Origin: Sphingomonas alba
Lineage (GTDB): Bacteria > Pseudomonadota > Alphaproteobacteria > Sphingomonadales > Sphingomonadaceae
Assembly (NCBI RefSeq): GCF_023516555.1
Contig: NZ_JAMGBD010000002.1
Location: forward strand, 186,001-250,000
Direction: 5' to 3'
DNA length: 64,000 nucleotides
Shown here: piece after piece, positions 1 to 64,000 of the stretch
Layout: every line of letters begins with the position of its first letter
Position numbering within the stretch: the first letter of the stretch is position 1
Notes under the pieces: generated by a model
Told to the model about the DNA's origin: nothing
The model's input: the letters and a program-made list of their open reading frames with translations, nothing else
The model's database searches: none
Program-made: the position numbers and the translations under genes

Positions 1-1011
1 CACATCGTGCCGGCGCTGATCGCCGGCAACACGATCGTGTTCAAGCCGTCCGAGAGAACGCCTGCAACAGGCGCCATGCTGGTGGAATGCTTCCATGCCG
101 CCGGCATCCCCGAAGGCGTGGTCCGGTTATTGGTAGGAGGCCCCGACGAGGGGCGGGCGCTGGCCGCCGAGCCGGGCATCGATGGCCTGTTGTTCACCGG
201 CTCGGTTCGCGCGGGCATGGCGCTTCACAAGCAGTTTGCAGACGCGCCGCACAAGATCCTGGCGCTGGAGTTGGGCGGCAACAGCCCGTTGGTCGTGTGG
301 AACGCGAAGGACCTGGAAGCCGCGGCGGCAATCATCGTGCAGTCCGCTTACTTGTCGGCGGGCCAACGGTGCACCGCCGCCCGCCGGCTGATCGTCGAGG
401 ACGGCAAGGAAGCGAAGCTGATCAAAAAGGTCACGCAATTGATCGACCGGCTGATTGTCGACGAGCCCCTCGCTGATCCGCAGCCGTTCATGGGACCGGT
501 CATCGACAATGACTCGGCGCACCACCTGCAGGAACAGTGGGTCGAGCTCATGATGCGCGGCGGAAAACCGATCCGCCGCCTCGACCGGCCATATGAGGAC
601 CGGCCCTATCTGACGCCGGCCTTGATCGACGTAACCGATGTCCGTGACCGGCCAGACGAGGAAATGTTCGGGCCCGTGCTGCAGTTGATCCGGGTGCCCG
701 ATTTCGAGGCCGCGATCGCCGAAGCGAACAATACGCGCTTCGGGCTGGCCGCCAGCCTCGTCGGGGGTAGTCCCGCCATGTACGACGAGTTCTGGACCAA
801 GGTCCGTGCCGGCGTCATCAACTGGAACAAGCCGACCAACGGCGCACCGTCCAACGCACCCTTTGGCGGCGTCGGCCTAAGCGGCAATCACCGTCCCAGC
901 GCCTTCTACGCGGCCGATTACTGCGCTTATCCGGTAACGAGCAGCGAGGCCGACCTGGCACGCGCCGGCATTGAGCAGGGCCTGCGCGACCCCAATCTGC
1001 AAGAAGACTAA
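1..1011 (+). CDS. astD: N-succinylglutamate 5-semialdehyde dehydrogenase (5'-truncated by window)
   Basis: Aldehyde dehydrogenase of the arginine succinyltransferase (AST) catabolic pathway, oxidising N-succinylglutamate semialdehyde to N-succinylglutamate with NAD. The reading frame is open from base 1, so roughly the first 150 residues lie outside; 336 residues are visible. Seen: the cofactor-side motif FKPSERTPA, LLFTGS, the general-base glutamate in LALELGGNSP, the catalytic cysteine in SAGQRCTAARR, and EEMFGPVLQ. The block LLFTGS...ILALELGGN with the late NWNKPTNGA and PFGGVGLSGNHRPSA segments is characteristic of AstD rather than of generic ALDH. The gene ends 84 bp before a convergent gene, with two tandem hairpin repeats between. 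Other ast genes would be expected upstream; they are not visible. Confidence 0.9.
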   Translation, partial: HIVPALIAGNTIVFKPSERTPATGAMLVECFHAAGIPEGVVRLLVGGPDEGRALAAEPGIDGLLFTGSVRAGMALHKQFADAPHKILALELGGNSPLVVWNAKDLEAAAAIIVQSAYLSAGQRCTAARRLIVEDGKEAKLIKKVTQLIDRLIVDEPLADPQPFMGPVIDNDSAHHLQEQWVELMMRGGKPIRRLDRPYEDRPYLTPALIDVTDVRDRPDEEMFGPVLQLIRVPDFEAAIAEANNTRFGLAASLVGGSPAMYDEFWTKVRAGVINWNKPTNGAPSNAPFGGVGLSGNHRPSAFYAADYCAYPVTSSEADLARAGIEQGLRDPNLQED

Positions 1012-1012
1012 A

Positions 1013-1078
1013 GCGCAGGCCGTCCGGGGGACAGCCGAGCACTAGTCTGAGCGCGTAGGCCGTCCGGGGGACAGCCGC
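1013..1078. repeat. two tandem hairpin-forming repeats
   Basis: A near-identical unit occurs twice with a 40-bp period. The core GGCCGTCCGGGGGACAGCC lies at 1018-1036 and again at 1058-1076, each preceded by AGCGC. Each core can fold into an 8-bp stem (GGCCGTCC/GGACAGCC, one C-A mismatch) with a GGG loop. The pair lies between the convergent ends of astD and the L,D-transpeptidase gene, so it may act as a bidirectional transcription-stop or mRNA-end structure. No T-run follows either hairpin. Confidence 0.75.
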
Positions 1079-1094
1079 ACACTGGCCCCAATCC

Positions 1095-2531
1095 TTAGTG
1101 CGGCGAGCCCGCGGCCTTCGCGCTGCCTGTCTTCGGGGCGCCGCTGCTGCCTTCAAGGACCTCGGCGGAGCCCGCAGCCGCGGAAATGCCAATGGTAATG
1201 TCCATGCCGCCCGCCAGAACGCCAGGACGATCCCAGCCATAGCGGTCCTCGAAACTGGCCATTCCGTCAGTACTCGGAACCATCGTCAGGTAAGTCACGT
1301 AAACCGGTACGCCGCGAGGCAGCGAAATGTGCTGCTCGGGGCCGCTCCCGGCGGCCGCCACGTCATGGCCGAACAGCCAGTAGGCGAGCTTGCGATAATC
1401 CTCGACGCGGATGCAGCCGTTAGACTTGGCGCGGTTCGCCAGGCTGAAATATTCCTTCATCGGCGTGTCGTGCAGGTAAATGCCTTCCCGGTTGGGGAAG
1501 GGGAATTTCATCCTGCCCATCGAGTTGATGCTGTTCGGCTTCTGCCGCATCAGCACCTTGGTCGTGCCGGCCTGCACTGCCTTCCAGTCGATTGATGAAA
1601 TCGGAACCGGCTGGCCGCTGGGCCCGAAATCCGTCAGCACTTCATAGCCGTTGCGATCCATGAAGGATTGCCCCTGAGCCTGGACGCGCGGCGCGAACTT
1701 GCGAACCAGATGTTCCGGAACGTGCCAATAGGGATTGGCGATCGCATAATTGATGCTGCTGACGACGATTGGAGTCGGCAGGCCGTAATGGTCCTTGTCG
1801 CCGACGACGACCTTCATTGAACCAGCTTCCTGCCAATTATCGTACATGTGCAGGCGCTGCTCGGCCGAATTGACGAGGATGAATTTGCCCGACGCCGGCA
1901 GGATGCGCGAGCGCTCCAGGTTCAGCCGCGTCTTGTCCGAGGGACGGCCACCGTTCGCGGCAGCCTCGGTGAGCGCGATCTCGCGAATCTTGGCGTAGAT
2001 CGGGTTGACCGTCGACACCGACTGCAGATGCGAGGGCAGCGAGGGAGCAGCCGCTAGAAGGGCCATGATCCGGTCGGGATTGCCAGGCTTCAACGAGAGA
2101 TAGGGGTCGCCCCAAATTACGTTGGTATCGGGCCGCTGCAGAGCCTGCACATAGTCGACCCAGGCGGCGGTCAGCGCCAGTTCGGCCACCTTGTGCGCCA
2201 TCTCGTCGCCGGCACGGGCGGCCATGACCCTTGCGCCGACCGTGGCGGCAACCTGCGCGCCATTGGCCATGCCGTCGACCGACGCATTGTTGAGGATGCT
2301 CAGTAGTTGCGCGATCGCTTCATCGCCACCACCCTGCTTGAACCAGATCGGCGCATAATTGCGGCGCTCATAGAAATAACGGACGGCAACGCCGTTGGGG
2401 GAATCGGGCAGCGCAACCTGCGGCGGCGCAACCGGAGCCGGCGGCGGCAAGTCCTTCTTTTTTGCATCGGCCGGAGTGGCAGCAACCATCGTCGCCGCCA
2501 GTGCCATCAGAAGTGAACTCCGCCCCAACAT
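1095..2531 (-). CDS. L,D-transpeptidase (YkuD family), secreted
   Basis: Periplasmic peptidoglycan L,D-transpeptidase of 478 residues. I chose the ATG at 2531 because it is followed at once by a signal peptide (MLGRSSLLMALAATMVAA, cleavage after ATPADA) and preceded by an AAGGGGAA ribosome site; the upstream in-frame codons to 2582 look non-coding. The N-terminal half is an alpha-helical scaffold as in the YcbB-type enzymes; the YkuD domain starts near the segment LILVNSAEQRLHMYD. The catalytic motif is present: HDTPMKEYF followed by KSNGCIRVEDY with the nucleophilic cysteine. A C-terminal extension of about 90 residues after the domain is low-complexity Ala/Gly/Ser. It should form 3-3 crosslinks or attach proteins to peptidoglycan. 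It is transcribed divergently from the barrel gene at 2768. Confidence 0.88.
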   Translation of the reverse strand: MLGRSSLLMALAATMVAATPADAKKKDLPPPAPVAPPQVALPDSPNGVAVRYFYERRNYAPIWFKQGGGDEAIAQLLSILNNASVDGMANGAQVAATVGARVMAARAGDEMAHKVAELALTAAWVDYVQALQRPDTNVIWGDPYLSLKPGNPDRIMALLAAAPSLPSHLQSVSTVNPIYAKIREIALTEAAANGGRPSDKTRLNLERSRILPASGKFILVNSAEQRLHMYDNWQEAGSMKVVVGDKDHYGLPTPIVVSSINYAIANPYWHVPEHLVRKFAPRVQAQGQSFMDRNGYEVLTDFGPSGQPVPISSIDWKAVQAGTTKVLMRQKPNSINSMGRMKFPFPNREGIYLHDTPMKEYFSLANRAKSNGCIRVEDYRKLAYWLFGHDVAAAGSGPEQHISLPRGVPVYVTYLTMVPSTDGMASFEDRYGWDRPGVLAGGMDITIGISAAAGSAEVLEGSSGAPKTGSAKAAGSPH

Positions 2532-2658
2532 GTAATTCCCCTTGCCCAATGTGGTTTCCGCTGAACGCCAATTGTGGCGCAACTATCCAATCGCATCAAT
2601 GTTTTGGCGGCCCTGCCGGGCGCACCCGTTAACCATTCCAGCGCAGCTCAATGCCCTC

Positions 2659-2676
2659 TGTGACCTGAATGTCACA
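2659..2676. promoter_or_regulatory. 18-bp dyad between divergent genes
   Basis: TGTGACCTGAATGTCACA is an inverted repeat with 6-bp arms (TGTGAC/GTCACA) and a 6-bp centre. It lies in the 236-bp space between the L,D-transpeptidase start (2531) and the barrel start (2768), 92 bp before the latter. It looks like an operator for a dimeric regulator. The arms resemble CRP half-sites, but the spacing between TGTGA and TCACA is 8, not the 6 of the CRP consensus. Confidence 0.5.
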
Positions 2677-2767
2677 GTAACGAGGTGAAAACCCTTAGGG
2701 TGGAAACCATCACCTGCCCGGGCGGTTGGGGCGGCATCTCTCCAATCACTCAATCAAGGAAATAGAG

Positions 2768-3604
2768 ATGCGTAAATATCTGCTCGCGGCTGCGTCCGCG
2801 GCGGCACTGGCTGCGACGCCGGCCATGGCTCGCGACCATGCGCCGTATGTCGGCGTCGAGGCTGGCGCCGTCATCGATGCCGATGCCGATTTCGACATCG
2901 ACTACGACAGCGTCGATTTCGACAACGCCTTCGACGTCGACTTCAAGATGGGCTTCGACGGCGACATCGTCGCCGGTTACGATTTCGGCATGTTCCGGCT
3001 CGAAGGCGAGCTCGGCTACAAGAAGTTCAAGGCCGACAAGGTCGATCTCGACAACGACTTTGCCGACGCGCTCGGCATCGTCGACGACGATTTCAGCGTC
3101 GGCGGCTCGGGCAAGGTCTGGTCGCTGATGGGGAACGCTTTGCTCGACCTCGGCGGCAACGGCGGCGTCGGCGGCTACATCGGCGCCGGCTTCGGCCGCG
3201 CCAACGTCAAGCTGTTCGGCGACAGCGACAGCGCCTGGGCGTGGCAGCTGCTCGCCGGCGTTTACATGCCGGTCAGCGACAATGTCGATATCGGCCTGAA
3301 GTACCGCTACTTCCGCACCGGCAAGCTCGACTTCAGCGATGAGTTCGACAACGGAGACGGCATCGTCGAGCTTGGCGCCAACGGCAAGCTGCACTCGCAC
3401 TCGCTGCTCGCAAGCGTGATGTTCAACTTCGGTGCCGCTGCGGCAGCCCCGCCGCCGCCACCCCCGCCGCCTCCTCCGCCCCCGCCGCCTCCGCCGCCCC
3501 CGGCGACGCAGACCTGCCCGGACGGTTCGGTGATCCTGGCGACGGACGCCTGTCCGCCCCCACCGCCACCGCCTCCTCCGCCGCCGATGCCCGAACGCGG
3601 TTAA
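2768..3604 (+). CDS. outer-membrane beta-barrel protein with polyproline C-terminus
   Basis: A 278-residue porin-like/OmpA-type barrel. The start at 2768 is preceded by AAGGAAATAGAG and opens a signal peptide (MRKYLLAAASAAALAATPAMA). Residues about 25-220 alternate glycine/aromatic strands typical of eight-stranded barrels (PYVGVEAGAV, VAGYDFGMFRLEGELGYK, NVDIGLKYRYF, LLASVMFNFG). It then has two long proline runs around the cysteine-bearing segment TCPDGSVILATDACP and stops at PERG. In related OmpA-family proteins such a proline hinge normally leads into a peptidoglycan-binding OmpA domain, which is absent here. I therefore read it as a barrel whose tail ends in the periplasm without the usual anchor. 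A strong terminator follows. Confidence 0.82.
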   Translation: MRKYLLAAASAAALAATPAMARDHAPYVGVEAGAVIDADADFDIDYDSVDFDNAFDVDFKMGFDGDIVAGYDFGMFRLEGELGYKKFKADKVDLDNDFADALGIVDDDFSVGGSGKVWSLMGNALLDLGGNGGVGGYIGAGFGRANVKLFGDSDSAWAWQLLAGVYMPVSDNVDIGLKYRYFRTGKLDFSDEFDNGDGIVELGANGKLHSHSLLASVMFNFGAAAAAPPPPPPPPPPPPPPPPPPATQTCPDGSVILATDACPPPPPPPPPPPMPERG

Positions 3605-3628
3605 GCGGAAAGGCTGCGGCCAAAATGG

Positions 3629-3665
3629 AACGGCCCGGGAGCGATCCCGGGCCGTTTCCTTTTCA
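3629..3665 (+). terminator. rho-independent terminator after barrel gene
   Basis: A perfect 12-bp stem (AACGGCCCGGGA/TCCCGGGCCGTT) with a GCGA loop is followed by TCCTTTT. It starts 25 bp after the stop codon of the barrel gene. Confidence 0.85.
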
Positions 3666-3748
3666 AGTGAGGACGCCGGACGGGAAAACCGCCAGCATCC
3701 TCACCTGCCCCCCCACGCGCACCGCCCCAGAGCAGCGCGCTCCCGAAA

Positions 3749-5236
3749 TCAGCCGCGCATTTCCGGTAGGTAAGCGTCGTCCACCAGGTCGCTGAACTTG
3801 GTGATGCGGCTGTCGAACTTGACCTTGACCTTGCCCGTCGCACCATGGCGCTGCTTGGCGACGATGATCTCCGCCTTGCCATAAGCGCGGGTCATCTCTT
3901 CCTGCCATTTCGGGAAGTCGGGATGATCGTCGGCCGGTTGCTTGGCGGCGAGGTAATAGTCCTCGCGATAAACGAAGAGGACAATGTCGGCGTCCTGCTC
4001 GATCGAGCCCGATTCACGAAGGTCGGACAGCTGCGGGCGCTTGTCTTCGCGCTGCTCGACTGCGCGGCTGAGCTGCGAGAGTGCCAGCACCGGGACGTGC
4101 AATTCTTTGGCGAGCTGCTTCAAGCCGCGGCTGATCTCCGAGATTTCCTGGACGCGGTTGTCGTTAGATCCCCTGCCCGACCCCTGCAGCAGCTGGAGAT
4201 AATCGACGACGATCATGCCGATGCCCTTCTGCCGCTTGAGGCGGCGGGCGCGGGCGCGCAGCGCGGCGATGGTCAGCGCGGGCGTATCGTCGATGTAGAG
4301 CGGCAGGCTGTTCAGTTCGCTGGCAGCGCGGGCAAAGCGCGTGAATTCGTTGCGGCCGATCTTGCCTGAACGAATCTGCTCGCCGGGGATTTCCGACACT
4401 TCCGCCAGCACGCGGGTGGCCAGCTGGTCGGCCGACATTTCCAGGCTGAAGAAGGCGACGCCGGCACCGGCCGAACGCTCAGGCTCGATGCCGTCGGCGA
4501 CCTCGTTGAGGAAGCGGGTGGCGGCGGCAAAGGCGATGTTGGTGGCGAGCGAGGTCTTCCCCATGCCCGGACGGCCGGCGAGGATGACGAGGTCGGACCG
4601 GTGCAGGCCGCCCATGCGGCCGTTGAGCTCGGTCAGGCCGGTGGTGATACCGCTGAGGCCGCCGCCGCTGTTGAGCGCTGCCTCGGCGACGCGAAGCGCC
4701 TCCTTCGAAGCATCGCTGAACGACTTGACCTTTCCTTCGCCGCCGCCCTGCTCAGCGACCTTGTAGAGCTCGCTTTCGGCCCGCTCGATCTGGGTCAGCG
4801 GCGCCACTTCCTCGGACGTGTCGAGCGCACCTTCAACCATCTCGCGGCCGACGCCGACCAAGGCGCGCAGCAACGCCAAATCGTAAATCTGGGTCGCAAA
4901 ATCGCGGGCGCCGATGACCGCCGCGCCGGAGCCCGTGAGTTGGGCGAGATAGGACGGCCCGCCGACCTCCTTCATGCCCTCGTCGCTCTCGAACATCGGC
5001 TTCAGCGTGACAGGATTGGCGACCATGTTGCGGTCGGTCATGCGCAGGATCGCCTCGTAGATCCGCCCGTGCAGCGGCTCGAAGAAATGTTCGGAGCGCA
5101 GCCTGATCTGGACGTCCTCGACCAGCCGGTTGTCGATCATCAAGGCGCCAAGCAGCGCCGCCTCCGCCTCGATATTCTGGGGGAGCGAGGGCGTTGCGGG
5201 AGGTTCGCTCCCACTGATTCGAACAACTTCAGCCAT
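3749..5236 (-). CDS. dnaB: replicative DNA helicase DnaB
   Basis: Hexameric 5'-3' helicase of the replication fork, 495 residues. The N-terminal helical domain starts at LPQNIEAEAALLGALMIDN; the RecA-like C-terminal domain carries Walker A (AGRPGMGKTS), Walker B (MIVVDYLQLL), and the SLEMS and ALSQLSR segments typical of DnaB. The start at 5236 is preceded by GGAAAG and gives MAEVVRISG; a longer reading to 5281 adds residues without family support. Nothing suggests an intein or truncation. The gene is single, with no obvious operon partner. Confidence 0.96.
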   Translation of the reverse strand: MAEVVRISGSEPPATPSLPQNIEAEAALLGALMIDNRLVEDVQIRLRSEHFFEPLHGRIYEAILRMTDRNMVANPVTLKPMFESDEGMKEVGGPSYLAQLTGSGAAVIGARDFATQIYDLALLRALVGVGREMVEGALDTSEEVAPLTQIERAESELYKVAEQGGGEGKVKSFSDASKEALRVAEAALNSGGGLSGITTGLTELNGRMGGLHRSDLVILAGRPGMGKTSLATNIAFAAATRFLNEVADGIEPERSAGAGVAFFSLEMSADQLATRVLAEVSEIPGEQIRSGKIGRNEFTRFARAASELNSLPLYIDDTPALTIAALRARARRLKRQKGIGMIVVDYLQLLQGSGRGSNDNRVQEISEISRGLKQLAKELHVPVLALSQLSRAVEQREDKRPQLSDLRESGSIEQDADIVLFVYREDYYLAAKQPADDHPDFPKWQEEMTRAYGKAEIIVAKQRHGATGKVKVKFDSRITKFSDLVDDAYLPEMRG

Positions 5237-5331
5237 GGGTCTTTCCGTGAAGGATTGATGCTTAGCTGAAAACGAGAACAAAAGCAGCCCGTGGGATGAT
5301 AGCTGTGGATAGACTGTGCACTAAAATCTCC

Positions 5332-5415
5332 GTCATTCCCGCGAAAGCGGGAATCCCGCTTGGGCAAACCGTCCACAGAAAAAGAAGCGGGACCCCCGCA
5401 TCCGCGGGGGTGACG
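5332..5415. repeat. REP/BIME-like inverted-repeat element
   Basis: An 84-bp element bounded by CGTCA (5332-5336) and TGACG (5411-5415). The left 31 bp and the reverse complement of the right 31 bp match except for a few bases, and each arm contains its own small hairpin (TTCCCGC/GCGGGAA on the left, CCCCCGC/GCGGGGG on the right). It fills most of the space between dnaB and dcd. It has the same architecture as the elements at 46619 and 57316. Confidence 0.8.
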
Positions 5416-5444
5416 AAATCGGGCGATGAAGCTAGCCAATCGCC

Positions 5445-5999
5445 ATGAGCATCCTATCCGACCGCTGGATTCGCGAGCAGGCCCAGTCCCACAACATGAT
5501 CGAGCCGTTCGTCGAGGCGCAAAGGCGCGAGGGCTGCATCAGCTACGGACTGTCGTCCTACGGCTATGACGCGCGCGTCGCCGACGAGTTCAAGATTTTC
5601 ACCAACGTCGATTCCGCCGTCGTCGACCCCAAGGATTTCGCGTCGAATAGCTTCGTCGATCGCAAGACCGACGTCTGCATCATCCCACCCAACAGCTTCG
5701 CGCTGGCGCGGACGGTCGAATATTTCCGCATCCCGCGCGACGTGCTGGTGATCTGCCTTGGCAAATCGACCTATGCCCGCTGCGGAATCATCGTCAACGT
5801 CACGCCGCTGGAACCCGGCTGGGAAGGGCATGTTACCCTGGAATTCTCGAACACGACGCCGCTGCCCGCCAAGATTTATGCCAATGAAGGCGCCTGCCAG
5901 TTCCTGTTCCTCCAGGGCAACGAGCCCTGCGAAACGAGCTACGCCGACCGCGCCGGCAAATATATGGGGCAGAAGGGCGTCACCCTTCCCAAGCTGTGA
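5445..5999 (+). CDS. dcd: dCTP deaminase
   Basis: Converts dCTP to dUTP for thymidylate synthesis, 184 residues, the usual length of the mono-functional trimeric enzyme. Conserved features seen: SILSDRWIR start, [31 protein letters not shown], and the active-site glutamate in [15 protein letters not shown]. The C-terminal [12 protein letters not shown] is standard. Its stop codon overlaps the start of kynU (GTGATG), so the two are translationally coupled. Confidence 0.95.
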
Positions 6000-7219
6000 T
6001 GCTGGACGAAGCGAGGGCGCTCGACGCCGCTGACCCGCTGGCGCTCGCGCGCCAAAGGTTCCGGCTTCCCGATGGCGTCATCTATCTCGACGGCAACAGC
6101 CTTGGCGCCTTGCCGGTGATGACGCCGGGCGCGCTGTCGCGGACGGCGGAGCGCGAATGGGGCAATGATCTCATCACGAGCTGGAACAAGCACGGCTGGA
6201 TCGACGCGCCAGCACGGATCGCGGCGAAGCTCGCGCCGCTTGTCGGGGCAAAACCGAACGAACTTCTGGTCGCGGACTCGACGAGCGTCTGCCTGTTCAA
6301 GCTGCTTGCAGCCGCCCTCGCGGCCAGGCCCGGCCGCGCCACCATCCTGACCGAGCGACGAAACTTCCCGACCGATTTGTATGTCGCCCAGGGTCTCGCC
6401 GACCTCTTGCCGGGTACTCAAATCAACACGGTCGACCGCGCCGATTTGGGCACGGCGATCGTTGACGACACCGCCGTCCTCTACCTCACGCACACCGATT
6501 ATTGCAGCGGCGAGCGGCACGACATGCGGGCGCTCAACGAGGTGGCACACGAAAACGGCGCATTGACCATCTGGGACCTGTCGCACAGCGCCGGAGCGTT
6601 CGCGGTCGAGCTCAATGGCTCAGGCTGCGACCTCGCTGTCGGATGCGGCTACAAATATCTGAACGGCGGCCCCGGAGCGCCGGCCTTCCTGTTCGTCGCC
6701 GAACACCTGCAGGACGACTTACGCTCCCCGATCACCGGCTGGATGGGCCATGCCGAACCCTTCGCCTTTGCGGGTGACTATCGCCCGGCGCCGGGGATCT
6801 CTCGCTTCCTGACCGGGACGCCGTCCATTCTGGCCCTTGCGGCGCTGGAAGCCGGCGTCGGCACCTTCGACGGCATCCTCATGAGCGACATCGAGGCCAA
6901 ATCGGCTGCAATGACACAATTGTTCATCGATGAGATCGAGGCGCGCTGTCCGGAAGTGACGCTCGTCTCACCCCGCGATCCGGCGCAGCGCGGCAGCCAG
7001 GTCAGCTTTTCACATCCCGACGGCTACGCCGTCATGCAGGCGCTCATCGCCCGCGGAGTCATCGGCGATTTCCGGGCGCCGAACATCATCCGCTTCGGCT
7101 TCGCCCCGCTCTACAATCGCTTCGAGGATGCGTGGCAGGCTGCCGACGCACTCGCCGAAATTCTTTCCACCCGCGAATGGGACCAGCCGCGCTTTCACGC
7201 ACGGCAGAAAGTCACTTAA
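5999..7219 (+). CDS. kynU: kynureninase
   Basis: PLP enzyme of tryptophan catabolism, cleaving kynurenine to anthranilate and alanine, 406 residues. Seen: YLDGNSLGALP near the N-terminus, the phosphate-binding DSTSVCLFKLLAAAL segment, WDLSHSAGAF with the PLP-contacting aspartate, and the Schiff-base lysine in GCGYKYLNGGPGAPAF. An ATG at 5999 shares its first base with the dcd stop; a GTG at 5996 is the alternative. No other kynurenine-pathway gene is near, so its substrate supply must come from genes elsewhere. Its TAA and the stop of the convergent reductase gene lie on the same TTAA. Confidence 0.93.
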   Translation: MLDEARALDAADPLALARQRFRLPDGVIYLDGNSLGALPVMTPGALSRTAEREWGNDLITSWNKHGWIDAPARIAAKLAPLVGAKPNELLVADSTSVCLFKLLAAALAARPGRATILTERRNFPTDLYVAQGLADLLPGTQINTVDRADLGTAIVDDTAVLYLTHTDYCSGERHDMRALNEVAHENGALTIWDLSHSAGAFAVELNGSGCDLAVGCGYKYLNGGPGAPAFLFVAEHLQDDLRSPITGWMGHAEPFAFAGDYRPAPGISRFLTGTPSILALAALEAGVGTFDGILMSDIEAKSAAMTQLFIDEIEARCPEVTLVSPRDPAQRGSQVSFSHPDGYAVMQALIARGVIGDFRAPNIIRFGFAPLYNRFEDAWQAADALAEILSTREWDQPRFHARQKVT

Positions 7220-7830
7220 GCAGGCTCCTTCGCCTGCTCCTTGGCCGCGTCGTGGAGGAGCAGTTCGCGGGCCCTCAGGATCGCGTTCACCCAGTCATGG
7301 AAGGCATGCGCCAGCTTGGTCACAAGCTCCTTCAGCGGACCCTCCTTCAAGCAGCCGTCGGCATCGAAGCTGTCGTCAGTGACATGGCCGAGATAGGCCT
7401 CCGGCTGCTGCATCACGGGCATGTTTAGGAACACGCAGGCCTGGCGCAGCTGGTGGTTGGCGCCGAAGCCGCCGATCGACCCCGGCGAGGCGCTGACGAT
7501 CGCCGCCGGCTTCTGGTCGAACACGCTTTTGCCATAGGGCCGCGAGCCGATGTCGATCGCGTTCTTGAGCACCCCCGGCACGCCGCGATTATATTCCGGG
7601 GTGCAGAACAGGATGCCGTCCGCCGCGCCGACCTGCTCACGGAAGCGCTTCCAGGACGCCGGCGGATTATCGGTGTCTATGTCCTGATTGTAGAGGTCGA
7701 GTTCGCCGATCTCGACCATCGAACAATCGAGATTGTCGCCCCGGAGCGCACAGATCGACCGCGCGATCTTCCGATTGAGGCTGTCCTTGCGAAGGCTGCC
7801 GACGATGATCGCAATCTTGTAAGTGGCCAT
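7216..7830 (-). CDS. NADPH-dependent FMN reductase family protein
   Basis: A flavodoxin-like NAD(P)H:FMN/quinone reductase of 204 residues. The start at 7830 opens MATYKIAIIVGS; the phosphate loop GSLRKDSLNRKIARS and the TPEYNRGVPGVLKNAID motif are diagnostic of the chromate reductase/azoreductase-like NADPH_dep_FMN_red family. The C-terminal 30 residues are a charged helical extension. Physiological substrate cannot be told from sequence; quinone or azo-compound reduction in redox protection is usual for the family. It ends head-to-head with kynU, sharing a 4-bp overlap of stop codons. Confidence 0.85.
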   Translation of the reverse strand: MATYKIAIIVGSLRKDSLNRKIARSICALRGDNLDCSMVEIGELDLYNQDIDTDNPPASWKRFREQVGAADGILFCTPEYNRGVPGVLKNAIDIGSRPYGKSVFDQKPAAIVSASPGSIGGFGANHQLRQACVFLNMPVMQQPEAYLGHVTDDSFDADGCLKEGPLKELVTKLAHAFHDWVNAILRARELLLHDAAKEQAKEPA

Positions 7831-7865
7831 TGAGCGCTCCCTATCCGACAGAGGCCCAATACTCC

Positions 7866-8195
7866 TCAGTGCGGAAGGTTGCGACCCGTTGCCGCGAATA
7901 CGCCGAGCATCACGGCTGCGGCGAGGGCGGCGAGAAGCACGAGGATGATGGTGCGCTGGATGGCGTGGCGGCGGCTCAGTTCGATGTCGTAGGCAACGAC
8001 ATCGAGCCAATATTCTCCGGGCTTGGCTTCAAGGATGATATTCTTGGCCCGCATCTTTTCGAACTGCCGTTGTTCGATGCCGTTCTCGGCGGCGAACGGC
8101 ACAGCACGGTCGGCACGGACAGCATCGGCGGCGAAGAAGTGATGCTGGATCTCGCGGCGGGCTCGAGCGATCAGAGCGGCGGCGGCAGTGGCCAT
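7866..8195 (-). CDS. small membrane-anchored hypothetical protein
   Basis: 109 residues. The N-terminal two thirds are soluble and charged (including FEKMRAKNIILEAKPGEYWLD), followed by one transmembrane segment near residues 80-101 (TIILVLLAALAAAVMLGVF) and a short basic tail. I do not recognise a family. It lies between the FMN reductase and cytochrome c genes on the same strand, with 35 and 53 bp gaps, so co-transcription is possible. The composition matches its neighbours. Confidence 0.6.
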   Translation of the reverse strand: MATAAAALIARARREIQHHFFAADAVRADRAVPFAAENGIEQRQFEKMRAKNIILEAKPGEYWLDVVAYDIELSRRHAIQRTIILVLLAALAAAVMLGVFAATGRNLPH

Positions 8196-8248
8196 GAAGC
8201 GTTACTCCCCCAAAGTGCCTAGAATTAAAGCGGATTCTTGGCCGGGTA

Positions 8249-9106
8249 TCAATTGGACCGCTGGGCCCGTCCAACGAGATAGGCATGCAGTTCGGCGATT
8301 TCCTCGTCGGTCATGTGGCTGAAATTCGCGCGCGCGACCTCGTCCATCAGGGTCAGCTTCTTGCCGCTCGCCGGAATGCCGGTCCGCAGCAATTTGGTGA
8401 AGGCCGCCAGGTCATAGGCGCCGACGATGTCGAGGTCCGGCGACTTGAGGCCCGGCTTTACCTCGGCGCCATCGAGCGCCGGGCCGTGGCATTCGGAGCA
8501 GACGGTCGCTGCGAGGTGGCGGCCCTTGGCATAGTTCGGGCCAAGGTCCGCCGGCCATTGCTGGACATAGTCCGCCATCAGTTGGGGCTGCGTCCTGAAC
8601 TTGCCGGTTGCGACGCCGAGGCGGCCCATCGCACCGATCGTCCGTGCAGGTGTGGGCGCGCCACCAGACGGAAGTTTGCGCACCGCGGCAATCAGCGCCG
8701 CGACCTCGCCATCGGTCAGGCGAGAGAATTGCGCGGACGGCATGATGGCGAGCGCGCGGCCATCGACTCCTATGCCTTGGCGGATAGCCGCCGCGAGCTG
8801 CTGGTCCGTCGCCTTTCCAGCGATTTCGGAGACGTTTGGCGCATAGAGCTTGGCGAGGTGCGGATCGTCGATGAACAAAGACCCGCGCATCCCATCGCCA
8901 TGGCAGGAGATGCAGCCGAACACATGCAGCCGGCGCGATGCGTCGGCCACCATTTCCGGAGTGGCGCCAGACAGGTTTTCGTGTTTGGCCGCGAACGGCC
9001 CGTTCAGCATCCGGTTAGACGCGATCCAGATGTAAGCCGCCAGGACAGCGGCAATGACGATCACTCCCCCGGCCAGATAGCCGGCCCAACGCAATGCACT
9101 TCGCAT
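8249..9106 (-). CDS. membrane-anchored diheme cytochrome c
   Basis: 285 residues with an uncleaved N-terminal transmembrane anchor (residues about 8-28, AGYLAGGVIVIAAVLAAYIW), then two class I cytochrome c domains. Each has a heme-binding motif: CISCHG near residue 80 and CSECHG near residue 205. Candidate distal methionines occur in IMPSAQFSRL and ASGKKLTLMDEV. It is periplasmic and probably passes electrons between a dehydrogenase and a terminal oxidase. No dehydrogenase gene adjoins it, so its partner is unknown. The domain pattern resembles the gluconate/alcohol dehydrogenase cytochrome subunit but with two rather than three hemes. Confidence 0.85.
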   Translation of the reverse strand: MRSALRWAGYLAGGVIVIAAVLAAYIWIASNRMLNGPFAAKHENLSGATPEMVADASRRLHVFGCISCHGDGMRGSLFIDDPHLAKLYAPNVSEIAGKATDQQLAAAIRQGIGVDGRALAIMPSAQFSRLTDGEVAALIAAVRKLPSGGAPTPARTIGAMGRLGVATGKFRTQPQLMADYVQQWPADLGPNYAKGRHLAATVCSECHGPALDGAEVKPGLKSPDLDIVGAYDLAAFTKLLRTGIPASGKKLTLMDEVARANFSHMTDEEIAELHAYLVGRAQRSN

Positions 9107-9147
9107 GCAAGCCCCCCGGTTGCGCTTGCTGCGGCGATTAGCCGATT

Positions 9148-11382
9148 TCAGCGGCGACGGGAATCGTGACGAATGTTGCCGGGGCGGCCGCGTCGGCCCT
9201 GGGGCCGCTTGGCGGCGGTGCGCACGCGATCGCGCCGGGGGGCGCTTGGCCCGCCATAACTCCCCTCGGGCAACTGGAACCTCAAACCGCCGGAAACCGG
9301 ATTGGCCTCGGCCAGGCGCAGCTCCAGCCGCTGTCCGACGCGGTAAGCCTCGCCGGTCTCGTCGCCGACCAGGGTCCGCGCTTTCTCGTCATAGCGGAAA
9401 TATTCGGTGCCGAGGTCGGCGGCGAGGACCAGCCCGTCGCCGCCAAGCTCATCGACTGTCGCGAAGAAACCGAAGGGCTGTACGCCGGTGATCCGGCAAC
9501 GGACGATTTGCCCAACCTGGTCGGCAAGGAAGGCGGCGACGTAGCGGTCGACGGTCTCTCGCTCTGCCTCCATGGCGCGCCGCTCCAACGTCGAGATCAG
9601 TTCGCCGGTGACCTCCATGGAATCCGCTTCCTGGTCGGTGAGGCCGCCCTCGCCCAGCTTGTACCAGCGGGTGAGCGCGCGGTGGACGACGAGGTCGGCA
9701 TAGCGGCGGATCGGCGAGGTGAAGTGGGCATAGGTCGCCAGCGCCAGCCCGAAATGGCCGAGCCGTTCCGGCGAATAGCGCGCCTGCATCTGGGTGCGCA
9801 GCAATTGCTCCATAATTTCGGTCCGCCCTTCGCGGTCGCCGAACCGCTCGAGGATGGCGTTGAAGATCGATGGCTTGATGACCTGGCCGAGCGCGAACTC
9901 GAGGTCGAAGGTGGCGAGATAGTCCTTGAGTGCGACCAGCTTTTCCCGGCCCGGCGTTTCGTGGACGCGGTACATGACCGGCGCCTTCTTAGCTTCCAGC
10001 GCGCGAGCCGCCGCGACATTGGCCGCGATCATATAATCCTCGACCAAACGGTGCGCATCGAGCCGTTCTCGGGCTGCGACAGACAGGATCCGGCCCTTTT
10101 CGTCGAGCATGACCCGCCGTTCGGGAAGGTCGAGCTCCAGCGGCTCGCGCTTGGCCCGCGCCGCGAACAACGCCTTCCAGCAGTCCCAGAGCGGTTTGAG
10201 TGCATTTTCAACCACTTGCGGATCGACCAGACCGGCCTCGCCGTTGATCGCCGCCTGTGCATCCTCGTAAGCAATGTTTGCTGCTACGCAAATTTTGGCA
10301 CGCGTAAATTTCCAGCTTTTCAGCTGCCCGTCCTTGCCGACATGGAGGTGGCAGGCCATCGCCGCCCGCTCCTGCCCTTCCTTCAGCGAGCAGATGTCCG
10401 CCGACAGCTCCTCCGGCAACATCGGCACGACGCGGTCGGGGAAATAGACGCTGTTGCCCCGCGCCCGGGCCTCGCGGTCGAGTTCGCTGCCGGGGCGGAC
10501 GTAGAAGCTGACGTCGGCGATGGCGACGATGGCGTCCCAGCCGTCCTTGTCGTCGCGCGCCTTGGCCCAGATGGCATCGTCATGATCGCGGGCGTCAGCC
10601 GGGTCGATGGCGACGATGGGCAAGTGGGTCAGGTCTTCGCGGTCCTCGCCGAGCGGCTGCTTCGCTTGCCTTTTGGCCTCCTCAATCGCCTCGTCCTTGA
10701 AGCGGTCGCGGATACCGTGCTTGTGAATGGCGATGAGCGAAAAGCTGCGCGGCGCGGACGGGTCGCCCAGCACCGCGTCGACCCGCGCCGAGACGCGCGG
10801 CGGCCGGCCAGACGGTTCGCACAGCACGAGGTCGCCGGGCTGCGCGTCGCCGAGGTCCGAAATCGGCAGCTCGCGCCGCTCCTTCTTGTCGACCGGCGAC
10901 AACCAGAAGCGATCGCCTTCTTTCCGCACCACGCCAAGCACCAGCTCGGCGGCGCGGGCGAGCTTTTTCATCGGGTGGGCGACATGCCCCTGCCCGCGCT
11001 CCTCGGTCCGCGCCAGGATGCGGTCGTTGAGCGCCAGCGCCGAGCGCTTGCCGCGCTCGATCACGCGCAGCTTCGGGGGCGGCGTGTCGGCATGCCATTG
11101 CTCCGGCACCGCCCAGACATTGCCGCCGTCGTCGACCGACGCGACGCGCAGCACGGTAACGCGCGGCACGCCGCCGGCCTGATGGAAAGCGCGGCCGGGC
11201 GATGAGTCGATCAGCCCCTCGTCGGCCATGTCCTTGAGCAGGACCTTGAGGCCAATCTTGTCATTGCCCTTGAGCCCAAATGCCCGCGCAATCTCCCGCT
11301 TTCCCGCCGGCTGGCCGGAGGAAGCGATGAAATCGAGGACCTGCTTGCGGGTCGGAAGGCCAGGCTTGGGCTTGCGGGGCAT
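9148..11382 (-). CDS. rnr: ribonuclease R
   Basis: 3'-5' processive exoribonuclease that degrades structured RNA, 744 residues. Domain order: N-terminal winged helix (TRKQVLDFIASSG), cold-shock OB domains, RNB catalytic domain with the metal-binding DPADARDHDDAIW and the SPIRRYADLVVHR motif, S1 domain, and a basic tail rich in Arg (RRDRVRTAAKRPQGRRGR). All aspartates of the catalytic site are present. Start ATG at 11382. A 27-bp perfect inverted repeat separates it from the M28 peptidase gene upstream, so it probably has its own promoter. Confidence 0.95.
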   Translation of the reverse strand: MPRKPKPGLPTRKQVLDFIASSGQPAGKREIARAFGLKGNDKIGLKVLLKDMADEGLIDSSPGRAFHQAGGVPRVTVLRVASVDDGGNVWAVPEQWHADTPPPKLRVIERGKRSALALNDRILARTEERGQGHVAHPMKKLARAAELVLGVVRKEGDRFWLSPVDKKERRELPISDLGDAQPGDLVLCEPSGRPPRVSARVDAVLGDPSAPRSFSLIAIHKHGIRDRFKDEAIEEAKRQAKQPLGEDREDLTHLPIVAIDPADARDHDDAIWAKARDDKDGWDAIVAIADVSFYVRPGSELDREARARGNSVYFPDRVVPMLPEELSADICSLKEGQERAAMACHLHVGKDGQLKSWKFTRAKICVAANIAYEDAQAAINGEAGLVDPQVVENALKPLWDCWKALFAARAKREPLELDLPERRVMLDEKGRILSVAARERLDAHRLVEDYMIAANVAAARALEAKKAPVMYRVHETPGREKLVALKDYLATFDLEFALGQVIKPSIFNAILERFGDREGRTEIMEQLLRTQMQARYSPERLGHFGLALATYAHFTSPIRRYADLVVHRALTRWYKLGEGGLTDQEADSMEVTGELISTLERRAMEAERETVDRYVAAFLADQVGQIVRCRITGVQPFGFFATVDELGGDGLVLAADLGTEYFRYDEKARTLVGDETGEAYRVGQRLELRLAEANPVSGGLRFQLPEGSYGGPSAPRRDRVRTAAKRPQGRRGRPGNIRHDSRRR

Positions 11383-11438
11383 GACTAGCCCCTAAACGTC
11401 ATCGTTCGCGAAGCGAAGCAATCCAGAAAGAAAAGGTT

Positions 11439-11513
11439 TCACGCGAAGCCGCGAAGGACGCGAAGAGGATTGCAGCAAACGGCCTCCTTCGCGTCCTTCG
11501 CGGCTTCGCGTGA
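11439..11513. repeat. 27-bp perfect inverted repeat, GCGAAG-rich
   Basis: Arms 11439-11465 and 11487-11513 are exact reverse complements over 27 bp, with a 21-bp loop. Each arm contains three copies of CGCGAAG. It begins 6 bp past the stop of the M28 peptidase gene (minus strand) and lies before rnr, so an RNA transcript would form a very stable hairpin, either as terminator or mRNA 3'-end protector. Confidence 0.85.
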
Positions 11514-11518
11514 GATCA

Positions 11519-12928
11519 CTACTTCTCGTCCGCCGGCTTCACATAGGGCTTGAAGGCGCCGCCGGGCACGGCCGAGGCGACCGGGCTCTCCCAGCCATCC
11601 TTGCTGACCGAGGAGACGCCGAACACCCAATCGTCGACGCGGATCCCTTTCAGGATCGCATCGCAATCACCAATTACGCGCTCCTTTGGTGTCCCGGCGT
11701 TGACGGCATGAAGATCGCAATTGTCGGGCAAGGCGGGCCGCTTTTCGTTCCACTGGTTTGCGTCCGTGCGTCGCCAATGAATCACGTAAGAATAGGCACC
11801 CTCCATGGGCGGCACCCACTTCACCGTCGTATCCGTGCTCACCGCACCCTCCACCACCGGCTCCGGCGGCGGCGGGGCGGAGGCGATCGCAGCGAGCGCC
11901 GCGACGTTCAGCTGCGCCACCTTCTCAAGATAGCGGAAGTCCATATGGTCGATGGTGTCGCCATAGACCTTGCCGTTCTCGGTCCTCAGGTCCTGGTGCT
12001 GCCAGTCGTAATTCTCGATCGCCACCGAGAAGCGCACCGCCGGAAAGCCGTTGTTCAAGAATTCCGTATGGTCGCCGCCGCGGCCGAAGCGATCGTTGCG
12101 CCAGACCTGCATGACGTCGAGGCCGATGTTTAGCCGGTCGGCAAGGCTGTCGAGGAAGCGCGAGACGTTGCGTCCCGGCGCGTCATTCTCGCCGCCAAGG
12201 CTGCGCAGCTGCGCGGCAAGGTCCTCATGCCCCTGCCAGCGCGGGCCTTCGGAAAAAACACGGACATGCTTGTCGTCGCACAGGCCGTCCGACCCGCAGG
12301 AATTGCCGATGATGTCGTTGTTGAGGTTGGCGATGACGTTCCAGCCCTGCGCCTTGGCATAGTCGGCGAGGATCTTGCCGCCGAGCAACCCTTGCTCTTC
12401 ACCCGACAAGGTCGCGTAGACGATTGTACCGGAGAATTTATGCTTCGACAGCACCCGCGCCGCTTCGAGGACCGCTGCCGTCCCCGACCCATCGTCGTTG
12501 GCGCCCGGCTCCTCCGCATTCACGTTCATGATGTCGGTGACACGGCTGTCGATGTGGCCGGTGATGATGACGACGTCGTTCGGCCGCTCGGTACCGCGCT
12601 GGATGCCGACCGCGTTGCAGACCCTGGTCGGCGCCGGCGTCCGCGGCGGCTTTGTCACCATGTCGCAGGTCTGCAGCGCCTCGATGCCATCCGCCTTGAA
12701 CTGGCTTTCGGCCCAGCGCACCGCGGCACCGATGCCGCGCTTGGGGTCGGTCTGGGACGACAAGGTGTGCCGCGTGCCGAAGCTGACGAGCTTCGTGACG
12801 GTCTGCTTCATTTTCTCGCCGCTCACCGGCGCGACAATGGCGCGCAGCTTGGCGTCATTGTCGGCATTCTGGGCCAAGGCGGGCGAAACGGCGGCAAGGG
12901 CGGCGAACGCCGGGATCAGTTTCCTCAT
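11519..12928 (-). CDS. secreted M28 family zinc aminopeptidase
   Basis: 469 residues with a signal peptide (MRKLIPAFAALAAVSPALA). The M28 di-zinc peptidase domain shows VIITGHIDSR (first His/Asp), GANDDGSGTAAVLEAARV (bridging Asp), LSGEEQGLLG (catalytic and metal glutamates) and GGDHTEFLNNGFPAVR (last His). After about residue 365 a proline hinge leads to a C-terminal fibronectin III-like domain (TVKWVPPMEGAYSYVIHWRR ... WVFGVSSVSKDGWESP). It should remove N-terminal amino acids from peptides in the periplasm or outside the cell. It stands alone, ending in a large inverted repeat. Confidence 0.9.
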   Translation of the reverse strand: MRKLIPAFAALAAVSPALAQNADNDAKLRAIVAPVSGEKMKQTVTKLVSFGTRHTLSSQTDPKRGIGAAVRWAESQFKADGIEALQTCDMVTKPPRTPAPTRVCNAVGIQRGTERPNDVVIITGHIDSRVTDIMNVNAEEPGANDDGSGTAAVLEAARVLSKHKFSGTIVYATLSGEEQGLLGGKILADYAKAQGWNVIANLNNDIIGNSCGSDGLCDDKHVRVFSEGPRWQGHEDLAAQLRSLGGENDAPGRNVSRFLDSLADRLNIGLDVMQVWRNDRFGRGGDHTEFLNNGFPAVRFSVAIENYDWQHQDLRTENGKVYGDTIDHMDFRYLEKVAQLNVAALAAIASAPPPPEPVVEGAVSTDTTVKWVPPMEGAYSYVIHWRRTDANQWNEKRPALPDNCDLHAVNAGTPKERVIGDCDAILKGIRVDDWVFGVSSVSKDGWESPVASAVPGGAFKPYVKPADEK

Positions 12929-13023
12929 GGCGGCGATGGATGAACCGAGGTCCGGCAGCTTGGCAAGGGCTTTGCCGGTCCCTTCACCTAAGTTACGCTC
13001 GCGCCAGTTTGGGGGAGCGTGTC

Positions 13024-13821
13024 ATGACCTTGCCGCGGATCGCACGCGTCGAATGCGACGGCTTCGACTTCAGCGTCTTTGCGACCGGCGATTTCATTTC
13101 GCAGGTCATCATCAAGGACGGGACTTGGGAGCCGCGCGTACGCGCCGCCGCACAGATGCTCCTCAGGGGCTTCGATGCAGCCACGGTCCTGGATGTCGGC
13201 GCCAATATCGGCCTGTTTTCGGTGCCGACCGCCAGCATGATCGGTGCCACCGGCGGCAGGCTCTACGCCTTCGAGGCGCAGCGGGTTGTCTTCCAACAGC
13301 TATGCGCAAACATCTTCGCCAACCGGCTCGACTGCGTCTGGGCCTTCAACCAGGCGGTCGGCGCCGAGCCGGGTGAGGTTGAAATCCCGACCTTTGACTA
13401 TGCCAAGGCAAGCAATGTCGGCGCATTCTCTCTCGTCGAAGGCCTGCAGGAGTTGCGCGGACTCGACGATTGCGCCGACCGCAGCCGGATGGAGACAATC
13501 GAGTTGATCTCCCTCGATAACCTCGAGGTCGAAGGCCGCGTCCGCCTTGTGAAGATCGATGTCGAGGGCATGGAAATCGACGTCGTTCGCGGCGGTCATG
13601 ACTTCCTGCGGCGACACAGTTTCCCGCCGATCATTTTCGAAGTCTGGGAAGACGAGGCCTTTGCCGATGGCCGGAAAGCGCTGTTCGAAGAAATCACCTC
13701 GCTCGGCTACGCGATCACCCGGCTCGGTCGCGACAGCTTCATCGCCCAGCATCCCGATTATGAGGCGCAGATCGACGTCCGCATAGATGGCATTAAGGTC
13801 CACTTCGCGCGCACCAAATAA
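13024..13821 (+). CDS. FkbM family SAM-dependent methyltransferase
   Basis: 265 residues. The ATG at 13024 follows a GGGGGAG ribosome site; codons upstream to 12940 lack support. The Rossmann SAM motif VLDVGANIGLFSVP lies near residue 60, followed by YAFEAQR and the FkbM-typical LVKIDVEGMEIDVVRGG and PPIIFEVWE segments. FkbM proteins O-methylate sugars or polyketides; here no glycosyltransferase is adjacent, so the acceptor is unknown. It diverges from the M28 peptidase gene across 95 bp. Confidence 0.87.
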   Translation: MTLPRIARVECDGFDFSVFATGDFISQVIIKDGTWEPRVRAAAQMLLRGFDAATVLDVGANIGLFSVPTASMIGATGGRLYAFEAQRVVFQQLCANIFANRLDCVWAFNQAVGAEPGEVEIPTFDYAKASNVGAFSLVEGLQELRGLDDCADRSRMETIELISLDNLEVEGRVRLVKIDVEGMEIDVVRGGHDFLRRHSFPPIIFEVWEDEAFADGRKALFEEITSLGYAITRLGRDSFIAQHPDYEAQIDVRIDGIKVHFARTK

Positions 13822-13919
13822 AGCGGTCGGTCGAATGTGGGTGCACTTTGGTCGAGGGCCGGGCGCGCGATCCTTGGTCACGCACTAGGCGACGGCAATA
13901 AGATAAGGGGGAATTTCTG

Positions 13920-14798
13920 ATGTTGCGCGCCCTGTTTCTGGCATTGCTGGCCATCGCTGCTCCTGCCTCGGCCAAGTCGCCAAAGGTAGCGCTCGACGAG
14001 CTTCTCGCGGCCGACCGCGCCTTTTCGGCGGCGTCCGCCAAGGCCGAGCCGATTGCCGGCATCACGGCAATGCTGGATGAAGAGGCGGCCATGCCGCTCG
14101 CCGGCAAAGGCATCCTTATCGGCAAGGCCGCCGTTACCGACGCTTTCAAGGCCAGCCCCGCCTTCAAGGACGGCCATGTTACCTGGGCGCCAGTGCGCGG
14201 CGGCATTTCCGCAGACGGCACGCAGGGATTTACCTATGGCTTCCTAACCGCCGGCTCGGGCGACGAGGCCAAGCGCAACCGCAAATATCTCAGCTATTGG
14301 GTGAAGCGCCCGGCCGGTTGGCGCGTCGTCGCCTATCGCCAGCAGCCGCGCGAGGCGGGCGATGTCTCGACCGCGATGTTCGAGCCCGCCCTTCCCGGCT
14401 TTGAAGCCAAGGCCAAGACCGATGCGGCGACGATCGCCGTCCTCAACAAGAGCCTGGCCGATGCTGAAAAGGCTTTCTCGGACCGCGCCCAGGTCGTCGG
14501 GCTCAAGACCGCCTTTCGCGAGAATGGCCGGCAGGACGCGATGAACATGTATTCGGGCGCCGGCTTCTCCTACGGGCTCGATGCCGTCGTCGCCAATTTC
14601 AAGGACGAGGGCCCGGCCAAGATCCACTGGAGCACCGAGCGCAGCTTCGTGGCCTCCAGCGGCGACCTAGGCGTCTCGATTGGCACCATCGTCCCGAACG
14701 AGCCGGGTGCCGACGGCAAGCCGCAGCCCGGCTTTCCCTTTTTCACCGTCTGGAAGCGCGACACGCCGAACGGGCCCTGGCGCTACATCGCCGAGTAG
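13920..14798 (+). CDS. secreted protein with two SnoaL/DUF4440-like domains
   Basis: 292 residues, signal peptide MLRALFLALLAIAAPASA, AAGGGGGA ribosome site. Two NTF2/SnoaL-like cone domains are visible as a repeat: LLAADRAFSAASAKAEPIAG... in residues about 25-145 and LADAEKAFSDRAQVVGLKTAF... in residues about 175-290. Both end in a strand such as YWVKRPAGWRVVAYR and TVWKRDTPNGPWRYIAE. DUF4440-type proteins are often steroid-isomerase-like or have no known activity. No catalytic residues can be assigned. It is a lone gene upstream of the valine operon. Confidence 0.75.
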   Translation: MLRALFLALLAIAAPASAKSPKVALDELLAADRAFSAASAKAEPIAGITAMLDEEAAMPLAGKGILIGKAAVTDAFKASPAFKDGHVTWAPVRGGISADGTQGFTYGFLTAGSGDEAKRNRKYLSYWVKRPAGWRVVAYRQQPREAGDVSTAMFEPALPGFEAKAKTDAATIAVLNKSLADAEKAFSDRAQVVGLKTAFRENGRQDAMNMYSGAGFSYGLDAVVANFKDEGPAKIHWSTERSFVASSGDLGVSIGTIVPNEPGADGKPQPGFPFFTVWKRDTPNGPWRYIAE

Positions 14799-14870
14799 TT
14801 CGCTGGCATTCGCATTCGCGCGGGTCTAGGGGGGCCGCGACCCTTTGACTCACGAGGACGCTCACCCATC

Positions 14871-16376
14871 ATGTTGCGTGAAATCGACCATTATATCGAC
14901 GGCTCGACCTACACCTCCGGCGACCGCTCCAGCGACGTTTTCGATCCCAACCAGGGCTCGGTCCAGGCCAAGGTCCGCCTCGGCACCGCCGCCGACCTGC
15001 AGAAAGCGATCGACGCCGCCAATGCCGCGCTTCCCGGCTGGGCCGCGACGAATCCGCAGCGCCGTGCCCGCGTCATGTTCAAGTTCAAGGAACTGGTCGA
15101 GGCCAACATGCAGAGCCTCGCCGAGCTGCTCGCCTCCGAGCACGGCAAGGTCGTCGCCGACGCCAAGGGCGACGTGCAGCGCGGCCTCGAGGTCATCGAA
15201 TTCGCCTGTTCCATCCCGCAGGCCCTGAAGGGCGAATATACTGTCGGCGCCGGCCCCGGCATCGACGTCTATTCGATGCGCCAGCCGCTCGGCATCGGCG
15301 CGGGCATCACGCCGTTCAACTTCCCCGCCATGATTCCGATGTGGATGTTCGGCATGGCAATCGCCTGCGGCAACGCCTTCATCCTGAAGCCCAGCGAGCG
15401 CGACCCGTCGGTGCCGGTGCGCCTCGCCGAACTGATGAAGGAAGCCGGCCTGCCCGACGGCATTTTGAACGTCGTCCATGGCGACAAGGAAATGGTCGAC
15501 GCGATCCTCGACCATGAAGACATCAAGGCGGTGAGCTTCGTCGGCTCATCCGACATCGCCCAGTATATCTACTCGCGCGGCACCGCGAACGGGAAGCGCG
15601 TCCAGGCTTTCGGCGGCGCCAAGAACCACGGCATCGTCCTGCCCGACGCCGACCTCGACCAGGTCGTCAACGATTTGACCGGGGCCGCCTTCGGCTCAGC
15701 CGGCGAACGCTGCATGGCACTTCCGGTGGTTGTGCCGGTCGGCGACGACACTGCGGACGCCCTGCGCGCCAAGCTGCTTCCGGCTATCGACGCCCTGCGC
15801 GTCGGCATCTCAACCGACGCCGAAGCGCATTACGGGCCGGTGGTCAGCGCAGCGCACCGCGCACGGATCGAGCAGTACATCCAGATGGGTGTCGACGAAG
15901 GCGCCGAACTGGTCGTCGACGGCCGCGGGTTCAAGCTGCAGGGCCATGAGGAAGGCTTCTTTATCGGCCCGACCCTGTTCGACCATGTGAAGCCGACGAT
16001 GAAGTCCTACCAGGACGAGATTTTCGGTCCGGTACTGCAGATCGTCCGCGCCAAGGATTTCGAGGAAGCCGTCCGGCTCCCTTCGCAGCACGAATACGGC
16101 AACGGCGTCGCCATCTTTACCCGCAACGGCCACGCCGCCCGCGAATTCACCGCCCGCGTCAATGTCGGCATGGTCGGCATCAACGTACCGATCCCGGTAC
16201 CGGTCAGCTACCACAGCTTCGGCGGCTGGAAGCGGTCCGGGTTCGGCGACATCGGCCAGTACGGCATGGAAGGCATGCGCTTCTGGACGAAGAACAAGGT
16301 CGTCACCCAGCGGTGGCCGGATGGCTCGGCCGCGGGGGATCACAGGGAAGCGTTCATCATTCCCACTATGGGATAG
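14871..16376 (+). CDS. mmsA: CoA-acylating methylmalonate-semialdehyde dehydrogenase
   Basis: 501 residues. Converts methylmalonate semialdehyde (from valine) or malonate semialdehyde to propionyl-CoA or acetyl-CoA with NAD and CoA. Seen: ITPFNFPAMIPMWMFG, FILKPSERDPS, SFVGSSDIAQYIY, FGGAKNHGIVLPDAD in place of the usual ALDH glutamate motif (as in MMSDHs), and the catalytic cysteine in GSAGERCMALPV. First gene of the valine-degradation operon; the last step of the pathway. Confidence 0.95.
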   Translation: MLREIDHYIDGSTYTSGDRSSDVFDPNQGSVQAKVRLGTAADLQKAIDAANAALPGWAATNPQRRARVMFKFKELVEANMQSLAELLASEHGKVVADAKGDVQRGLEVIEFACSIPQALKGEYTVGAGPGIDVYSMRQPLGIGAGITPFNFPAMIPMWMFGMAIACGNAFILKPSERDPSVPVRLAELMKEAGLPDGILNVVHGDKEMVDAILDHEDIKAVSFVGSSDIAQYIYSRGTANGKRVQAFGGAKNHGIVLPDADLDQVVNDLTGAAFGSAGERCMALPVVVPVGDDTADALRAKLLPAIDALRVGISTDAEAHYGPVVSAAHRARIEQYIQMGVDEGAELVVDGRGFKLQGHEEGFFIGPTLFDHVKPTMKSYQDEIFGPVLQIVRAKDFEEAVRLPSQHEYGNGVAIFTRNGHAAREFTARVNVGMVGINVPIPVPVSYHSFGGWKRSGFGDIGQYGMEGMRFWTKNKVVTQRWPDGSAAGDHREAFIIPTMG

Positions 16377-16435
16377 GCGCGGCTCCGCGAGAGCGGGTTC
16401 GGAAACAAGTTCGGCCTCAGGGTCGTTCTAGCCGC

Positions 16436-16954
16436 ATGAAAGCCGTTCTCGCAGCCATTCCACTGGCATTCGTTCTCAGCGTCGCAGCCTGTGGCGGCAA
16501 CAAGCCCGTCGACGAGAAAGCGGAAAATGCCGACGGCCTCGACCAGGCCGTTGCGGAGGCGAACGCGACTGCCAACGCCGTTCATAATGATGTCGTCGAT
16601 AATCCGCCTGCACCTGTGACCAATGAGAAGGCGCCCGAAGTCGCCACCCCGGTCCCGGGCGATGTTATTCCTGCACAATACCAGGGCCGGTGGGGCATGG
16701 TTCCGGCCGACTGCACATCCACGCGCGGCGACAACAAGGGCCTGATCACCATCGGGGACACCAGCATCCGCTTCTACGAATCGACAGCGACGCTGAAAGA
16801 GCGGAGGCCTGCCGTCGCGATCAGCTTCGCCGGCTTGTTCGACTTCACCGGCGAAGGCCAGCGTTGGACGAAGGTCATGACCTTCACCCGGACTGGGGAT
16901 GCGCTGAAGCGCGCAGACCCGGAGGGCAGCTTCACCTACAAACGCTGCGCCTGA
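16436..16954 (+). CDS. putative lipoprotein
   Basis: 172 residues beginning MKAVLAAIPLAFVLSVAAC, with a lipobox (VAAC-G) for lipid attachment near residue 19. A linker rich in Glu/Asn/Ala follows, then a compact domain (QYQGRWGMVPADC ... YKRCA) with two cysteines that may form a disulphide. The domain resembles small secreted proteins common in sphingomonads, of unknown role. It sits between mmsA and the acyl-CoA dehydrogenase, so is probably co-transcribed with the valine genes but need not share their function. Confidence 0.7.
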   Translation: MKAVLAAIPLAFVLSVAACGGNKPVDEKAENADGLDQAVAEANATANAVHNDVVDNPPAPVTNEKAPEVATPVPGDVIPAQYQGRWGMVPADCTSTRGDNKGLITIGDTSIRFYESTATLKERRPAVAISFAGLFDFTGEGQRWTKVMTFTRTGDALKRADPEGSFTYKRCA

Positions 16955-16997
16955 CCCCACTGGCAATTCCCGCCGCGCCGGTGCTAGGGCGGCGCCC

Positions 16998-18143
16998 ATG
17001 TCGCACCAATTCGACCTGACCGACGACCAGCTCCAGATCCAGGACATGGCGCGGAAATTCACCGCTGATGCCATCACGCCCTTCGCGGCCGAATGGGACG
17101 AGAAGCACGTCTTCCCCAAGGACACGATCCGCATGGCGGCCGAGCTCGGCTTCGGCGCCATTTACGTGTCCGAGGAATCCGGCGGCATCGGGCTCGGCCG
17201 GCTGGAAGCGGCGTTGATCATGGAGGCCATGGCCCATGGCTGTCCGTCGACCAGCGCCTTCATTTCGATCCACAACATGGCGAGCTGGATGATCGATCGC
17301 TTCGGGTCGGACGAGGTGAAGGCGAAATACCTCCCCTCCATGATCAGCATGGAAAAAATCGCCAGTTACTGCCTGACTGAACCGTCGTCGGGCTCGGACG
17401 CCGCGGCGCTCAAGACCAGGGCGGTCAAGGATGGCGACGATTATGTTGTCTCCGGCTCCAAGGCCTTCATCTCCGGCGGCGGCGAGAATGAGGTCTATGT
17501 GACGATGGTCCGCACCGGCGAGGACGGCCCCAAGGGCATCACCTGCCTGGTCATCGACAAGGACATGCCTGGCGTCAGCTTCGGCGCGCAGGAAAAGAAG
17601 CTCGGCTGGCATTCGCAGCCGACCGCCCAGGTCAATTTCGACGAGGTCCGGGTGCCTGTCGCGAACCGCGTCGGCGCCGAGGGCGAAGGCTTCCGCATCG
17701 CCATGATGGGCCTAGACGGCGGCCGCCTCAACATCGGCGCCTGTTCGCTCGGCGGCGCCCAACGCTGCCTCGACGAGGCGGTGAAATACACCAAGGAGCG
17801 CAAGCAGTTCGGAACGGCCATCGCCGACTTCCAGAACACGCAATTCATGCTCGCCGACATGGAGACGGAACTGCAGGCCGCGCGCCAGCTGCTCTACGCC
17901 GCGGCGGTCAAAGTCACCGCAAATGCCCCGGACAAGACCAAGTTCGCGGCCATGGCCAAGCGCTTCGCCACCGACACCGGCAGCTCGGTCGTCGACCGCG
18001 CGCTGCAGCTGCATGGCGGCTACGGCTATCTGATGGATTATCCGATCGAGCGCTTCTGGCGTGACCTGCGCGTCCACTCGATCCTTGAGGGAACCAATCA
18101 GGTGATGCGCATGATCGTCGGCCGGGAGCTCACCCGCCAGTGA
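16998..18143 (+). CDS. acyl-CoA dehydrogenase, isobutyryl-CoA type
   Basis: 381 residues, FAD flavoenzyme. Seen: ISVEESGG-type region YVSEESGGIGLGRLE, CLTEPSSGSDAAALKT, GKSAFISGGGE-like KAFISGGGENEVY, and the C-terminal GYGYLMDYPIERFWRDLRV with the ILEGTNQVMR segment. Placement beside mmsA, mmsB and HIBYL-CoA hydrolase marks it as the isobutyryl-CoA to methacrylyl-CoA step; a short/branched-chain substrate is inferred from context. Its stop codon overlaps the phaC start by 4 bp. Confidence 0.92.
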   Translation: MSHQFDLTDDQLQIQDMARKFTADAITPFAAEWDEKHVFPKDTIRMAAELGFGAIYVSEESGGIGLGRLEAALIMEAMAHGCPSTSAFISIHNMASWMIDRFGSDEVKAKYLPSMISMEKIASYCLTEPSSGSDAAALKTRAVKDGDDYVVSGSKAFISGGGENEVYVTMVRTGEDGPKGITCLVIDKDMPGVSFGAQEKKLGWHSQPTAQVNFDEVRVPVANRVGAEGEGFRIAMMGLDGGRLNIGACSLGGAQRCLDEAVKYTKERKQFGTAIADFQNTQFMLADMETELQAARQLLYAAAVKVTANAPDKTKFAAMAKRFATDTGSSVVDRALQLHGGYGYLMDYPIERFWRDLRVHSILEGTNQVMRMIVGRELTRQ

Positions 18144-19825
18144 TCGCAGACATGACGCGCCGCCTGAGCGAAGCCGCCGAGAAGATGATGAGGGGCGATA
18201 TCAAGGCGAGCCTGCCTTTCGATCCGTTCGCCATCGCGCAGGCGTCCACAGACTTCGCGCTCGGACTGGCCGCGCGGCCAGCTGATCTTCTCGAAGTGCA
18301 GATCACCGCCGCCCAGCAATGGGGCGACTTCTGGACCAAAGCGTTGTCCGGCCAGCCAACGGAGGCCCCGCGCGACCGCCGCTTTGCTTCGCCGCAGTGG
18401 CAGGACGATCCCTACTTCCGATCGATCCGCGATTCCTATCTGCTTGCATCGGAGCAACTCCGCGACCTGGTGTCGCTCGGCACGAACGGCACGGACAGCG
18501 GCAATGCGACCGTGCGTTTCCTGCTCGACCAGTATCTGAATGCGGTCGCGCCGACCAACTTCGCGCACACCAACCCTGAAGTGCTGAAGCGCACCAAGGA
18601 GACCAACGGCGCCAACCTCGTCCAGGGCTTCGCCCACCTGATGGAAGATATGGCGAGCGGGAAGGGAATTGTTCAGCGCCGCACCGATCCCGACGCGTTC
18701 GAAAAGGGCAAGACGATCGCCGCGACGCCCGGCCAGGTCGTCTTTCAGAACGATCTCTTCCAGCTGGTCCAGTACGCGCCGACCACCGACAAGGTGGCCG
18801 TGGAGCCTTTGCTCTACGTCTCGCCGCTGGTGAACCGTTTCTACATGATCGACCTCGTCCCCCGGCAGAGCCTGGTGAAATGGCTGGTCGAGCAGGGCCG
18901 CACCGTCTTTGTCGTGTCGTGGGTCAATCCGACAGAGAAGCATAAGGACAAGGGCGTCGGCGACTACGTGCTCGAAGGCGTGGTCGAAGCGATCGGCCAG
19001 GTCCGCCAGCGCACGGGCCAGTCGCCGGACCTCTTCTCTTTCTGTCTAGGCGGCACCCTCGTCGCGATTGCCCTCGGCTATCTCGCGGCGAACAAGCGCG
19101 CGGCAGAGGTCAATTCAGCGACGCTGATCGGCAGTCTCGTCGACTTCGCCGACATGCGCGACTGGTCGGCGTTCGTCCATGAAGGCCATCTTGCCGCGCT
19201 CGAGGATCACCTCGAAGCGCAGGGCTATATCGACAGCCTGGAGCTGCAGCGCCTGTTCGCAGCGATGCGCGCCAACGATCTCATCTGGTCCTCGGTCGTG
19301 AACCACTATCTGCTCGACAAGCCAGCGCCGCCAAGCGACCTGCTCTACTGGTTCGAGGATGGTGCCCGCATCCCGGCCGCATTCCTCAAGAGTTACAACC
19401 GCGACCTGCTGCTCGAAAACAAGCTGAAGGACCCGGCCGGCTTCGAGGTTGGCGGGACGCCCATCGACCTTGCCGCCATCCCGACACCGATGCTGGTGAT
19501 CGCGCTGAAGGACGACCATGTTTCCGCCTGGCAAGCAGTGTATTCGGGAGCCCGCTCTCTCGGCGCTGATTTCATACTCGGCGGTTCGGGCCACAATGCA
19601 GGGGTCATCAATCCGCCCGCCGCCAACAAGCACGGCTTCTGGACTAACAAGGCCAGGCCCGCGAGCGCCGACGAATGGCTGGAAACCGCCAGGCGCCACG
19701 AAGGCAGCTGGTGGCCGACCTGGACCGAATGGCTGAGCGGCAAGGGTTCGAAGAAGACGGTGCCTGCCCGAAAGATCGAGGACGGCATGGAACCGGCCCC
19801 CGGCTCTTACGCGAAAATGCCCTGA
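18140..19825 (+). CDS. phaC: class I poly(3-hydroxyalkanoate) synthase
   Basis: Polymerises 3-hydroxyacyl-CoA into PHA granules; 561 residues, the normal class I length. The N-terminal PhaC domain (DPYFRSIRDSYLLASEQLRD, FLLDQYLNAVAPTNF) precedes the alpha/beta-hydrolase part with the nucleophile cysteine in FSFCLGGTLVAI, LGSLVDFADMRDWSAF, an aspartate in IALKDDHVSAW, and the histidine in GGSGHNAGVINPP. It starts at GTG 18140 inside the stop of the acyl-CoA dehydrogenase (ATG at 18152 is an alternative) and its TGA overlaps the next start. It is thus embedded in a valine-catabolic operon, without phaA, phaB or phasin genes beside it. Confidence 0.95.
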   Translation: MIADMTRRLSEAAEKMMRGDIKASLPFDPFAIAQASTDFALGLAARPADLLEVQITAAQQWGDFWTKALSGQPTEAPRDRRFASPQWQDDPYFRSIRDSYLLASEQLRDLVSLGTNGTDSGNATVRFLLDQYLNAVAPTNFAHTNPEVLKRTKETNGANLVQGFAHLMEDMASGKGIVQRRTDPDAFEKGKTIAATPGQVVFQNDLFQLVQYAPTTDKVAVEPLLYVSPLVNRFYMIDLVPRQSLVKWLVEQGRTVFVVSWVNPTEKHKDKGVGDYVLEGVVEAIGQVRQRTGQSPDLFSFCLGGTLVAIALGYLAANKRAAEVNSATLIGSLVDFADMRDWSAFVHEGHLAALEDHLEAQGYIDSLELQRLFAAMRANDLIWSSVVNHYLLDKPAPPSDLLYWFEDGARIPAAFLKSYNRDLLLENKLKDPAGFEVGGTPIDLAAIPTPMLVIALKDDHVSAWQAVYSGARSLGADFILGGSGHNAGVINPPAANKHGFWTNKARPASADEWLETARRHEGSWWPTWTEWLSGKGSKKTVPARKIEDGMEPAPGSYAKMP

Positions 19826-20901
19826 TGGACGCGATGACGACGCAACAAGACGTACTAACGATCAAGGAAGGCCTCGCCGGCCGCCTGCGGCTCAATCGGC
19901 CAAAGGCTCTGCACAGCCTTAACCGGCAAATGGTCCGGGACATGGCGACGGCATTGCTCGAATGGCGCAACGACCCTGACGTCCGGATCATACTGATCGA
20001 CCACACAGAAGGCCGCGGCTTCTGCGCCGGCGGCGACGTCGTCACCATCGCCAACAGCGTCGACGGCGCCGAAGAGGCGGCGCGCGCCTTCTTCTTCGAC
20101 GAATATCGCCTCAACCACCTTGAATATACCTATCCGAAGCCCGGCGTCGCTTTCATGGACGGCATCACCATGGGCGGGGGCGTCGGCATCGCCTGCCCCT
20201 GCCGCTTCCGCGTGGCCACAGAGCGCACCCTGCTCGCCATGCCGGAAACGACGATCGGCATCTTCCCGGATGTCGGCGGCGGCCGCTACCTTTCGCGCCT
20301 GCGCGGGCGACTGGCCCAGTTCCTGGCGCTGACGGGAGCGCGGCTCGACGGCGCGGAGTGTTTCCGCCTTCGTTTGGCGACGCATTATTTGCCGTCCGAC
20401 CGCGTCGAGGAAGCGAAAGAGCGGATCATCGCCCAGCCCTTCCGGGTCGAAGCGATCCTCGACGAGTTGAGCGAAGAGAATGTCCCCGAGGCCCGCATCA
20501 TGGGCAACCTCAACAAGATCGACCGCTATTTCACCAGCGACCGGCTCGAGGAAATCCTCGAAGCGCTCGATGCCGGCGCGACCGAGGGCGACGAATGGGC
20601 GCGGGCGGAAGCGGAGACCATCCGCAAGAAGTCGCCAATGGCCTGCAAGGTGACGCTCAAGCTGTTGGTCGAAAGCCCCTACCAGCTCCACTTCGTCGAC
20701 GAGATGCGGATGGAATATGGAATCATGGTCCGGCTGATCCATCACCCGGACTTCCGCGAGGGCGTCCGCGCGTTGCTGATCGACAAGGACAATGCGCCCA
20801 ACTGGCACCCGACCAACCCTGCCGTCATCGGCGATGCCGAGGTTCAGGCCTTCTTCGAGCCGCTGCCCATCGAGGAGCAGTGGCGTCCGTTCGATTTCTA
20901 G
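19825..20901 (+). CDS. enoyl-CoA hydratase/isomerase family, 3-hydroxyisobutyryl-CoA hydrolase type
   Basis: 358 residues, longer than a standard crotonase, as expected of HIBYL-CoA hydrolases. Seen: GRGFCAGGDV (oxyanion hole), MDGITMGGGVGIACPCRFRV, and LLAMPETTIGIFPDVGGGRY with the catalytic glutamate and aspartate. The long C-terminal half (MACKVTLKLLVE, MEYGIMVRLIHHPDFREGV, RALLIDKDNAPNW) is diagnostic. It releases 3-hydroxyisobutyrate from its CoA ester in valine breakdown. ATG 19825 shares one base with the phaC stop. Confidence 0.92.
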   Translation: MDAMTTQQDVLTIKEGLAGRLRLNRPKALHSLNRQMVRDMATALLEWRNDPDVRIILIDHTEGRGFCAGGDVVTIANSVDGAEEAARAFFFDEYRLNHLEYTYPKPGVAFMDGITMGGGVGIACPCRFRVATERTLLAMPETTIGIFPDVGGGRYLSRLRGRLAQFLALTGARLDGAECFRLRLATHYLPSDRVEEAKERIIAQPFRVEAILDELSEENVPEARIMGNLNKIDRYFTSDRLEEILEALDAGATEGDEWARAEAETIRKKSPMACKVTLKLLVESPYQLHFVDEMRMEYGIMVRLIHHPDFREGVRALLIDKDNAPNWHPTNPAVIGDAEVQAFFEPLPIEEQWRPFDF

Positions 20902-20910
20902 AGGTACGAC

Positions 20911-21684
20911 ATGAGCTACGAAACCATTCTGGTCGAAAAGAAGGGCGCGGTGACGCTGGTCACCTTGAACCGCCCGCAGGCACTGAACGCGCTCAACACG
21001 ACCGTCCTCAAGGAATTGATCGAGGTTTTCGCGGCCTATGACGCGGACGACAGCCAGCACTGCCTGGTCCTGACCGGCTCGGAAAAGGCCTTCGCCGCCG
21101 GCGCCGACATCAAGGAAATGCAGTCCCAAGGCTTCGCCGATATGTATTCGGCCAACTTCTTCGCCGGATGGGAGCATGTTACCGCGACCCGCAAGCCGTG
21201 GATCGCCGCCGTCTCCGGCTTTGCGCTCGGCGGCGGCTGCGAAGTGGCGATGATGGCCGACTTCATCATCGCCGGGGACAATGCCAAGTTCGGCCAGCCC
21301 GAGATCAAGCTCGGCGTCACGCCGGGTATGGGCGGATCGCAGCGCCTCGCGCTTGCCGTCGGCAAGGCCAAGGCTATGGAAATGTGCCTGACCGGCCGCA
21401 TGATGGGCGCCGAGGAAGCCGAACGCGGCGGCCTCGTCGCCAAAGTCGTGCCCGCCGCCGACCTCGTCGAAGAAGCGCTGAAGACCGCCGAGGCGATCGC
21501 GGGCATGGCCCCGCTCGCTGCCATCGCCACCAAGGAAATGGTCAACGCCGCGTTCGAAATGCCGCTCAATCAAGGCATCCGCTTCGAGCGCCGCCTGTTC
21601 CACGGCCTGTTCGGCACCGAAGACCAGAAGGAAGGCATGGCCGCCTTCGTCGAGAAGCGCCCGGGCAATTGGAAGGGTAAATAG
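20911..21684 (+). CDS. enoyl-CoA hydratase
   Basis: 257-residue crotonase. Seen: oxyanion motifs [10 protein letters not shown] and [17 protein letters not shown], and the catalytic glutamates in [20 protein letters not shown]. In this operon it most likely hydrates methacrylyl-CoA to 3-hydroxyisobutyryl-CoA, though such enzymes also act on crotonyl-CoA. It is 9 bp after the HIBYL-CoA hydrolase gene and 1 bp before mmsB. Confidence 0.93.
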
Positions 21685-21685
21685 G

Positions 21686-22582
21686 ATGGCACGCGTCGCA
21701 TTCATCGGGTTGGGCAACATGGGCGGCGGCATGGCCGCGAACCTCGCCAAGGCGGGGCATGAGGTCCACGCCTTCGACCTTAGCGAGGCCGCTTTGGCTC
21801 ACGCCGAGGAGCGCGGCTCGCAGCGCGCCGCTTCCGCCGCCGAAGCCTGCAAGGGCGCCGACGCCGTCGTCACCATGCTTCCCGCCGGCCAGCATGTCGC
21901 CGCGGTCTATCGGGACAGCGTCTTCGGCCATGCACAGGCGTCCGCCATCCTCATGGACTGCTCGACAATTGACTTCGCCACCGCCCGCTCGGTCGAGGAA
22001 GAGGCCGCGGCCCAGGGCTACACCATGGTCGACGCACCCGTTTCCGGCGGCATCGCTGCTGCCGAGGGCGGCACCCTCACCTTCATGGTCGGTGGCTCCG
22101 ACGAAGGCTTCGATAAGGCCCGAGAATATCTCGACAAGATGGGCAAGGCCGTCATCCATGCCGGCGATGCGGGCGCTGGTCAGGCAGCGAAGATCGTCAA
22201 CAACATGCTCTTGGGCGCGACCATGGCCGCGACCTGCGAGGCCTTTGCGCTCGCCAAGAAGCTCGGCCTCGACCAGCAGACCTTTTTCGACATTTCGTCG
22301 AAAGCCTCTGGCCAGAGCTGGTCGATGACAAGCTATTGCCCGGTCCCGGGTGTCGGGCCGGAAACTCCAGCAGACCGCAATTACGAAGGCGGCTTCATGG
22401 CGCAGCTGATGCTGAAGGATTTGAAACTGGCGATGGAGGCCGCGCAGGCCGCGGGCGCCTACACGCCGATGGGAGCCGAAGCGGAAGAGCTTTACCAGCG
22501 CTTCGTAAACTTGGGCGGTGGGCCCAAGGATTTTTCAGCTCTTATTAAGATGATCGACGACAGTTGGCAGAAGCCGGAATAG
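21686..22582 (+). CDS. mmsB: 3-hydroxyisobutyrate dehydrogenase
   Basis: 298 residues. Oxidises 3-hydroxyisobutyrate to methylmalonate semialdehyde, the substrate of MmsA, with NAD. Seen: NAD-binding GLGNMGGGMAANLAKAG, the substrate-binding DAPVSGGIAAAEGGTL, and the catalytic lysine in GQAAKIVNNMLLG. Last gene of the valine-degradation operon; together with mmsA and the three acyl-CoA enzymes it completes the path from isobutyryl-CoA to propionyl-CoA. Confidence 0.95.
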   Translation: MARVAFIGLGNMGGGMAANLAKAGHEVHAFDLSEAALAHAEERGSQRAASAAEACKGADAVVTMLPAGQHVAAVYRDSVFGHAQASAILMDCSTIDFATARSVEEEAAAQGYTMVDAPVSGGIAAAEGGTLTFMVGGSDEGFDKAREYLDKMGKAVIHAGDAGAGQAAKIVNNMLLGATMAATCEAFALAKKLGLDQQTFFDISSKASGQSWSMTSYCPVPGVGPETPADRNYEGGFMAQLMLKDLKLAMEAAQAAGAYTPMGAEAEELYQRFVNLGGGPKDFSALIKMIDDSWQKPE

Positions 22583-22590
22583 GAGTTCGC

Positions 22591-23055
22591 ATGAAGTTCG
22601 TGGTTGCAGTTTCCTCCATCGCCCTGATCGCTTCGGTCGCCGTCGCCAAGCCGCTGTCCCAGGACGCGGCGCTCAAGATCATGCATGAGCGCCACGAGGG
22701 CATGGAGACGATCGGCAAGGCCAATCGGGATCTTCGCCGGGAATTGACCAGCGACACGCCGAACATGGCGACCGTCAAAACCGCCGCGAGCCAAGTTGCC
22801 AACCTTGCGGGCAAGTCGTCTCACTGGTTCCCGGCCGGTACGGGTCCCGAACTAGGCAAGACCGGCGCCAAGCCGGAAATCTGGCAGCAGCCGGCCGATT
22901 TCAACGCTAAACTCAAGGATTTCCAAGGCGCTGCAAAGGCGCTTCAGGTGGCGGCTGCGAAGGGTGATGCCGGCGCGTCCAAGGCCGCCTATGCGAGCCT
23001 CGGCAAGACCTGCAACGCTTGCCACGAGACCTATCGCATGGACATGCACCACTAA
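22591..23055 (+). CDS. class II cytochrome c (cytochrome c')
   Basis: 154 residues; start at 22591 with AGGAG just before and a signal peptide ending at SVAVA. A four-helix-bundle type sequence with the heme motif near the C-terminus, CNACHETYRMD, as in cytochromes c' and c556. Periplasmic electron carrier or NO-binding protein. It is followed 2 bp later by a cytochrome b561-like gene, the usual pairing for membrane-coupled electron transfer. Confidence 0.9.
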   Translation: MKFVVAVSSIALIASVAVAKPLSQDAALKIMHERHEGMETIGKANRDLRRELTSDTPNMATVKTAASQVANLAGKSSHWFPAGTGPELGKTGAKPEIWQQPADFNAKLKDFQGAAKALQVAAAKGDAGASKAAYASLGKTCNACHETYRMDMHH

Positions 23056-23057
23056 GC

Positions 23058-23711
23058 ATGAAGCAGGCGATCTGGGACCTGCCGATCCGGCTGTTTCACT
23101 GGCTGCTGGTCGCGCTGGTCGCGTTCAGCTGGTGGTCGGCGGAAAATGGCGAAACCGACCTCCACATCTGGTCGGGCATCGCCATCCTGTCGCTGCTGAT
23201 CTTCCGGCTTTTATGGGGCTTCTTTGGCAGCTCGACCTCTCGCTTCTCGAATTTCGTGCGCGGCCCGAAGACGGTCGTCGGTTACCTGCACAATAAGGAC
23301 AGCTGGCGTGCCGCCGGACACACGCCGCTCGCGGCCCTCAGCATCCTGACCCTGCTCGCCCTCATCGCGGCGCAGGTCGGCCTTGGGCTGATTTCCGTCG
23401 ACGAAGACGGCTTTTACGAGGGGCCGCTGGCCCATCTCGTCAGCACGGATGTTTCAGAGGCTGCGCGCGAACTGCATGAGCAATTGTTCAACCTACTGCT
23501 CGCCTTCATCGTCCTGCACGTTGCGGCGATCATCTACTACCGCATCCGGGGCAAGAAGCTGACCAAGGCGATGATCACCGGCAAAGGAGAGCTCGGCCCG
23601 GGTGTAGAGCCGATGCGGCGCGCGAAGTGGTGGGCAGCACTGATTTGCCTCGCCGTCGCCATCGGCATCACGCGCTGGGTCGTCGCCGGCGCTCCCCCGT
23701 TCGGGGGTTGA
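23058..23711 (+). CDS. cytochrome b561-type membrane protein
   Basis: 217 residues with four hydrophobic segments (near residues 10-28, 40-56, 90-110 and 145-163) and a fifth at the C-terminus. Histidines suited to heme b ligation occur in PIRLFHWLLVALV and FIVLHVAAIIYYRI, matching the Ni/Fe-hydrogenase b-type cytochrome/cytochrome b561 family. It likely moves electrons between the quinone pool and the cytochrome c' encoded just upstream; direction cannot be told. Confidence 0.88.
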   Translation: MKQAIWDLPIRLFHWLLVALVAFSWWSAENGETDLHIWSGIAILSLLIFRLLWGFFGSSTSRFSNFVRGPKTVVGYLHNKDSWRAAGHTPLAALSILTLLALIAAQVGLGLISVDEDGFYEGPLAHLVSTDVSEAARELHEQLFNLLLAFIVLHVAAIIYYRIRGKKLTKAMITGKGELGPGVEPMRRAKWWAALICLAVAIGITRWVVAGAPPFGG

Positions 23712-23742
23712 TGTCTCGACCGGCTGACGCCACATCGCGCCC

Positions 23743-24318
23743 ATGCTGATCGAAACCGAACTGACGCCCAACCCGGCGACCCGCAAGTTCCTGCCCGGCC
23801 ACACCGTGATGGAAACCGGCAGCCGCGACTTCCCGAATGCCGAAAGCGCGGAAGCTTCTCCGCTTGCCGAAGCCCTGTTCGCGACCAACCTGGTCGACGG
23901 CGTGTTCTTCGGTCGCGATTTCGTGTCCGTCAGTGCAGCATCGGGCGTCCAGTGGGACGCGCTGGAACCCGAAGTCCTCGGCATACTCCTCGACCATTTC
24001 GTCAGTGAGGCACCGCTCTTCAAACCAGGCACCGCGGCCGGCATCGCCGTCGACAATGAGGCGCCTGCCTTCGAGGAAGACCCGGCCGACGCCGACATCA
24101 TCGAGCAGATCCGCGACCTGATTGATACCCGCGTCCGCCCGGCCGTTGCACAGGACGGCGGCGACATCGTCTATCGCGGTTACAGGGACGGCACGCTCTA
24201 CCTAGCCATGCAGGGAGCCTGCTCCGGCTGCCCGTCCTCGGCGATCACGCTCAAGCGCGGGATCGAGAGCCTGATCAAGCATTACGTGCCCGAGGTCGAA
24301 ACCATCGAAGCCATTTAG
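23743..24318 (+). CDS. NifU-like Fe-S scaffold/carrier protein (Nfu)
   Basis: 191 residues. N-terminal Nfu_N domain (MLIETELTPNPATRKFLPG) and C-terminal NifU domain with the cluster-binding CSGC motif in MQGACSGCPSSAITLKRG. It carries and delivers [4Fe-4S] clusters to target enzymes. One such client type, the radical-SAM enzyme MiaB, is encoded 3 kb downstream. Length and motif are standard for the alphaproteobacterial/mitochondrial NFU1 type. Confidence 0.93.
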   Translation: MLIETELTPNPATRKFLPGHTVMETGSRDFPNAESAEASPLAEALFATNLVDGVFFGRDFVSVSAASGVQWDALEPEVLGILLDHFVSEAPLFKPGTAAGIAVDNEAPAFEEDPADADIIEQIRDLIDTRVRPAVAQDGGDIVYRGYRDGTLYLAMQGACSGCPSSAITLKRGIESLIKHYVPEVETIEAI

Positions 24319-24385
24319 GCTTGCCCCGGCGGGCCGCTTGTGCCCAAATCCCTAACTTGTTGATTTGAGTAGGAGCACGCGACCC

Positions 24386-24997
24386 GTGATCCTTGCGTTC
24401 GACACGTCGACGCCCGCCTGCACCGTCGCCTTGTTTGCGGCGGACGGGAGCCTCTTCGCCTCACGCGACGAAGTTATCGGCCGCGGCCATGCAGAACGCC
24501 TCGTTCCACTGATCGCCGAAATGCTCGACGGCCATTTGCCATCACAGGTCCTCGTTGGTGTCGGCCCCGGCAGCTTTACCGGCCTGCGCATCGCCATCGC
24601 CGCCGCGCAGGGCTTGGCGATCGGTTGGGACGTGCCCCTCCATGGCATGTCCTCTTTGGCTTTGCTGGCAGCGACCGCACCCGGAGATGGGCCGGTCGCG
24701 GCTGCCCTTGCCGGCGGTCACGGCGAACTCTTCGTCCAGCAATTCCGCCGCGACCACTTCAGGTCCACCAGCGATATGTTGAACCTGCCTGCTTCCGACG
24801 CAGCGAGTCTTATCGAAGCACCTTTGGTTGTCGGGACCGGTGCCGAAGCGCTGGTTGCCGCACGCGGGCAAGGAGAGGCGGCGCCGATCCTGCCGTCCGC
24901 CTCCAACGCCTTGAAGCTCCCGTCCAAGCTGCGCTCCCTCGAGCCCAAGCCGCTATATGCCCGGGCGCCGGATGCCCGGCCCCGGGAAGCGGCATGA
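24386..24997 (+). CDS. tsaB: tRNA threonylcarbamoyladenosine biosynthesis protein TsaB
   Basis: 203 residues, non-catalytic partner of TsaD in t6A37 synthesis. I chose GTG 24386 because the family begins MILAxDTST and an AGGAG lies 10 bp upstream; an upstream TTG at 24365 is less likely. Seen: ILAFDTSTPACTVALF, VGVGPGSFTGLRIAIAAAQGLA, and a degenerate C-terminal half, all typical. It overlaps rimI by 4 bp. Confidence 0.92.
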   Translation: MILAFDTSTPACTVALFAADGSLFASRDEVIGRGHAERLVPLIAEMLDGHLPSQVLVGVGPGSFTGLRIAIAAAQGLAIGWDVPLHGMSSLALLAATAPGDGPVAAALAGGHGELFVQQFRRDHFRSTSDMLNLPASDAASLIEAPLVVGTGAEALVAARGQGEAAPILPSASNALKLPSKLRSLEPKPLYARAPDARPREAA

Positions 24998-25473
24998 ACA
25001 TGGCGGCGGAGGCGATGCCCTTGCAGTTGGTCACAGGGGAATCGAAGGACCTGGACGAAGTGATGGACGTCATGGCGTCGGCCTTCGATCCGCATTTCGG
25101 CGAGGCATGGACCCGGTCCCAATGTGCCGGGATCCTGCCGCTTTCGGGTGTGCAACTCGTCCTCGCTCGTAACGAACACGAAGTATGCGGCTTTTCGTTA
25201 CTACGCACGGTCGCGGATGAAGCCGAACTTTTGCTGCTGGCAGTCTCGCAAGATTCGCAACGCCAGGGCATCGGCGGCGCACTACTCAACCATTTCATTG
25301 ATCACGGGCGGCAAGCCAACCTCGCTCGCCTTCACCTCGAAGTCCGTGACGGCAACCCTGCGGTCGCAATGTATCAAGCCTTCGGCTTTGAGGAGGAAGG
25401 CCGCCGTCGCAAATACTACACTGGCCGCGACGGCAGCCAGCATGATGCTCTGACAATGGCGCTCAAGATTTGA
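24994..25473 (+). CDS. rimI: ribosomal protein S18 alanine N-acetyltransferase family (RimI)
   Basis: 159-residue GNAT acetyltransferase. The acetyl-CoA loop is SQDSQRQGIGGALLNHF, followed by LHLEVRDGNPAVAMYQAFGF and a C-terminal RRKYYTGRDGSQHDALTM, as in RimI. Coupling with tsaB by an ATGA overlap is the standard arrangement in proteobacteria. A perfect FNR-like box begins one base past its stop codon. Confidence 0.9.
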   Translation: MNMAAEAMPLQLVTGESKDLDEVMDVMASAFDPHFGEAWTRSQCAGILPLSGVQLVLARNEHEVCGFSLLRTVADEAELLLLAVSQDSQRQGIGGALLNHFIDHGRQANLARLHLEVRDGNPAVAMYQAFGFEEEGRRRKYYTGRDGSQHDALTMALKI

Positions 25474-25487
25474 TTGATCGAAATCAA
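25474..25487. promoter_or_regulatory. FNR/FixK-type binding site
   Basis: TTGATCGAAATCAA matches the FNR/FixK/FnrL consensus TTGAT-N4-ATCAA exactly. Its centre is about 25480.5; a TATTGC hexamer at 25505-25510 lies where the -10 box of a class II activated promoter would be, leading to mucR at 25597. The role is inferred from sequence and spacing. Confidence 0.6.
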
Positions 25488-25491
25488 GACG

Positions 25492-25508
25492 AATAGTGTC
25501 TGACTATT
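25492..25508. promoter_or_regulatory. dyad AATAGT-N5-ACTATT in mucR leader
   Basis: A 6-bp inverted repeat with a 5-bp centre lies between the FNR-like box and the mucR leader. It overlaps the likely -10 region. Such a site could hold a repressor; MucR/Ros proteins are known to autoregulate from AT-rich sites near their own promoters. Confidence 0.45.
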
Positions 25509-25596
25509 GCCGCGTAAAAAAAGGCGGCGTACTGACCCCGCGACTGTGGAGGTGGGAAGGGCCGCCACAGCATTTTCCAGCTCGGGGAAAATCCAC

Positions 25597-26013
25597 ATGT
25601 CAGATGAATCTCAAGACGATATTCTTATCACCATGACCACCGAAATTGTCGCTGCTCACGTCAGCAACAATAGCGTGGCGGTTAATGACCTGCCTACACT
25701 TATACAGAACGTTCACGGAGCACTGTCCGGCCTTTCCGGCCGCAGCGCCCCGGAAGCGCGACCGGAGCCCAAGGTGCCGATCCGTTCGTCGATCAAGCCG
25801 GACTATATTGTCTGCCTTGAAGACGGGAAGAAGCTGAAAATGCTGAAGCGTCACCTGATGACGCATTACCAGCTTACGCCCGACCAATATCGCCAGAAAT
25901 GGGGTCTGGCAGCCGACTATCCGATGGTCGCTCCCAATTATGCGGAGCAACGCCGGACGCTGGCCAAGTCGATCGGCCTTGGCACCAAGCGCCGCAAGAC
26001 CAAGGGCCGCTAA
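25597..26013 (+). CDS. MucR/Ros family zinc-finger transcriptional regulator
   Basis: 138 residues; the start at 25597 gives MSDESQDDILITMTTEIVAA, the normal family N-terminus. The Cys2His2-type finger is present: CLEDGKKLKMLKRHLMTHY, followed by LTPDQYRQKWGL and the basic end AKSIGLGTKRRKTKGR. MucR-type proteins bind AT-rich DNA as oligomers and control exopolysaccharide, motility and cell-cycle genes in alphaproteobacteria. The gene has a 120-bp leader with an FNR-like box, a dyad and a GGCGGC/GCCGCC stem. Confidence 0.93.
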   Translation: MSDESQDDILITMTTEIVAAHVSNNSVAVNDLPTLIQNVHGALSGLSGRSAPEARPEPKVPIRSSIKPDYIVCLEDGKKLKMLKRHLMTHYQLTPDQYRQKWGLAADYPMVAPNYAEQRRTLAKSIGLGTKRRKTKGR

Positions 26014-26018
26014 ATTAT

Positions 26019-26058
26019 TGCGGGGCATTTCGGCCGCTTCAAGCCGGATTGCCCCGCA
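26019..26058 (+). terminator. strong stem-loop after mucR
   Basis: Arms TGCGGGGCA (26019-26027) and TGCCCCGCA (26050-26058) are perfect inverted repeats, with an inner CGGC/GCCG stem. The structure starts 6 bp after the mucR stop. There is no T-run, so it may be a weak terminator or an mRNA 3' stabiliser before fur. Confidence 0.55.
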
Positions 26059-26084
26059 CGCGCCCGCGTCCTAACTAACAAGCC

Positions 26085-26507
26085 ATGACGCGTAAGATCG
26101 ACATCGAGGCGCTGTGCGCCGACAAGGGCCTCCGCATTACCGAGCAGCGCAAGACTATCGCGCGCGTACTCGGCGACAGCGAAGACCATCCCGACGTCGA
26201 AACCCTGCACGCCCGCGCCGCTGCGGTCGACCCGAACATCTCGATCGCTACCGTTTACCGGACGGTGCGCCTGTTCGAGGAAGCGGGGATCTTGGAACGC
26301 CATGAGTTCGGCGACGGCCGCTCGCGCTACGAAGCGGCTTCGGAAGCGCATCACGACCATTTGATCGACGTCGAGACCGGCAACGTAATCGAGTTCGTCG
26401 ATGACGAATTGGAGATGCTGCAAAAGCGCATCGCCGAAAAGCTCGGCTTCCGCCTCGTTGACCATCGCATGGAGCTCTATGGCGTCGCTCTCAATCGCGG
26501 CCGCTGA
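26085..26507 (+). CDS. fur: Fur family transcriptional regulator
   Basis: 140 residues. N-terminal winged helix (ITEQRKTIARVL ... SIATVYRTVRLFEEAGIL) and C-terminal dimer domain with the metal ligands in RYEAASEAHHDHLIDVETG and VIEFVDDELE. The CxxC zinc motif of gammaproteobacterial Fur is missing, as is usual in alphaproteobacterial Fur. Iron-responsive repression is inferred; Irr or Mur cannot be fully excluded, but position before plsC-miaB is typical of fur in sphingomonads. Confidence 0.85.
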   Translation: MTRKIDIEALCADKGLRITEQRKTIARVLGDSEDHPDVETLHARAAAVDPNISIATVYRTVRLFEEAGILERHEFGDGRSRYEAASEAHHDHLIDVETGNVIEFVDDELEMLQKRIAEKLGFRLVDHRMELYGVALNRGR

Positions 26508-27252
26508 ACTGCCGAGCTCACGTCTCCGCGCCTATCGCCGTCTCGCGGGTTTGCTCCTTTTCTTCGCGCTCTGCGTTCCGCCGCATCTCGTTGCCAAGGC
26601 CTTCGGTCGGTCGCGCTGGCCGCGGCGTTTCCTGAAGCTGGTCGCCTGGGGAGCAGGTATTGATTTCCGGATTGACGGCCCGCTGGCGTCCCGCGGGACG
26701 CTCTTGCTCGCCAACCACGTCAGCTGGCTTGATATCCCGATCCTCGCCGCCGCGACCGGCTGCGCCTTCGTCTCCAAAGCGGAGGTCCAGGATCATTGGT
26801 TCCTCAAGTGGATCGCCGACCAGAACGAAACCATCTACATCGACCGCAGCGTCCTGCGCTCGATCCACGGTCAACTTGATGCTTTGTCGAACGGATTGAA
26901 GCGCCCCAAGCCGCTGGCGCTTTTCCCAGAAGGCACCGTAAGTGACGGCGGCCGTCTCCTGCCGTTCAAGCCGAGTCTCCTCTCCGCCGTGGCGCCTCCG
27001 CCCGAAGGGGTCATCATCCGCCCGGTTGCAATCGACTACGGGAGGATCGCGTCGATCATCGGTTGGGGCACGGGCGAGCCCGGCCTGCAAAACTTCTTCC
27101 GAGTGTTGGGGCTGAAGGGCCGGCACACGGTCACGCTTCACATGCTGCCCGCATTGCCGCCCGACCCGGACCGCAAACTCCTCGCCCGCCATGCCCACGA
27201 CGCCATCGCCGCCGCGCTCGCGCCTTCCGGTATTGCCCCGGCTCGCGTATAG
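26479..27252 (+). CDS. plsC: 1-acyl-sn-glycerol-3-phosphate acyltransferase (PlsC)
   Basis: 257 residues. The ATG at 26479 follows a GGAG and lies 29 bp inside fur; there is no later suitable start before the membrane segment (residues about 21-38, RLAGLLLFFALCVPPHLVA). Acyltransferase motifs: NHVSWLD (H-x4-D catalytic), ETIYIDRS, and FPEGTVSDGG. It makes phosphatidic acid from lysophosphatidic acid at the inner membrane. Confidence 0.9.
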   Translation: MASLSIAAAELPSSRLRAYRRLAGLLLFFALCVPPHLVAKAFGRSRWPRRFLKLVAWGAGIDFRIDGPLASRGTLLLANHVSWLDIPILAAATGCAFVSKAEVQDHWFLKWIADQNETIYIDRSVLRSIHGQLDALSNGLKRPKPLALFPEGTVSDGGRLLPFKPSLLSAVAPPPEGVIIRPVAIDYGRIASIIGWGTGEPGLQNFFRVLGLKGRHTVTLHMLPALPPDPDRKLLARHAHDAIAAALAPSGIAPARV

Positions 27253-27264
27253 GCCGCGAAGTAA

Positions 27265-28602
27265 ATGACGGATTCCCCAAAAACATTTCGAGTCAAAAGC
27301 TTTGGTTGCCAGATGAACGCCTACGACGGCGAGCGCATGGCCGAACTGCTTGGCGCTCAAGGCCTGACCCCGGTTGCAGACAATGAAGACGCCGACCTCG
27401 TCGTCCTCAACACCTGCCACATCCGTGAAAAAGCGGCTGAGAAGGCTTATTCCGATATCGGCCGGCTGAAACGCGAGGACGGCTCACGGCCGATGATCGC
27501 GCTAGCCGGCTGCGTCGCCCAGGCCGAGGGCGCGGAAGCAAAAGCTCGCAGCCAGATGATCGACATCGTGGTCGGTCCTCAGGCCTATCACCGCCTCCCG
27601 GAGATGGTTGCCGACGTCAGCGCCGGAAAGCGTCCGGTCGACACGGACATGCCCGCCCTCTCCAAGTTCGGCGCCCTGCCCGCCCGCCGAAAAGTGGGCG
27701 CTAGTGCCTTCCTCACCGTCCAGGAAGGCTGCGACAAATTCTGTACTTATTGCGTCGTGCCCTACACCCGGGGAGCGGAGATCAGCCGCCCGTTCGCCGA
27801 CATCGAAACCGAAGCCCGCTCGCTCGTCGAGGGCGGCGCGCGCGAGATCACGTTGCTCGGCCAGAACGTCAACGCATGGGAAGGCACGTGCGGCGGTCTC
27901 GATGGCCTCATCCGCGCCATCGCCCGGATCGATGGGCTGGAGCGCATCCGCTACACCACCTCGCACCCCGCCGACATGAGCGACGCTTTGATCGCGGCCC
28001 ATGGCGAGGTCGAGAAGCTCATGCCCTATCTGCATCTGCCCGTGCAGTCCGGAAGCGACCGCATTCTCAAGGCAATGAACCGCAGCCACAGTGCCGAATC
28101 CTACCTCCGCACGATCGAAAAGGTGCGTGCGGCGCGGCCCGATATTGCGATTTCCGGCGACTTCATCGTCGGCTTCCCGGGCGAGAGTGAAGAAGATTTC
28201 ACGCAGACACTGTCGATTATCGATGCAGTCGGTTACGCATCGGCTTATTCGTTCAAATATAGCGCCCGTCCGGGCACTCCGGCGGCAGTGATGGGGGATC
28301 AGATCTCGCGGGAAATCATGGAGGAGCGGCTGGCTAAGCTGCAGGAGCGGATCATCAAGCACCAGCTTGCGTTCAACCGTTCGAAAGTGGGCATCGACAC
28401 GCAGATCATGATCGACCGCAAGGGTCGCGCCGCAGGCCAGATGGTTGGCAAGTCCCCGTGGCTGCAGTCCGTCCATGTCGAAACCGACGCGCCGATTGGC
28501 GCCATGCTCGATGTGACCCTTACCAGCGCCGGTCCCAACAGCCTCGGCGGCGCGCTTAGAACCGCGCCTGCCCTGAGCTCTGTCGAAGGGGTGGCTGCCT
28601 GA
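27265..28602 (+). CDS. miaB: tRNA-2-methylthio-N6-dimethylallyladenosine synthase
   Basis: 445 residues, radical-SAM methylthiotransferase acting on ms2i6A37 of tRNA. Seen: the auxiliary cluster cysteines in FGCQMNAYDGER, LNTCHIREKAAEK and LAGCVAQAEG; the radical-SAM CDKFCTYC; a C-terminal TRAM domain (GIDTQIMIDRKGRAAGQMVGKS). The last dozen codons (PALSSVEGVAA) come from a dispersed intergenic repeat that has entered the 3' end. Start of a block miaB-phoH-ybeY-corC-lnt. Confidence 0.95.
   Translation: MTDSPKTFRVKSFGCQMNAYDGERMAELLGAQGLTPVADNEDADLVVLNTCHIREKAAEKAYSDIGRLKREDGSRPMIALAGCVAQAEGAEAKARSQMIDIVVGPQAYHRLPEMVADVSAGKRPVDTDMPALSKFGALPARRKVGASAFLTVQEGCDKFCTYCVVPYTRGAEISRPFADIETEARSLVEGGAREITLLGQNVNAWEGTCGGLDGLIRAIARIDGLERIRYTTSHPADMSDALIAAHGEVEKLMPYLHLPVQSGSDRILKAMNRSHSAESYLRTIEKVRAARPDIAISGDFIVGFPGESEEDFTQTLSIIDAVGYASAYSFKYSARPGTPAAVMGDQISREIMEERLAKLQERIIKHQLAFNRSKVGIDTQIMIDRKGRAAGQMVGKSPWLQSVHVETDAPIGAMLDVTLTSAGPNSLGGALRTAPALSSVEGVAA
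28569..28590. repeat. dispersed repeat within the 3' end of miaB
   Basis: TGCCCTGAGC-TCTGTCGAAGGG, 22 bp, is nearly the same as the copy at 52413-52435 (TGCCCTGAGCCTGTCGAAGG and on), which lies in non-coding DNA. Here it encodes the residues ALSSVEG at the end of MiaB, beyond the TRAM domain. Confidence 0.7.
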
Positions 28603-29624
28603 TGTCCAAGCGTGATCTCGCCGCCGTCGGCGCCAATGATTCCGGCCGCGCCCGCCTCGAGCTTGAGTTCGAGCAGCCCTATCTTCTCGGTCCTCTGTTC
28701 GGCGATTACGACCGTCACCTCGTGATGATCGAGGACCGGCTCGGCGTGAACATCGCCGCGCGCGGCAACCGGGTCATGATCGAAGGCGAACCTGATGCCG
28801 CCGCCCGTGCCCGCGACGTGCTTTACGGCCTCTACAACAGGCTCGACCAGGGCCATGACGTCGATACCGCGGCAGTCGAGGCCGTCATCGGAATGGCCGC
28901 ACAGCCCTCGCTCGACGGAATCATCAACGAGGAGGTGGCGCAGCCGCCGCGCGTGATGATCCGCACGCGCAAGAAAACCATCGTTCCGCGCTCGCCGGTC
29001 CAGACGACCTACATGGAAGCGATCAACCGCGACGACATGGTATTTGCGTTGGGACCGGCTGGCACAGGCAAGACCTATCTTGCCGTCGCCCAGGCCGTCG
29101 CCATGCTGATCGGCGGCCAGGTCGATCGACTGATCCTCTCCCGTCCCGCCGTCGAAGCCGGCGAGCGCCTTGGCTTCCTGCCCGGCGACATGAAGGAGAA
29201 GGTCGATCCTTACCTGCGCCCCATCTACGACGCTTTGTACGACATGCTTCCGACCGAGCAGGTCGAGCGCCGTATCGCCAGCGGAGAGATTGAAATCGCG
29301 CCCATCGCCTTCATGCGCGGCCGCACGCTGAATGACGCCTTCATCATCCTAGACGAGGCGCAGAACACGACACCGGCGCAGATGAAAATGTTCCTGACCC
29401 GCTTTGGCATGCGCAGCCGGATGGTCATCTGCGGCGACCCCAACCAGGTCGACCTTCCCGACGCCGGCCGTTCGGGCCTTGCCGACGCCGTATCGCGGCT
29501 CGAAGGCATCCGCGGTGTCGCCACCGTTCGCTTCTCGTCCGCCGACGTTGTCCGCCACCCGCTGGTCGGGCGCATCGTCGATGCGTATGAGGGAGAGTCT
29601 GCGAAGAGAAGTGTTGGCGCATGA
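28602..29624 (+). CDS. PhoH-like ATPase (YbeZ)
   Basis: 340 residues. A P-loop ATPase with Walker A GPAGTGKTYLAVAQAV and Walker B FIILDEAQNTTPAQMK, plus a short N-terminal KH-like region. PhoH-like proteins work with the endoribonuclease YbeY in RNA metabolism and ribosome quality control; ybeY follows with a 4-bp overlap. It shares one base (TGATG) with the end of miaB. Confidence 0.92.
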   Translation: MSKRDLAAVGANDSGRARLELEFEQPYLLGPLFGDYDRHLVMIEDRLGVNIAARGNRVMIEGEPDAAARARDVLYGLYNRLDQGHDVDTAAVEAVIGMAAQPSLDGIINEEVAQPPRVMIRTRKKTIVPRSPVQTTYMEAINRDDMVFALGPAGTGKTYLAVAQAVAMLIGGQVDRLILSRPAVEAGERLGFLPGDMKEKVDPYLRPIYDALYDMLPTEQVERRIASGEIEIAPIAFMRGRTLNDAFIILDEAQNTTPAQMKMFLTRFGMRSRMVICGDPNQVDLPDAGRSGLADAVSRLEGIRGVATVRFSSADVVRHPLVGRIVDAYEGESAKRSVGA

Positions 29625-30127
29625 TGCTGGACGTCGCCATTGAAGCCGACGCGGAGTGGGACAGTAGAACCGGCTGGGAAGAGCTGGTGTCCAGGGCCGC
29701 ACAGGCCGCCGTCGCCGAAAGCGCCTTTCCACAGCTCGCCGCCGCCGTCCGGCCGGTCGAGCTATCCGTCCGCCTGACCAGCGACGAGGAAGTCCGCATC
29801 CTCAACGCCCAGTGGCGTCGCAAAGACAAGCCGACCAACGTCCTCTCCTTCCCGATGGCCGAAGCCTATGAGCTGGAGCAGGGCGACGAAGAAGGCCCCG
29901 AGTTGCTGCTTGGGGATGTGATCCTCGCCCATGGCGTCTGCGAGCGCGAGGCGGCCGAGAAGGCGGTTTCGATCGAAGATCATGCCGCGCATCTCGTAAT
30001 CCACGGCACCCTGCATCTGCTCGGCTGCGACCATGAGAATGACGGCGACGCCGAGGACATGGAGGCGCGTGAGGTTCGCGCACTTGCACGCCTGGGCATA
30101 GCCGACCCCTACAAGGTTCACGCCTGA
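29621..30127 (+). CDS. ybeY: rRNA maturation endoribonuclease YbeY
   Basis: 168 residues. The three zinc-binding histidines are in IHGTLHLLGCDHEND, and the UPF0054 core is RILNAQWRRKDKPTNVLSFP. It processes 16S rRNA 3' ends and takes part in ribosome quality control. It is translationally coupled to both neighbours. Confidence 0.95.
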   Translation: MMLDVAIEADAEWDSRTGWEELVSRAAQAAVAESAFPQLAAAVRPVELSVRLTSDEEVRILNAQWRRKDKPTNVLSFPMAEAYELEQGDEEGPELLLGDVILAHGVCEREAAEKAVSIEDHAAHLVIHGTLHLLGCDHENDGDAEDMEAREVRALARLGIADPYKVHA

Positions 30128-31008
30128 TGGCGACGCGGCAGGACGACGAGGGCGGCTCAAGACTCTGGCGCGGAATGCGGGCCTTGCTGTTCGGCGAGGA
30201 CCGCGAACCGACCCTCCGTGACCAGATCGAGGATGCGATCGACGAGGCCGAAGAGGGCAAGGAGGTCAGCGGCGACCTCAGCTCGCAGGAGCGCCTCATG
30301 CTCCGCAACATGCTACACTTCGGCGACCGCACCGCCGGTGAGATCGCGGTCACTCGCGGTGAAATCGTCTCGGTTCCCGACACCATCAGCTTCGACGAGC
30401 TGGAGGCCAAGTTCGCCGAAGCCGGCCACAGCCGCCTTCCGGTCTATGGCGAGAGCCTCGATGAGGTCATCGGCATGGTCCACATCAAGGACGTCTTCGT
30501 CGCAGCCCGCGACCCGTCGCTCGATCGCTCGCTCAATACACTGATGCGCACGCCGCTGTTTGTGCCTGAGAGCATGGGCGTCATCGATCTCCTTGCCCGC
30601 ATGCGTGCCGAACGCATGCACCTTGCCATCGTCGTCGACGAGTTCGGCGGCACCGAGGGCCTCGTCACCATTGAAGACGTTGTCGAGGAAATCGTCGGCG
30701 ACATCGAAGACGAGCATGACGAGGAGGAAACCAGCCGGCTCGTTCTGCTCGACGATGGCCTTTGGGAGGCCGATGCCCGGCTGGAGCTTGAGGAGCTAGC
30801 CGAAGCCATCGATTCGCGCCTCGCGACCGACGAAGACGAGGTGGATACGCTCGGCGGGCTCGTTTTCCTTCTCGCCGGCAAAATTCCGGCCAAGGGTGAG
30901 CATGTCGTCCACCCCAGCGGCTGGCGCCTCGAAGCGGTGGATTCCGACCCCCGTAAAATCCTGCGCGTTCGCCTTCACGCACCGGAAGCGGGCACGCCTG
31001 AGGCCTAG
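30127..31008 (+). CDS. corC: CBS-domain transporter-associated protein (CorC/YbeX/HlyC family)
   Basis: 293 residues. Two CBS domains ([17 protein letters not shown] and [18 protein letters not shown]) and the C-terminal CorC_HlyC domain ([19 protein letters not shown] ... [17 protein letters not shown]). It lacks the transmembrane DUF21 domain, so it is cytosolic like E. coli YbeX. Linked to magnesium/cobalt efflux and, through the conserved ybeZYX-lnt cluster, to ribosome and envelope homeostasis. It overlaps the stop of the convergent VOC gene by 4 bp. Confidence 0.9.
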
Positions 31009-31427
31009 TCCTTCGCGAACAGGTTCTGCGGGTTCGCCATGGCCTTGAATTCCAGCGCATTGCCGGAGGGATCGAGCAGGAACATCGTTGCCTGCTCGCC
31101 CGGCTGACCAGCGAAGCGAACCGCCGGCGGGATGACGAAATCGGTTCCGGCCTCGACCAGCCGCTCGGCGAGCCGCTCCCAATCCTTCATCGACAGCACG
31201 AGGCCGAAATGCGGGACCGGAACATCCTCGCCATCGACCTCGTTGCTGGCGCGGCGCGGCGCATTTTCAGGGGCCAGATGAGCGACGATCTGATGACCTT
31301 GGAGGTCGAAATCGATCCAGCGGTCCGAACTCCTTCCCTCCGGGCAACCGAGCAGCGTCCCATAAAACTCGCGGGCGGCGGCCAGGTCGTGAACCGGAAA
31401 GGCGAGGTGGAATGGCGGCATGCTCAT
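31005..31427 (-). CDS. VOC (glyoxalase/bleomycin-resistance) family protein
   Basis: 140 residues with two beta-alpha-beta-beta-beta modules ([20 protein letters not shown] and [20 protein letters not shown]). Metal-binding candidates are H in MPPFHLAF, H in VPHFG and E in NALEFKAM. Similar proteins are dioxygenases or isomerases of unknown substrate. It lies inverted between corC and lnt, breaking the usual ybeX-lnt run. Confidence 0.85.
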
Positions 31428-31477
31428 GCGCGAAGCCTGCTAGCCCCTTTGCCTCGCGTCGGCTAGCGAGGCGCGCG

Positions 31478-33007
31478 ATGAAGTCCTTCGCACTCGCTTT
31501 CGGTCTCGGAATCGCCTCGGCCTTCGCGTTCCAGCCGGTCGGCTGGTGGCCTTTGATGCCAGCCGCCTTTGCCCTGTTATGCGAGCTCATCAACCGCACC
31601 GGCTCGTTGCGGCGCGCACTGCTGAACGGTTGGGGGTTCGGCCTCGGCCAGTTCATGCTCGGCCTCAACTGGATCGCTACTGCTTTCACCTTCCAGGCGA
31701 AGATGCCTGCGTGGCTCGGCTGGATCGCGGTCGTCCTCCTGTCGCTCTACCTCGCCGTCTATCCCATGCTCGCCGCCGGCCTTGCCTGGCGGTTCGGGCG
31801 CAATAAGCCGGTGGCGCTAGTACTGACCCTGGCGGGTGCGTGGGCAGTCACTGAGTGGCTCCGTGCCACGGTCTTCACCGGCTTCGCCTGGAATCCGGTG
31901 GCCGTGACGCTCATCGACACTCCTCTCCGGACTATTGCTTCCGCCGTCGGCACTTACGGCCTGTCTGCAGTCGTGGTTCTAATTGGCGGTCTGGTCTGGC
32001 TGGCAACGCAGCGCGAATTCAAGCCCGCGGTCGCCGGCGGGGCGATCCTTGCGATTGCTGCATTTGGCTTCTGGCCGCGAGCAGCGCCAACGCCGACAAT
32101 TCTTAAGCCAGTCCGCATCGTCCAGCCGAACATCGGCCAGGAAGATAAATGGCGCGAAGGTTTCGGCGACGCGGCGGCCGACAAGCTCGCGTCCCTCTCA
32201 TTGCCCCGAGCCAGCCAGCCGCGCCTGCTGCTTTGGCCCGAGGCCGCGATCACCGAGCCCGTCACCGACGAGCGCCGCGATCCACGCGCGCAAATCCTGG
32301 CGCAGTTCGAGCGGATGCGGGCAACGCTTGTCCTTGGGCCCGGCGACACGCTGGTCACCGGCGGCATCGGCCTGACATCGAAGGACGGCCGCTTCCTGAC
32401 CGGAGCAACCAACAGCGTCTACGCCATCGCTCCCGGCGGCCGCGTGCTGGGCCGTTACGACAAGGCGCACCTGGTCCCCTACGGCGAATATCTCCCGATG
32501 CGGCCTTTGCTCTCGGCGATCGGCCTGTCGAGGCTCGCGCCGGGCGATCTCGACTTCGACGACGGCCCGGGACCCCGGACCATCACCCTTCCCGTTTTCG
32601 GGAAGATGGGTGTCCAGGTCTGCTACGAGATCATTTTCTCAGGCGATGTGGCCGATCGCCACAATCGGCCTGACTTCATCTTCAACCCTTCCAATGACGC
32701 CTGGTTCGGGAGCTGGGGCCCGCCGCAGCATTTGGCCCAGGCCCGCCTGCGAGCCGCCGAGGAAGGCCTGCCGATCATCCGTGCAACGCCGACTGGTATT
32801 TCCGCCGTCGTCGACGCCGATGGCCGTCTTCTCAAGAGCCTGCCGTGGCACGCCGCAGGCCGGATCGACACGACCATTCCGGCCGCCCGCGCTCCAACGC
32901 TCTTCGCCCGGCTCGGCAATGTCATCCCGTTGGTTTTGGGCTTTCTGTTGATCGCAGCCGGCATTGCAGCCGGGCGGTTCCGACGCTACAGCGCCGCCAA
33001 CATATAA
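31478..33007 (+). CDS. lnt: apolipoprotein N-acyltransferase
   Basis: 509 residues from ATG 31478 (longer frames upstream lack hydrophobic sequence). Five to six transmembrane helices in residues 1-190, then a periplasmic nitrilase-like domain with the catalytic triad: glutamate in [11 protein letters not shown], lysine in [14 protein letters not shown] and cysteine in [12 protein letters not shown]-terminal helix ([16 protein letters not shown]) anchors it. It adds the third acyl chain to lipoproteins. Its stop lies within the metK operator-like dyad. Confidence 0.94.
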
Positions 33008-33021
33008 AGATTTCCTTATAT
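33002..33021. promoter_or_regulatory. operator-like dyad before metK
   Basis: ATATAAAGATTTCCTTATAT is a 20-bp imperfect palindrome, AT-rich in a GC-rich genome, ending 17 bp before the metK start. From memory it resembles the ATATAAAGA-type sites of the ArsR-family methionine-cycle regulators (SahR-like) found before metK and ahcY genes in alphaproteobacteria. That assignment is inference. Confidence 0.55.
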
Positions 33022-33038
33022 CAGGATTCATCGCCGAA

Positions 33039-34253
33039 ATGCGCAGCTCTTACCTCTTCACGTCCGAATCGGTTTCCGAAGGCCATCCCGACAAAGTCGC
33101 CGACCAGATCAGCGACGCCATCGTCGATCTTTTCCTTTCGAAGGATCCTGAAGCCCGCGTCGCCTGCGAGACGATGACCACGACCAACCGCGTCGTCCTT
33201 GCTGGCGAAATCCGCGGCGACGGGATCATGGACACAGCAGGCAATTGGGCGCCGGGCATTCGCGAGGAAATCGAATCCACCGTTCGCGGCGTGGTGAAGC
33301 AGATCGGATATGAGCAGGCCGGCTTCCACTGGGACCGCCTCGACTTTGCCAACCATTTGCACCCGCAGTCGTCGCACATCGCCCAGGGCGTCGATGCCGG
33401 CGAGAACAAGGATGAGGGCGCGGGCGACCAGGGCATCATGTTCGGCTTCGCCTGCGACGAAACTCCAGACCTGATGCCGGCGACGCTCGATTACAGCCAC
33501 AAGATTCTTGCCGAAATGGCCGCGGACCGCCACGCCGGCCGGGCCCCGTTCCTTGAGCCGGACGCCAAGAGCCAGGTCACTTTGCGCTTCGAGGAAGGCA
33601 AGCCGGCCAAGGCGACCGCCATCGTCGTCTCGACCCAGCACGCTCCGGGCTACGACAAGGGCGAGAAGCAGGCCGAGCTCCACGCTTACGTGAAGGACGT
33701 CGTCGCCAAGGTCATGCCGGCCGAGTTGCTCGGCAACGAGACTGTCTATCACATCAACCCGACCGGCAGCTTCGAGATCGGTGGGCCGGACGGCGACGCC
33801 GGCATCACCGGCCGCAAGATCATCGTCGACACCTACGGCGGCGCGGCCCCGCACGGGGGCGGCGCGTTCAGCGGCAAGGACCCGACCAAGGTCGACCGCT
33901 CAGCCGCCTATGCCGCCCGCTACCTCGCCAAGAACATCGTCGCGGCCGGTTTCGCTCGCCGCTGCACGATCCAGCTCGCTTATGCGATCGGCGTGTCGAA
34001 GCCGCTGTCGCTCTATGTCGACACGCATGGCACCGGCAGCGTCGGTGACGACCAGATTGAGCAGGCGATCGGCAAGATCGACAAGCTCGGCGGCCTGACC
34101 CCGCGCGGCATCCGCACCCACCTCGCGCTCAACAAGCCGATCTACCAGGCGACCGCCGCCTACGGCCACTTCGGCCGCAAGCCGGAAGGCGACTTCTTCC
34201 CTTGGGAGAAGACGGACCTGGTCGACGATTTGAAAGCCGCGCTCGCGGCCTGA
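33039..34253 (+). CDS. metK: S-adenosylmethionine synthase
   Basis: 404 residues. Makes SAM from methionine and ATP. The start at 33039 gives [19 protein letters not shown], the family N-terminus. Motifs: [44 protein letters not shown], and KIIVDTYGG. It has its own regulatory dyad although only 31 bp after lnt. SAM made here feeds MiaB and TrmB encoded next to it. Confidence 0.97.
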
Positions 34254-34261
34254 GCGGCCCG

Positions 34262-35005
34262 ATGACTGCCCACAAGGCCGGCGATCCGACCACGCTCAAC
34301 CGCCTCTACGGCCGGTCGAGCGGCCACAAACTGCGCAAGGGCCAAGCCGACCTCGTCGAGACCCTGTTGCCGCAGATTGCGGTGCCGGCGGAAGGCGAGA
34401 TCACATCGGTGCGCCTGTTCGGCGAGGACCGGCCGCTGCACCTGGAGATCGGGTTCGGCTCGGGCGAGCATCTCGCCTACCGCGCCGACCTGCTGCCCGA
34501 CCACGGCTTCATCGGCTGCGAGCCGTTCGTGAACGGCGTCGCCACCGCGCTCGGCCATATTCGCGACCAGCATCTCGCCAATGTCCGCATTCACATGGGC
34601 GACGCGCTCGACGTCCTGCGACGCTTTCCGGACCAGTCGCTGACCATGGTCTATATGCTGCACCCCGACCCGTGGCCGAAGGCGCGCCACGCCAAGCGCC
34701 GGATGATCAACGACGGCCCGCTCGACCTCATCGCTGCCAAGATGAAGCCGGGCGGCGAGTTCCGCCTCGCGACCGATGACCCGACCTATCTCAACTGGTC
34801 GCTGATGGTCATGCAGCGCCACATTGACGATTTCGAATGGGTGGTGAAGGAACCGGGCGAGTGGCTCCGCTATCCGTCAGGCTGGCTGGAAACCCGCTAC
34901 GCCGCCAAGGCCCGCCGCCAAGGCCGAGTCCCGCATCAATTCCGCTATCGGCGCACTGGCTCCAATCGCAGCAACCTGCCGCCCTCGCCGTCTTCGAGCA
35001 AATAG
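34262..35005 (+). CDS. trmB: tRNA (guanine-N7-)-methyltransferase
   Basis: 247 residues from ATG 34262. Forms m7G46 in tRNA. Motifs: LEIGFGSGEHLAYRA (SAM site), GCEPFVNGVA, MVYMLHPDPWPKARHAKRR and the C-terminal EWLRYPSGWLETRYAAKARRQG. The last 20 residues are read from DNA that also encodes the end of the convergent sugar-dehydrogenase gene (61-bp overlap). Confidence 0.94.
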   Translation: MTAHKAGDPTTLNRLYGRSSGHKLRKGQADLVETLLPQIAVPAEGEITSVRLFGEDRPLHLEIGFGSGEHLAYRADLLPDHGFIGCEPFVNGVATALGHIRDQHLANVRIHMGDALDVLRRFPDQSLTMVYMLHPDPWPKARHAKRRMINDGPLDLIAAKMKPGGEFRLATDDPTYLNWSLMVMQRHIDDFEWVVKEPGEWLRYPSGWLETRYAAKARRQGRVPHQFRYRRTGSNRSNLPPSPSSSK

Positions 35006-36174
35006 ACCTCGCCCCTCGGTCCCTGCTCGACCTCGCGGATGCGGGCACCCATGTCCCATTGGTTGGCCTTGCGTGCCTTGTCGCCGTCGATGTCGACGCG
35101 GATGAACGCCTGGCCCGATAGCGCCCCGATCAGCGCATCGCCCTTCCACTGCGGGAACAAATTGCCAGTGTAGATAATCATCGAACTGGGACTGACCGAC
35201 GGGTTCCAAAAGACCTTGGGCGCCTCGAAGCCGTCGCCGCCGCGATGGTCGGGAATCGGCACGCCGTCATAATTGTCGCCGTTGGAAACCACCGGCCAGC
35301 CGTAATTCTTGCCGGGCAGGATCAGGTTGACCTCGTCTCCGCCGCGCGGCCCCATCTCATGCTCCCAAAGCCGGCCATCTGGCGCGAATGCGAGGCCATA
35401 GGGATTGCGGTGTCCGCTGCTCCAGGTTTCGACCGGCGTGCTGTTCATGCCGGGCCAGGCGACGCTGTGACCGGCGGCGCTTCTCGCGGCCTGCGTGTCG
35501 CGCGGGGGATCGGTGATCGTCACCTTTGCGGCACCGGCGCGTCCCGCCATCGGGTTGTCGGGCATAGGCTTCCCGTCCAGCGTCAGGTGCAGGATCTTGC
35601 CGAGCGGCTGGCTCGCATCCTGCGCCGGCGTAAAGCGCTGCCGCTCACCCACCGTCAGGAACAGCGACCGTCCGTCCGGCGCAAAGGCGATCCTGGCGCC
35701 GAACTGCCCGCCCTTGCCGCCGCCCGGATCGCGCCACAGCACCGTCAAACCATCCAGGCGCGGCGCCGACCCCAGGTCCGCTAGCTTTGCCCGGGCCAGC
35801 GCCAGTGAACTACCGCCGCTCGGGGACGGCTCGGAATAGCTCAGGTAGACCGTCTGGTCGCCCGCAAATCCCGGTGAAGGCACGATGTCGAGCAGGCCGC
35901 CCTGGCTGGAAACCAAGACTTTTGGCGCGCCCGCGACCTCCTGTTTCCGGCCGGTGCCGACGTCAATCAGCCAGATATGCCCCGGCTTCTCGGTCACCAG
36001 CGCGACATTGGTCATGGGCACGCCGCTCCCCGGCAGGAAGGCCATGGCCCAAGGCGCATCGAAGGTCGCAACCGGTGCGACCGTGAATGGCCGATCGCCG
36101 CTTTGGCCGTCGGACGGCGAAGCCCCGCAAGCCGTCAGAAGCAACATCGCGGCTTGCATAAAGCGTAGGGTCAT
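34945..36174 (-). CDS. PQQ-dependent aldose sugar dehydrogenase, lipoprotein
   Basis: 409 residues beginning MTLRFMQAAMLLLTACGAS, with a lipobox (LTAC) indicating outer-membrane or periplasmic lipid anchoring. Glucose/sorbosone dehydrogenase six-bladed propeller: FDAPWAMAFLPG, GGLLDIVPSPGF, LTVGERQRFTPAQ, GHRNPYGLAFAPDGRLWEHEMGPR-type segment (GHRNPYGLAF, WEHEMGPRGGDEVN), and KNYGWPVVSNG. It would oxidise sugars to lactones and pass electrons to quinone or cytochrome. It diverges from the polyketide synthase gene by 49 bp. Confidence 0.9.
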   Translation of the reverse strand: MTLRFMQAAMLLLTACGASPSDGQSGDRPFTVAPVATFDAPWAMAFLPGSGVPMTNVALVTEKPGHIWLIDVGTGRKQEVAGAPKVLVSSQGGLLDIVPSPGFAGDQTVYLSYSEPSPSGGSSLALARAKLADLGSAPRLDGLTVLWRDPGGGKGGQFGARIAFAPDGRSLFLTVGERQRFTPAQDASQPLGKILHLTLDGKPMPDNPMAGRAGAAKVTITDPPRDTQAARSAAGHSVAWPGMNSTPVETWSSGHRNPYGLAFAPDGRLWEHEMGPRGGDEVNLILPGKNYGWPVVSNGDNYDGVPIPDHRGGDGFEAPKVFWNPSVSPSSMIIYTGNLFPQWKGDALIGALSGQAFIRVDIDGDKARKANQWDMGARIREVEQGPRGEVYLLEDGEGGRLLRLEPVRR

Positions 36175-36223
36175 ACCACCTGCCTTGTAGCCATCAGCCC
36201 CCGGTGGCCGAACTTGGAACAGC

Positions 36224-37270
36224 ATGCAAAGTTGCAGTCTCCTCTCCGTGGCCACGGCGGTACCGCCGCACGTCATCTCGCAGGCGGAGGCGAAGCTATT
36301 GGGCCGCCAGGCCTTCGGCGGCAAGAAGGCTTTGTTCGACCGCCTTTCGACTGTCTTCGACAATGCCGGCATCGCCAAGCGCCACATCGTTCAGCCGTCC
36401 GACTGGTACCTCCAGGACCATGGCTGGCACGACCGCAACGCATTGTACCTGGAAGCGGCCGAGCAGCTTTTCATCGATGCAGCGACCAAGGCCATCGACC
36501 AGGCGGGTCTTTCGCCCGAGGATATCGATGGCGTGGTCACCGTCTCGACGACGGGCATTGCCACACCGAGCCTGGAAGCACGTGTGGGGCCACGCCTGGG
36601 CCTTCGCAACGACATCCGCCGCGTGCCCGTTTTTGGCCTTGGCTGTGCCGGCGGGATCAGCGGCCTCTCTACCGCCGCGCGCCTCTCTGCCGCGGATCCC
36701 GGTAGCAAGTGGCTGATGGTCACAGTCGAAACCTGTTCCATCTCCATCCGGCTCGATAGCGACGATCCCGCCGCAATTGTCGCGACCGCATTGTTCGGTG
36801 ATGGCGCCGCCGCCGCCGTCGTCACATCCGGCAAGCATAGCCTCGCGCATATCGGCGGCTCGGCGGAAAGAATGTGGCCGGACACGCTCAAGATCATGGG
36901 TTGGGACGTCGAAGACCCCGGCCTCGCCGTGGTCTTCGACCGCGCCATACCGCCTTTCATCGAGGCCGAGCTCGCCGACGCCGTCGACGGCATGCTGGGC
37001 GAGCTTGGGCTGACCCGCGCCGACATCGACCGCTTCTGCTGCCACCCGGGCGGCGTGAAGGTGATCGATGCGATCGAGAAAGCGCTCGAACTTCCGCAGG
37101 GCGAGCTCAATATCGAGCGGGAGGTCCTGCACGACTTCGGCAACATGAGTGCGCCAACCGTTTTGTTCGTACTCGAACGCTTGCTCCGGCGCGGCTTGCC
37201 CAAGCGCGTCATGATGACCGCCTTCGGGCCGGGCTTCACTTGTGCTGGGTTGCTACTCGAAGCCGCATGA
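36224..37270 (+). CDS. type III polyketide synthase
   Basis: 348 residues, chalcone-synthase-like. Catalytic triad visible: cysteine in FGLGCAGGISGLST, histidine in CCHPGGVKVIDA and asparagine in GNMSAPTVLFVLERL. Close in style to bacterial alkylpyrone/alkylresorcinol synthases, which extend fatty acyl starters with malonyl-CoA. The next gene is a small membrane methyltransferase-like protein, overlapping by 4 bp; the pair matches the Bacillus BpsA-BpsB arrangement, in which BpsB O-methylates alkylpyrones. Product inferred as an alkylpyrone or alkylresorcinol membrane lipid. Confidence 0.9.
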   Translation: MQSCSLLSVATAVPPHVISQAEAKLLGRQAFGGKKALFDRLSTVFDNAGIAKRHIVQPSDWYLQDHGWHDRNALYLEAAEQLFIDAATKAIDQAGLSPEDIDGVVTVSTTGIATPSLEARVGPRLGLRNDIRRVPVFGLGCAGGISGLSTAARLSAADPGSKWLMVTVETCSISIRLDSDDPAAIVATALFGDGAAAAVVTSGKHSLAHIGGSAERMWPDTLKIMGWDVEDPGLAVVFDRAIPPFIEAELADAVDGMLGELGLTRADIDRFCCHPGGVKVIDAIEKALELPQGELNIEREVLHDFGNMSAPTVLFVLERLLRRGLPKRVMMTAFGPGFTCAGLLLEAA

Positions 37271-37767
37271 CCTGGCTCGCCTACCTGATCCTCGCGCTCG
37301 TCACGCTGCAGAGGCTGGGGGAACTGGTCCTCGCCGAACGCAACACCCGCCGGCTGCTTGCCAAAGGCGCGCATGAGGTCGGCCGGGATCACTACTTCTT
37401 TGTCGTCGCCGTCCATGCCGGATGGCTGATCGCGCTTTGGTTGCTGGGCCCCGGACCAGCGATCCACATCGTCCCGTTTGTCTTCTATATCGCCCTGCAA
37501 TTCGCCCGCGTCTGGGTCATTGCCAAATTGGGCGAGCGCTGGACCACACGGATCATCGTCCTGCCGGGCGCGCCCCTCGTCCGGACTGGCCCGTATCGCT
37601 GGCTCGACCATCCCAATTACGTGATCGTCATTGCCGAGATCGCCGTGCTGCCACTCGTCTTCGGCCTGCCGATAGTTGCCGGTTTCTTCAGCGTGCTGAA
37701 CGCCGTTGTCCTCTGGATCCGGATCCGTGAGGAGAACCAGGCGCTCGCGGCTATTTCTCCGAGCTGA
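37267..37767 (+). CDS. isoprenylcysteine carboxyl methyltransferase family protein
   Basis: 166 residues with about four transmembrane helices (near residues 2-18, 45-62, 70-88, 125-145). The ICMT-type SAM-binding end is present: RTGPYRWLDHPNYVIVIAEI and RIREENQAL. Translationally coupled (ATGA) to the type III PKS, it most likely methylates the PKS product. Its 3' end overlaps the convergent padR gene by 17 bp. Confidence 0.87.
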   Translation: MTWLAYLILALVTLQRLGELVLAERNTRRLLAKGAHEVGRDHYFFVVAVHAGWLIALWLLGPGPAIHIVPFVFYIALQFARVWVIAKLGERWTTRIIVLPGAPLVRTGPYRWLDHPNYVIVIAEIAVLPLVFGLPIVAGFFSVLNAVVLWIRIREENQALAAISPS

Positions 37768-38284
37768 GCTCCCGTTCCGCCAAATGAAGCCAGTCCAGGC
37801 GCGCATTGAGCTCGGCCAATGCGCCGAGGCTGCCTAGCCTCTCCGACCTCGCCACCATATCGCCTGCGGGCCGTTCAAGCTTCTTCTCGACACTGGCGAT
37901 CGCCGCCCGGGTCGCCGCGCGATAATCGGCGAACGCCTGCCTCCGCGCGGCCGGATCGAGTGCCGACAGGAAGTGGACCCTGGTCCGCAGCGGGTCCGCC
38001 CTCGCCGATCCCAACCCGGCGCCGACCTTGGTCAGCCAGTCGTCGAGCGCCTTGCGGCCCTTGGTGGTCAGGCTGAGCAATTCACTCTTGCGGGGGCCGG
38101 TGGGCGACCCAGCGTCGAGATATCCGGACTGCCTCAATCGCCGGATCGCCGGGTACACCGTGCCCGTGCTGGAGCTCCAGGAAACCGTGCTCGATCCGGC
38201 GAAATGGGCGCGTACGCCATAGGCGGACATCGGCCCGCCGCGCCAGATGACACCGAGGATGCAATTGTCGAGTTCAGTCAGCAT
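37751..38284 (-). CDS. PadR family transcriptional regulator
   Basis: 177 residues. PadR winged helix in residues 1-80 (CILGVIWRGGPMSAYGVRAHF, TGTVYPAIRRLRQSGYLD, LSLTTKGRKALDDWL) and a C-terminal helical Vir_act_alpha_C-type domain (LSALDPAARRQAFADYRAA). A regulator of small-molecule or stress responses. It is divergent from the aspartyl protease gene, and the 70-bp gap holds a promoter and a dyad, so it probably controls that gene and itself. Confidence 0.9.
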   Translation of the reverse strand: MLTELDNCILGVIWRGGPMSAYGVRAHFAGSSTVSWSSSTGTVYPAIRRLRQSGYLDAGSPTGPRKSELLSLTTKGRKALDDWLTKVGAGLGSARADPLRTRVHFLSALDPAARRQAFADYRAATRAAIASVEKKLERPAGDMVARSERLGSLGALAELNARLDWLHLAERELSSEK

Positions 38285-38297
38285 TTCGTCGAAGACC

Positions 38298-38337
38298 TTG
38301 TCGCCGGTGCGGAATCAATGCTATAGTGCGTGACGCA
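38298..38337 (+). promoter_or_regulatory. promoter and operator-like dyad before aspartyl protease gene
   Basis: A -35-like TTGTCG (38298-38303) is followed after 18 bp by TATAGT (38322-38327), a good -10 box. The perfect palindrome TGCGTGACGCA (38327-38337) covers the expected transcription start, and AATGC/GCATT form a wider dyad around it. The arrangement suits repression by the divergently encoded PadR protein. Confidence 0.55.
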
Positions 38338-38354
38338 TTATCGTGGAGATGTCC

Positions 38355-40196
38355 ATGCGGTTTCTTGCCCTTCCCCTCGGCGCCCTCCTCCTCTGCGCGC
38401 CTCTTGGCTCCGCCGAGACGGCCCCTGCCGCGGCCCAGGCGCTTAGTCCGGAAACCGCGCAACTCGTCGCCCGCTACATCGAATGGCGCGGCGGCAAGAC
38501 CTTCGCGGCGCTGAACAATTATCACCTCGTAGCCGACGTCGAGGCCGATGGTCTCAAGGGCACCACCACCGAGTGGCGCGACCGTTCCAACCGTTCGCGC
38601 GACGAATATGATCTTGGCGTCACCAAGGGTCTGTCGGTGCACGCGGCAAAAGACGGCTGGAACCGCGACGACGCCCTGGTGACTCCGCAGGGGCGCCACG
38701 CAACCGAAGACGATCGCCGCGCCCTGGCCATCGAATTCGGCGACGCATTTCGCGGCGGAGCTTCGGTCCAGCGGCTTGCGGACGAGCAGTTCGACGGCAA
38801 GACCTTCGCCGTCCTTCGCATCACCTTTGGCGATGCCGACAGCTACGACCTGATCCTCGATCCGGCGACCGGCGCCCAATATGGACGCCGAACCAAGGCG
38901 GGAGGCGCTCCCAACTTCACGCGCTTGTCCGATTGGCGCCTGATCAACGGCGTCCGGTTTCCGTTCCTGCGCGAAGCCTATCGCAGCAACGGCAAGCTCG
39001 ATTCCACCATCCGCGTCCGGTCGATCGAGACCAACGCCAAATTCGCCGATTCGCTGTTCGCCAAGCCCGAAGGCAAGAAGACTCTCAGCTTTGCGGCCGG
39101 CACGCATTCGACGGGGCGGATCAAATATAACCCGTTCACCGGCACGCGGATTTACATCCCGGCCAAGGTCAACGGGCGCGACGTCGAGGTCCTGCTGGAC
39201 AGCGGCGCGGATTCCAGTGTGCTCGACAAGGGCTTCGCCGACAGCATCGGCAGCAAGACGGTGAAGGGTGGCGTCGCCGTCGGCACCGGCGGAGAGACGG
39301 AGGCTGGCCTCGCCAACAACGTCCGCATCGCGATCGGCAACATGGCGCTCGACCTGCCGACAGTCGGCGTCGTCGACCTGGCATCCGTCGGCAAGCGCAT
39401 CGGCATTCCGCTGCCGGTCGTACTCGGGCGCGACGTCTTCCTGCAGTCGATCGTCGACATTGATCCGTCGGGGCCGACCATCGCCTTCCACGATCCCGCG
39501 ACCTTTACGCCCCCGGCTGGCGCGACCCTCGTCCCGCTCGACCCTCAGGGCGGTCTCCGTGTCGTCCAGGCGTCGGTCGAAGGCCAGCCGGACGCACCGA
39601 TGCTCTTCGACCTCGGCAACGGTGGCTACATGACGCTCGGCGCCGCTTATTGGCAGGCACATAACCTCCTCGACGGCCGCAAAAGCAGCACCCGATCCTC
39701 CGGCGCCATCGGCGGCGAACAGATCAACCATGTCGCCACCTTGAAGACGGTACGCTTCGCCGGCGTCACCTTCCACGACGTGCCCGCTCAGTTCGACGCG
39801 CCGAATATCGAGCGGGACAGCGATCGCGATGCGGGTAATATCGGCATGCCGATCCTGAAGCGCTTTCGCATGATGATCGATTTCCAGAACAGCCGCATGT
39901 ACGTCATCCCGATCGCCGAGCGCATCTCCCAGCCCTTCGATCGCGACCGCTCGGGCCTCCGCGCAGTCCAGGATGGCGACAAGCTGGTTGTCCGCCATGT
40001 CAGCAAGGGCTCGCCCGCCGAAGCCGCTGGCTGGAAAGCTGGCGACGTCATCACTTCCATCGACGGCCAGGCCATCGGCCCGCAGTTCGCCAGCAGCCAA
40101 CTGAGCCTCTGGTCGTGGCGGCCGGAAGGGACTGTCGTCACCTTGACCATGGCCGACGGAAGTACCCGCAAGCTGGCGCTCGCCGACTACTTCTAA
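38355..40196 (+). CDS. secreted aspartyl protease with PDZ domain
   Basis: 613 residues from ATG 38355, which follows GGAG by 6 bp and opens a signal peptide (MRFLALPLGALLLCAPLGSA). An N-terminal LolA-like lipoprotein-carrier-type region (residues about 30-240) precedes a retropepsin-like domain with the motif VLLDSGADSSVLDKG near residue 280 and a second lobe MLFDLGNGGYMTLG (DLG instead of DTG/DSG). A C-terminal PDZ domain (VRHVSKGSPAEAAGWKAGD) follows. Because the second lobe lacks the usual Thr/Ser, activity in a single chain is uncertain. Location periplasm. Confidence 0.87.
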   Translation: MRFLALPLGALLLCAPLGSAETAPAAAQALSPETAQLVARYIEWRGGKTFAALNNYHLVADVEADGLKGTTTEWRDRSNRSRDEYDLGVTKGLSVHAAKDGWNRDDALVTPQGRHATEDDRRALAIEFGDAFRGGASVQRLADEQFDGKTFAVLRITFGDADSYDLILDPATGAQYGRRTKAGGAPNFTRLSDWRLINGVRFPFLREAYRSNGKLDSTIRVRSIETNAKFADSLFAKPEGKKTLSFAAGTHSTGRIKYNPFTGTRIYIPAKVNGRDVEVLLDSGADSSVLDKGFADSIGSKTVKGGVAVGTGGETEAGLANNVRIAIGNMALDLPTVGVVDLASVGKRIGIPLPVVLGRDVFLQSIVDIDPSGPTIAFHDPATFTPPAGATLVPLDPQGGLRVVQASVEGQPDAPMLFDLGNGGYMTLGAAYWQAHNLLDGRKSSTRSSGAIGGEQINHVATLKTVRFAGVTFHDVPAQFDAPNIERDSDRDAGNIGMPILKRFRMMIDFQNSRMYVIPIAERISQPFDRDRSGLRAVQDGDKLVVRHVSKGSPAEAAGWKAGDVITSIDGQAIGPQFASSQLSLWSWRPEGTVVTLTMADGSTRKLALADYF

Positions 40197-40213
40197 AGGA
40201 GTTGCGGCGCCGC

Positions 40214-40242
40214 TTGCGCGCCTGACCTGACGGGCCTATATC
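40214..40242 (+). promoter_or_regulatory. possible promoter of the rimP-nusA operon
   Basis: TTGCGC (40214-40219), a 17-bp spacer and TATATC (40237-40242) lie about 95 bp before rimP in a 138-bp intergenic region. The match to consensus is moderate; I saw no better candidate. Confidence 0.35.
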
Positions 40243-40334
40243 GCGGCCACTCCTCGACATCGCTGAGATGCTGAGGCTGGTTCCGGGACCCCGGGGCCGG
40301 CTCGAGTGGCGTTTGGTTTTGCAAAGGACGCAAG

Positions 40335-40859
40335 TTGGAAGCCGATCTGGCAACCGTGACGAAGTTGATCGAGCCCGAGGTGAAAGCCCTGGGCTTCGAC
40401 CTCGTGCGCGTTGCGATGACCGGCGGCCGTTCCGACCCGACCCTGCAGGTGATGGCCGAGCGGCGCGAAACGCGTCAGCTCAACCTCGACGATTGCCAGG
40501 CGATTTCGCGGAAGCTTTCTGATTTGCTCGACGAAAAGGACCCGATCGAAGGCGCATACCGCCTCGAAGTCTCCTCGCCCGGCATCGACAGGCCTCTGAC
40601 CCGGAAGGCGGATTACGCCGACTGGGCCGGTCACGAAGCTCGCGTGAAACTCACCGTGGAGCATGAAGGCGCCAAGCAGCTGTCCGGCGTCATCCAAGGC
40701 ATCGAGAACAACATTGTCAGCATTGCGACGCCGAAGGGCGTGCGCGAGGTGCCCTTCGAATCTATCGCGTCGGCCAAGCTCCTTTTGACCGACAAGCTTA
40801 TCAATGCCACTGCGCCGCTCAGCACTGAGGGCGCCGACTCAATTCAAACGGAAGGTTGA
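40335..40859 (+). CDS. rimP: ribosome maturation factor RimP
   Basis: 174 residues from TTG 40335 with AAGGACG just upstream. Two-domain RimP fold: VKALGFDLVRVAMTGG and YRLEVSSPGIDRPLTR in the N-terminal domain, an SH3-like C-terminal domain (GAKQLSGVIQGIENNIV). It assists 30S assembly. First gene of the nusA/infB operon. A TTG start is unusual and may limit its expression. Confidence 0.93.
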   Translation: MEADLATVTKLIEPEVKALGFDLVRVAMTGGRSDPTLQVMAERRETRQLNLDDCQAISRKLSDLLDEKDPIEGAYRLEVSSPGIDRPLTRKADYADWAGHEARVKLTVEHEGAKQLSGVIQGIENNIVSIATPKGVREVPFESIASAKLLLTDKLINATAPLSTEGADSIQTEG

Positions 40860-40864
40860 TCACA

Positions 40865-42484
40865 ATGGCTTCTGCAGCCCCCGCAGCACCCACCGCCAAC
40901 AAGGCCGAGCTGCTCGCCATCGCCGACGCCGTCGCGCGCGAAAAGCTGATCGACAAGGGCATCGTCATCGAAGCGATGGAAGACGCCATCCAGCGCGCCG
41001 CCCGCGCCCGCTACGGCGCCGAGAACGACATCCGCGCCAAGCTCGACCCGAACACCGGCGACCTTCGCCTGTGGCGCGTCCTCGAAGTGGTCGAGGAAGT
41101 CGATGACTACTTCAAGCAGGTCGATTTGAAGGGCGCACAGAAGCTGCAGAAGGATGCAGCGATGGGCGACTTCATCGTCGACCCGCTGCCGCCGATCGAA
41201 TTCGGCCGCATCGCCGCCCAGGCCGCCAAGCAGGTCATCTTCCAGAAAGTCCGCGACGCAGAGCGCGAACGCCAGTTCGAAGAGTTCAAGGACCGGGTCA
41301 GCGAAGTCATCACCGGCGTCGTCAAGCGCGTCGAGTTCGGCCACATCGTCGTCGATTTGGGCCGCGCCGAGGGCGTCATCCGCCGCGACCAGCAGATTCC
41401 GCGCGAAATGGTCCGCGTCGGCGACCGCATCCGCAGCCTCATCCTCTCGGTCCGTCGCGAAGCTCGCGGGCCGCAGATCTTCCTGTCGCGCGCACACCCG
41501 GATTTCATGAAGAAGCTGTTCGCGCAGGAAGTGCCGGAAATCTATGACGGCATCATCGAGATCCGCGCCGCCGCCCGCGACCCGGGCAGCCGCGCCAAGA
41601 TCGGCGTCATCAGCCACGACAGTTCGATCGACCCGGTCGGCGCCTGCGTCGGCATGAAGGGCAGCCGCGTCCAGGCCGTCGTCCAGGAACTGCAGGGCGA
41701 GAAGATCGACATCATCCCTTGGTCGGAGGATCTCGCGACCTTCGTCGTCAACGCGCTGCAGCCGGCAACGGTCGCCCGCGTCGTCATCGACGAGGAAGAG
41801 AGCCGCATCGAAGTCGTCGTTCCCGACGACCAGCTCTCGCTCGCCATCGGCCGCCGCGGCCAGAATGTCCGCCTGGCCTCGCAGCTCACCGCTTCGCAGA
41901 TCGATATCCTCACCGAGGCCGACGCCAGCGAGAAGCGCCAGCGTGAATTCGTAGAGCGTTCTGAATTGTTCCAGACGCAGCTGGACGTCGATGAAACCCT
42001 CGCCCAGTTGCTGGTCGCCGAGGGTTTCACCAGCCTTGAGGAAGTCGCCTACGTCGAAGTCGACGAAATCGCCTCGATCGAGGGCCTCGACGACGATATC
42101 GCCTCCGAGCTGCAGAGTCGCGCCTCGGAAGCGCTGGACCGCCGCGAAGCCGCCGCCCGCGAAGAGCGCCGCAAGCTTGGCGTCGAGGACGCGCTGGCCG
42201 AGCTTCCGCACCTCACCGAAGCGATGCTGGTGACCTTGGGCAAGGCGAACATCCGCACTTTGGACGACCTTGCCGACCTCGCCACCGACGAGCTTATCCA
42301 GAAGAAGCGCGTCGAGCCCCGCCGCCGCGAGCCGAGCAACCGGCCCGAGGACAAGGGTGGCGTGCTGGCCGAATATGGCCTGAGCGAAGAACAGGGCAAC
42401 GAGATCATCATGGCAGCCCGGGCCCACTGGTTCGAGGACGAAGCCCCAACCGAGGAGGCCGCCGATGCGGAAACCTCGGAATGA
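40865..42484 (+). CDS. nusA: transcription termination/antitermination factor NusA
   Basis: 539 residues. N-terminal RNA-polymerase-binding domain ([18 protein letters not shown]), S1 domain ([18 protein letters not shown]), two KH domains ([36 protein letters not shown]) and C-terminal acidic repeats with helix-hairpin-helix segments ([16 protein letters not shown]). The ATG at 40865 is preferred over a TTG at 40856. It overlaps ylxR by 20 bp. Confidence 0.96.
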
Positions 42485-43163
42485 CTCTCTAGAGACGCAT
42501 AACCCGGAGCGGACCTGCATCCTCTCGCGGCGGACGGCGTCGCGGGAGGACCTGATCCGGCTCGCCCTTTCGCCCGATGCGGAGGTCGCTCCCGACGTCC
42601 GCGCCCGCGCCCCTGGCCGCGGCGCCTGGATCGGCGTTTCCAAGTCCGATCTCGACGCCGCCAACGCCAAGGGGAAGCTGAAGGGCGCCCTTCAGCGCGC
42701 CTTCAAGGCCAATGAAGTGACCGTCCCCGCCGATCTCGGCGACCGCATCGCATCGGCGCTAAGGCAGGCGGCCCTTGACCGTCTCGGCCTTGAAGCGCGC
42801 GGCGGGACGCTGATCAACGGCAACGACAAGATCGACGCCGCCGCCCGCTCCGGCAAGGTCCATCTTTTGATCCACGCCGCCGACGCCGGCGAGGACGGGC
42901 GGCGCAAGCTCGACCAGGCCTGGCGCGTCGGCGGCGGCGGTCCCCGAGGACTGGAATTTCCCGAAGAACGCACCATCTTGTCGATGGCGCTAGGGCGCGA
43001 AAATGTGGTACATATCGCCCTGACCGATCCTGCCGCTGCGCGGCGGGTTAGCCATGCCATCGACCGGTGGCTTGCTTTCATTGCACCCGATGCTGGGCTA
43101 GAGGGCGGCTCCGCTGCCGTTGGCGCCGGCGTGGGTAACGAGTTGAACGAAGGAACCAAATGA
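42465..43163 (+). CDS. YlxR (DUF448) RNA-binding protein with L7Ae-like C-terminus
   Basis: 232 residues. The YlxR domain at residues 10-90 has the usual ERTCILSRRTASREDLIRL and GRGAWIGVSK; the C-terminal part (SGKVHLLIHAADAGEDGRRKL) is an L7Ae/L30e-like domain, a common fusion in alphaproteobacteria. Always found between nusA and infB. It overlaps both (20 bp and 4 bp). Role probably in RNA binding or transcription control. Confidence 0.9.
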   Translation: MRKPRNDSLETHNPERTCILSRRTASREDLIRLALSPDAEVAPDVRARAPGRGAWIGVSKSDLDAANAKGKLKGALQRAFKANEVTVPADLGDRIASALRQAALDRLGLEARGGTLINGNDKIDAAARSGKVHLLIHAADAGEDGRRKLDQAWRVGGGGPRGLEFPEERTILSMALGRENVVHIALTDPAAARRVSHAIDRWLAFIAPDAGLEGGSAAVGAGVGNELNEGTK

Positions 43164-45679
43164 CCGACCAGACGGACAAGCCCAAGCTCGGTACCCGGCC
43201 TCCGCTGGGCCTGAAGCGCACGGTCGAGACCGGCAAGGTGAAGCAGAGCTTCAGCCATGGCCGCTCGAACACCGTGGTCGTGGAGGTCAAGAAGCGCCGC
43301 ATCCTGGGCAAGCCGGGCGAAGCCGCGCCGGAAGCGCCGAAGACGCCGGTCCCCGCCGCTGAAGCGCCCAAGCCGGCAGCGCCAGCGCCGAAGCCGGCCG
43401 CCGCCGCGCCCGCCGCACCGAAGCGCAGCGCCGCTGACGATATCGCCGCCCGCAAGGAGCTTCAGGAGCGACTGCTGCGCGAAGCCGAAGAAGCGCGCAT
43501 GACCTCGCTCGAGGAAGCGCGTCGCCGCGACGACCGTATCAAGGTTGAAGCGACCGAGGACGAAAAGCGGCGCGCCGAAGAAAATCGCAAGGCTGAGGAA
43601 GAGGCCGCCGAGCGCGCTCAGCAGGAAGCCGCGGAAGCCGCGCAACGCGCCGCCGAAGAGGCCGAGCGCGCCGCCGCACCGGAACCTGCCCAGCCCAGCG
43701 CCGCCGACGAACGCCCGCGCCACCATACCCCTGCCCATGCGCCGAAGCGCCACGAGCCGGCCCGTCCGACCCGTGGCCGCGGCGACGACCGCCGCCATTC
43801 CGGCAAGCTGACCGTCACGCGCGCCCTTTCGGGCGAGGACGACAGCCGCGCCCGCTCGCTCGCCGCGCTCCGCCGCGCCCGCGAGAAGGAAAAGCGCCAC
43901 CACCAGGAGGTTGGGCCGTCGGCCAAGCAGTATCGCGATGTCGACGTTCCCGAGGCGATCACCGTCCAGGAGCTCGCCAAGCGCATGGGTGAGCGCGGCG
44001 CCGATCTGGTCAAGGCCCTCTTCAAGATGGGCACTCCGGTCACCATCACCGAGACCATCGACCAGGACACCGCCGAGCTGCTGATCACCGAGTTCGGTCA
44101 CCGCATCAACCGCGTCTCCGAATCCGACGTCGACATCCAGGCGGAAACCGACGTCGATGCGGAAGATACGCTTAAGGTCCGCCCACCGGTCGTGACCATC
44201 ATGGGCCACGTCGACCACGGCAAGACGTCGCTGCTAGACGCCATCCGCGGCGCCAGTGTGGTTTCCGGCGAAGCCGGCGGCATCACCCAGCACATGGGTG
44301 CCTACCAGGTCAGCCTGCCGGACAAGTCGAAAGTCACCTTCCTCGACACGCCGGGCCACGAAGCCTTCACCGAAATGCGCGCCCGCGGCGCCAACGTCAC
44401 GGATATCGTCGTCCTGGTGGTTGCCGCCGATGACGGGCTGAAGCCGCAGACCATTGAGGCGATCAATCACACCAAGGCCGCCGGCGTGCCGATGATTGTC
44501 GCCATCAACAAGATCGACAAGCCGGACGCCAAGCCGCAGAAGGTCCGCGAGGAGCTGCTGCAGCACGAGATCATCGTCGAGGACATGGGCGGCGACGTCC
44601 AGGACGTCGAAGTCTCGGCGCTGAAGAAAACCAACCTCGACAAGCTGCTTGAGGCCATCACCCTCCAGGCCGAAATCCTCGAGCTGAAAGCCAATCCCGA
44701 CCGCGCCGCCGAAGGCGCCGTCGTCGAAGCCAAGCTCGACAAGGGCCGCGGCCCGCTTGCCACCGTGCTGATCCAGCGCGGCACGTTGCGCGTTGGCGAC
44801 GTCATCGTCGTCGGCGCCGCGAGCGGCAAGGTCCGCGCCATGATCGACGATCATGGCCGCCAGGTGAAGGAGGCCGGCCCGTCATTCCCGGTCGAAGTGC
44901 TTGGCCTGGGCGCCGTGCCGTCGGCCGGCGACCAGCTGACAGTCGTCGAGAATGAGGCCCGCGCCCGCGAGGTCGCAGCCTATCGCCAGGGTGTGCTCGA
45001 CAAGAAGCGCACGACATCTGCGCCCGTCAGCCTCGAAAACATGTTCGCGGACAGGGCCTCGACCACCATCGAGTTCCCGCTGGTCATCAAGGCCGACGTG
45101 CAGGGCTCGGTTGAAGCCATCGTCAGCGCCGTCAACAAGATCTCGACCGACGAGATTCGCGTCCGCGTCCTCCAATCTGGCGTCGGCGCCATCACCGAGA
45201 GCGACGTCACCCTTGCCGCCTCGACCGGCGCGCCGATCATCGGCTTCAACGTCCGTCCGAACGCCAAGGCGCGCGAGGCCGCCCAGCGCAACAAGGTCGA
45301 GTTCCGCTACTACGACGTCATCTACCATCTCACCGACTGGGTGAGGGGCGCGATGGCGGGCGAGCTCGGTCCGGAGATCATCGAGAACGTCGTCGGCCGC
45401 GCCAGGGTCCAGGAAGTCTTCCCGGCCGGCAAGCGCGACAAGGCCGCCGGCCTGCTCGTCCTCGAAGGCGTCATCCGCAAGGGGCTGCATGCACGCCTCA
45501 CGCGCGAGGATGTCATCGTCTCGAAAACGACCATCTCCTCGCTCCGCCGCTTCAAGGACGATGTCGCCGAGGTCAATTCGGGCATGGAGTGCGGTGTGCT
45601 CCTGGCCGACACCAACGACATCAAGCCGGGCGACAATCTCGAAGTGTTCGAGGTGGAAGAAAGGGAGCGCACGCTCTAG
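43160..45679 (+). CDS. infB: translation initiation factor IF-2
   Basis: 839 residues. A charged, Ala/Glu/Arg-rich N-terminal region of about 260 residues with a coiled coil, then the IF2_N domain ([21 protein letters not shown]) and GTPase with [17 protein letters not shown] and NKIDK, followed by domains II-IV ([34 protein letters not shown]). It brings fMet-tRNA to the 30S subunit. Confidence 0.97.
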
Positions 45680-45682
45680 CCG

Positions 45683-46078
45683 ATGCGCACCAAGGAAACT
45701 GCCGAAGGCCGTTCGGTCCGCCTGCTGCGCGTCGGCGAGCAGGTGCGCCACATTTTGAGTGAGTTGCTTCAGCGCGGCGACGTGCATGACGAGGTGCTGC
45801 AATCGCACCTCGTCAGCGTCACCGAAGTGCGCATGTCGCCCGACCTTCGTCACGCGACGGTGTTCGTGAAGCCCTTGCTCGGCCAGGACGAGGAAGCCGT
45901 GCTGAAGGCGTTGCGGACCAACACGGCCTATCTCCAGCGCGAAGTCGCCAACCGCGTCCGCCTGAAATATGCCGCCAAGCTGAAGTTCCTCGCCGACGAG
46001 AGCTTCGATGAAGGCACGCATATCGACAAGCTGCTGCGTTCGGATCACGTCGCGCGGGATTTGACGGAAGACGGATGA
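45683..46078 (+). CDS. rbfA: ribosome-binding factor A
   Basis: 131 residues, KH-fold factor for 16S 5'-end maturation and cold growth. Seen: [36 protein letters not shown] and [19 protein letters not shown]. It overlaps the next gene by 4 bp. In most relatives truB follows directly; here four other genes intervene. Confidence 0.94.
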
Positions 46079-46617
46079 TCGACCTCGATCGGCTAGCCCA
46101 GCCGATGACGGGCGACGGCTGCCGCGCCGAACCTTTCACCGAAACGCACCGCGATGCGCTGAAGGCCGCCTGCGCCGAGGACAATGAAATCTGGGCGATA
46201 TATGCCAACAATTTCGGCCCGGACGGCTTCGATGCGAGCATCGATTCCTATGTCCAGAACCCGCGCAACCGCACCTTTGTCCTCTTCAACGGCGATGAGC
46301 TTGCCGGCATGTCGAGCTACCTCGGCATCGACGAAGCGCGGGAGGTGCTGGAAATCGGCGGCACTTACTACCGCCCTCACCTTCGCGGCAGCGGGTTTAA
46401 CCGCCGGGTGAAAGACATGATGCTGGAGCGCGCCTTCGCCTCGGGCATCCGACGCGTCGAATTCCGTGTCGATTCTCGCAACAAGCGCAGCCAGGCGGCC
46501 ATGAAGAAGCTCGGCGCCGTCCGCGAGGGCGTCATGCGCGCCGACCGCATCACCTGGACCGGCCACGTCCGCGACACGGTCCTGTTTTCGATTCTGAGGG
46601 ATGAATGGCGGTCATGA
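46075..46617 (+). CDS. GNAT family N-acetyltransferase (RimJ/RimL type)
   Basis: 180 residues. Acetyl-CoA-binding region [19 protein letters not shown] and the C-terminal [20 protein letters not shown] and [20 protein letters not shown], as in acetyltransferases of protein or small-molecule amines. It is coupled to rbfA, but substrate is unknown. Confidence 0.88.
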
Positions 46618-46618
46618 T

Positions 46619-46676
46619 TATGTGTTCCCGCGAAGGCGGGAACCCAGTCTGGGCTCCTGCCTTCGCAGGAGCACAT
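46619..46676. repeat. REP/BIME-like inverted-repeat element
   Basis: The left arm (TGTGTTCCCGCGAAGGCGGG and on) and the right arm, read on the opposite strand (TGTGCTCCTGCGAAGGCAGG and on), match over 27 bp and meet at CCCAGTCTGGG. Each arm contains a short hairpin around GCGAAGGC. It starts just after the GNAT stop, inside the translation operon, so its RNA would be part of the polycistronic message. Confidence 0.75.
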
Positions 46677-46696
46677 CTTCGCGCTAATCAACGGCT

Positions 46697-47095
46697 GTGC
46701 GTTTAGTAGTTCTTTCCTTTGCGGCCCTGTTCGTCGCTTCGCCGCTCGCGGCCAAGCCTTTGACCGTGCACATGGGTGAAACCTGGATTTTCGCCGTCGC
46801 CCACGGCCAGCCAGCCAAGGCCCGCAAGGTGGACGCGAAGATCGCACCCTCGACTGGCGAAATGAAGGTCTCGCTGAGCTCTCTCATGGGCACAACCATG
46901 ACTATCGCCAACAACAGCGAGCACGACTACGCTTATCGCGCGACCCTGGTCCTTGCCGAGGGCAAGGCGGGACCCGCGAAGAGCTGCGCAGTCCCCGCCA
47001 ACGGCCGCCTCGCCATCGAGCATTGGCCGCAGAAGGTTGCCGCCATCCGCCTTAGCGACTTCAAGCCTGCCCCAGCCGGGAGCCTCTGCCCCTAA
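46697..47095 (+). CDS. secreted hypothetical protein
   Basis: 132 residues from GTG 46697; signal peptide MRLVVLSFAALFVASPLAA. The mature part (MGETWIFAVAHGQPAKARKV ... LSDFKPAPAGSLCP) is a small beta-rich domain with two cysteines that could pair. Family not recognised. It shares a base with the tdk start (TAATGG), so probably co-expressed. Confidence 0.7.
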   Translation: MRLVVLSFAALFVASPLAAKPLTVHMGETWIFAVAHGQPAKARKVDAKIAPSTGEMKVSLSSLMGTTMTIANNSEHDYAYRATLVLAEGKAGPAKSCAVPANGRLAIEHWPQKVAAIRLSDFKPAPAGSLCP

Positions 47096-47724
47096 TGGCC
47101 AAGCTCTATTTCTATTATGCGGCGATGAACGCGGGGAAATCGACGACCCTGCTGCAGGCCGATTTCAATTATCGCGAGCGCGGCATGGAAACGATGCTGT
47201 GGACCGCCGCGCTCGACGATCGGGCGGGTGCGGGGCGCATCGCGTCGCGGCTCGAAATTGGTGCCGACGCGCACCGATTTAGCGTGGACATGAGCCTATT
47301 CGATGCCGTCGTGCAGGAACTGCTGAAGCGCAGGCTCGACTGCATCCTGGTCGATGAAGCCCAGTTCCTGACCCGCGACCATGTGCTGCAGCTGTGCCGC
47401 ATCACCGACGAGATCAAGATTCCAGTGCTCTGCTATGGCTTGCGCACCGACTTTCAGGGGCAGTTGTTCCCCGGTTCGGCGGCGCTACTGGCGCTCAGCG
47501 ACAGCTTGGTCGAGCTGAAGGCGGTCTGCGAATGCGGGCGCAAGGCGACGATGAACCTGCGCGTCGACCAGGATGGCCATGCTGTCGCCGCCGGCGCCCA
47601 GACCGAAATCGGCGGCAACGATCGCTATGTCGCCCTCTGCCGCCGCCACTTCTTCGAGCGCCTGCGCGAGAGCGAGGCGCGCCAGCTCAGCCTCGACATC
47701 CCCCGGAAGTCCGAAACCGCATGA
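47095..47724 (+). CDS. tdk: thymidine kinase (type II)
   Basis: 209 residues. P-loop in AAMNAGKSTTLLQ, the aspartate-glutamate motif DCILVDEAQFLTR, and structural zinc cysteines in AVCECGRKATMNLR and LCRRHFFER. It phosphorylates thymidine in the salvage path. It follows the secreted hypothetical gene and overlaps the M50 peptidase start by 4 bp. Confidence 0.95.
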   Translation: MAKLYFYYAAMNAGKSTTLLQADFNYRERGMETMLWTAALDDRAGAGRIASRLEIGADAHRFSVDMSLFDAVVQELLKRRLDCILVDEAQFLTRDHVLQLCRITDEIKIPVLCYGLRTDFQGQLFPGSAALLALSDSLVELKAVCECGRKATMNLRVDQDGHAVAAGAQTEIGGNDRYVALCRRHFFERLRESEARQLSLDIPRKSETA

Positions 47725-48401
47725 GCAGTACCGTCTATTCCATTGCGACCTGGCTGATCCCGCTCGTCATCGCCATCGTCTTCCACGAGGTCGCGCACGG
47801 CCTCGTAGCGCGCCGTTTCGGTGACACGACGGCCGAAAGCCAGGGCCGTCTGACCCTCAACCCGATCAAGCATGTCGATCCAGTCGGAACGATTATCCTG
47901 CCGATCGTCCTCGCGCTCTCCCACGCTCCCATCTTCGGCTGGGCGCGGCCGGTGCCGGTTCGCTCCGACCGGATGCGCAACCCGCGCCGCGACATGATGC
48001 TTGTGGCGCTCGCCGGGCCTGCCATGAATCTCCTGCTCGCGATCAGCGCCACAGCCATCCTCGCTTTCGGCCTGTGGCTTGGCGCAGGCGACCCGATGAC
48101 GGTCGGCGGCTTCATTGCCAGCAACGCCATCAACTTCCTGCTGATCAACATCTTCCTCGCGGTCTTCAACCTCATCCCGTTGCCGCCGTTCGACGGCGGG
48201 CACGTCGTCGAAGGACTGTTGCCGCCGCCGCTGGCCGCCCGCTTCCATGCGCTCGGCCGCTACAGCCTTTTCATCCTCTTCGCCTTGCTGCTGATCGTCC
48301 CGGCAATCTGGCCGCAGGCCGATATCGTCGCCAAGGCCGTGACCCCCATCGTGAATGCCATCGCCCGGCTGTTCCTTGGAGTTGCCGGACTCAACGCCTG
48401 A
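47721..48401 (+). CDS. M50 family site-2-like membrane metalloprotease
   Basis: 226 residues with five to six transmembrane segments. Zinc-binding FHEVAHGLVARRFG (HExxH) in the first helices and the second metal motif NLIPLPPFDGGHV near residue 158. No PDZ domain, as in the short group of rhomboid-independent M50 proteases (YwhC/FtsH-type). Substrates unknown; may cleave anti-sigma factors or signal-peptide remnants. Confidence 0.92.
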   Translation: MSSTVYSIATWLIPLVIAIVFHEVAHGLVARRFGDTTAESQGRLTLNPIKHVDPVGTIILPIVLALSHAPIFGWARPVPVRSDRMRNPRRDMMLVALAGPAMNLLLAISATAILAFGLWLGAGDPMTVGGFIASNAINFLLINIFLAVFNLIPLPPFDGGHVVEGLLPPPLAARFHALGRYSLFILFALLLIVPAIWPQADIVAKAVTPIVNAIARLFLGVAGLNA

Positions 48402-48404
48402 ATC

Positions 48405-49385
48405 ATGCTCAGCGGCTGGATCATACTCGACAAGCCGGTGGGCATCGGCTCGACGCAATGCGTCTCGGCGGTGAAGCGGGCGCTGCGCGAAGCCGGTGAG
48501 CCCAAGACCAAGGTCGGCCACGGCGGCACGCTCGATCCGCTCGCCAGCGGTGTCCTTCCAATCGCCCTCGGCGAAGCGACCAAGCTCGCCGGCCGCATGC
48601 TCGACGCGACCAAGCAATATGAATTCACGATCCGCTTCGGAGAGGAGACCGACACGCTCGACGGCGAAGGCGAGCTGGTCGCCGCCAGCACCCATCGCCC
48701 GACGCGCGCCGAAGTTGAGGCCATCCTCCCCCGTTTCACGGGCCCGATAGAACAGGTTCCCCCGGCCTATTCGGCGCTGAAGATTGCCGGCAAGCCCGCC
48801 TACGCCCGCGCCCGCGCCGGCGAGCAGCTCGACATGAAGCCGCGTGCGGTGACGATTCACGATCTCAAAATCCTCCCCAGGATGGGGAGGGGGACCGCAC
48901 GCAGTGCGGTGGAGGGGCTCGCAAGCCAAACCGACGATCCCCTCCACCAGCCTGTGGCTGGTCCCCCTCCCCGTTCCGGGGAGGATCAAATCACACTCGC
49001 CGCCACCGTATCCAAGGGCACCTATATCCGCAGCCTCGCCCGCGACATCGCCCGCGCCTTGGAAACGGTCGGCCATGTCACCATGTTGAGGCGGACGCGC
49101 GCCGGTCCCTTCGACCTTGCAAGGGCGATATCGCTGGACAAACTGGCCGAAATCGCTAAGGCGCGCACCCTTGATGGGGCGGTTCTCCCGCTTGTCGCGG
49201 GGCTGGACGACATCCCGGCCCTCCCCGTCACCCCCGAACAGGCAGCGCTGCTCCGTCATGGACAGCACCTGAGCGGGACCCCCGCGAGCCCGGGGCTTCA
49301 CCTTGCGATGGACGGCGAAACGCCCGTCGCTCTGGTCGAGGTTTCGGCAATCGACGTTCGTGTCGTGCGCGGGTTCAACCTTTGA
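48405..49385 (+). CDS. truB: tRNA pseudouridine(55) synthase with repeat-encoded 39-residue insertion
   Basis: 326 residues. Makes pseudouridine 55 in tRNA. The catalytic aspartate is in KVGHGGTLDPLASGVLP, followed by KQYEFTIRFGEETDTLDGEG and PPAYSALKIAGKPAYARAR. A 117-bp inverted-repeat element (48870-48986) lies in frame between IHDLKI and QITLAATVSKGTYIRSLARD, so residues 156-194 (from LPRMGRG to GPPPRSGED) have no counterpart in other TruB proteins. The insertion falls at a strand-strand turn and keeps the downstream catalytic core (SKGTYIRS) intact, so activity is expected. About 325 residues is otherwise 35-40 longer than usual. Confidence 0.92.
   Translation: MLSGWIILDKPVGIGSTQCVSAVKRALREAGEPKTKVGHGGTLDPLASGVLPIALGEATKLAGRMLDATKQYEFTIRFGEETDTLDGEGELVAASTHRPTRAEVEAILPRFTGPIEQVPPAYSALKIAGKPAYARARAGEQLDMKPRAVTIHDLKILPRMGRGTARSAVEGLASQTDDPLHQPVAGPPPRSGEDQITLAATVSKGTYIRSLARDIARALETVGHVTMLRRTRAGPFDLARAISLDKLAEIAKARTLDGAVLPLVAGLDDIPALPVTPEQAALLRHGQHLSGTPASPGLHLAMDGETPVALVEVSAIDVRVVRGFNL
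48870..48986. repeat. 117-bp inverted-repeat element inside truB
   Basis: The element begins ATCCTCCCC and ends GGGGAGGAT. The left 48 bp and the reverse complement of the right 48 bp differ at a minority of positions, mostly in the hairpin tips. Each arm holds two small hairpins (for example CCGCACGCAGTGCGG on the left). Its length is exactly 39 codons and it contains no stop in the frame used. I recognise the GC-rich CCTCCCC...GGGGAGG form as typical of dispersed palindromes in sphingomonads and caulobacters. Confidence 0.85.
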
Positions 49386-49404
49386 ATTAGAAATGGAGTG
49401 AACG

Positions 49405-49674
49405 ATGTCGATTACCACGGAGCGCAAGGCCGCGCTGGCGAAGGAACATGGCCGGGGCAAGGGCGACACAGGTTCGCCGGAAGTCCAGGTCGCCATCCTC
49501 ACCGACCGCATTCAGACGCTGACCGAGCATTTCAAGGGCCACGCCAAGGACAATCATAGCCGGCGCGGTCTCTTGATGATGGTCAACAAGCGCCGGTCGC
49601 TGCTCGATTATCTCAAGAAGACGGACGTCGAACGCTATACCGACCTGATCGGCAAGCTCGGCCTTCGCAAGTAA
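49405..49674 (+). CDS. rpsO: 30S ribosomal protein S15
   Basis: 89 residues, full length. Seen: [36 protein letters not shown]. Primary 16S-binding protein. It follows truB by 19 bp and is the usual gene before pnp. Confidence 0.97.
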
Positions 49675-49678
49675 CGCC

Positions 49679-49701
49679 AAGGGCGCCCACGCGGCGCCCT
49701 T
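49679..49701 (+). terminator. stem-loop between rpsO and pnp
   Basis: A perfect 9-bp stem (AAGGGCGCC/GGCGCCCTT) with a CACGC loop, 4 bp after the rpsO stop. No T-run follows, so read-through into pnp is likely; in E. coli the rpsO-pnp region is also a site of attenuation and RNase III cutting. Confidence 0.7.
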
Positions 49702-49831
49702 CGCATATCGGGGCCTCGCCGCATTTCGGCGGCAGGCCTTGGGGCATTATCAGGCCCAGCACCGCTCGCAGACCGGATTTGTCTGCCCTGCTGTCCCCGC
49801 CGCATCTGGCCGCGGGGGTGAAGGAAATAAA

Positions 49832-52216
49832 ATGTTCGATATCAAAACCGTTGAAACCGAGATTGGGGGAAAGACCCTCAAGCTCGAAACCGGCCGCGTC
49901 GCCCGTCAGGCCGACGGCGCCGTCCTCGCCACCATGGGCGAAACCGTTGTCCTCTGCGCCGTGACCGCCGCCAAGTCGGTGAAGCCGGGCCAGGACTTCT
50001 TCCCGCTGACCGTCCACTACCAGGAAAAATTCTCGGCCGCCGGCCGCATCCCGGGTGGCTTCTTCAAGCGTGAGCGCGGCGCGACCGAAAAGGAAACGCT
50101 GACGAGCCGCCTGATCGACCGTCCGATCCGCCCGCTGTTCCCGGAAGGCTTCTACAATGAAGTCCTCGTGATCGCGCAGGTCCTCTCCTACGATGGCGAG
50201 AACGAGCCCGACATCCTGGCGATGATCGCCGCTTCGGCCGCCCTCACCATTTCCGGCGTTCCCTTCATGGGCCCGATCGGCGCCGCCCGCGTCGGCTACA
50301 AGGACGGCGAGTACATCCTCAACCCAACCCAGACCGAAGTCGCTGAAGGCCAGCTCGACCTCGTCGTCGCCGGCACCCCCGGCGCCGTGATGATGGTCGA
50401 ATCCGAAGCCAAGGAGCTTTCGGAAGACGTGATGCTCGGTGCGGTCATGACCGCGCACAAGGCGTCGCAGGACGTCTGCAAGGCGATCATCAAGCTCGCC
50501 GAAAAGGCTGCCAAGGATCCTTGGGAGCTCGCCAAGAGCGACGACAAGGCCGCCATCAAGGACAAGCTCAAGAAGCTGATCGGCAAGGACGTCGAGGCTG
50601 CCTACAAGCTGACCTCGAAGTCGGAGCGCTCCGCCGCCCTCAACGCCGCCCGCGAAAAGGCCAAGGAAGGCTTCGCCGAAGCCGATGCCCAGGAACAGTT
50701 GGTCGCCATGAAGGCGGTCAAGAGCCTGGAAGCCGACATCGTCCGCACCGCCATCCTGAAGGAAGGCCGCCGCATCGACGGCCGCGACACGAAGACCGTC
50801 CGTCCGATCGAGAGCATGGTGGGCTTCCTGCCGCGCACGCACGGCTCGGCGCTCTTCACCCGCGGCGAGACGCAGGCGATCGTCACCACCACGCTCGGCA
50901 CCAAGGACGCCGAGCAGATGATCGACGGCCTCGAAGGCCTCTCCTACTCGCGCTTCATGGTCCACTATAACTTCCCGCCCTATTCGGTCGGTGAAGTCGG
51001 CCGCTTCGGCGCTCCGTCGCGTCGCGACACGGGCCACGGCAAGCTCGCCTGGCGCGCGCTTCACCCGATGCTGCCGAGCGCGGAGGAGTTCCCCTATACG
51101 ATCCGCGTCCTCTCGGACATCACCGAGTCCAACGGCTCCAGCTCGATGGCCACCGTCTGCGGCGGCAGCCTTGCAATGATGGACGCCGGCGTTCCGCTGA
51201 AGCGCCCGATCGCCGGCATTGCCATGGGCCTGATCCTCGAAGGCAAGGACTTTGCCGTGCTCAGCGACATTCTTGGCGACGAGGACCACCTCGGCGACAT
51301 GGACTTCAAGGTCGCCGGCACGTCCGAGGGCATCACCAGCCTGCAGATGGACATCAAGGTCGCCGGCATCACCGAGGAAGTGATGAAGGTCGCTTTGGCC
51401 CAGGCCAAGGACGGCCGCGCCCACATCCTCGGCGAAATGGCCAAGGCGCTCGATCACACCCGTGAAGAGCTGTCGGCCCACGCCCCGCGCATCGAGACCA
51501 TGCAGATCGCCAAGGACAAGATCCGCGAAGTCATCGGCACCGGCGGCAAGGTCATCCGCGAAATCGTCGCGACGACCGGCGCCAAGGTCGACATCGACGA
51601 CGAAGGCCTGATCAAGATCAGCTCGTCGGACCTGTCGCAGATCGAGGCCGCCCGCCAGTGGATCCACGGCATCGTCGCCGAGCCGGAAGTCGGCACCATC
51701 TACACCGGCAAGGTCGCCAGCGTCGTCGATTTCGGCGCGTTCGTCACCTTCATGCCGGGCAAGGATGGCCTGGTGCACGTTTCGGAAATCAAGAACGAGC
51801 GGGTCGAAAACGTCCGCGACGTGATCTCCGAAGGCCAGGAAGTGAAGGTCAAGCTCATGGAAGTCGACCAGCGCGGCAAGGTCCGCCTGTCGATGCGCCT
51901 CGTCGACCAGGAGACCGGCGAAGAACTGCCCGACACCCGCCCGCCGAGGGAGCCGCGCGAAGGCGGCGACCGTGGTCCGCGCGGTGACCGTGGCGACCGT
52001 GGCCCGCGCCGCGATGGCCGTGGACCCCGCCGTGACGGCGGCGACCGTGGTCCGCGTCGCGAAGGCGGCGACCGGGACCGTGGCCCACGCGGCGAAGGCC
52101 GTGGCGAAGGTCGCGGAGACCGAGGCCCCCGCCGCGAACGCGACAACGGCGGCGACGAGGGCCCAACCCCCGAATTCGCCCCGGCGTTCCTGACGGGCGA
52201 CAACGACAAGGACTAA
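49832..52216 (+). CDS. pnp: polyribonucleotide nucleotidyltransferase (PNPase)
   Basis: 794 residues from ATG 49832 with AAGGAAA just before it. Phosphorolytic 3'-5' exoribonuclease of the degradosome. Two RNase PH domains (LLCAVTAAK..., [27 protein letters not shown]), a KH domain ([18 protein letters not shown]) and an S1 domain ([20 protein letters not shown]). After the S1 domain there is a 90-residue Arg/Gly/Asp tail built of RGPRRDG-like repeats, then [15 protein letters not shown]. The tail may bind RNA or RNase E. Terminator follows. Confidence 0.97.
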
Positions 52217-52258
52217 TCTGTTCCCCGGCGTAGGCCGGGGCCCAGTCCCAAAACAACG

Positions 52259-52288
52259 AAGGCCCCGGAGGAATCCGGGGCCTTTTTG
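52259..52288 (+). terminator. rho-independent terminator of the nus/pnp operon
   Basis: A perfect 11-bp stem (AAGGCCCCGGA/TCCGGGGCCTT) with a GGAA loop and a run of five T's. It starts about 43 bp after the pnp stop. Confidence 0.88.
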
Positions 52289-52412
52289 TTCGCTTGGTGC
52301 CCAGGAAGATGCTCAGGTGCTCAAAATCCTTCCAATGTAGGAACTGATTTGCTTGGCTCGCCGCGCCGGTGAGTCTTGCGTGCCGGCATGGCTGCTTGAA
52401 CTGGTCGATACC

Positions 52413-52435
52413 TGCCCTGAGCCTGTCGAAGGGCA
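52413..52435. repeat. dispersed 23-bp repeat
   Basis: TGCCCTGAGCCTGTCGAAGG and the following GCA form a 6-bp stem TGCCCT/AGGGCA. A near copy is found at 28569 in the end of miaB. Confidence 0.65.
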
Positions 52436-52512
52436 CCTCTTCGCCCGCGCGCGCATGCCCGCACGCGAGGCGAGTGCGACTCTTTTTGACTTTTGGAGCC
52501 GTGAGAACGCCC

Positions 52513-52677
52513 AAAGGTAACGAAGGTAACAACCCCCCTTTTTCGTGCGGGAGCGTTACCCTTGCTGTCACCCTCGCCTCGCCGCTCCAACCGGCAGAAA
52601 CCGCCGAAATCCGCCGCCTAGCGGCCGAAAGTGACGAAGTTGACGACCCCCCGTTTTGATAGGGGCAGCGTCACCCT
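52513..52677. repeat. two 50-bp stem elements with compensatory changes
   Basis: Copy A (52513-52562) and copy B (52627-52677) align over their whole length. In A, GGTAACG (52516-52522) pairs with CGTTACC (52554-52560); in B, GTGACG (52631-52636) pairs with CGTCAC (52669-52674). The A-T to G-C change occurs on both sides of the stem. In both, CCCCCC with an A/T-rich loop can pair with GGG(G). They lie between pnp and bphO. Confidence 0.65.
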
Positions 52678-52752
52678 CCCGCGTCCGCCGCCTCCATGCT
52701 GGCGCCAGCATTCCCGGTATTGCGCACACGGAACGAACTCGTCTTTCGCGCG

Positions 52753-52767
52753 CTTAACGACGTTAAG
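52753..52767. promoter_or_regulatory. perfect palindrome in the bphO leader
   Basis: CTTAACGACGTTAAG (7-bp arms, one-base centre) lies 57 bp before the likely bphO start. A GGAAC at 52730-52734 followed after 16 bp by CGCT is one base off an EcfG-type promoter (GGAAC-N16-CGTT). The palindrome would then cover the -10/start region and could be an operator. Confidence 0.45.
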
Positions 52768-52824
52768 ACTGCACTTTTCCTGACCTTGCCCAAGGACTGC
52801 CGCCCGCGTGGACTTGTATCGCCC

Positions 52825-53355
52825 GTGACGAATCGCTTTGTGTTGAAGGCCGCGACTGACGATGTGCATCGCGAGCTCGACGACCGCCTGTCGCAGCTGA
52901 ACCTGGCGACGGCCGAGGATTACGGCCGCTTCCTCGGCTTCCAAGCGCGCACCGTGCCCGCCATCGAAGGCGCGCTCGCCGCAGCCGGCCTCGCCTCACT
53001 GGTCACCGGCTGGGAGCAAGGTCGCCGTTCGGAAGCGCTGAGGTCCGATCTCTCATCGCTCGGCCAGCCGATGCCGCAGCCCGCTGCGCCGCCGTCCATC
53101 AGCACTACCGCCGAGGCCCTGGGCGCCGCCTATGTCCTCGAAGGCTCCCGCCTCGGGGGCCGCGTGTTGCGCGGGCGCGTCGGCAAGGGACTGCCCGCGC
53201 GCTTCCTCGGCGAAGGCCAGCACAATAGCTGGCCGCACGTCGTCGCCGCGCTCGATCGCCTTCTTGGTTCCGAAGCCGATCTCGACGCCGCCAAGCAGGC
53301 CGCGCGCCGGACCTTTGCCTTTTTCCTCGATGCCGCTGGGGAGGCGGGCCTTTGA
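52825..53355 (+). CDS. bphO: heme oxygenase-like protein (biliverdin synthesis)
   Basis: 176 residues from GTG 52825 (MTNRFVLKAATDDVHRELD). The frame is open 43 codons further upstream, but those have no family support, and no clear ribosome site is seen, so the start is uncertain. Features: heme-ligand histidine in ATDDVHRELDDRLS, EDYGRFLGFQAR, and GAAYVLEGSRLGGRVLRGRV as in bacterial BphO. It would produce biliverdin IX-alpha from heme for the phytochrome encoded next, with which it shares a TTGA overlap. Confidence 0.87.
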   Translation: MTNRFVLKAATDDVHRELDDRLSQLNLATAEDYGRFLGFQARTVPAIEGALAAAGLASLVTGWEQGRRSEALRSDLSSLGQPMPQPAAPPSISTTAEALGAAYVLEGSRLGGRVLRGRVGKGLPARFLGEGQHNSWPHVVAALDRLLGSEADLDAAKQAARRTFAFFLDAAGEAGL

Positions 53356-55949
53356 CGACCGAGACCGTTCTTGACCGCACTGCCGAAGTCGACCTTACCA
53401 ACTGCGACCGCGAGCCGATCCACCAGCTTGGCGAAATACAGCCGATCGGCTTCCTCATCGTCCTGACCGCCGACTGGATGATCTCCAACGCTTCGGCCAA
53501 CACGCCCGACTTCCTCGACGTCGACGAGCGCGGCCTGATCGGCCGGCCGGCGACGGACATCATGACCAAGGAGGCGATCCACACGCTGCGTAACCGCCTC
53601 GCCCTGCTGCGCGGCGCTGATGCCCTGGAGCGCGTCTTCCGAATGGCTCTGCAGGATAACGGCAAGTGCTTCGACATCGCGCTCCACATGTCCGGATCTC
53701 GCATCATCCTCGAGGCCGAGCCGAGCAGCGAGCATGATTATGGCGATGCCACCGGCACTGTCCGCGGCATGGTCAGCCGGCTGGAGCAGGCTGGCGACAT
53801 GCCTGCTTTCTTCAATGAAGGTGCCCGACAGGTCCGCGCCCTCACCGGCTTCGACCGGGTCATGGTCTACCGCTTCTCGGCCGACGGCTCCGGCGAGGTG
53901 GTCGCCGAAAGCGCCAAGGGCGGAATCGGCAGCTTCCTCGGCCTCCACTACCCGGCCACCGACATCCCCAAGCAGGCCCGCGAGCTGTACACCCGCAGCC
54001 TCCTGCGCGTGATCACCGACATCAATGCAGAGCCGGTGCCGATCCTTCCGGCGACCGACGAATATGGGAAGCCGGTCGACCTCTCACTGTCGGTGCTGCG
54101 TTCCGTCTCGCGGATCCACATCGAATATCTCCGCAACATGGGCGTCGGCGCTTCCATGTCGATCTCCATCGTCGTCGAAGGCAAGCTCTGGGGCCTCATC
54201 GCCTGCCACCATTATTCGCCCCGATGCCCGAGTTTCGAGCGCCGCTCCGTGGCCGAGCTCTTCGCCCAGATGTTCGCGATGCGGATCGAGGCGCGCGAAC
54301 GAAAGCTGATCGTCGAATATGAGCGCCGCGCCCGTGACATTTCCGACCAGCTCTTGGGTGCCGTCGCCTCCGACGAGACCCTGCTCAATGATCCCGACTG
54401 GCTGTCGCAAATTCTCACCAGCGCCATCCCCGCGGACGGCGTCGGCGTCTGGATCAACGGCAATTACGCCTTCAGCGGCCTGACACCCGAAACCGGCGAA
54501 TTCGCCCGCATCATCCAAGCGCTGAACACCACCGCTGCCGGCCGCGCTTATGCAACCGACCATGTCGCTTCGCTGGTCCCGCCGCGCGAGGGGAAGGAAA
54601 GCCACATCGCCGGCCTCCTCGCCATCCCCATCTCGCGGACGCCACGCGACTATGTTGTGCTCTTCCGGCAGGAGATCATTCGCTCGGTCCGCTGGGCCGG
54701 CGATCCCCACAAGCCGGTCGAATATGGCCCCAACGGTCCACGCCTCACGCCTCGCCAGAGTTTCGAGGAATGGAAGGAAACCGTCGTCGGCCGCTCGCAA
54801 CCGTTCACGGATTCCGAAATGCGCGTCGCCGAAACCTTGCGCGCCACGCTCATCGAGGTTGTGCTCCGCCTCTCCGACGAAGCCAGCGCCGAGCGCAAGG
54901 AAGCGACCAGCCGGCAGGAGCTGCTGATCGCCGAACTCAATCACCGCGTCCGCAACATCCTGTCGCTGATCCGCGGCCTGATCCGCCAGTCCAAGCCCGC
55001 CGACGGCACGTCGATCGAAGATTTCGTCAAGGTCATCGACGGCCGCGTTCACGCCCTTGCCCGTGCCCACAACCAGATCACCGACGACCATTGGGGCCCA
55101 GCCCCGGTCAAGAACTTGCTGGAGGCCGAAGCCGCCGCCTTCCTGACTACGCAGAAGGACCGGCTTCTGCTCGATGGCCCGAACGTCCTCCTCAACCCGC
55201 AGGCTTACTCGACCCTGGCGCTGGTCGTGCATGAACTGGTCACCAACTCCGTCAAATATGGAAGCTTGTCCGTCGAGACCGGCGAAGCGCTGGTCGAATG
55301 GTCAGTGCGCGACAATGGCGACCTCCACTTCTGCTGGCGCGAACGGAGCGGCCCGGAAGTCGCCGGCCCTCCCCAGCGCAAGGGCTTTGGGACAACCATC
55401 ATCGAACATAGCGTCCCCTACGACCTCGGCGGCACGGCGAAGGTCGCCTATGCGAAAGAAGGCGTCCGGGCCGATTTCGTCATTCCGGCCAAACACGTCG
55501 TCCAGGCGGGCGACATCGCCGGTACCCGCATTTACCTTCCCGACGCACCTCACACGCCGGTCGAGCATGCCTCCAGGCTATTGCACGGCAAGAATGTCCT
55601 GCTTGTCGAGGACAGCCTGATCATCGCACTGGACGCCGAGGACCTGCTCATCCGGCTGGGCGCGGACCGCGTGAACACCGAGGCTTCGGCGCTTGGCGCC
55701 ATTGCCGCCATCGAGACCGAGAAGCCGGACGTCGCCATCCTCGACATCAACCTTGGCGATCACGACAGCGTCCCCATCGCCAACCGTCTCGCCGAGTTGG
55801 AAGTCCCCTTCATCTTCGCCACCGGCTATGGAGAGCAAAGCCAGCTCCCGGACCACCACAAGCGCCGCCCGGTCGCGCAGAAGCCCTACACGCTCGCCAG
55901 CCTGTCGCGGCGCCTGAGCGAGCTGCTGGGAGTCGGCGAGGAAGCTTGA
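53352..55949 (+). CDS. bphP: bacteriophytochrome, HWE histidine kinase with C-terminal receiver
   Basis: 865 residues from TTG 53352, overlapping the bphO stop. Domain order: PAS with the biliverdin-binding cysteine in LTNCDREPIHQLGEIQPIGF (Cys near residue 18); GAF (GFDRVMVYRFSADGSGE, HYPATDIPKQARELY); PHY (residues about 330-520); HWE kinase with the phosphoacceptor histidine in AELNHRVRNILSLIRGLIR and VHELVTNSVKYGSLS; receiver (KNVLLVEDSLIIALDAEDLL, VAILDINLGDHDS). Red/far-red receptor. The receiver has a conserved phospho-aspartate (DINL). No DNA-binding response regulator is adjacent. HWE kinases often feed the PhyR/EcfG general stress pathway; an EcfG promoter is found 200 bp downstream. 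Confidence 0.93.
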   Translation: MTTETVLDRTAEVDLTNCDREPIHQLGEIQPIGFLIVLTADWMISNASANTPDFLDVDERGLIGRPATDIMTKEAIHTLRNRLALLRGADALERVFRMALQDNGKCFDIALHMSGSRIILEAEPSSEHDYGDATGTVRGMVSRLEQAGDMPAFFNEGARQVRALTGFDRVMVYRFSADGSGEVVAESAKGGIGSFLGLHYPATDIPKQARELYTRSLLRVITDINAEPVPILPATDEYGKPVDLSLSVLRSVSRIHIEYLRNMGVGASMSISIVVEGKLWGLIACHHYSPRCPSFERRSVAELFAQMFAMRIEARERKLIVEYERRARDISDQLLGAVASDETLLNDPDWLSQILTSAIPADGVGVWINGNYAFSGLTPETGEFARIIQALNTTAAGRAYATDHVASLVPPREGKESHIAGLLAIPISRTPRDYVVLFRQEIIRSVRWAGDPHKPVEYGPNGPRLTPRQSFEEWKETVVGRSQPFTDSEMRVAETLRATLIEVVLRLSDEASAERKEATSRQELLIAELNHRVRNILSLIRGLIRQSKPADGTSIEDFVKVIDGRVHALARAHNQITDDHWGPAPVKNLLEAEAAAFLTTQKDRLLLDGPNVLLNPQAYSTLALVVHELVTNSVKYGSLSVETGEALVEWSVRDNGDLHFCWRERSGPEVAGPPQRKGFGTTIIEHSVPYDLGGTAKVAYAKEGVRADFVIPAKHVVQAGDIAGTRIYLPDAPHTPVEHASRLLHGKNVLLVEDSLIIALDAEDLLIRLGADRVNTEASALGAIAAIETEKPDVAILDINLGDHDSVPIANRLAELEVPFIFATGYGEQSQLPDHHKRRPVAQKPYTLASLSRRLSELLGVGEEA

Positions 55950-55958
55950 TCAAGGGGC

Positions 55959-56034
55959 TGGTGGAGCTGAGGGGAATCGAACCCCTGACCTCTGCAGTGC
56001 GATTGCAGCGCTCTCCCATCTGAGCTACAGCCCC
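55959..56034 (-). tRNA. tRNA-Ala (anticodon CGC)
   Basis: 76 nt with encoded CCA. On the minus strand: acceptor stem GGGGCTG/CAGCTCC with the G3-U70 pair that marks alanine tRNAs, D-arm GCTC-loop-GAGC, anticodon stem CTGCA/TGCAG with loop ATCGCAC (anticodon CGC at 55999-56001), T-arm AGGGG-TTCGATT-CCCCT. It is convergent with bphP, 9 bp away. Confidence 0.95.
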
Positions 56035-56143
56035 GCGCCCTTGGCAGGCGGCCCCTCTAGCCGCGCTTCCCCCTCCCTGCAACCACTCCGTTTCGCTCCC
56101 GTTCGGTTGGGCGCATCCGCCGCCTCCATTCGTCGCTACGACC

Positions 56144-56168
56144 GGAACGTGACCCCTCCGAAATCGTT
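56144..56168 (+). promoter_or_regulatory. EcfG-type (general stress) promoter
   Basis: GGAAC (56144-56148), a 16-bp spacer and CGTT (56165-56168) match the alphaproteobacterial EcfG consensus GGAAC-N16/17-CGTT exactly. It lies 55 bp before the ATG of the DUF2171 gene. No other promoter is evident in this gap. Confidence 0.75.
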
Positions 56169-56222
56169 GTTTTGGACAGTCCGGGCGCGTGTTCTGCGCC
56201 GGCTTCCTTGGAGGGAAAATCA

Positions 56223-57251
56223 ATGGCTTATGACCGTTATGATACGCGCCGTGATTGGCGTGGCGAACGCTCCCGATGGCAGGGCGACGACCGTTCCGAC
56301 CGTAGCTGGGGCAATGACCGTGATCGCAACGAACGCGGCTGGTTCGACCGTGCGAGCGATGAAGTGGCGAGCTGGTTCGGCGATGACGACGCCGAGCGTC
56401 GCCGGCGCCAGGACAACCGCATGAGCGGATGGTCCGGCAATGATCGCGACCGTCACGGCAGCGGCCATCTTCGCAACGACGACGATGTCCGCTCCTATTA
56501 TTCGCATCGCGACCATGACCGCGACGCCTTTGGGCGTGATCGCGACACCAGTTTCCGCCGCGACCGCGATTTCGGCCGCGACGACCGCGCCTTCATGAGC
56601 GACGAAGATTTCTCGCGTTATGAACGCCGCCCGAGCTTCCGTGACGAAGGCTATCGCCGGCCCTACACCGGCCGCTTCACCGGTCGGGACGATCGTGATC
56701 GCGACGACCGTGGTTACCGACCGATGACCGGCGACTATGGCCGCGGCACCGAGGAGCGCATGGAACAGGGCGCGTCCTTCTATGGCGTCGGCGCTCATCA
56801 TGACCGCCATTATGGCGAGTGGCGTTCGAAGCAGATCGACCAGCTCGATCGCGACTATGAGGACTATGCTCGCGAGAACCGCTCACGGTTCGAGGACGAT
56901 TTCTCCAACTGGCGCGGCAAGCGTCAGGAAAAGCGCGGCCTGCTCGGCCAGGTCCGCGAGCATATGGAAGTGCTCGGCTCGGACGGTGAGCATGTAGGCA
57001 CCGTCGACCGCACCGCCGGCGACCGCCTGATCCTTGCCAAGAGCGATCCGGAAAGCGGAGGCGCCCATCACTCGCTGATGTGCACCATGATCGACCGGAT
57101 CGAAGGCAACCAGCTGTTCCTCGACACCCCGGCCGACGAAGCCAAAAAGCGCTGGCGTGACGACAGCCGCGAACGTGCGCTGTTCGAGCGCGACGACCAG
57201 GGCGAAGCCGGCCCGCACGCGCTCAACCGGAGCTTCTCGGGCACCTATTAA
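56223..57251 (+). CDS. DUF2171 protein with long Asp/Arg-rich region
   Basis: 342 residues from ATG 56223 with GGAGGGA upstream. Residues 1-240 are strongly charged and of low complexity (RDxR, DRD, RDDR repeats), hydrophilic and probably disordered. Residues about 255-325 form a DUF2171/PRC-barrel-like domain (LLGQVREHMEVLGSDGEHVG, RLILAKSDPESGGAHHSL, LFLDTPADEAKKRW). No signal or membrane segment. The upstream EcfG promoter and this architecture suggest a stress (desiccation/osmotic) protein. Function unproven. A terminator follows. Confidence 0.8.
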   Translation: MAYDRYDTRRDWRGERSRWQGDDRSDRSWGNDRDRNERGWFDRASDEVASWFGDDDAERRRRQDNRMSGWSGNDRDRHGSGHLRNDDDVRSYYSHRDHDRDAFGRDRDTSFRRDRDFGRDDRAFMSDEDFSRYERRPSFRDEGYRRPYTGRFTGRDDRDRDDRGYRPMTGDYGRGTEERMEQGASFYGVGAHHDRHYGEWRSKQIDQLDRDYEDYARENRSRFEDDFSNWRGKRQEKRGLLGQVREHMEVLGSDGEHVGTVDRTAGDRLILAKSDPESGGAHHSLMCTMIDRIEGNQLFLDTPADEAKKRWRDDSRERALFERDDQGEAGPHALNRSFSGTY

Positions 57252-57273
57252 GGCAAGCCTGAGGGAGAGGAGG

Positions 57274-57307
57274 GCCCGGTCGCAGCGATGCGGCCGGGCT
57301 TTTCTTT
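57274..57307 (+). terminator. rho-independent terminator after DUF2171 gene
   Basis: An 11-bp stem GCCCGGTCGCA/TGCGGCCGGGC with a GCGA loop and one T-G pair, followed by TTTTCTTT. Confidence 0.85.
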
Positions 57308-57315
57308 GTCCTGTT

Positions 57316-57403
57316 CGTCATCCCGGGCTTGACCCGGGATCCGCCTTTTCTTTTGCAACGGAGCCTGAACGAAGGCAGACCCCGGATCGAGTCCGGGGTG
57401 ACG
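57316..57403. repeat. REP/BIME-like inverted-repeat element
   Basis: 88 bp bounded by CGTCA (57316-57320) and TGACG (57399-57403). The left arm CGTCATCCCGGGCTTGACCC and the complement of the right arm CGTCACCCCGGACTCGATCC align over 32 bp. Each arm holds a hairpin (CCCGG...CCGGG). It lies in the leader of the oxidoreductase gene. Confidence 0.8.
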
Positions 57404-57418
57404 AAGGAGAGACATCCA

Positions 57419-58408
57419 ATGGCCCGCGCCTGGCATCTGATGAACCGCCCCACCGGTATCCCGACCAATGACGACGCCGTGCTCAAGGACATTGCCCTGG
57501 CGCCGCTCGACGACGGCATGGTCCACGTCCGCAACCGCTGGCTGTCGGTCGACCCGTACATGCGCAGCCGGATGAACGACGTGAAGTCTTACGTCCCCTC
57601 CTTCCAGATCGGCGAGCCGATGACCGGCGGCGCGGTCGGCGAGGTCGTCGAAAGCCGCGATCCCTCGCTGCAACCCGGCGACATGGTCCTCCACATGGCG
57701 GGCTGGCGCGACGAAGTCGTCGAGCCCGCTGGCCACTTCAACAAGCTTCCGCCGATCCCCGGCGTCGAGCCGCAGGCATTCCTCGCCAACCTCGGCCTGA
57801 CAGGCGGGACGGCCTATTTCGGCCTGCTCGACGTTGCCGCGGCCAAGGCCGGCGACATCGTCTTCGTCTCGGCTGCCGCGGGCGCGGTCGGCTCGGCGGT
57901 GGTGCAGATTGCCAAGGCCAAGGGGATGACCGTCATCGGCTCGGCCGGCGGCGCGGACAAATGCGAATTCGTCCGCTCGCTCGGCGCCGATGAGGTCATC
58001 GACTACAAGGCCGGGCCGGTCGTGAAGTCGCTGATGGCGGCTGCGACCAAAGGCATCGACGTCTATTTCGACAATGTCGGCGGCGACCATCTCGATGCTG
58101 CACTTGCCGCAGCCCGACAGAACGCCCGCTTCGCCATGTGCGGGATGATCGAGGGCTACAATACGGGCGAACCCACGACCCTGCGCTACATCATGCGCGT
58201 TGTCGCCATGCGCATCCGCATGCAGGGCTTCATCTACACCGACTACATGGGCCGCCTCGGCGAGTTCTACCAGGACATGGGCGCCATGATCGCCGGCGGC
58301 CAGGTCAAGGAGCGCGAAACAGTGATGGACGGCCTCGACAGCGCCCTCGATGCCTTCCGAGGCCTCTTCACCGGCGCCAACACCGGCAAGATGCTCGTCC
58401 GCTTGTAG
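57419..58408 (+). CDS. zinc-independent MDR oxidoreductase (NADP-dependent, CurA/leukotriene B4-dehydrogenase type)
   Basis: 329 residues from ATG 57419. The medium-chain family without zinc ligands: N-terminal SVDPYMRSRMNDVKSY and GEPMTGGAVGEV; NADP-binding AAAGAVGSAVVQIAKAKG, VIGSAGGADKCEFV; and VDVYFDNVGGDHLDAAL-like segment (YFDNVGGDHLD). C-terminal GQVKERETVMDGLDSALDAF. It reduces the C=C of enals/enones. The ATG comes just after the repeat element. Confidence 0.9.
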   Translation: MARAWHLMNRPTGIPTNDDAVLKDIALAPLDDGMVHVRNRWLSVDPYMRSRMNDVKSYVPSFQIGEPMTGGAVGEVVESRDPSLQPGDMVLHMAGWRDEVVEPAGHFNKLPPIPGVEPQAFLANLGLTGGTAYFGLLDVAAAKAGDIVFVSAAAGAVGSAVVQIAKAKGMTVIGSAGGADKCEFVRSLGADEVIDYKAGPVVKSLMAAATKGIDVYFDNVGGDHLDAALAAARQNARFAMCGMIEGYNTGEPTTLRYIMRVVAMRIRMQGFIYTDYMGRLGEFYQDMGAMIAGGQVKERETVMDGLDSALDAFRGLFTGANTGKMLVRL

Positions 58409-58545
58409 CCACCGAGCGCAGCGCCGCCGGCGCGCTCGGCGCGCCGCCGAAGCAGCGCGAAGAGATGGCGCAAGCCGGCCGACCGGCGTTCCGGCAAAGC
58501 CGAGGACGACCGGATCGACGTCACGGATTTACTCCGTGACGGCGA
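58409..58545 (+). repeat. structured intergenic element, copy 1
   Basis: Shares with 61477-61599 an opening CGAGCGCAGCG and CGCCGGCGCG, a middle AGATGGCG...GCCGGCC block, and a closing stem of 8-bp arms: GTCACGGA (58520-58527) and TCCGTGAC (58533-58540), both followed by GGC. It begins at the stop codon of the oxidoreductase gene on the same strand. Confidence 0.7.
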
Positions 58546-58577
58546 ATGTCCGCTTTCGACCCATTCCTGCCATTAGC
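58546..58577 (+). repeat. short repeat, left of small membrane gene
   Basis: ATGTCCGCTTTCGACCCATT followed by CCTGCCATTAGC. The core GCTTTC-N-ACCCA-NN-CCTGCCATTAGC recurs at 59038-59063, on the other side of the gene at 58631. Confidence 0.65.
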
Positions 58578-58630
58578 TCGGGCGGTCAGCTTTTGATTGC
58601 AGCCCTTGGCTTTGATGGTAGCGTTGGTTG

Positions 58631-59026
58631 ATGGCAGACGATGCGGGTCAAGAACCGAGAGAAACTGCGCGAGAGGGCATCGACTACCAGAAGCTCTCAA
58701 ATCCAGCTTATCTGGTCATTCTCGTTTTTGCTGTCCCTGTGTTCTTTTTCTTTGCCGCTCGAGGCGATGATGCCCGGGGGTTTGTCGCAGCGCTTTCGTT
58801 AAGCGCAGTCCTCGGCGTGGCTGCAATACTGAGGCCCCATTCGGGGCAGTTGATGTATTGGATGGCGTTGCTCGCCATGGCGGTCTCTCACGGTCTGTTG
58901 GTCATGCTTGTTCCGTGGCCTCAGCAATATCATGGTGCGGGGATAGTTTTTGCGCCGCTCGTTATTCTCGACATGTACGCGTGGGCGAGACTACTTTTGG
59001 CGATGGTCAGACTGCACAGCGCTTAA
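58631..59026 (+). CDS. small integral membrane hypothetical protein
   Basis: 131 residues with four transmembrane helices (near residues 26-42, 52-66, 75-94, 103-125; for example YLVILVFAVPVFFFFAA). ATG 58631 preferred to TTG 58628. No recognised family. Codon use is visibly more A/T-rich than its neighbours (TTC/TTT and CTC-poor stretches), and a short repeat flanks it on both sides, which suggests late acquisition. Confidence 0.6.
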   Translation: MADDAGQEPRETAREGIDYQKLSNPAYLVILVFAVPVFFFFAARGDDARGFVAALSLSAVLGVAAILRPHSGQLMYWMALLAMAVSHGLLVMLVPWPQQYHGAGIVFAPLVILDMYAWARLLLAMVRLHSA

Positions 59027-59037
59027 GCCGGAACGGC

Positions 59038-59063
59038 AGCTTTCCACCCAAACCTGCCATTAG
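59038..59063 (+). repeat. short repeat, right of small membrane gene
   Basis: AGCTTTCCACCCAAACCTGC followed by CATTAG, matching the copy at 58552-58575 in 21 of about 25 positions. It also overlaps the start of the space before the convergent gene ending at 59068. Confidence 0.6.
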
Positions 59064-59067
59064 CCCG

Positions 59068-59649
59068 TCAGGCGTGCGCGCGCTCCAGCACGATCAGCAG
59101 GTGCGGGTGCTCGCTCGGCTTGCCCGTCTTCACCTCGACCGGCTGGGCGACGACGGCGATCTTCGTCCGCTCGACGCCTAACGCGACGATGTCGCGCTGA
59201 AGCCGCTGCGCTCGCGATTGCTCCAGCTGGTCCTCGGCTTCGGTCTTGATCCCCTTGGCGGTGGTGATCATGATCTGCGTCGTCAGCTCCGGATGGGCCT
59301 TCATCATCTGCGCGAAATCGGCGACGCGATGGGCACCGTCGGGGGTGGGCTCGGCAGAGCCGGAGGCGAAGACCTCGTCGCCAACGGAGAACTGGTGGGT
59401 CGTCGTCGTGCCCACCTTGAGCCAGTTGGCCATCTTGTAGCCGATCGACCCCGGCTCGAGGACCAGTGTCGTGCCGTTCTTCAGGGACACCAGTCGTTCG
59501 TCGATCTGCGACGATATCACGACGCGATCCTTGTCCAGCGTGGTCTGGACACAGCTGCGAAGGGCAACGATTGGCCCCGTCAGAAACAGGGTTATGGCCA
59601 AGGTGAGCCAGGTGCGGGCATTGGCGTCGAGGCGCCGGCTTCTCGCCAT
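59068..59649 (-). CDS. membrane-anchored protein with OmpA-like C-terminal region
   Basis: 193 residues (start ATG 59649). One N-terminal transmembrane helix (TWLTLAITLFLTGPIVALRS) then a periplasmic part. Residues about 90-180 look like an OmpA-family fold: VFASGSAEPTPDGAHRVADF, TTQIMITTAKGIKTEAEDQL, RAQRLQRDIVALGVERTKI. The canonical peptidoglycan-binding residues (NDxSD-type, xxRR) are not all visible, so binding to diaminopimelate is doubtful. Role unknown. Confidence 0.55.
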   Translation of the reverse strand: MARSRRLDANARTWLTLAITLFLTGPIVALRSCVQTTLDKDRVVISSQIDERLVSLKNGTTLVLEPGSIGYKMANWLKVGTTTTHQFSVGDEVFASGSAEPTPDGAHRVADFAQMMKAHPELTTQIMITTAKGIKTEAEDQLEQSRAQRLQRDIVALGVERTKIAVVAQPVEVKTGKPSEHPHLLIVLERAHA

Positions 59650-59729
59650 TATCAACGTCCCAAACTGTCAGGAACGTTATGGAGAAGGGCCGCACCCTTC
59701 CCCATCGGGTTAGATACTGAGCGCCCAGC

Positions 59730-60611
59730 CTACCGCGTGTAGTTGCACTGCGACGGGTCGCCGGTGGTCATGCCGCGGCGGAGGGCCTCCATGCGCTGCG
59801 CGGACGACCCGTGCGTGAAGCTGTCCGGGACAACCGTGCCCTGCGCCTGCCGTTGCAGCGTGTCGTCGCCGATGGCTTCGGCGGCGCGCATACCTTCTTC
59901 CAAATCGCCCTGTTCGATGATCGAGCCCTTCTCGTCGCGGGCATTGGCGGCCCAGACGCCTGCATAGCAGTCGGCCTGCAGTTCGACTCCGACCTGGATG
60001 GCGTTGCCGCCCGTTTCGCTGCTGCGCGCCTGCGCATTGTGGGCCTTGTCGAGCGTGCCTTCGAGATCCTGGATATGATGCCCGACCTCATGGGCAATGA
60101 CGTAGGCGACCGGGAAATCGCCCGGCGCGTTGAAGCGCTGCGACAGCTCGTTGAAGAAAGCCGGGTCGACGTAGATCTTCTTGTCGTTGGGACAATAGAA
60201 CGGCCCCATTGCCGCCTGCCCCATTCCGCAAGCGGTCTGTGTTCCACCGGTGTAAGCGACTAAAGTCGTCGGCTGGTATTGCGCCCCCGATTTCTGGAAA
60301 ATCTCGCCCCAGGTCTGCTCGGTCGAACCGAGAATACGGACCATGGCGTCGCGGACGTTCGGATCCAGCTTGGATGCGCCAGACGACCCCGCAGGCCCTC
60401 CGCCGCTACCGCCGCCCAAGCCACCAAGCGAGGTCAGCGCGCAGTATCCGAGCAGCAGGACCAGGATACCGACGATCCCGAACCGGCTGCCGACCAGGCT
60501 GAGGAGCAGGCCGAGCCCGCCACCACCGCCTCCGAAGCCGCCAAGCCCGCCGCTTTGGCCGGTCCGATCCTCAAAATTACCGCTTTCCGGTTCGCCGCCG
60601 AGCCGCACCAT
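59730..60611 (-). CDS. putative neutral zinc metallopeptidase (YpfJ family)
   Basis: 293 residues. N-terminal acidic/Gly-rich region, a transmembrane segment (near residues 33-66, with LGLLLSLVGSRFGIVGILVL), a Gly/Ser-rich linker, then the peptidase domain with the zinc motif AHEVGHHIQDLEGTL and the downstream glutamate-containing VGVELQADCYAGVWA. The C-terminal DSFTHGSSAQRMEALRRG is standard for the family. Membrane-bound, peptidase side in the periplasm. Substrates unknown. Confidence 0.9.
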   Translation of the reverse strand: MVRLGGEPESGNFEDRTGQSGGLGGFGGGGGGLGLLLSLVGSRFGIVGILVLLLGYCALTSLGGLGGGSGGGPAGSSGASKLDPNVRDAMVRILGSTEQTWGEIFQKSGAQYQPTTLVAYTGGTQTACGMGQAAMGPFYCPNDKKIYVDPAFFNELSQRFNAPGDFPVAYVIAHEVGHHIQDLEGTLDKAHNAQARSSETGGNAIQVGVELQADCYAGVWAANARDEKGSIIEQGDLEEGMRAAEAIGDDTLQRQAQGTVVPDSFTHGSSAQRMEALRRGMTTGDPSQCNYTR

Positions 60612-60708
60612 GCTTCAAGTCCTCCTCGTCGCGTCCAATGCTTGGCTTAGCGTAACGGTTGCAATTGCCCAAAGCGAAGGCAAAGGCGACTTGCAAAGGA
60701 GATCACGC

Positions 60709-61476
60709 ATGAGCCTTGCCGGTAAAGTCGCCCTCGTCACCGGTTCCACCTCCGGTATTGGCCTCGCGATCGCCCGCGCGCTGACTGCCGACGGCGCGAA
60801 GGTCATGCTCAACGGCTTCGGCGACCAGTCCGAAATCGACAAGCTGAAGGCCGAGCTCGGCGCCGGTCACGACGGTGCCGACATGGGTGATGCCGCCGCG
60901 ATCGAACGGATGATCGCGCACTGCACCGAAGAACTCGGCGCACCCGACATTCTCGTCAACAACGCCGGTATCCAGCATGTCTCGCCAGTCGAGGATTTCC
61001 CGGTCGACAAGTGGAATGCCATCCTGGCGATCAACCTCTCCGCCGTTTTCCACACCACCCGCCTCGCTTTGCCGGCCATGAAGGCGAAGAATTGGGGCCG
61101 CATCATCAACACCGCGAGCGCCCACAGCCTGATCGCCTCGCCGAACAAGTCCGCCTACGTCGCCGCCAAGCATGGCGTCGCCGGCTTCACCAAGACGGTC
61201 GCGCTCGAAGCCGCGAAGGACGGCATCACCGTCAATTGCATCTCGCCCGGCTATGTCTGGACGCCGCTCGTCGAGAACCAGATCCCCGACACGATGAAGG
61301 CGCGCGGCCTCACCCGCGAGCAGGTGATGAACGACGTCCTCCTCGCCGCCCAGCCGACCAAGCGGTTCGTCACGCCGGAGGAAGTCGCGAGCCTCGCACT
61401 TTATCTCTGCTCCGACGGAGCTGCGTCGATCACCGGAGCGAACTTGTCGATGGACGGGGGCTGGACGGCAGCTTGA
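60709..61476 (+). CDS. 3-hydroxybutyrate dehydrogenase
   Basis: 255 residues, short-chain dehydrogenase. Seen: ALVTGSTSGIGLAIA (NAD site), LVNNAGIQHVSPVEDFP, catalytic Ser-Tyr-Lys in NTASAHSLIASPNKSAYVAAK, and the bdh-specific CISPGYVWTPLVENQIPD and AAQPTKRFVTPEEVASL. It interconverts acetoacetate and 3-hydroxybutyrate, a PHA-degradation step, so complements the phaC at 18 kb. Confidence 0.93.
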   Translation: MSLAGKVALVTGSTSGIGLAIARALTADGAKVMLNGFGDQSEIDKLKAELGAGHDGADMGDAAAIERMIAHCTEELGAPDILVNNAGIQHVSPVEDFPVDKWNAILAINLSAVFHTTRLALPAMKAKNWGRIINTASAHSLIASPNKSAYVAAKHGVAGFTKTVALEAAKDGITVNCISPGYVWTPLVENQIPDTMKARGLTREQVMNDVLLAAQPTKRFVTPEEVASLALYLCSDGAASITGANLSMDGGWTAA

Positions 61477-61599
61477 GCCATCGAGCGCAGCGACGCCGGC
61501 GCGAAGCGCCGCCGGAGTAGTGCGAGAGATGGCGGATGCCGGCCAGCCTGCCGCGCCAACGGACAGGTCTGACGTCACGAATTTAGTTCGTGACGGCAT
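61477..61599 (+). repeat. structured intergenic element, copy 2
   Basis: Homologue of 58409-58545. Closing stem GTCACGAA (61574-61581) and TTCGTGAC (61587-61594) with a 5-base loop, then GGC. Compared with copy 1, one G-C stem pair became A-T with both sides changed. It begins at the stop of the dehydrogenase gene and ends 35 bp before the next start. Confidence 0.7.
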
Positions 61600-61633
61600 T
61601 GCGCGGACAAATTGCCGCGCTACGCTCCGCCCC

Positions 61634-62239
61634 GTGAATCGCGCCTCGGCTCTCATCGCCTGCCTCGCACTCGCTGCCTGCGCGCCGAAGCCGATCGTTG
61701 CGACGCACACCGCCGACTGGCGCGCTGTCGTCACTGCGGCCGACCGCACCAAATTACATGACTGGCGGCAGGCCTTCATCGAGGCATTGGCACAAGCGCG
61801 CACGACCAACGCGGCCGATGTCGCAAAGGAAGGCGCCCTGCTCGACCCGGATGCAGCGCTCGGCGGGCCGATTCCCAACGGAATGTACAGATGCCGCGTC
61901 ATCAAGCTCGGCGCCAAGACGCCGGGAATGCTCAACTACGTGAGCTATCCCGCCTTTTCCTGCCGGGTGCAGGCCGAGCATGGCATCCAGGGCTTCGCCA
62001 AGCTGACCGGCTCGCAGCGCCCCGTCGGCCTCATCTTCCCCGGCGACCAACTGCGCCAGGTCTTCCTCGGCACCATCACCCTCGGCGATGAGGTTCGTGC
62101 CATGCAATATGGCAATGACCCCGACCGGGACGTCGCCGCCTTCGTCGAGCGCATCGGCGACGCGCGTTGGCGGATGGTCATTCCGCGACCAGCTTTTGAA
62201 TCCAGGACGGACGTGATCGAGCTCGTTCCCGCCACTTGA
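61634..62239 (+). CDS. DUF4893 lipoprotein
   Basis: 201 residues from GTG 61634, chosen because a signal sequence with lipobox (ALIACLALAAC-APK) follows. The mature part fits DUF4893: DWRQAFIEALAQARTTNAA, GMYRCRVIKLG, YPAFSCRVQAEHGIQGFAKL. Periplasmic lipoprotein of unknown role, usual in sphingomonads. Confidence 0.8.
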   Translation: MNRASALIACLALAACAPKPIVATHTADWRAVVTAADRTKLHDWRQAFIEALAQARTTNAADVAKEGALLDPDAALGGPIPNGMYRCRVIKLGAKTPGMLNYVSYPAFSCRVQAEHGIQGFAKLTGSQRPVGLIFPGDQLRQVFLGTITLGDEVRAMQYGNDPDRDVAAFVERIGDARWRMVIPRPAFESRTDVIELVPAT

Positions 62240-62272
62240 GGGGGAAAACGCAAACATGATAATCGATCATTG

Positions 62273-62446
62273 ATGAACAGGGCTCAGCAGCAGCTGGTCT
62301 GGTCCGGCGCCGTCTTCATGGCGCTGCTCGGCGTCGCCGCCCTCAAGGAAGCAAGCAGGCCCGGCCTTCATTGCAAGCAGGACATCGTCGGCTGGGTCGA
62401 TGGGCGCGGCCGCTGGGTCCAGGCCAACAGCGGCCATTGCAAATAA
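62273..62446 (+). CDS. small hypothetical protein, 57 residues
   Basis: MNRAQQQLVWSGAVFMALLG opens one hydrophobic segment (about residues 8-24); the rest is soluble with two cysteines (LHCKQDIVGWVDGRGRWVQ, NSGHCK) at positions about 38 and 56. Codons fit the genome. Ends 3 bp before the convergent reductase stop. It may be a small secreted or membrane protein; no family recognised. Confidence 0.5.
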   Translation: MNRAQQQLVWSGAVFMALLGVAALKEASRPGLHCKQDIVGWVDGRGRWVQANSGHCK

Positions 62447-62449
62447 GGC

Positions 62450-63424
62450 TCAGGCGCTCGCCTCGCTGATCCGCGCCAACTGATCTTCCGACAGTTCCAA
62501 AGTCATCGACGCGATCAACTCGTCCGCCTGCTCGACGCTCGTGGCACTGGCGATTGGCGCGGTGATCGTCGGCTGCGCCGCCGTCCAGGCGAGCGCGACA
62601 CTGGCCAGCGCCGCGCCGGTCTCTGCCGCGACCTCCTCGAGCGCCGCCAGCACCTTTGGCCCCTTGCCATCCAGATATTGCTCCGATCGGCCGCCGCGCA
62701 CGCTTTTCTTGAGATCGTCCTTCGACCGGTACTTGCCGGTCAAAAAGCCATTGGCGAGGCTGTAGAACGGGAAGACGCCGAGGCCTTCCTTGATGGCGAC
62801 ATCGCGCAGCGCGCCCTCATATTTCCCGCGCTCCATCATATTGTACCAGGGCTGGAAGGCGCTGACCGCCGGGAAGCCGTCGACGCGGGCGATGATGCAG
62901 GCCTCGGCGAAGCGATCCGGCTCGAAATTGCTGAGGCCGATCGCCTTGATCTTGCCCGCCTTCGCGAGGTCGTCGAAGGTCTTCAGGCTTTCGGCCAGCG
63001 GGACCTTCAGATCGTCCTTGTGCTGGTAATAGACGTCGATCGTGTCGATCCCGAGCCGCTCGAGCGAGGCGTCGCAGGACTTGACGATGACCGCCGGGTC
63101 GAGCGCCGGCACATATTCGCCGTCGACCATCTTGCCGTCGTAATAGCCGACCTTGGTGGCGATCACGACCTTCTGCCGCTTCGACGGATCGCGCTTCAGC
63201 CAGTGGCCGATAATGGTCTCGCTCTCGCCGCCTTGGTGACCCGGCACCCAGGCCGAATAGACGTCGGCGGTGTCGATCATGTTGCCGCCGGCATCGACGA
63301 AGGCGTCCAGGATGCGGAAACTGGTCGCTTCGTCCGCGGTCCAGCCAAAGACATTGCCGCCGAGCGCCAGCGGCGCGACCTTCAATTTGCTCGTCCCGAT
63401 GGGGCGCTTTTCGATATTTGCCAT
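62450..63424 (-). CDS. aldo/keto reductase
   Basis: 324 residues, (beta/alpha)8 barrel. Catalytic Asp in MIDTADVYSAW, lysine in VVIATKVGYYDG, histidine in DVYYQHKDDLKVPL; NADPH-binding C-terminal SATSVEQADELI. Related to YajO/AKR proteins reducing aldehydes. Divergent from prsK over a 58-bp gap. Confidence 0.92.
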   Translation of the reverse strand: MANIEKRPIGTSKLKVAPLALGGNVFGWTADEATSFRILDAFVDAGGNMIDTADVYSAWVPGHQGGESETIIGHWLKRDPSKRQKVVIATKVGYYDGKMVDGEYVPALDPAVIVKSCDASLERLGIDTIDVYYQHKDDLKVPLAESLKTFDDLAKAGKIKAIGLSNFEPDRFAEACIIARVDGFPAVSAFQPWYNMMERGKYEGALRDVAIKEGLGVFPFYSLANGFLTGKYRSKDDLKKSVRGGRSEQYLDGKGPKVLAALEEVAAETGAALASVALAWTAAQPTITAPIASATSVEQADELIASMTLELSEDQLARISEASA

Positions 63425-63482
63425 GCACGCATTCTAGCGTCTCATTTAGGCTTTGTTTGTAAATTTATCCGACACTCTGGCC

Positions 63483-64000
63483 ATGTCGGCGGATTTGACA
63501 CTGACGAACTTCTGGAGCCACGCGATGGCGGCGGCCCTGTTCCTGTCGCTCATCATGTGGCGGGTGAAGATCGGCGTGCGCCATCCTGCGCAGCGATTGA
63601 TGCTTGCAGGCTTTGCGCTCACCGCCTGCTGGGCGTGGCTGACGGCCATCGCTCCTGCGAGCCAGATTCCCGCGCTCGCCGAGACCGTCCGCAACCTCAT
63701 CTGGGTCAGTGTCCTCTACCGCCTGTCGAGCGGTGCGGACGGCGAGCGGCAGCATGGCGTGCGCTGGGTCTACGGCGCGATCGGCGCCGTGCTCGGCATG
63801 CAACTGGTCGCCGACATGATGCCGATCCTACTGGGCGCGGATGCCGGCGCTTCGGTCGTCGAGACTGCTACGATCCTCCGCATCACGGCCGCCGCCGGGT
63901 CCCTCGTGCTGGTCCACAACGTCTATGGCCAGGCCGCGCCGGAAAGCCGCGCAGCCATTGGCATGGCGATGCTCGCGCTGGTCGTCACTTGGGGATACGA
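63483..64000 (+). CDS. prsK: PrsK-type membrane histidine kinase, N-terminal part (cut by window end)
   Basis: The frame from ATG 63483 (MSADLTLTNFWSHAMAAALF) runs off the window with 172 residues visible. It shows regularly spaced transmembrane helices (AAALFLSLIMW, MLAGFALTACWAWLTA, YGAIGAVLGMQLVADM, AAGSLVLVHNVYG, AMLALVVTWGYD). The order of helices and the segment LVHNVYGQAAPESR resemble the N-terminal domain of PrsK, the kinase of the XrtA/PEP-CTERM exopolysaccharide system; the assignment rests on this part only. The kinase core lies outside. Confidence 0.65.
   Translation, partial: MSADLTLTNFWSHAMAAALFLSLIMWRVKIGVRHPAQRLMLAGFALTACWAWLTAIAPASQIPALAETVRNLIWVSVLYRLSSGADGERQHGVRWVYGAIGAVLGMQLVADMMPILLGADAGASVVETATILRITAAAGSLVLVHNVYGQAAPESRAAIGMAMLALVVTWGY

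Follow-up and report, generated by a model that had tools for sequence, protein, structure and literature searches.

Enzyme-less repeats derived from larger mobile elements are known in several forms. In REPIN/RAYT systems, paired palindromes are related to the ends of an element with a single gene for a DNA-cleaving enzyme (RAYT, a Y1 HUH transposase), and copies devoid of the enzyme are dispersed, while MITEs are short inverted-repeat derivatives of a larger element. Palindromic repeats within truB are already in print for four other species: the parts of PMC3733652 dealing with them report RPE-1 in the truB gene of R. conorii and REPs in the gene for tRNA pseudouridine synthase B in three species (S. 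maltophilia, E. litoralis and S. alaskensis). The section on truB REPs names no common site within the gene, the repeats of the CGTC type are described there as not associated with transposase genes, and the string "GIY" is absent from the main text. Neither a turn of TruB shared by palindromes nor a link of DUF559 or GIY-YIG nucleases to palindromic repeats was found in print in searches of open-licence papers, judged largely by title, which is weak evidence of absence.

The window considered here, a stretch of 64,000 nt from Sphingomonas alba, contains a further case. The 117-bp insert in its truB gene is probably a copy of a DUF559 element without the nuclease, retained where a turn of the protein tolerates extra residues.

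A palindrome in the reading frame of truB

The truB gene (tRNA pseudouridine-55 synthase; 48405..49385, + strand) is an intact ORF of 326 aa with the element in frame. Its product belongs to TruB, with 220.2 bits against the equivalog model TIGR00431 (cut-off 151.45), and is matched by both PF01509 and PF16198 in Pfam, the TruB_N match stopping at residue 158 and the C-terminal domain starting at 209. Asp44 of the GTLDP motif, which we take to be the catalytic Asp of TruB, is invariant across 37 aligned sequences, and since that alignment has 345 columns for the 326-residue query, no further large TruB insertion is apparent. The AlphaFold2 model of the protein, built from 37 sequences (pLDDT 86.4, pTM 0.80), has E. 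coli TruB (1k8w_A) as its best solved fold match. Genes with ribosomal S15 and PNPase domains (Pfam) follow downstream.

The original prediction of a palindrome in this gene was exact in its position: the inverted-repeat and ORF searches place it at 48870..48986 (+ strand), with 117 nt and in frame in the intact ORF. Its arms, given then as 48 bp, are longer and imperfect (52 nt each, 79% complementary); the left one (ATCCTCCCC..., 48870..48921) and the right one (...GGGGAGGAT, 48935..48986) lie 13 nt apart, around a spacer (48922..48934) whose place is occupied by a DUF559 gene in longer elements. The large hairpin foreseen in the RNA agrees with the predicted fold, as the element with 5 nt on each side reaches -96.6 kcal/mol versus -51.9 (sd 4.2) for its shuffles (z -10.7; 0 of 200 dinucleotide shuffles as good).

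As regards the protein, the element does encode 39 residues, as had been claimed, but the net gain is only about 32, since the loop of 42 aa in the window gene corresponds to one of 10 aa in L025, its sister truB. Compared with the empty turn, some seven residues are missing next to the insert, so the flanks do not join as cleanly as had been supposed. The location at a strand turn is upheld by the model, in which residues 161-190 fall below pLDDT 50 between the strands 147-156 and 195-202, and on this basis the 39 residues from the insert are expected to form a disordered loop at the turn of a beta-hairpin. The strand after the turn, adjoining the place that takes the insert, reads V-S-KGTY in Sphingomonadaceae at residues 202-207 of the window protein and mostly C-G-KGTY in order-level outgroups.

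One turn and many unrelated palindromes

The TruB turn is filled by many unrelated palindrome families and not by one sphingomonad repeat. Alignment of relatives at the turn, a check proposed at the outset, covered 57 same-genus truB genes, the own one included (4 of 60 same-genus relatives gave no usable truB), with long loops of 24-48 aa in 17 and loops of 10-18 aa in the other 40. Most of the 17 long loops are strong palindromes (z down to about -10), and the signatures encoded by the inserts are unrelated (ILPGTGRGT...PPPRSGED, RHPRESGGP...SRFRGND, RHPELVSGS...LKQVQHD and others), while the long loops L014 (z +0.6) and L016 (z +1.2) have no palindrome. On a tree of the flanks, from which the loop was left out, the window truB pairs with the empty L025 (support 99/98), and the filled or empty state requires at least 12 changes, or 16 with insert classes set by eye, in counts that cannot separate gain from loss. 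Filled and empty turns of sister species are too diverged to place the junction for a target-site duplication comparison. The repeated occupation of the turn by unrelated palindromes in relatives is one of the grounds for regarding the window insert as a nuclease-less DUF559 copy. More generally, the turn amounts to a natural replicate experiment in which one site of a protein has been filled many times by unrelated DNA, and it shows how mobile DNA turns into coding sequence and how much a folded enzyme can accommodate.

No long turn was met outside the family: 13 of 13 order-level loci and the 40 readable among 45 phylum loci, 53 in all, have short ones. The phylum sample consists of 50 of 139 matched genomes (the 30 best-scoring loci plus 20 picked mostly for long open frames), which gave 39 short turns, 5 long ones (in the family), 5 unreadable ones and L380, short by eye. 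Long loops are also found in 57 of 80 named truB loci, with titles including Sphingomonas, Sphingopyxis, Novosphingobium, Sphingobium and others, a proportion biased upward and unfit as a rate because the query used to rank these loci itself carried an insert. In relatives that lack the element the turn is short, rather than made up of the same 39 residues derived from unrelated DNA, and the presence of comparable inserts in many separate assemblies argues against an assembly error. The notion of a sphingomonad mobile repeat survives in one part, the existence of related arms at four other places of the genome, but not in the other, given the many unrelated families at the turn and the fact that the closest kin of the window element are the ends of DUF559 elements.

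Some long loops deserve separate mention. That of L014 (the truB of G055), with 48 aa, has no nuclease-arm match above shuffles either. Four others (L147, L349, L351 and L352) have in common a GRPDP(Y/F)DP..APL... stretch; there is no palindrome in L351 (z -1.0) or L352 (z -1.5), and in L349 a CGTC-type palindrome lies beside the GRPDP stretch. These loops are perhaps an old insert turned into fixed protein sequence.

The enzyme is maintained while the sequence of its loop is much freer: related truB genes with comparable inserts, taken as 11 overlapping pairs, have a dN/dS of 0.43-1.6 in the insert, as opposed to 0.10-0.33 in the flanks, single values being rough since the inserts have 42-53 codons. 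This weak constraint on the insert codons also favours a nuclease-less element that is merely tolerated. An insert that escapes translation, either because the ribosome skips it or because truB is decaying, is hardly credible. A hairpin of 117 nt and about -97 kcal/mol inside a coding region gives some reason to consider it, but one continuous frame runs through the turn in all 57 genus truB loci, whatever the insert, the flanks of the 11 insert-bearing pairs show the low dN/dS just given, and skipping needs no length divisible by three.

Very unlikely, too, is a hairpin selected for a function of its own in the truB region, as RNA or as DNA, acting on mRNA stability or on the coupling to the downstream rpsO and pnp. 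Its high stability (z -10.7), its recurrence at one place and an insert dS below the flank dS in 9 of the 11 pairs are what such a function would predict; this lower dS could come from constraint on the palindrome itself or from gene conversion. Against a function stand the short turn in 40 of 57 genus truB genes and in the 53 loops outside the family, the lack of sequence relationship among the insert families, the long loops without palindrome and a search of 48300-49500 against Rfam, with no match at the gathering threshold.

Nuclease genes between the arms

A search of the own genome for copies of the element, as had been advised, returned matches at four other places. Two of them bracket one DUF559 gene, and another (75% over query positions 1-48) is the right arm of a second DUF559 gene that has its left arm as well. 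Over 48 nt, the right arm of the window element matches at 96% that of a DUF559 element at G000:C1:1045950-1045997 (locus L181), and this gives the insert its best score with DUF559 arms, 78.8 bits, as against 15.7 with the best GIY arm. Its arms are therefore like those of DUF559 genes in the same genome, and this common arm sequence is an argument for a nuclease-less DUF559 copy. The ORF of the first of these genes, as listed, starts in one arm and ends in the other, and among solved chains the endonuclease-like protein 3hrl is the closest to an own-genome DUF559 protein. The fourth match is another solo copy in frame (L004:1501-1613, i.e., G000:C2:562174-562286), in a 735-aa ORF with methylmalonyl-CoA mutase and B12-binding domains. 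PADLOC gave only weak partial DpdF matches for the two own DUF559 proteins, which were not read as a defence system.

The association of arms and nucleases extends to relatives, where DUF559 matches occur in 29 of 61 genomes (the own one included). Flanking inverted repeats of at least 26 bits are present at 22 of 28 analysable DUF559 loci of relatives (30 fetched), the 28 including L184-L186, weak matches in ORFs of 1784-2081 aa and not stand-alone genes. In the phylum sample they are present at 13 of 25 loci, after 4 of the 29 fetched had proved to lie at contig edges, and the own genome accounts for one of these 13; 11 of 46 analysable DUF559 loci have no arms. Stand-alone GIY-YIG genes behave similarly in relatives (21 of 26 loci; 30 fetched, 4 at edges), though across the phylum those with arms are fewer than half (7 of 28; 29 fetched), and the palindromes that bracket them, e.g., CGTCATTCCCGCG... 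and CGTCATGCTGAACTTG..., differ from those of DUF559. Among the genus loci used for the nuclease trees, arms are found at 19 of 20 for DUF559 and 17 of 17 for GIY-YIG. No control reached 26 bits, whether random intervals (0 of 400, maximum 23.8), rpsO (0 of 132, maximum 25.6) or murI (0 of 25, maximum 22.0), with the qualifications that this threshold was chosen after the scores were known, that the rpsO control comes close to it and that the control intervals were drawn from truB and murI loci of the order and not from the phylum sample. Raising the threshold to 30 bits removes three loci (L176, L193 and L228).

In order to relate both classes of arms to the turn, the 71 distinct truB inserts of at least 20 aa were set against 86 arms taken from 43 nuclease loci, with 710 shuffles as the null. 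The best shuffle was surpassed by 62 inserts, 41 of them assigned to the DUF559 class and 21 to the GIY class, and the other-class score of these 62 never exceeded 26.5. The remaining 9 fall below the shuffle maximum and stay unassigned, 4 of them above the 99th percentile of the shuffles. As for the 17 long inserts of the genus, 11 are of the GIY class and 3 of the DUF559 class; that of L016 is GIY-type by eye and only "weak" by the shuffle comparison. The presence of a GIY-YIG-bracketing class at the same turn also speaks for a nuclease-less DUF559 copy in the window gene.

Are the nuclease genes the drivers of these repeats or their passengers? In the latter case they would be homing-type nucleases inserted in the middle of palindromes that are spread by a RAYT-like transposase, by replication slippage or by single-strand repair, and the truB element would be an ordinary palindromic repeat. 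This is rather unlikely, given that the arm family within the genus follows the nuclease phylogeny for both classes, which in turn supports the nuclease-less DUF559 reading: it needs 1 change on the DUF559 tree (n=19; shuffles mean 6.5, minimum 2) and 3 on the GIY tree (n=17; mean 7.2, minimum 4), with 0 of 500 shuffles as low in either, for arm families (D1, D2 and G1-G4) defined by motifs written after the arms were seen. Over all loci, with the long-branch row L312 left out of the 54 GIY rows, the family needs 3 changes for DUF559 (mean 10.7, minimum 6) and 7 for GIY (mean 14.2, minimum 11), and the presence or absence of GIY arms needs 4 (mean 17.9, minimum 10), again with 0 of 500 in each. 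Outside the genus, GIY arm presence tracks the tree as well (4 changes versus 9.7; 0 of 500), and the signal of the arm family is weak both for DUF559 (2 changes versus a mean of 2.9; 58 of 500 as low) and for GIY (5 versus 6.9; 12 of 500). What the passenger explanation has in its favour is that the presence of arms does not track the DUF559 tree (11 changes, shuffles mean 11.5), that no truB turn read holds a nuclease-carrying copy, and that nuclease-less copies seem commoner in some relatives, such as G012, with 32 match rows (a palindrome being countable on both strands) versus 3 DUF559 hits. Against it, the own genome has no Y1/RAYT transposase (PF01797), which places it outside REPIN/RAYT and led to the rejection of RAYT as its mobiliser, and DUF559 was seen in the plsY-murI spacers read only together with its arms. 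PF01797 is found in 2 of 37 genus genomes.

Of these 37 genomes, 16 of the 19 with DUF559 and 3 of the 18 without it have matches to the window element (Fisher p 5.5e-5), in a test that counts the arms beside DUF559 itself, ignores relatedness and scores G002, whose only hit is L185, as DUF559-negative. G008, G014 and G018 have such matches without any DUF559 hit. A point against the nucleases as mobilisers is that DUF559 proteins may serve repair; the portion of PMC12907096 concerned regards a Vsr-like DUF559 protein of Caulobacter as an endonuclease predicted to act in mismatch repair.

Further landing places, a proposed mechanism and its known parallels

The plsY-murI spacer, upstream of murI (loci L254-L278), is a second shared landing place, as it holds a DUF559 element, a solo palindrome of another family or nothing, depending on the member of the genus. 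Of 25 genus loci, 3 (G000, G012 and G009) contain the DUF559 element, with a spacing of 536-562 nt, and 16 lack it, with 100-190 nt, so that relatives show an empty site for it; the other 6 are unreadable. Both genes were named by Pfam in the own genome (G3P_acyltransf and Asp_Glu_race), and plsY by motif elsewhere. Three of the 16 spacers without DUF559 (G022, G016 and G005) have, by eye, solo palindromes of other families.

In-frame insertion is not limited to truB either, given that arms of the same family as the window element lie in frame in the linkers of other proteins: in a CoaBC-type ORF (L319), at residues 312-327 between the domains 124-294 and 329-508, and, in two species, in a hydantoinase/oxoprolinase ORF, where they separate the hydantoinase A domain from the B domain (500-540 in L336 and 434-449 in L320).

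The window itself has further palindromes at 5331-5415, 46620-46676 and 57314-57405, two of which start with CGTC or TTCGTC; the last one recurs in the genome, with six additional match rows spread over five places that, to judge from the ORF lists, lie between ORFs or at the end of one. An inverted repeat with perfect 27-nt arms at 11439-11513, between two gene-sized ORFs, is unlike the other families.

If the truB insert is a nuclease-less DUF559 copy, its parent element would comprise an arm, the gene of a DUF559 (Vsr-like) nuclease and an inverted arm, about 430-450 bp altogether. A non-autonomous copy of 117 bp would have entered truB at the beta-hairpin turn, at the cost of about seven codons, and would have been retained since the frame stays open and the extra residues, presumably translated, would form a disordered loop outside the folded core. 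The nuclease may move full and nuclease-less copies alike, either by cutting its own hairpin ends or by cutting a target whose repair would then use the element as template, and the turn would be favoured by its tolerance of added residues rather than by a DNA target sequence. The nuclease link, supported on the genus nuclease trees, provides a testable mobiliser for palindromic repeats, which are common in bacterial genomes.

Among the known systems, the coding palindromes of Nematomorpha mitochondria (PMC6649704) are likewise inverted repeats inside protein-coding genes, but they are mitochondrial and perfect, and the opening of that abstract mentions no link to a mobile nuclease. The likeness to Rickettsia palindromic elements, proposed from the start, holds in that a repeated palindrome lies in frame in an ORF, here truB, that likely codes for a functional protein; this likeness is one of description, and the window-type repeats differ in going with nuclease genes. 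CGTC/GTAG REPs resemble many GIY-class truB inserts of other species, which start with or near CGTC, whereas the window element, with its termini ATCCTCCCC and GGGGAGGAT, ends in neither CGTC nor GTAG and is thus not one of them. It would share with MITEs the nature of a short inverted-repeat derivative, but its parent enzyme is not a recognised transposase. With REPIN/RAYT, the common traits are the paired palindromes and the enzyme-less copies, and the difference is that the bracketed genes are DUF559 and GIY-YIG nucleases. At slightly less than even chances, the parallel could be carried further: the Vsr-like DUF559 family and part of the GIY-YIG nucleases, small enzymes unrelated to each other, would each drive a class of palindromic mobile elements of their own in Proteobacteria, as in REPIN-RAYT with different enzymes, nuclease-less copies would insert in frame within genes, and both classes would have a safe landing place at a single turn of TruB across Sphingomonadaceae. 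If true, the partner that the CGTC repeats have been missing would thereby be named.
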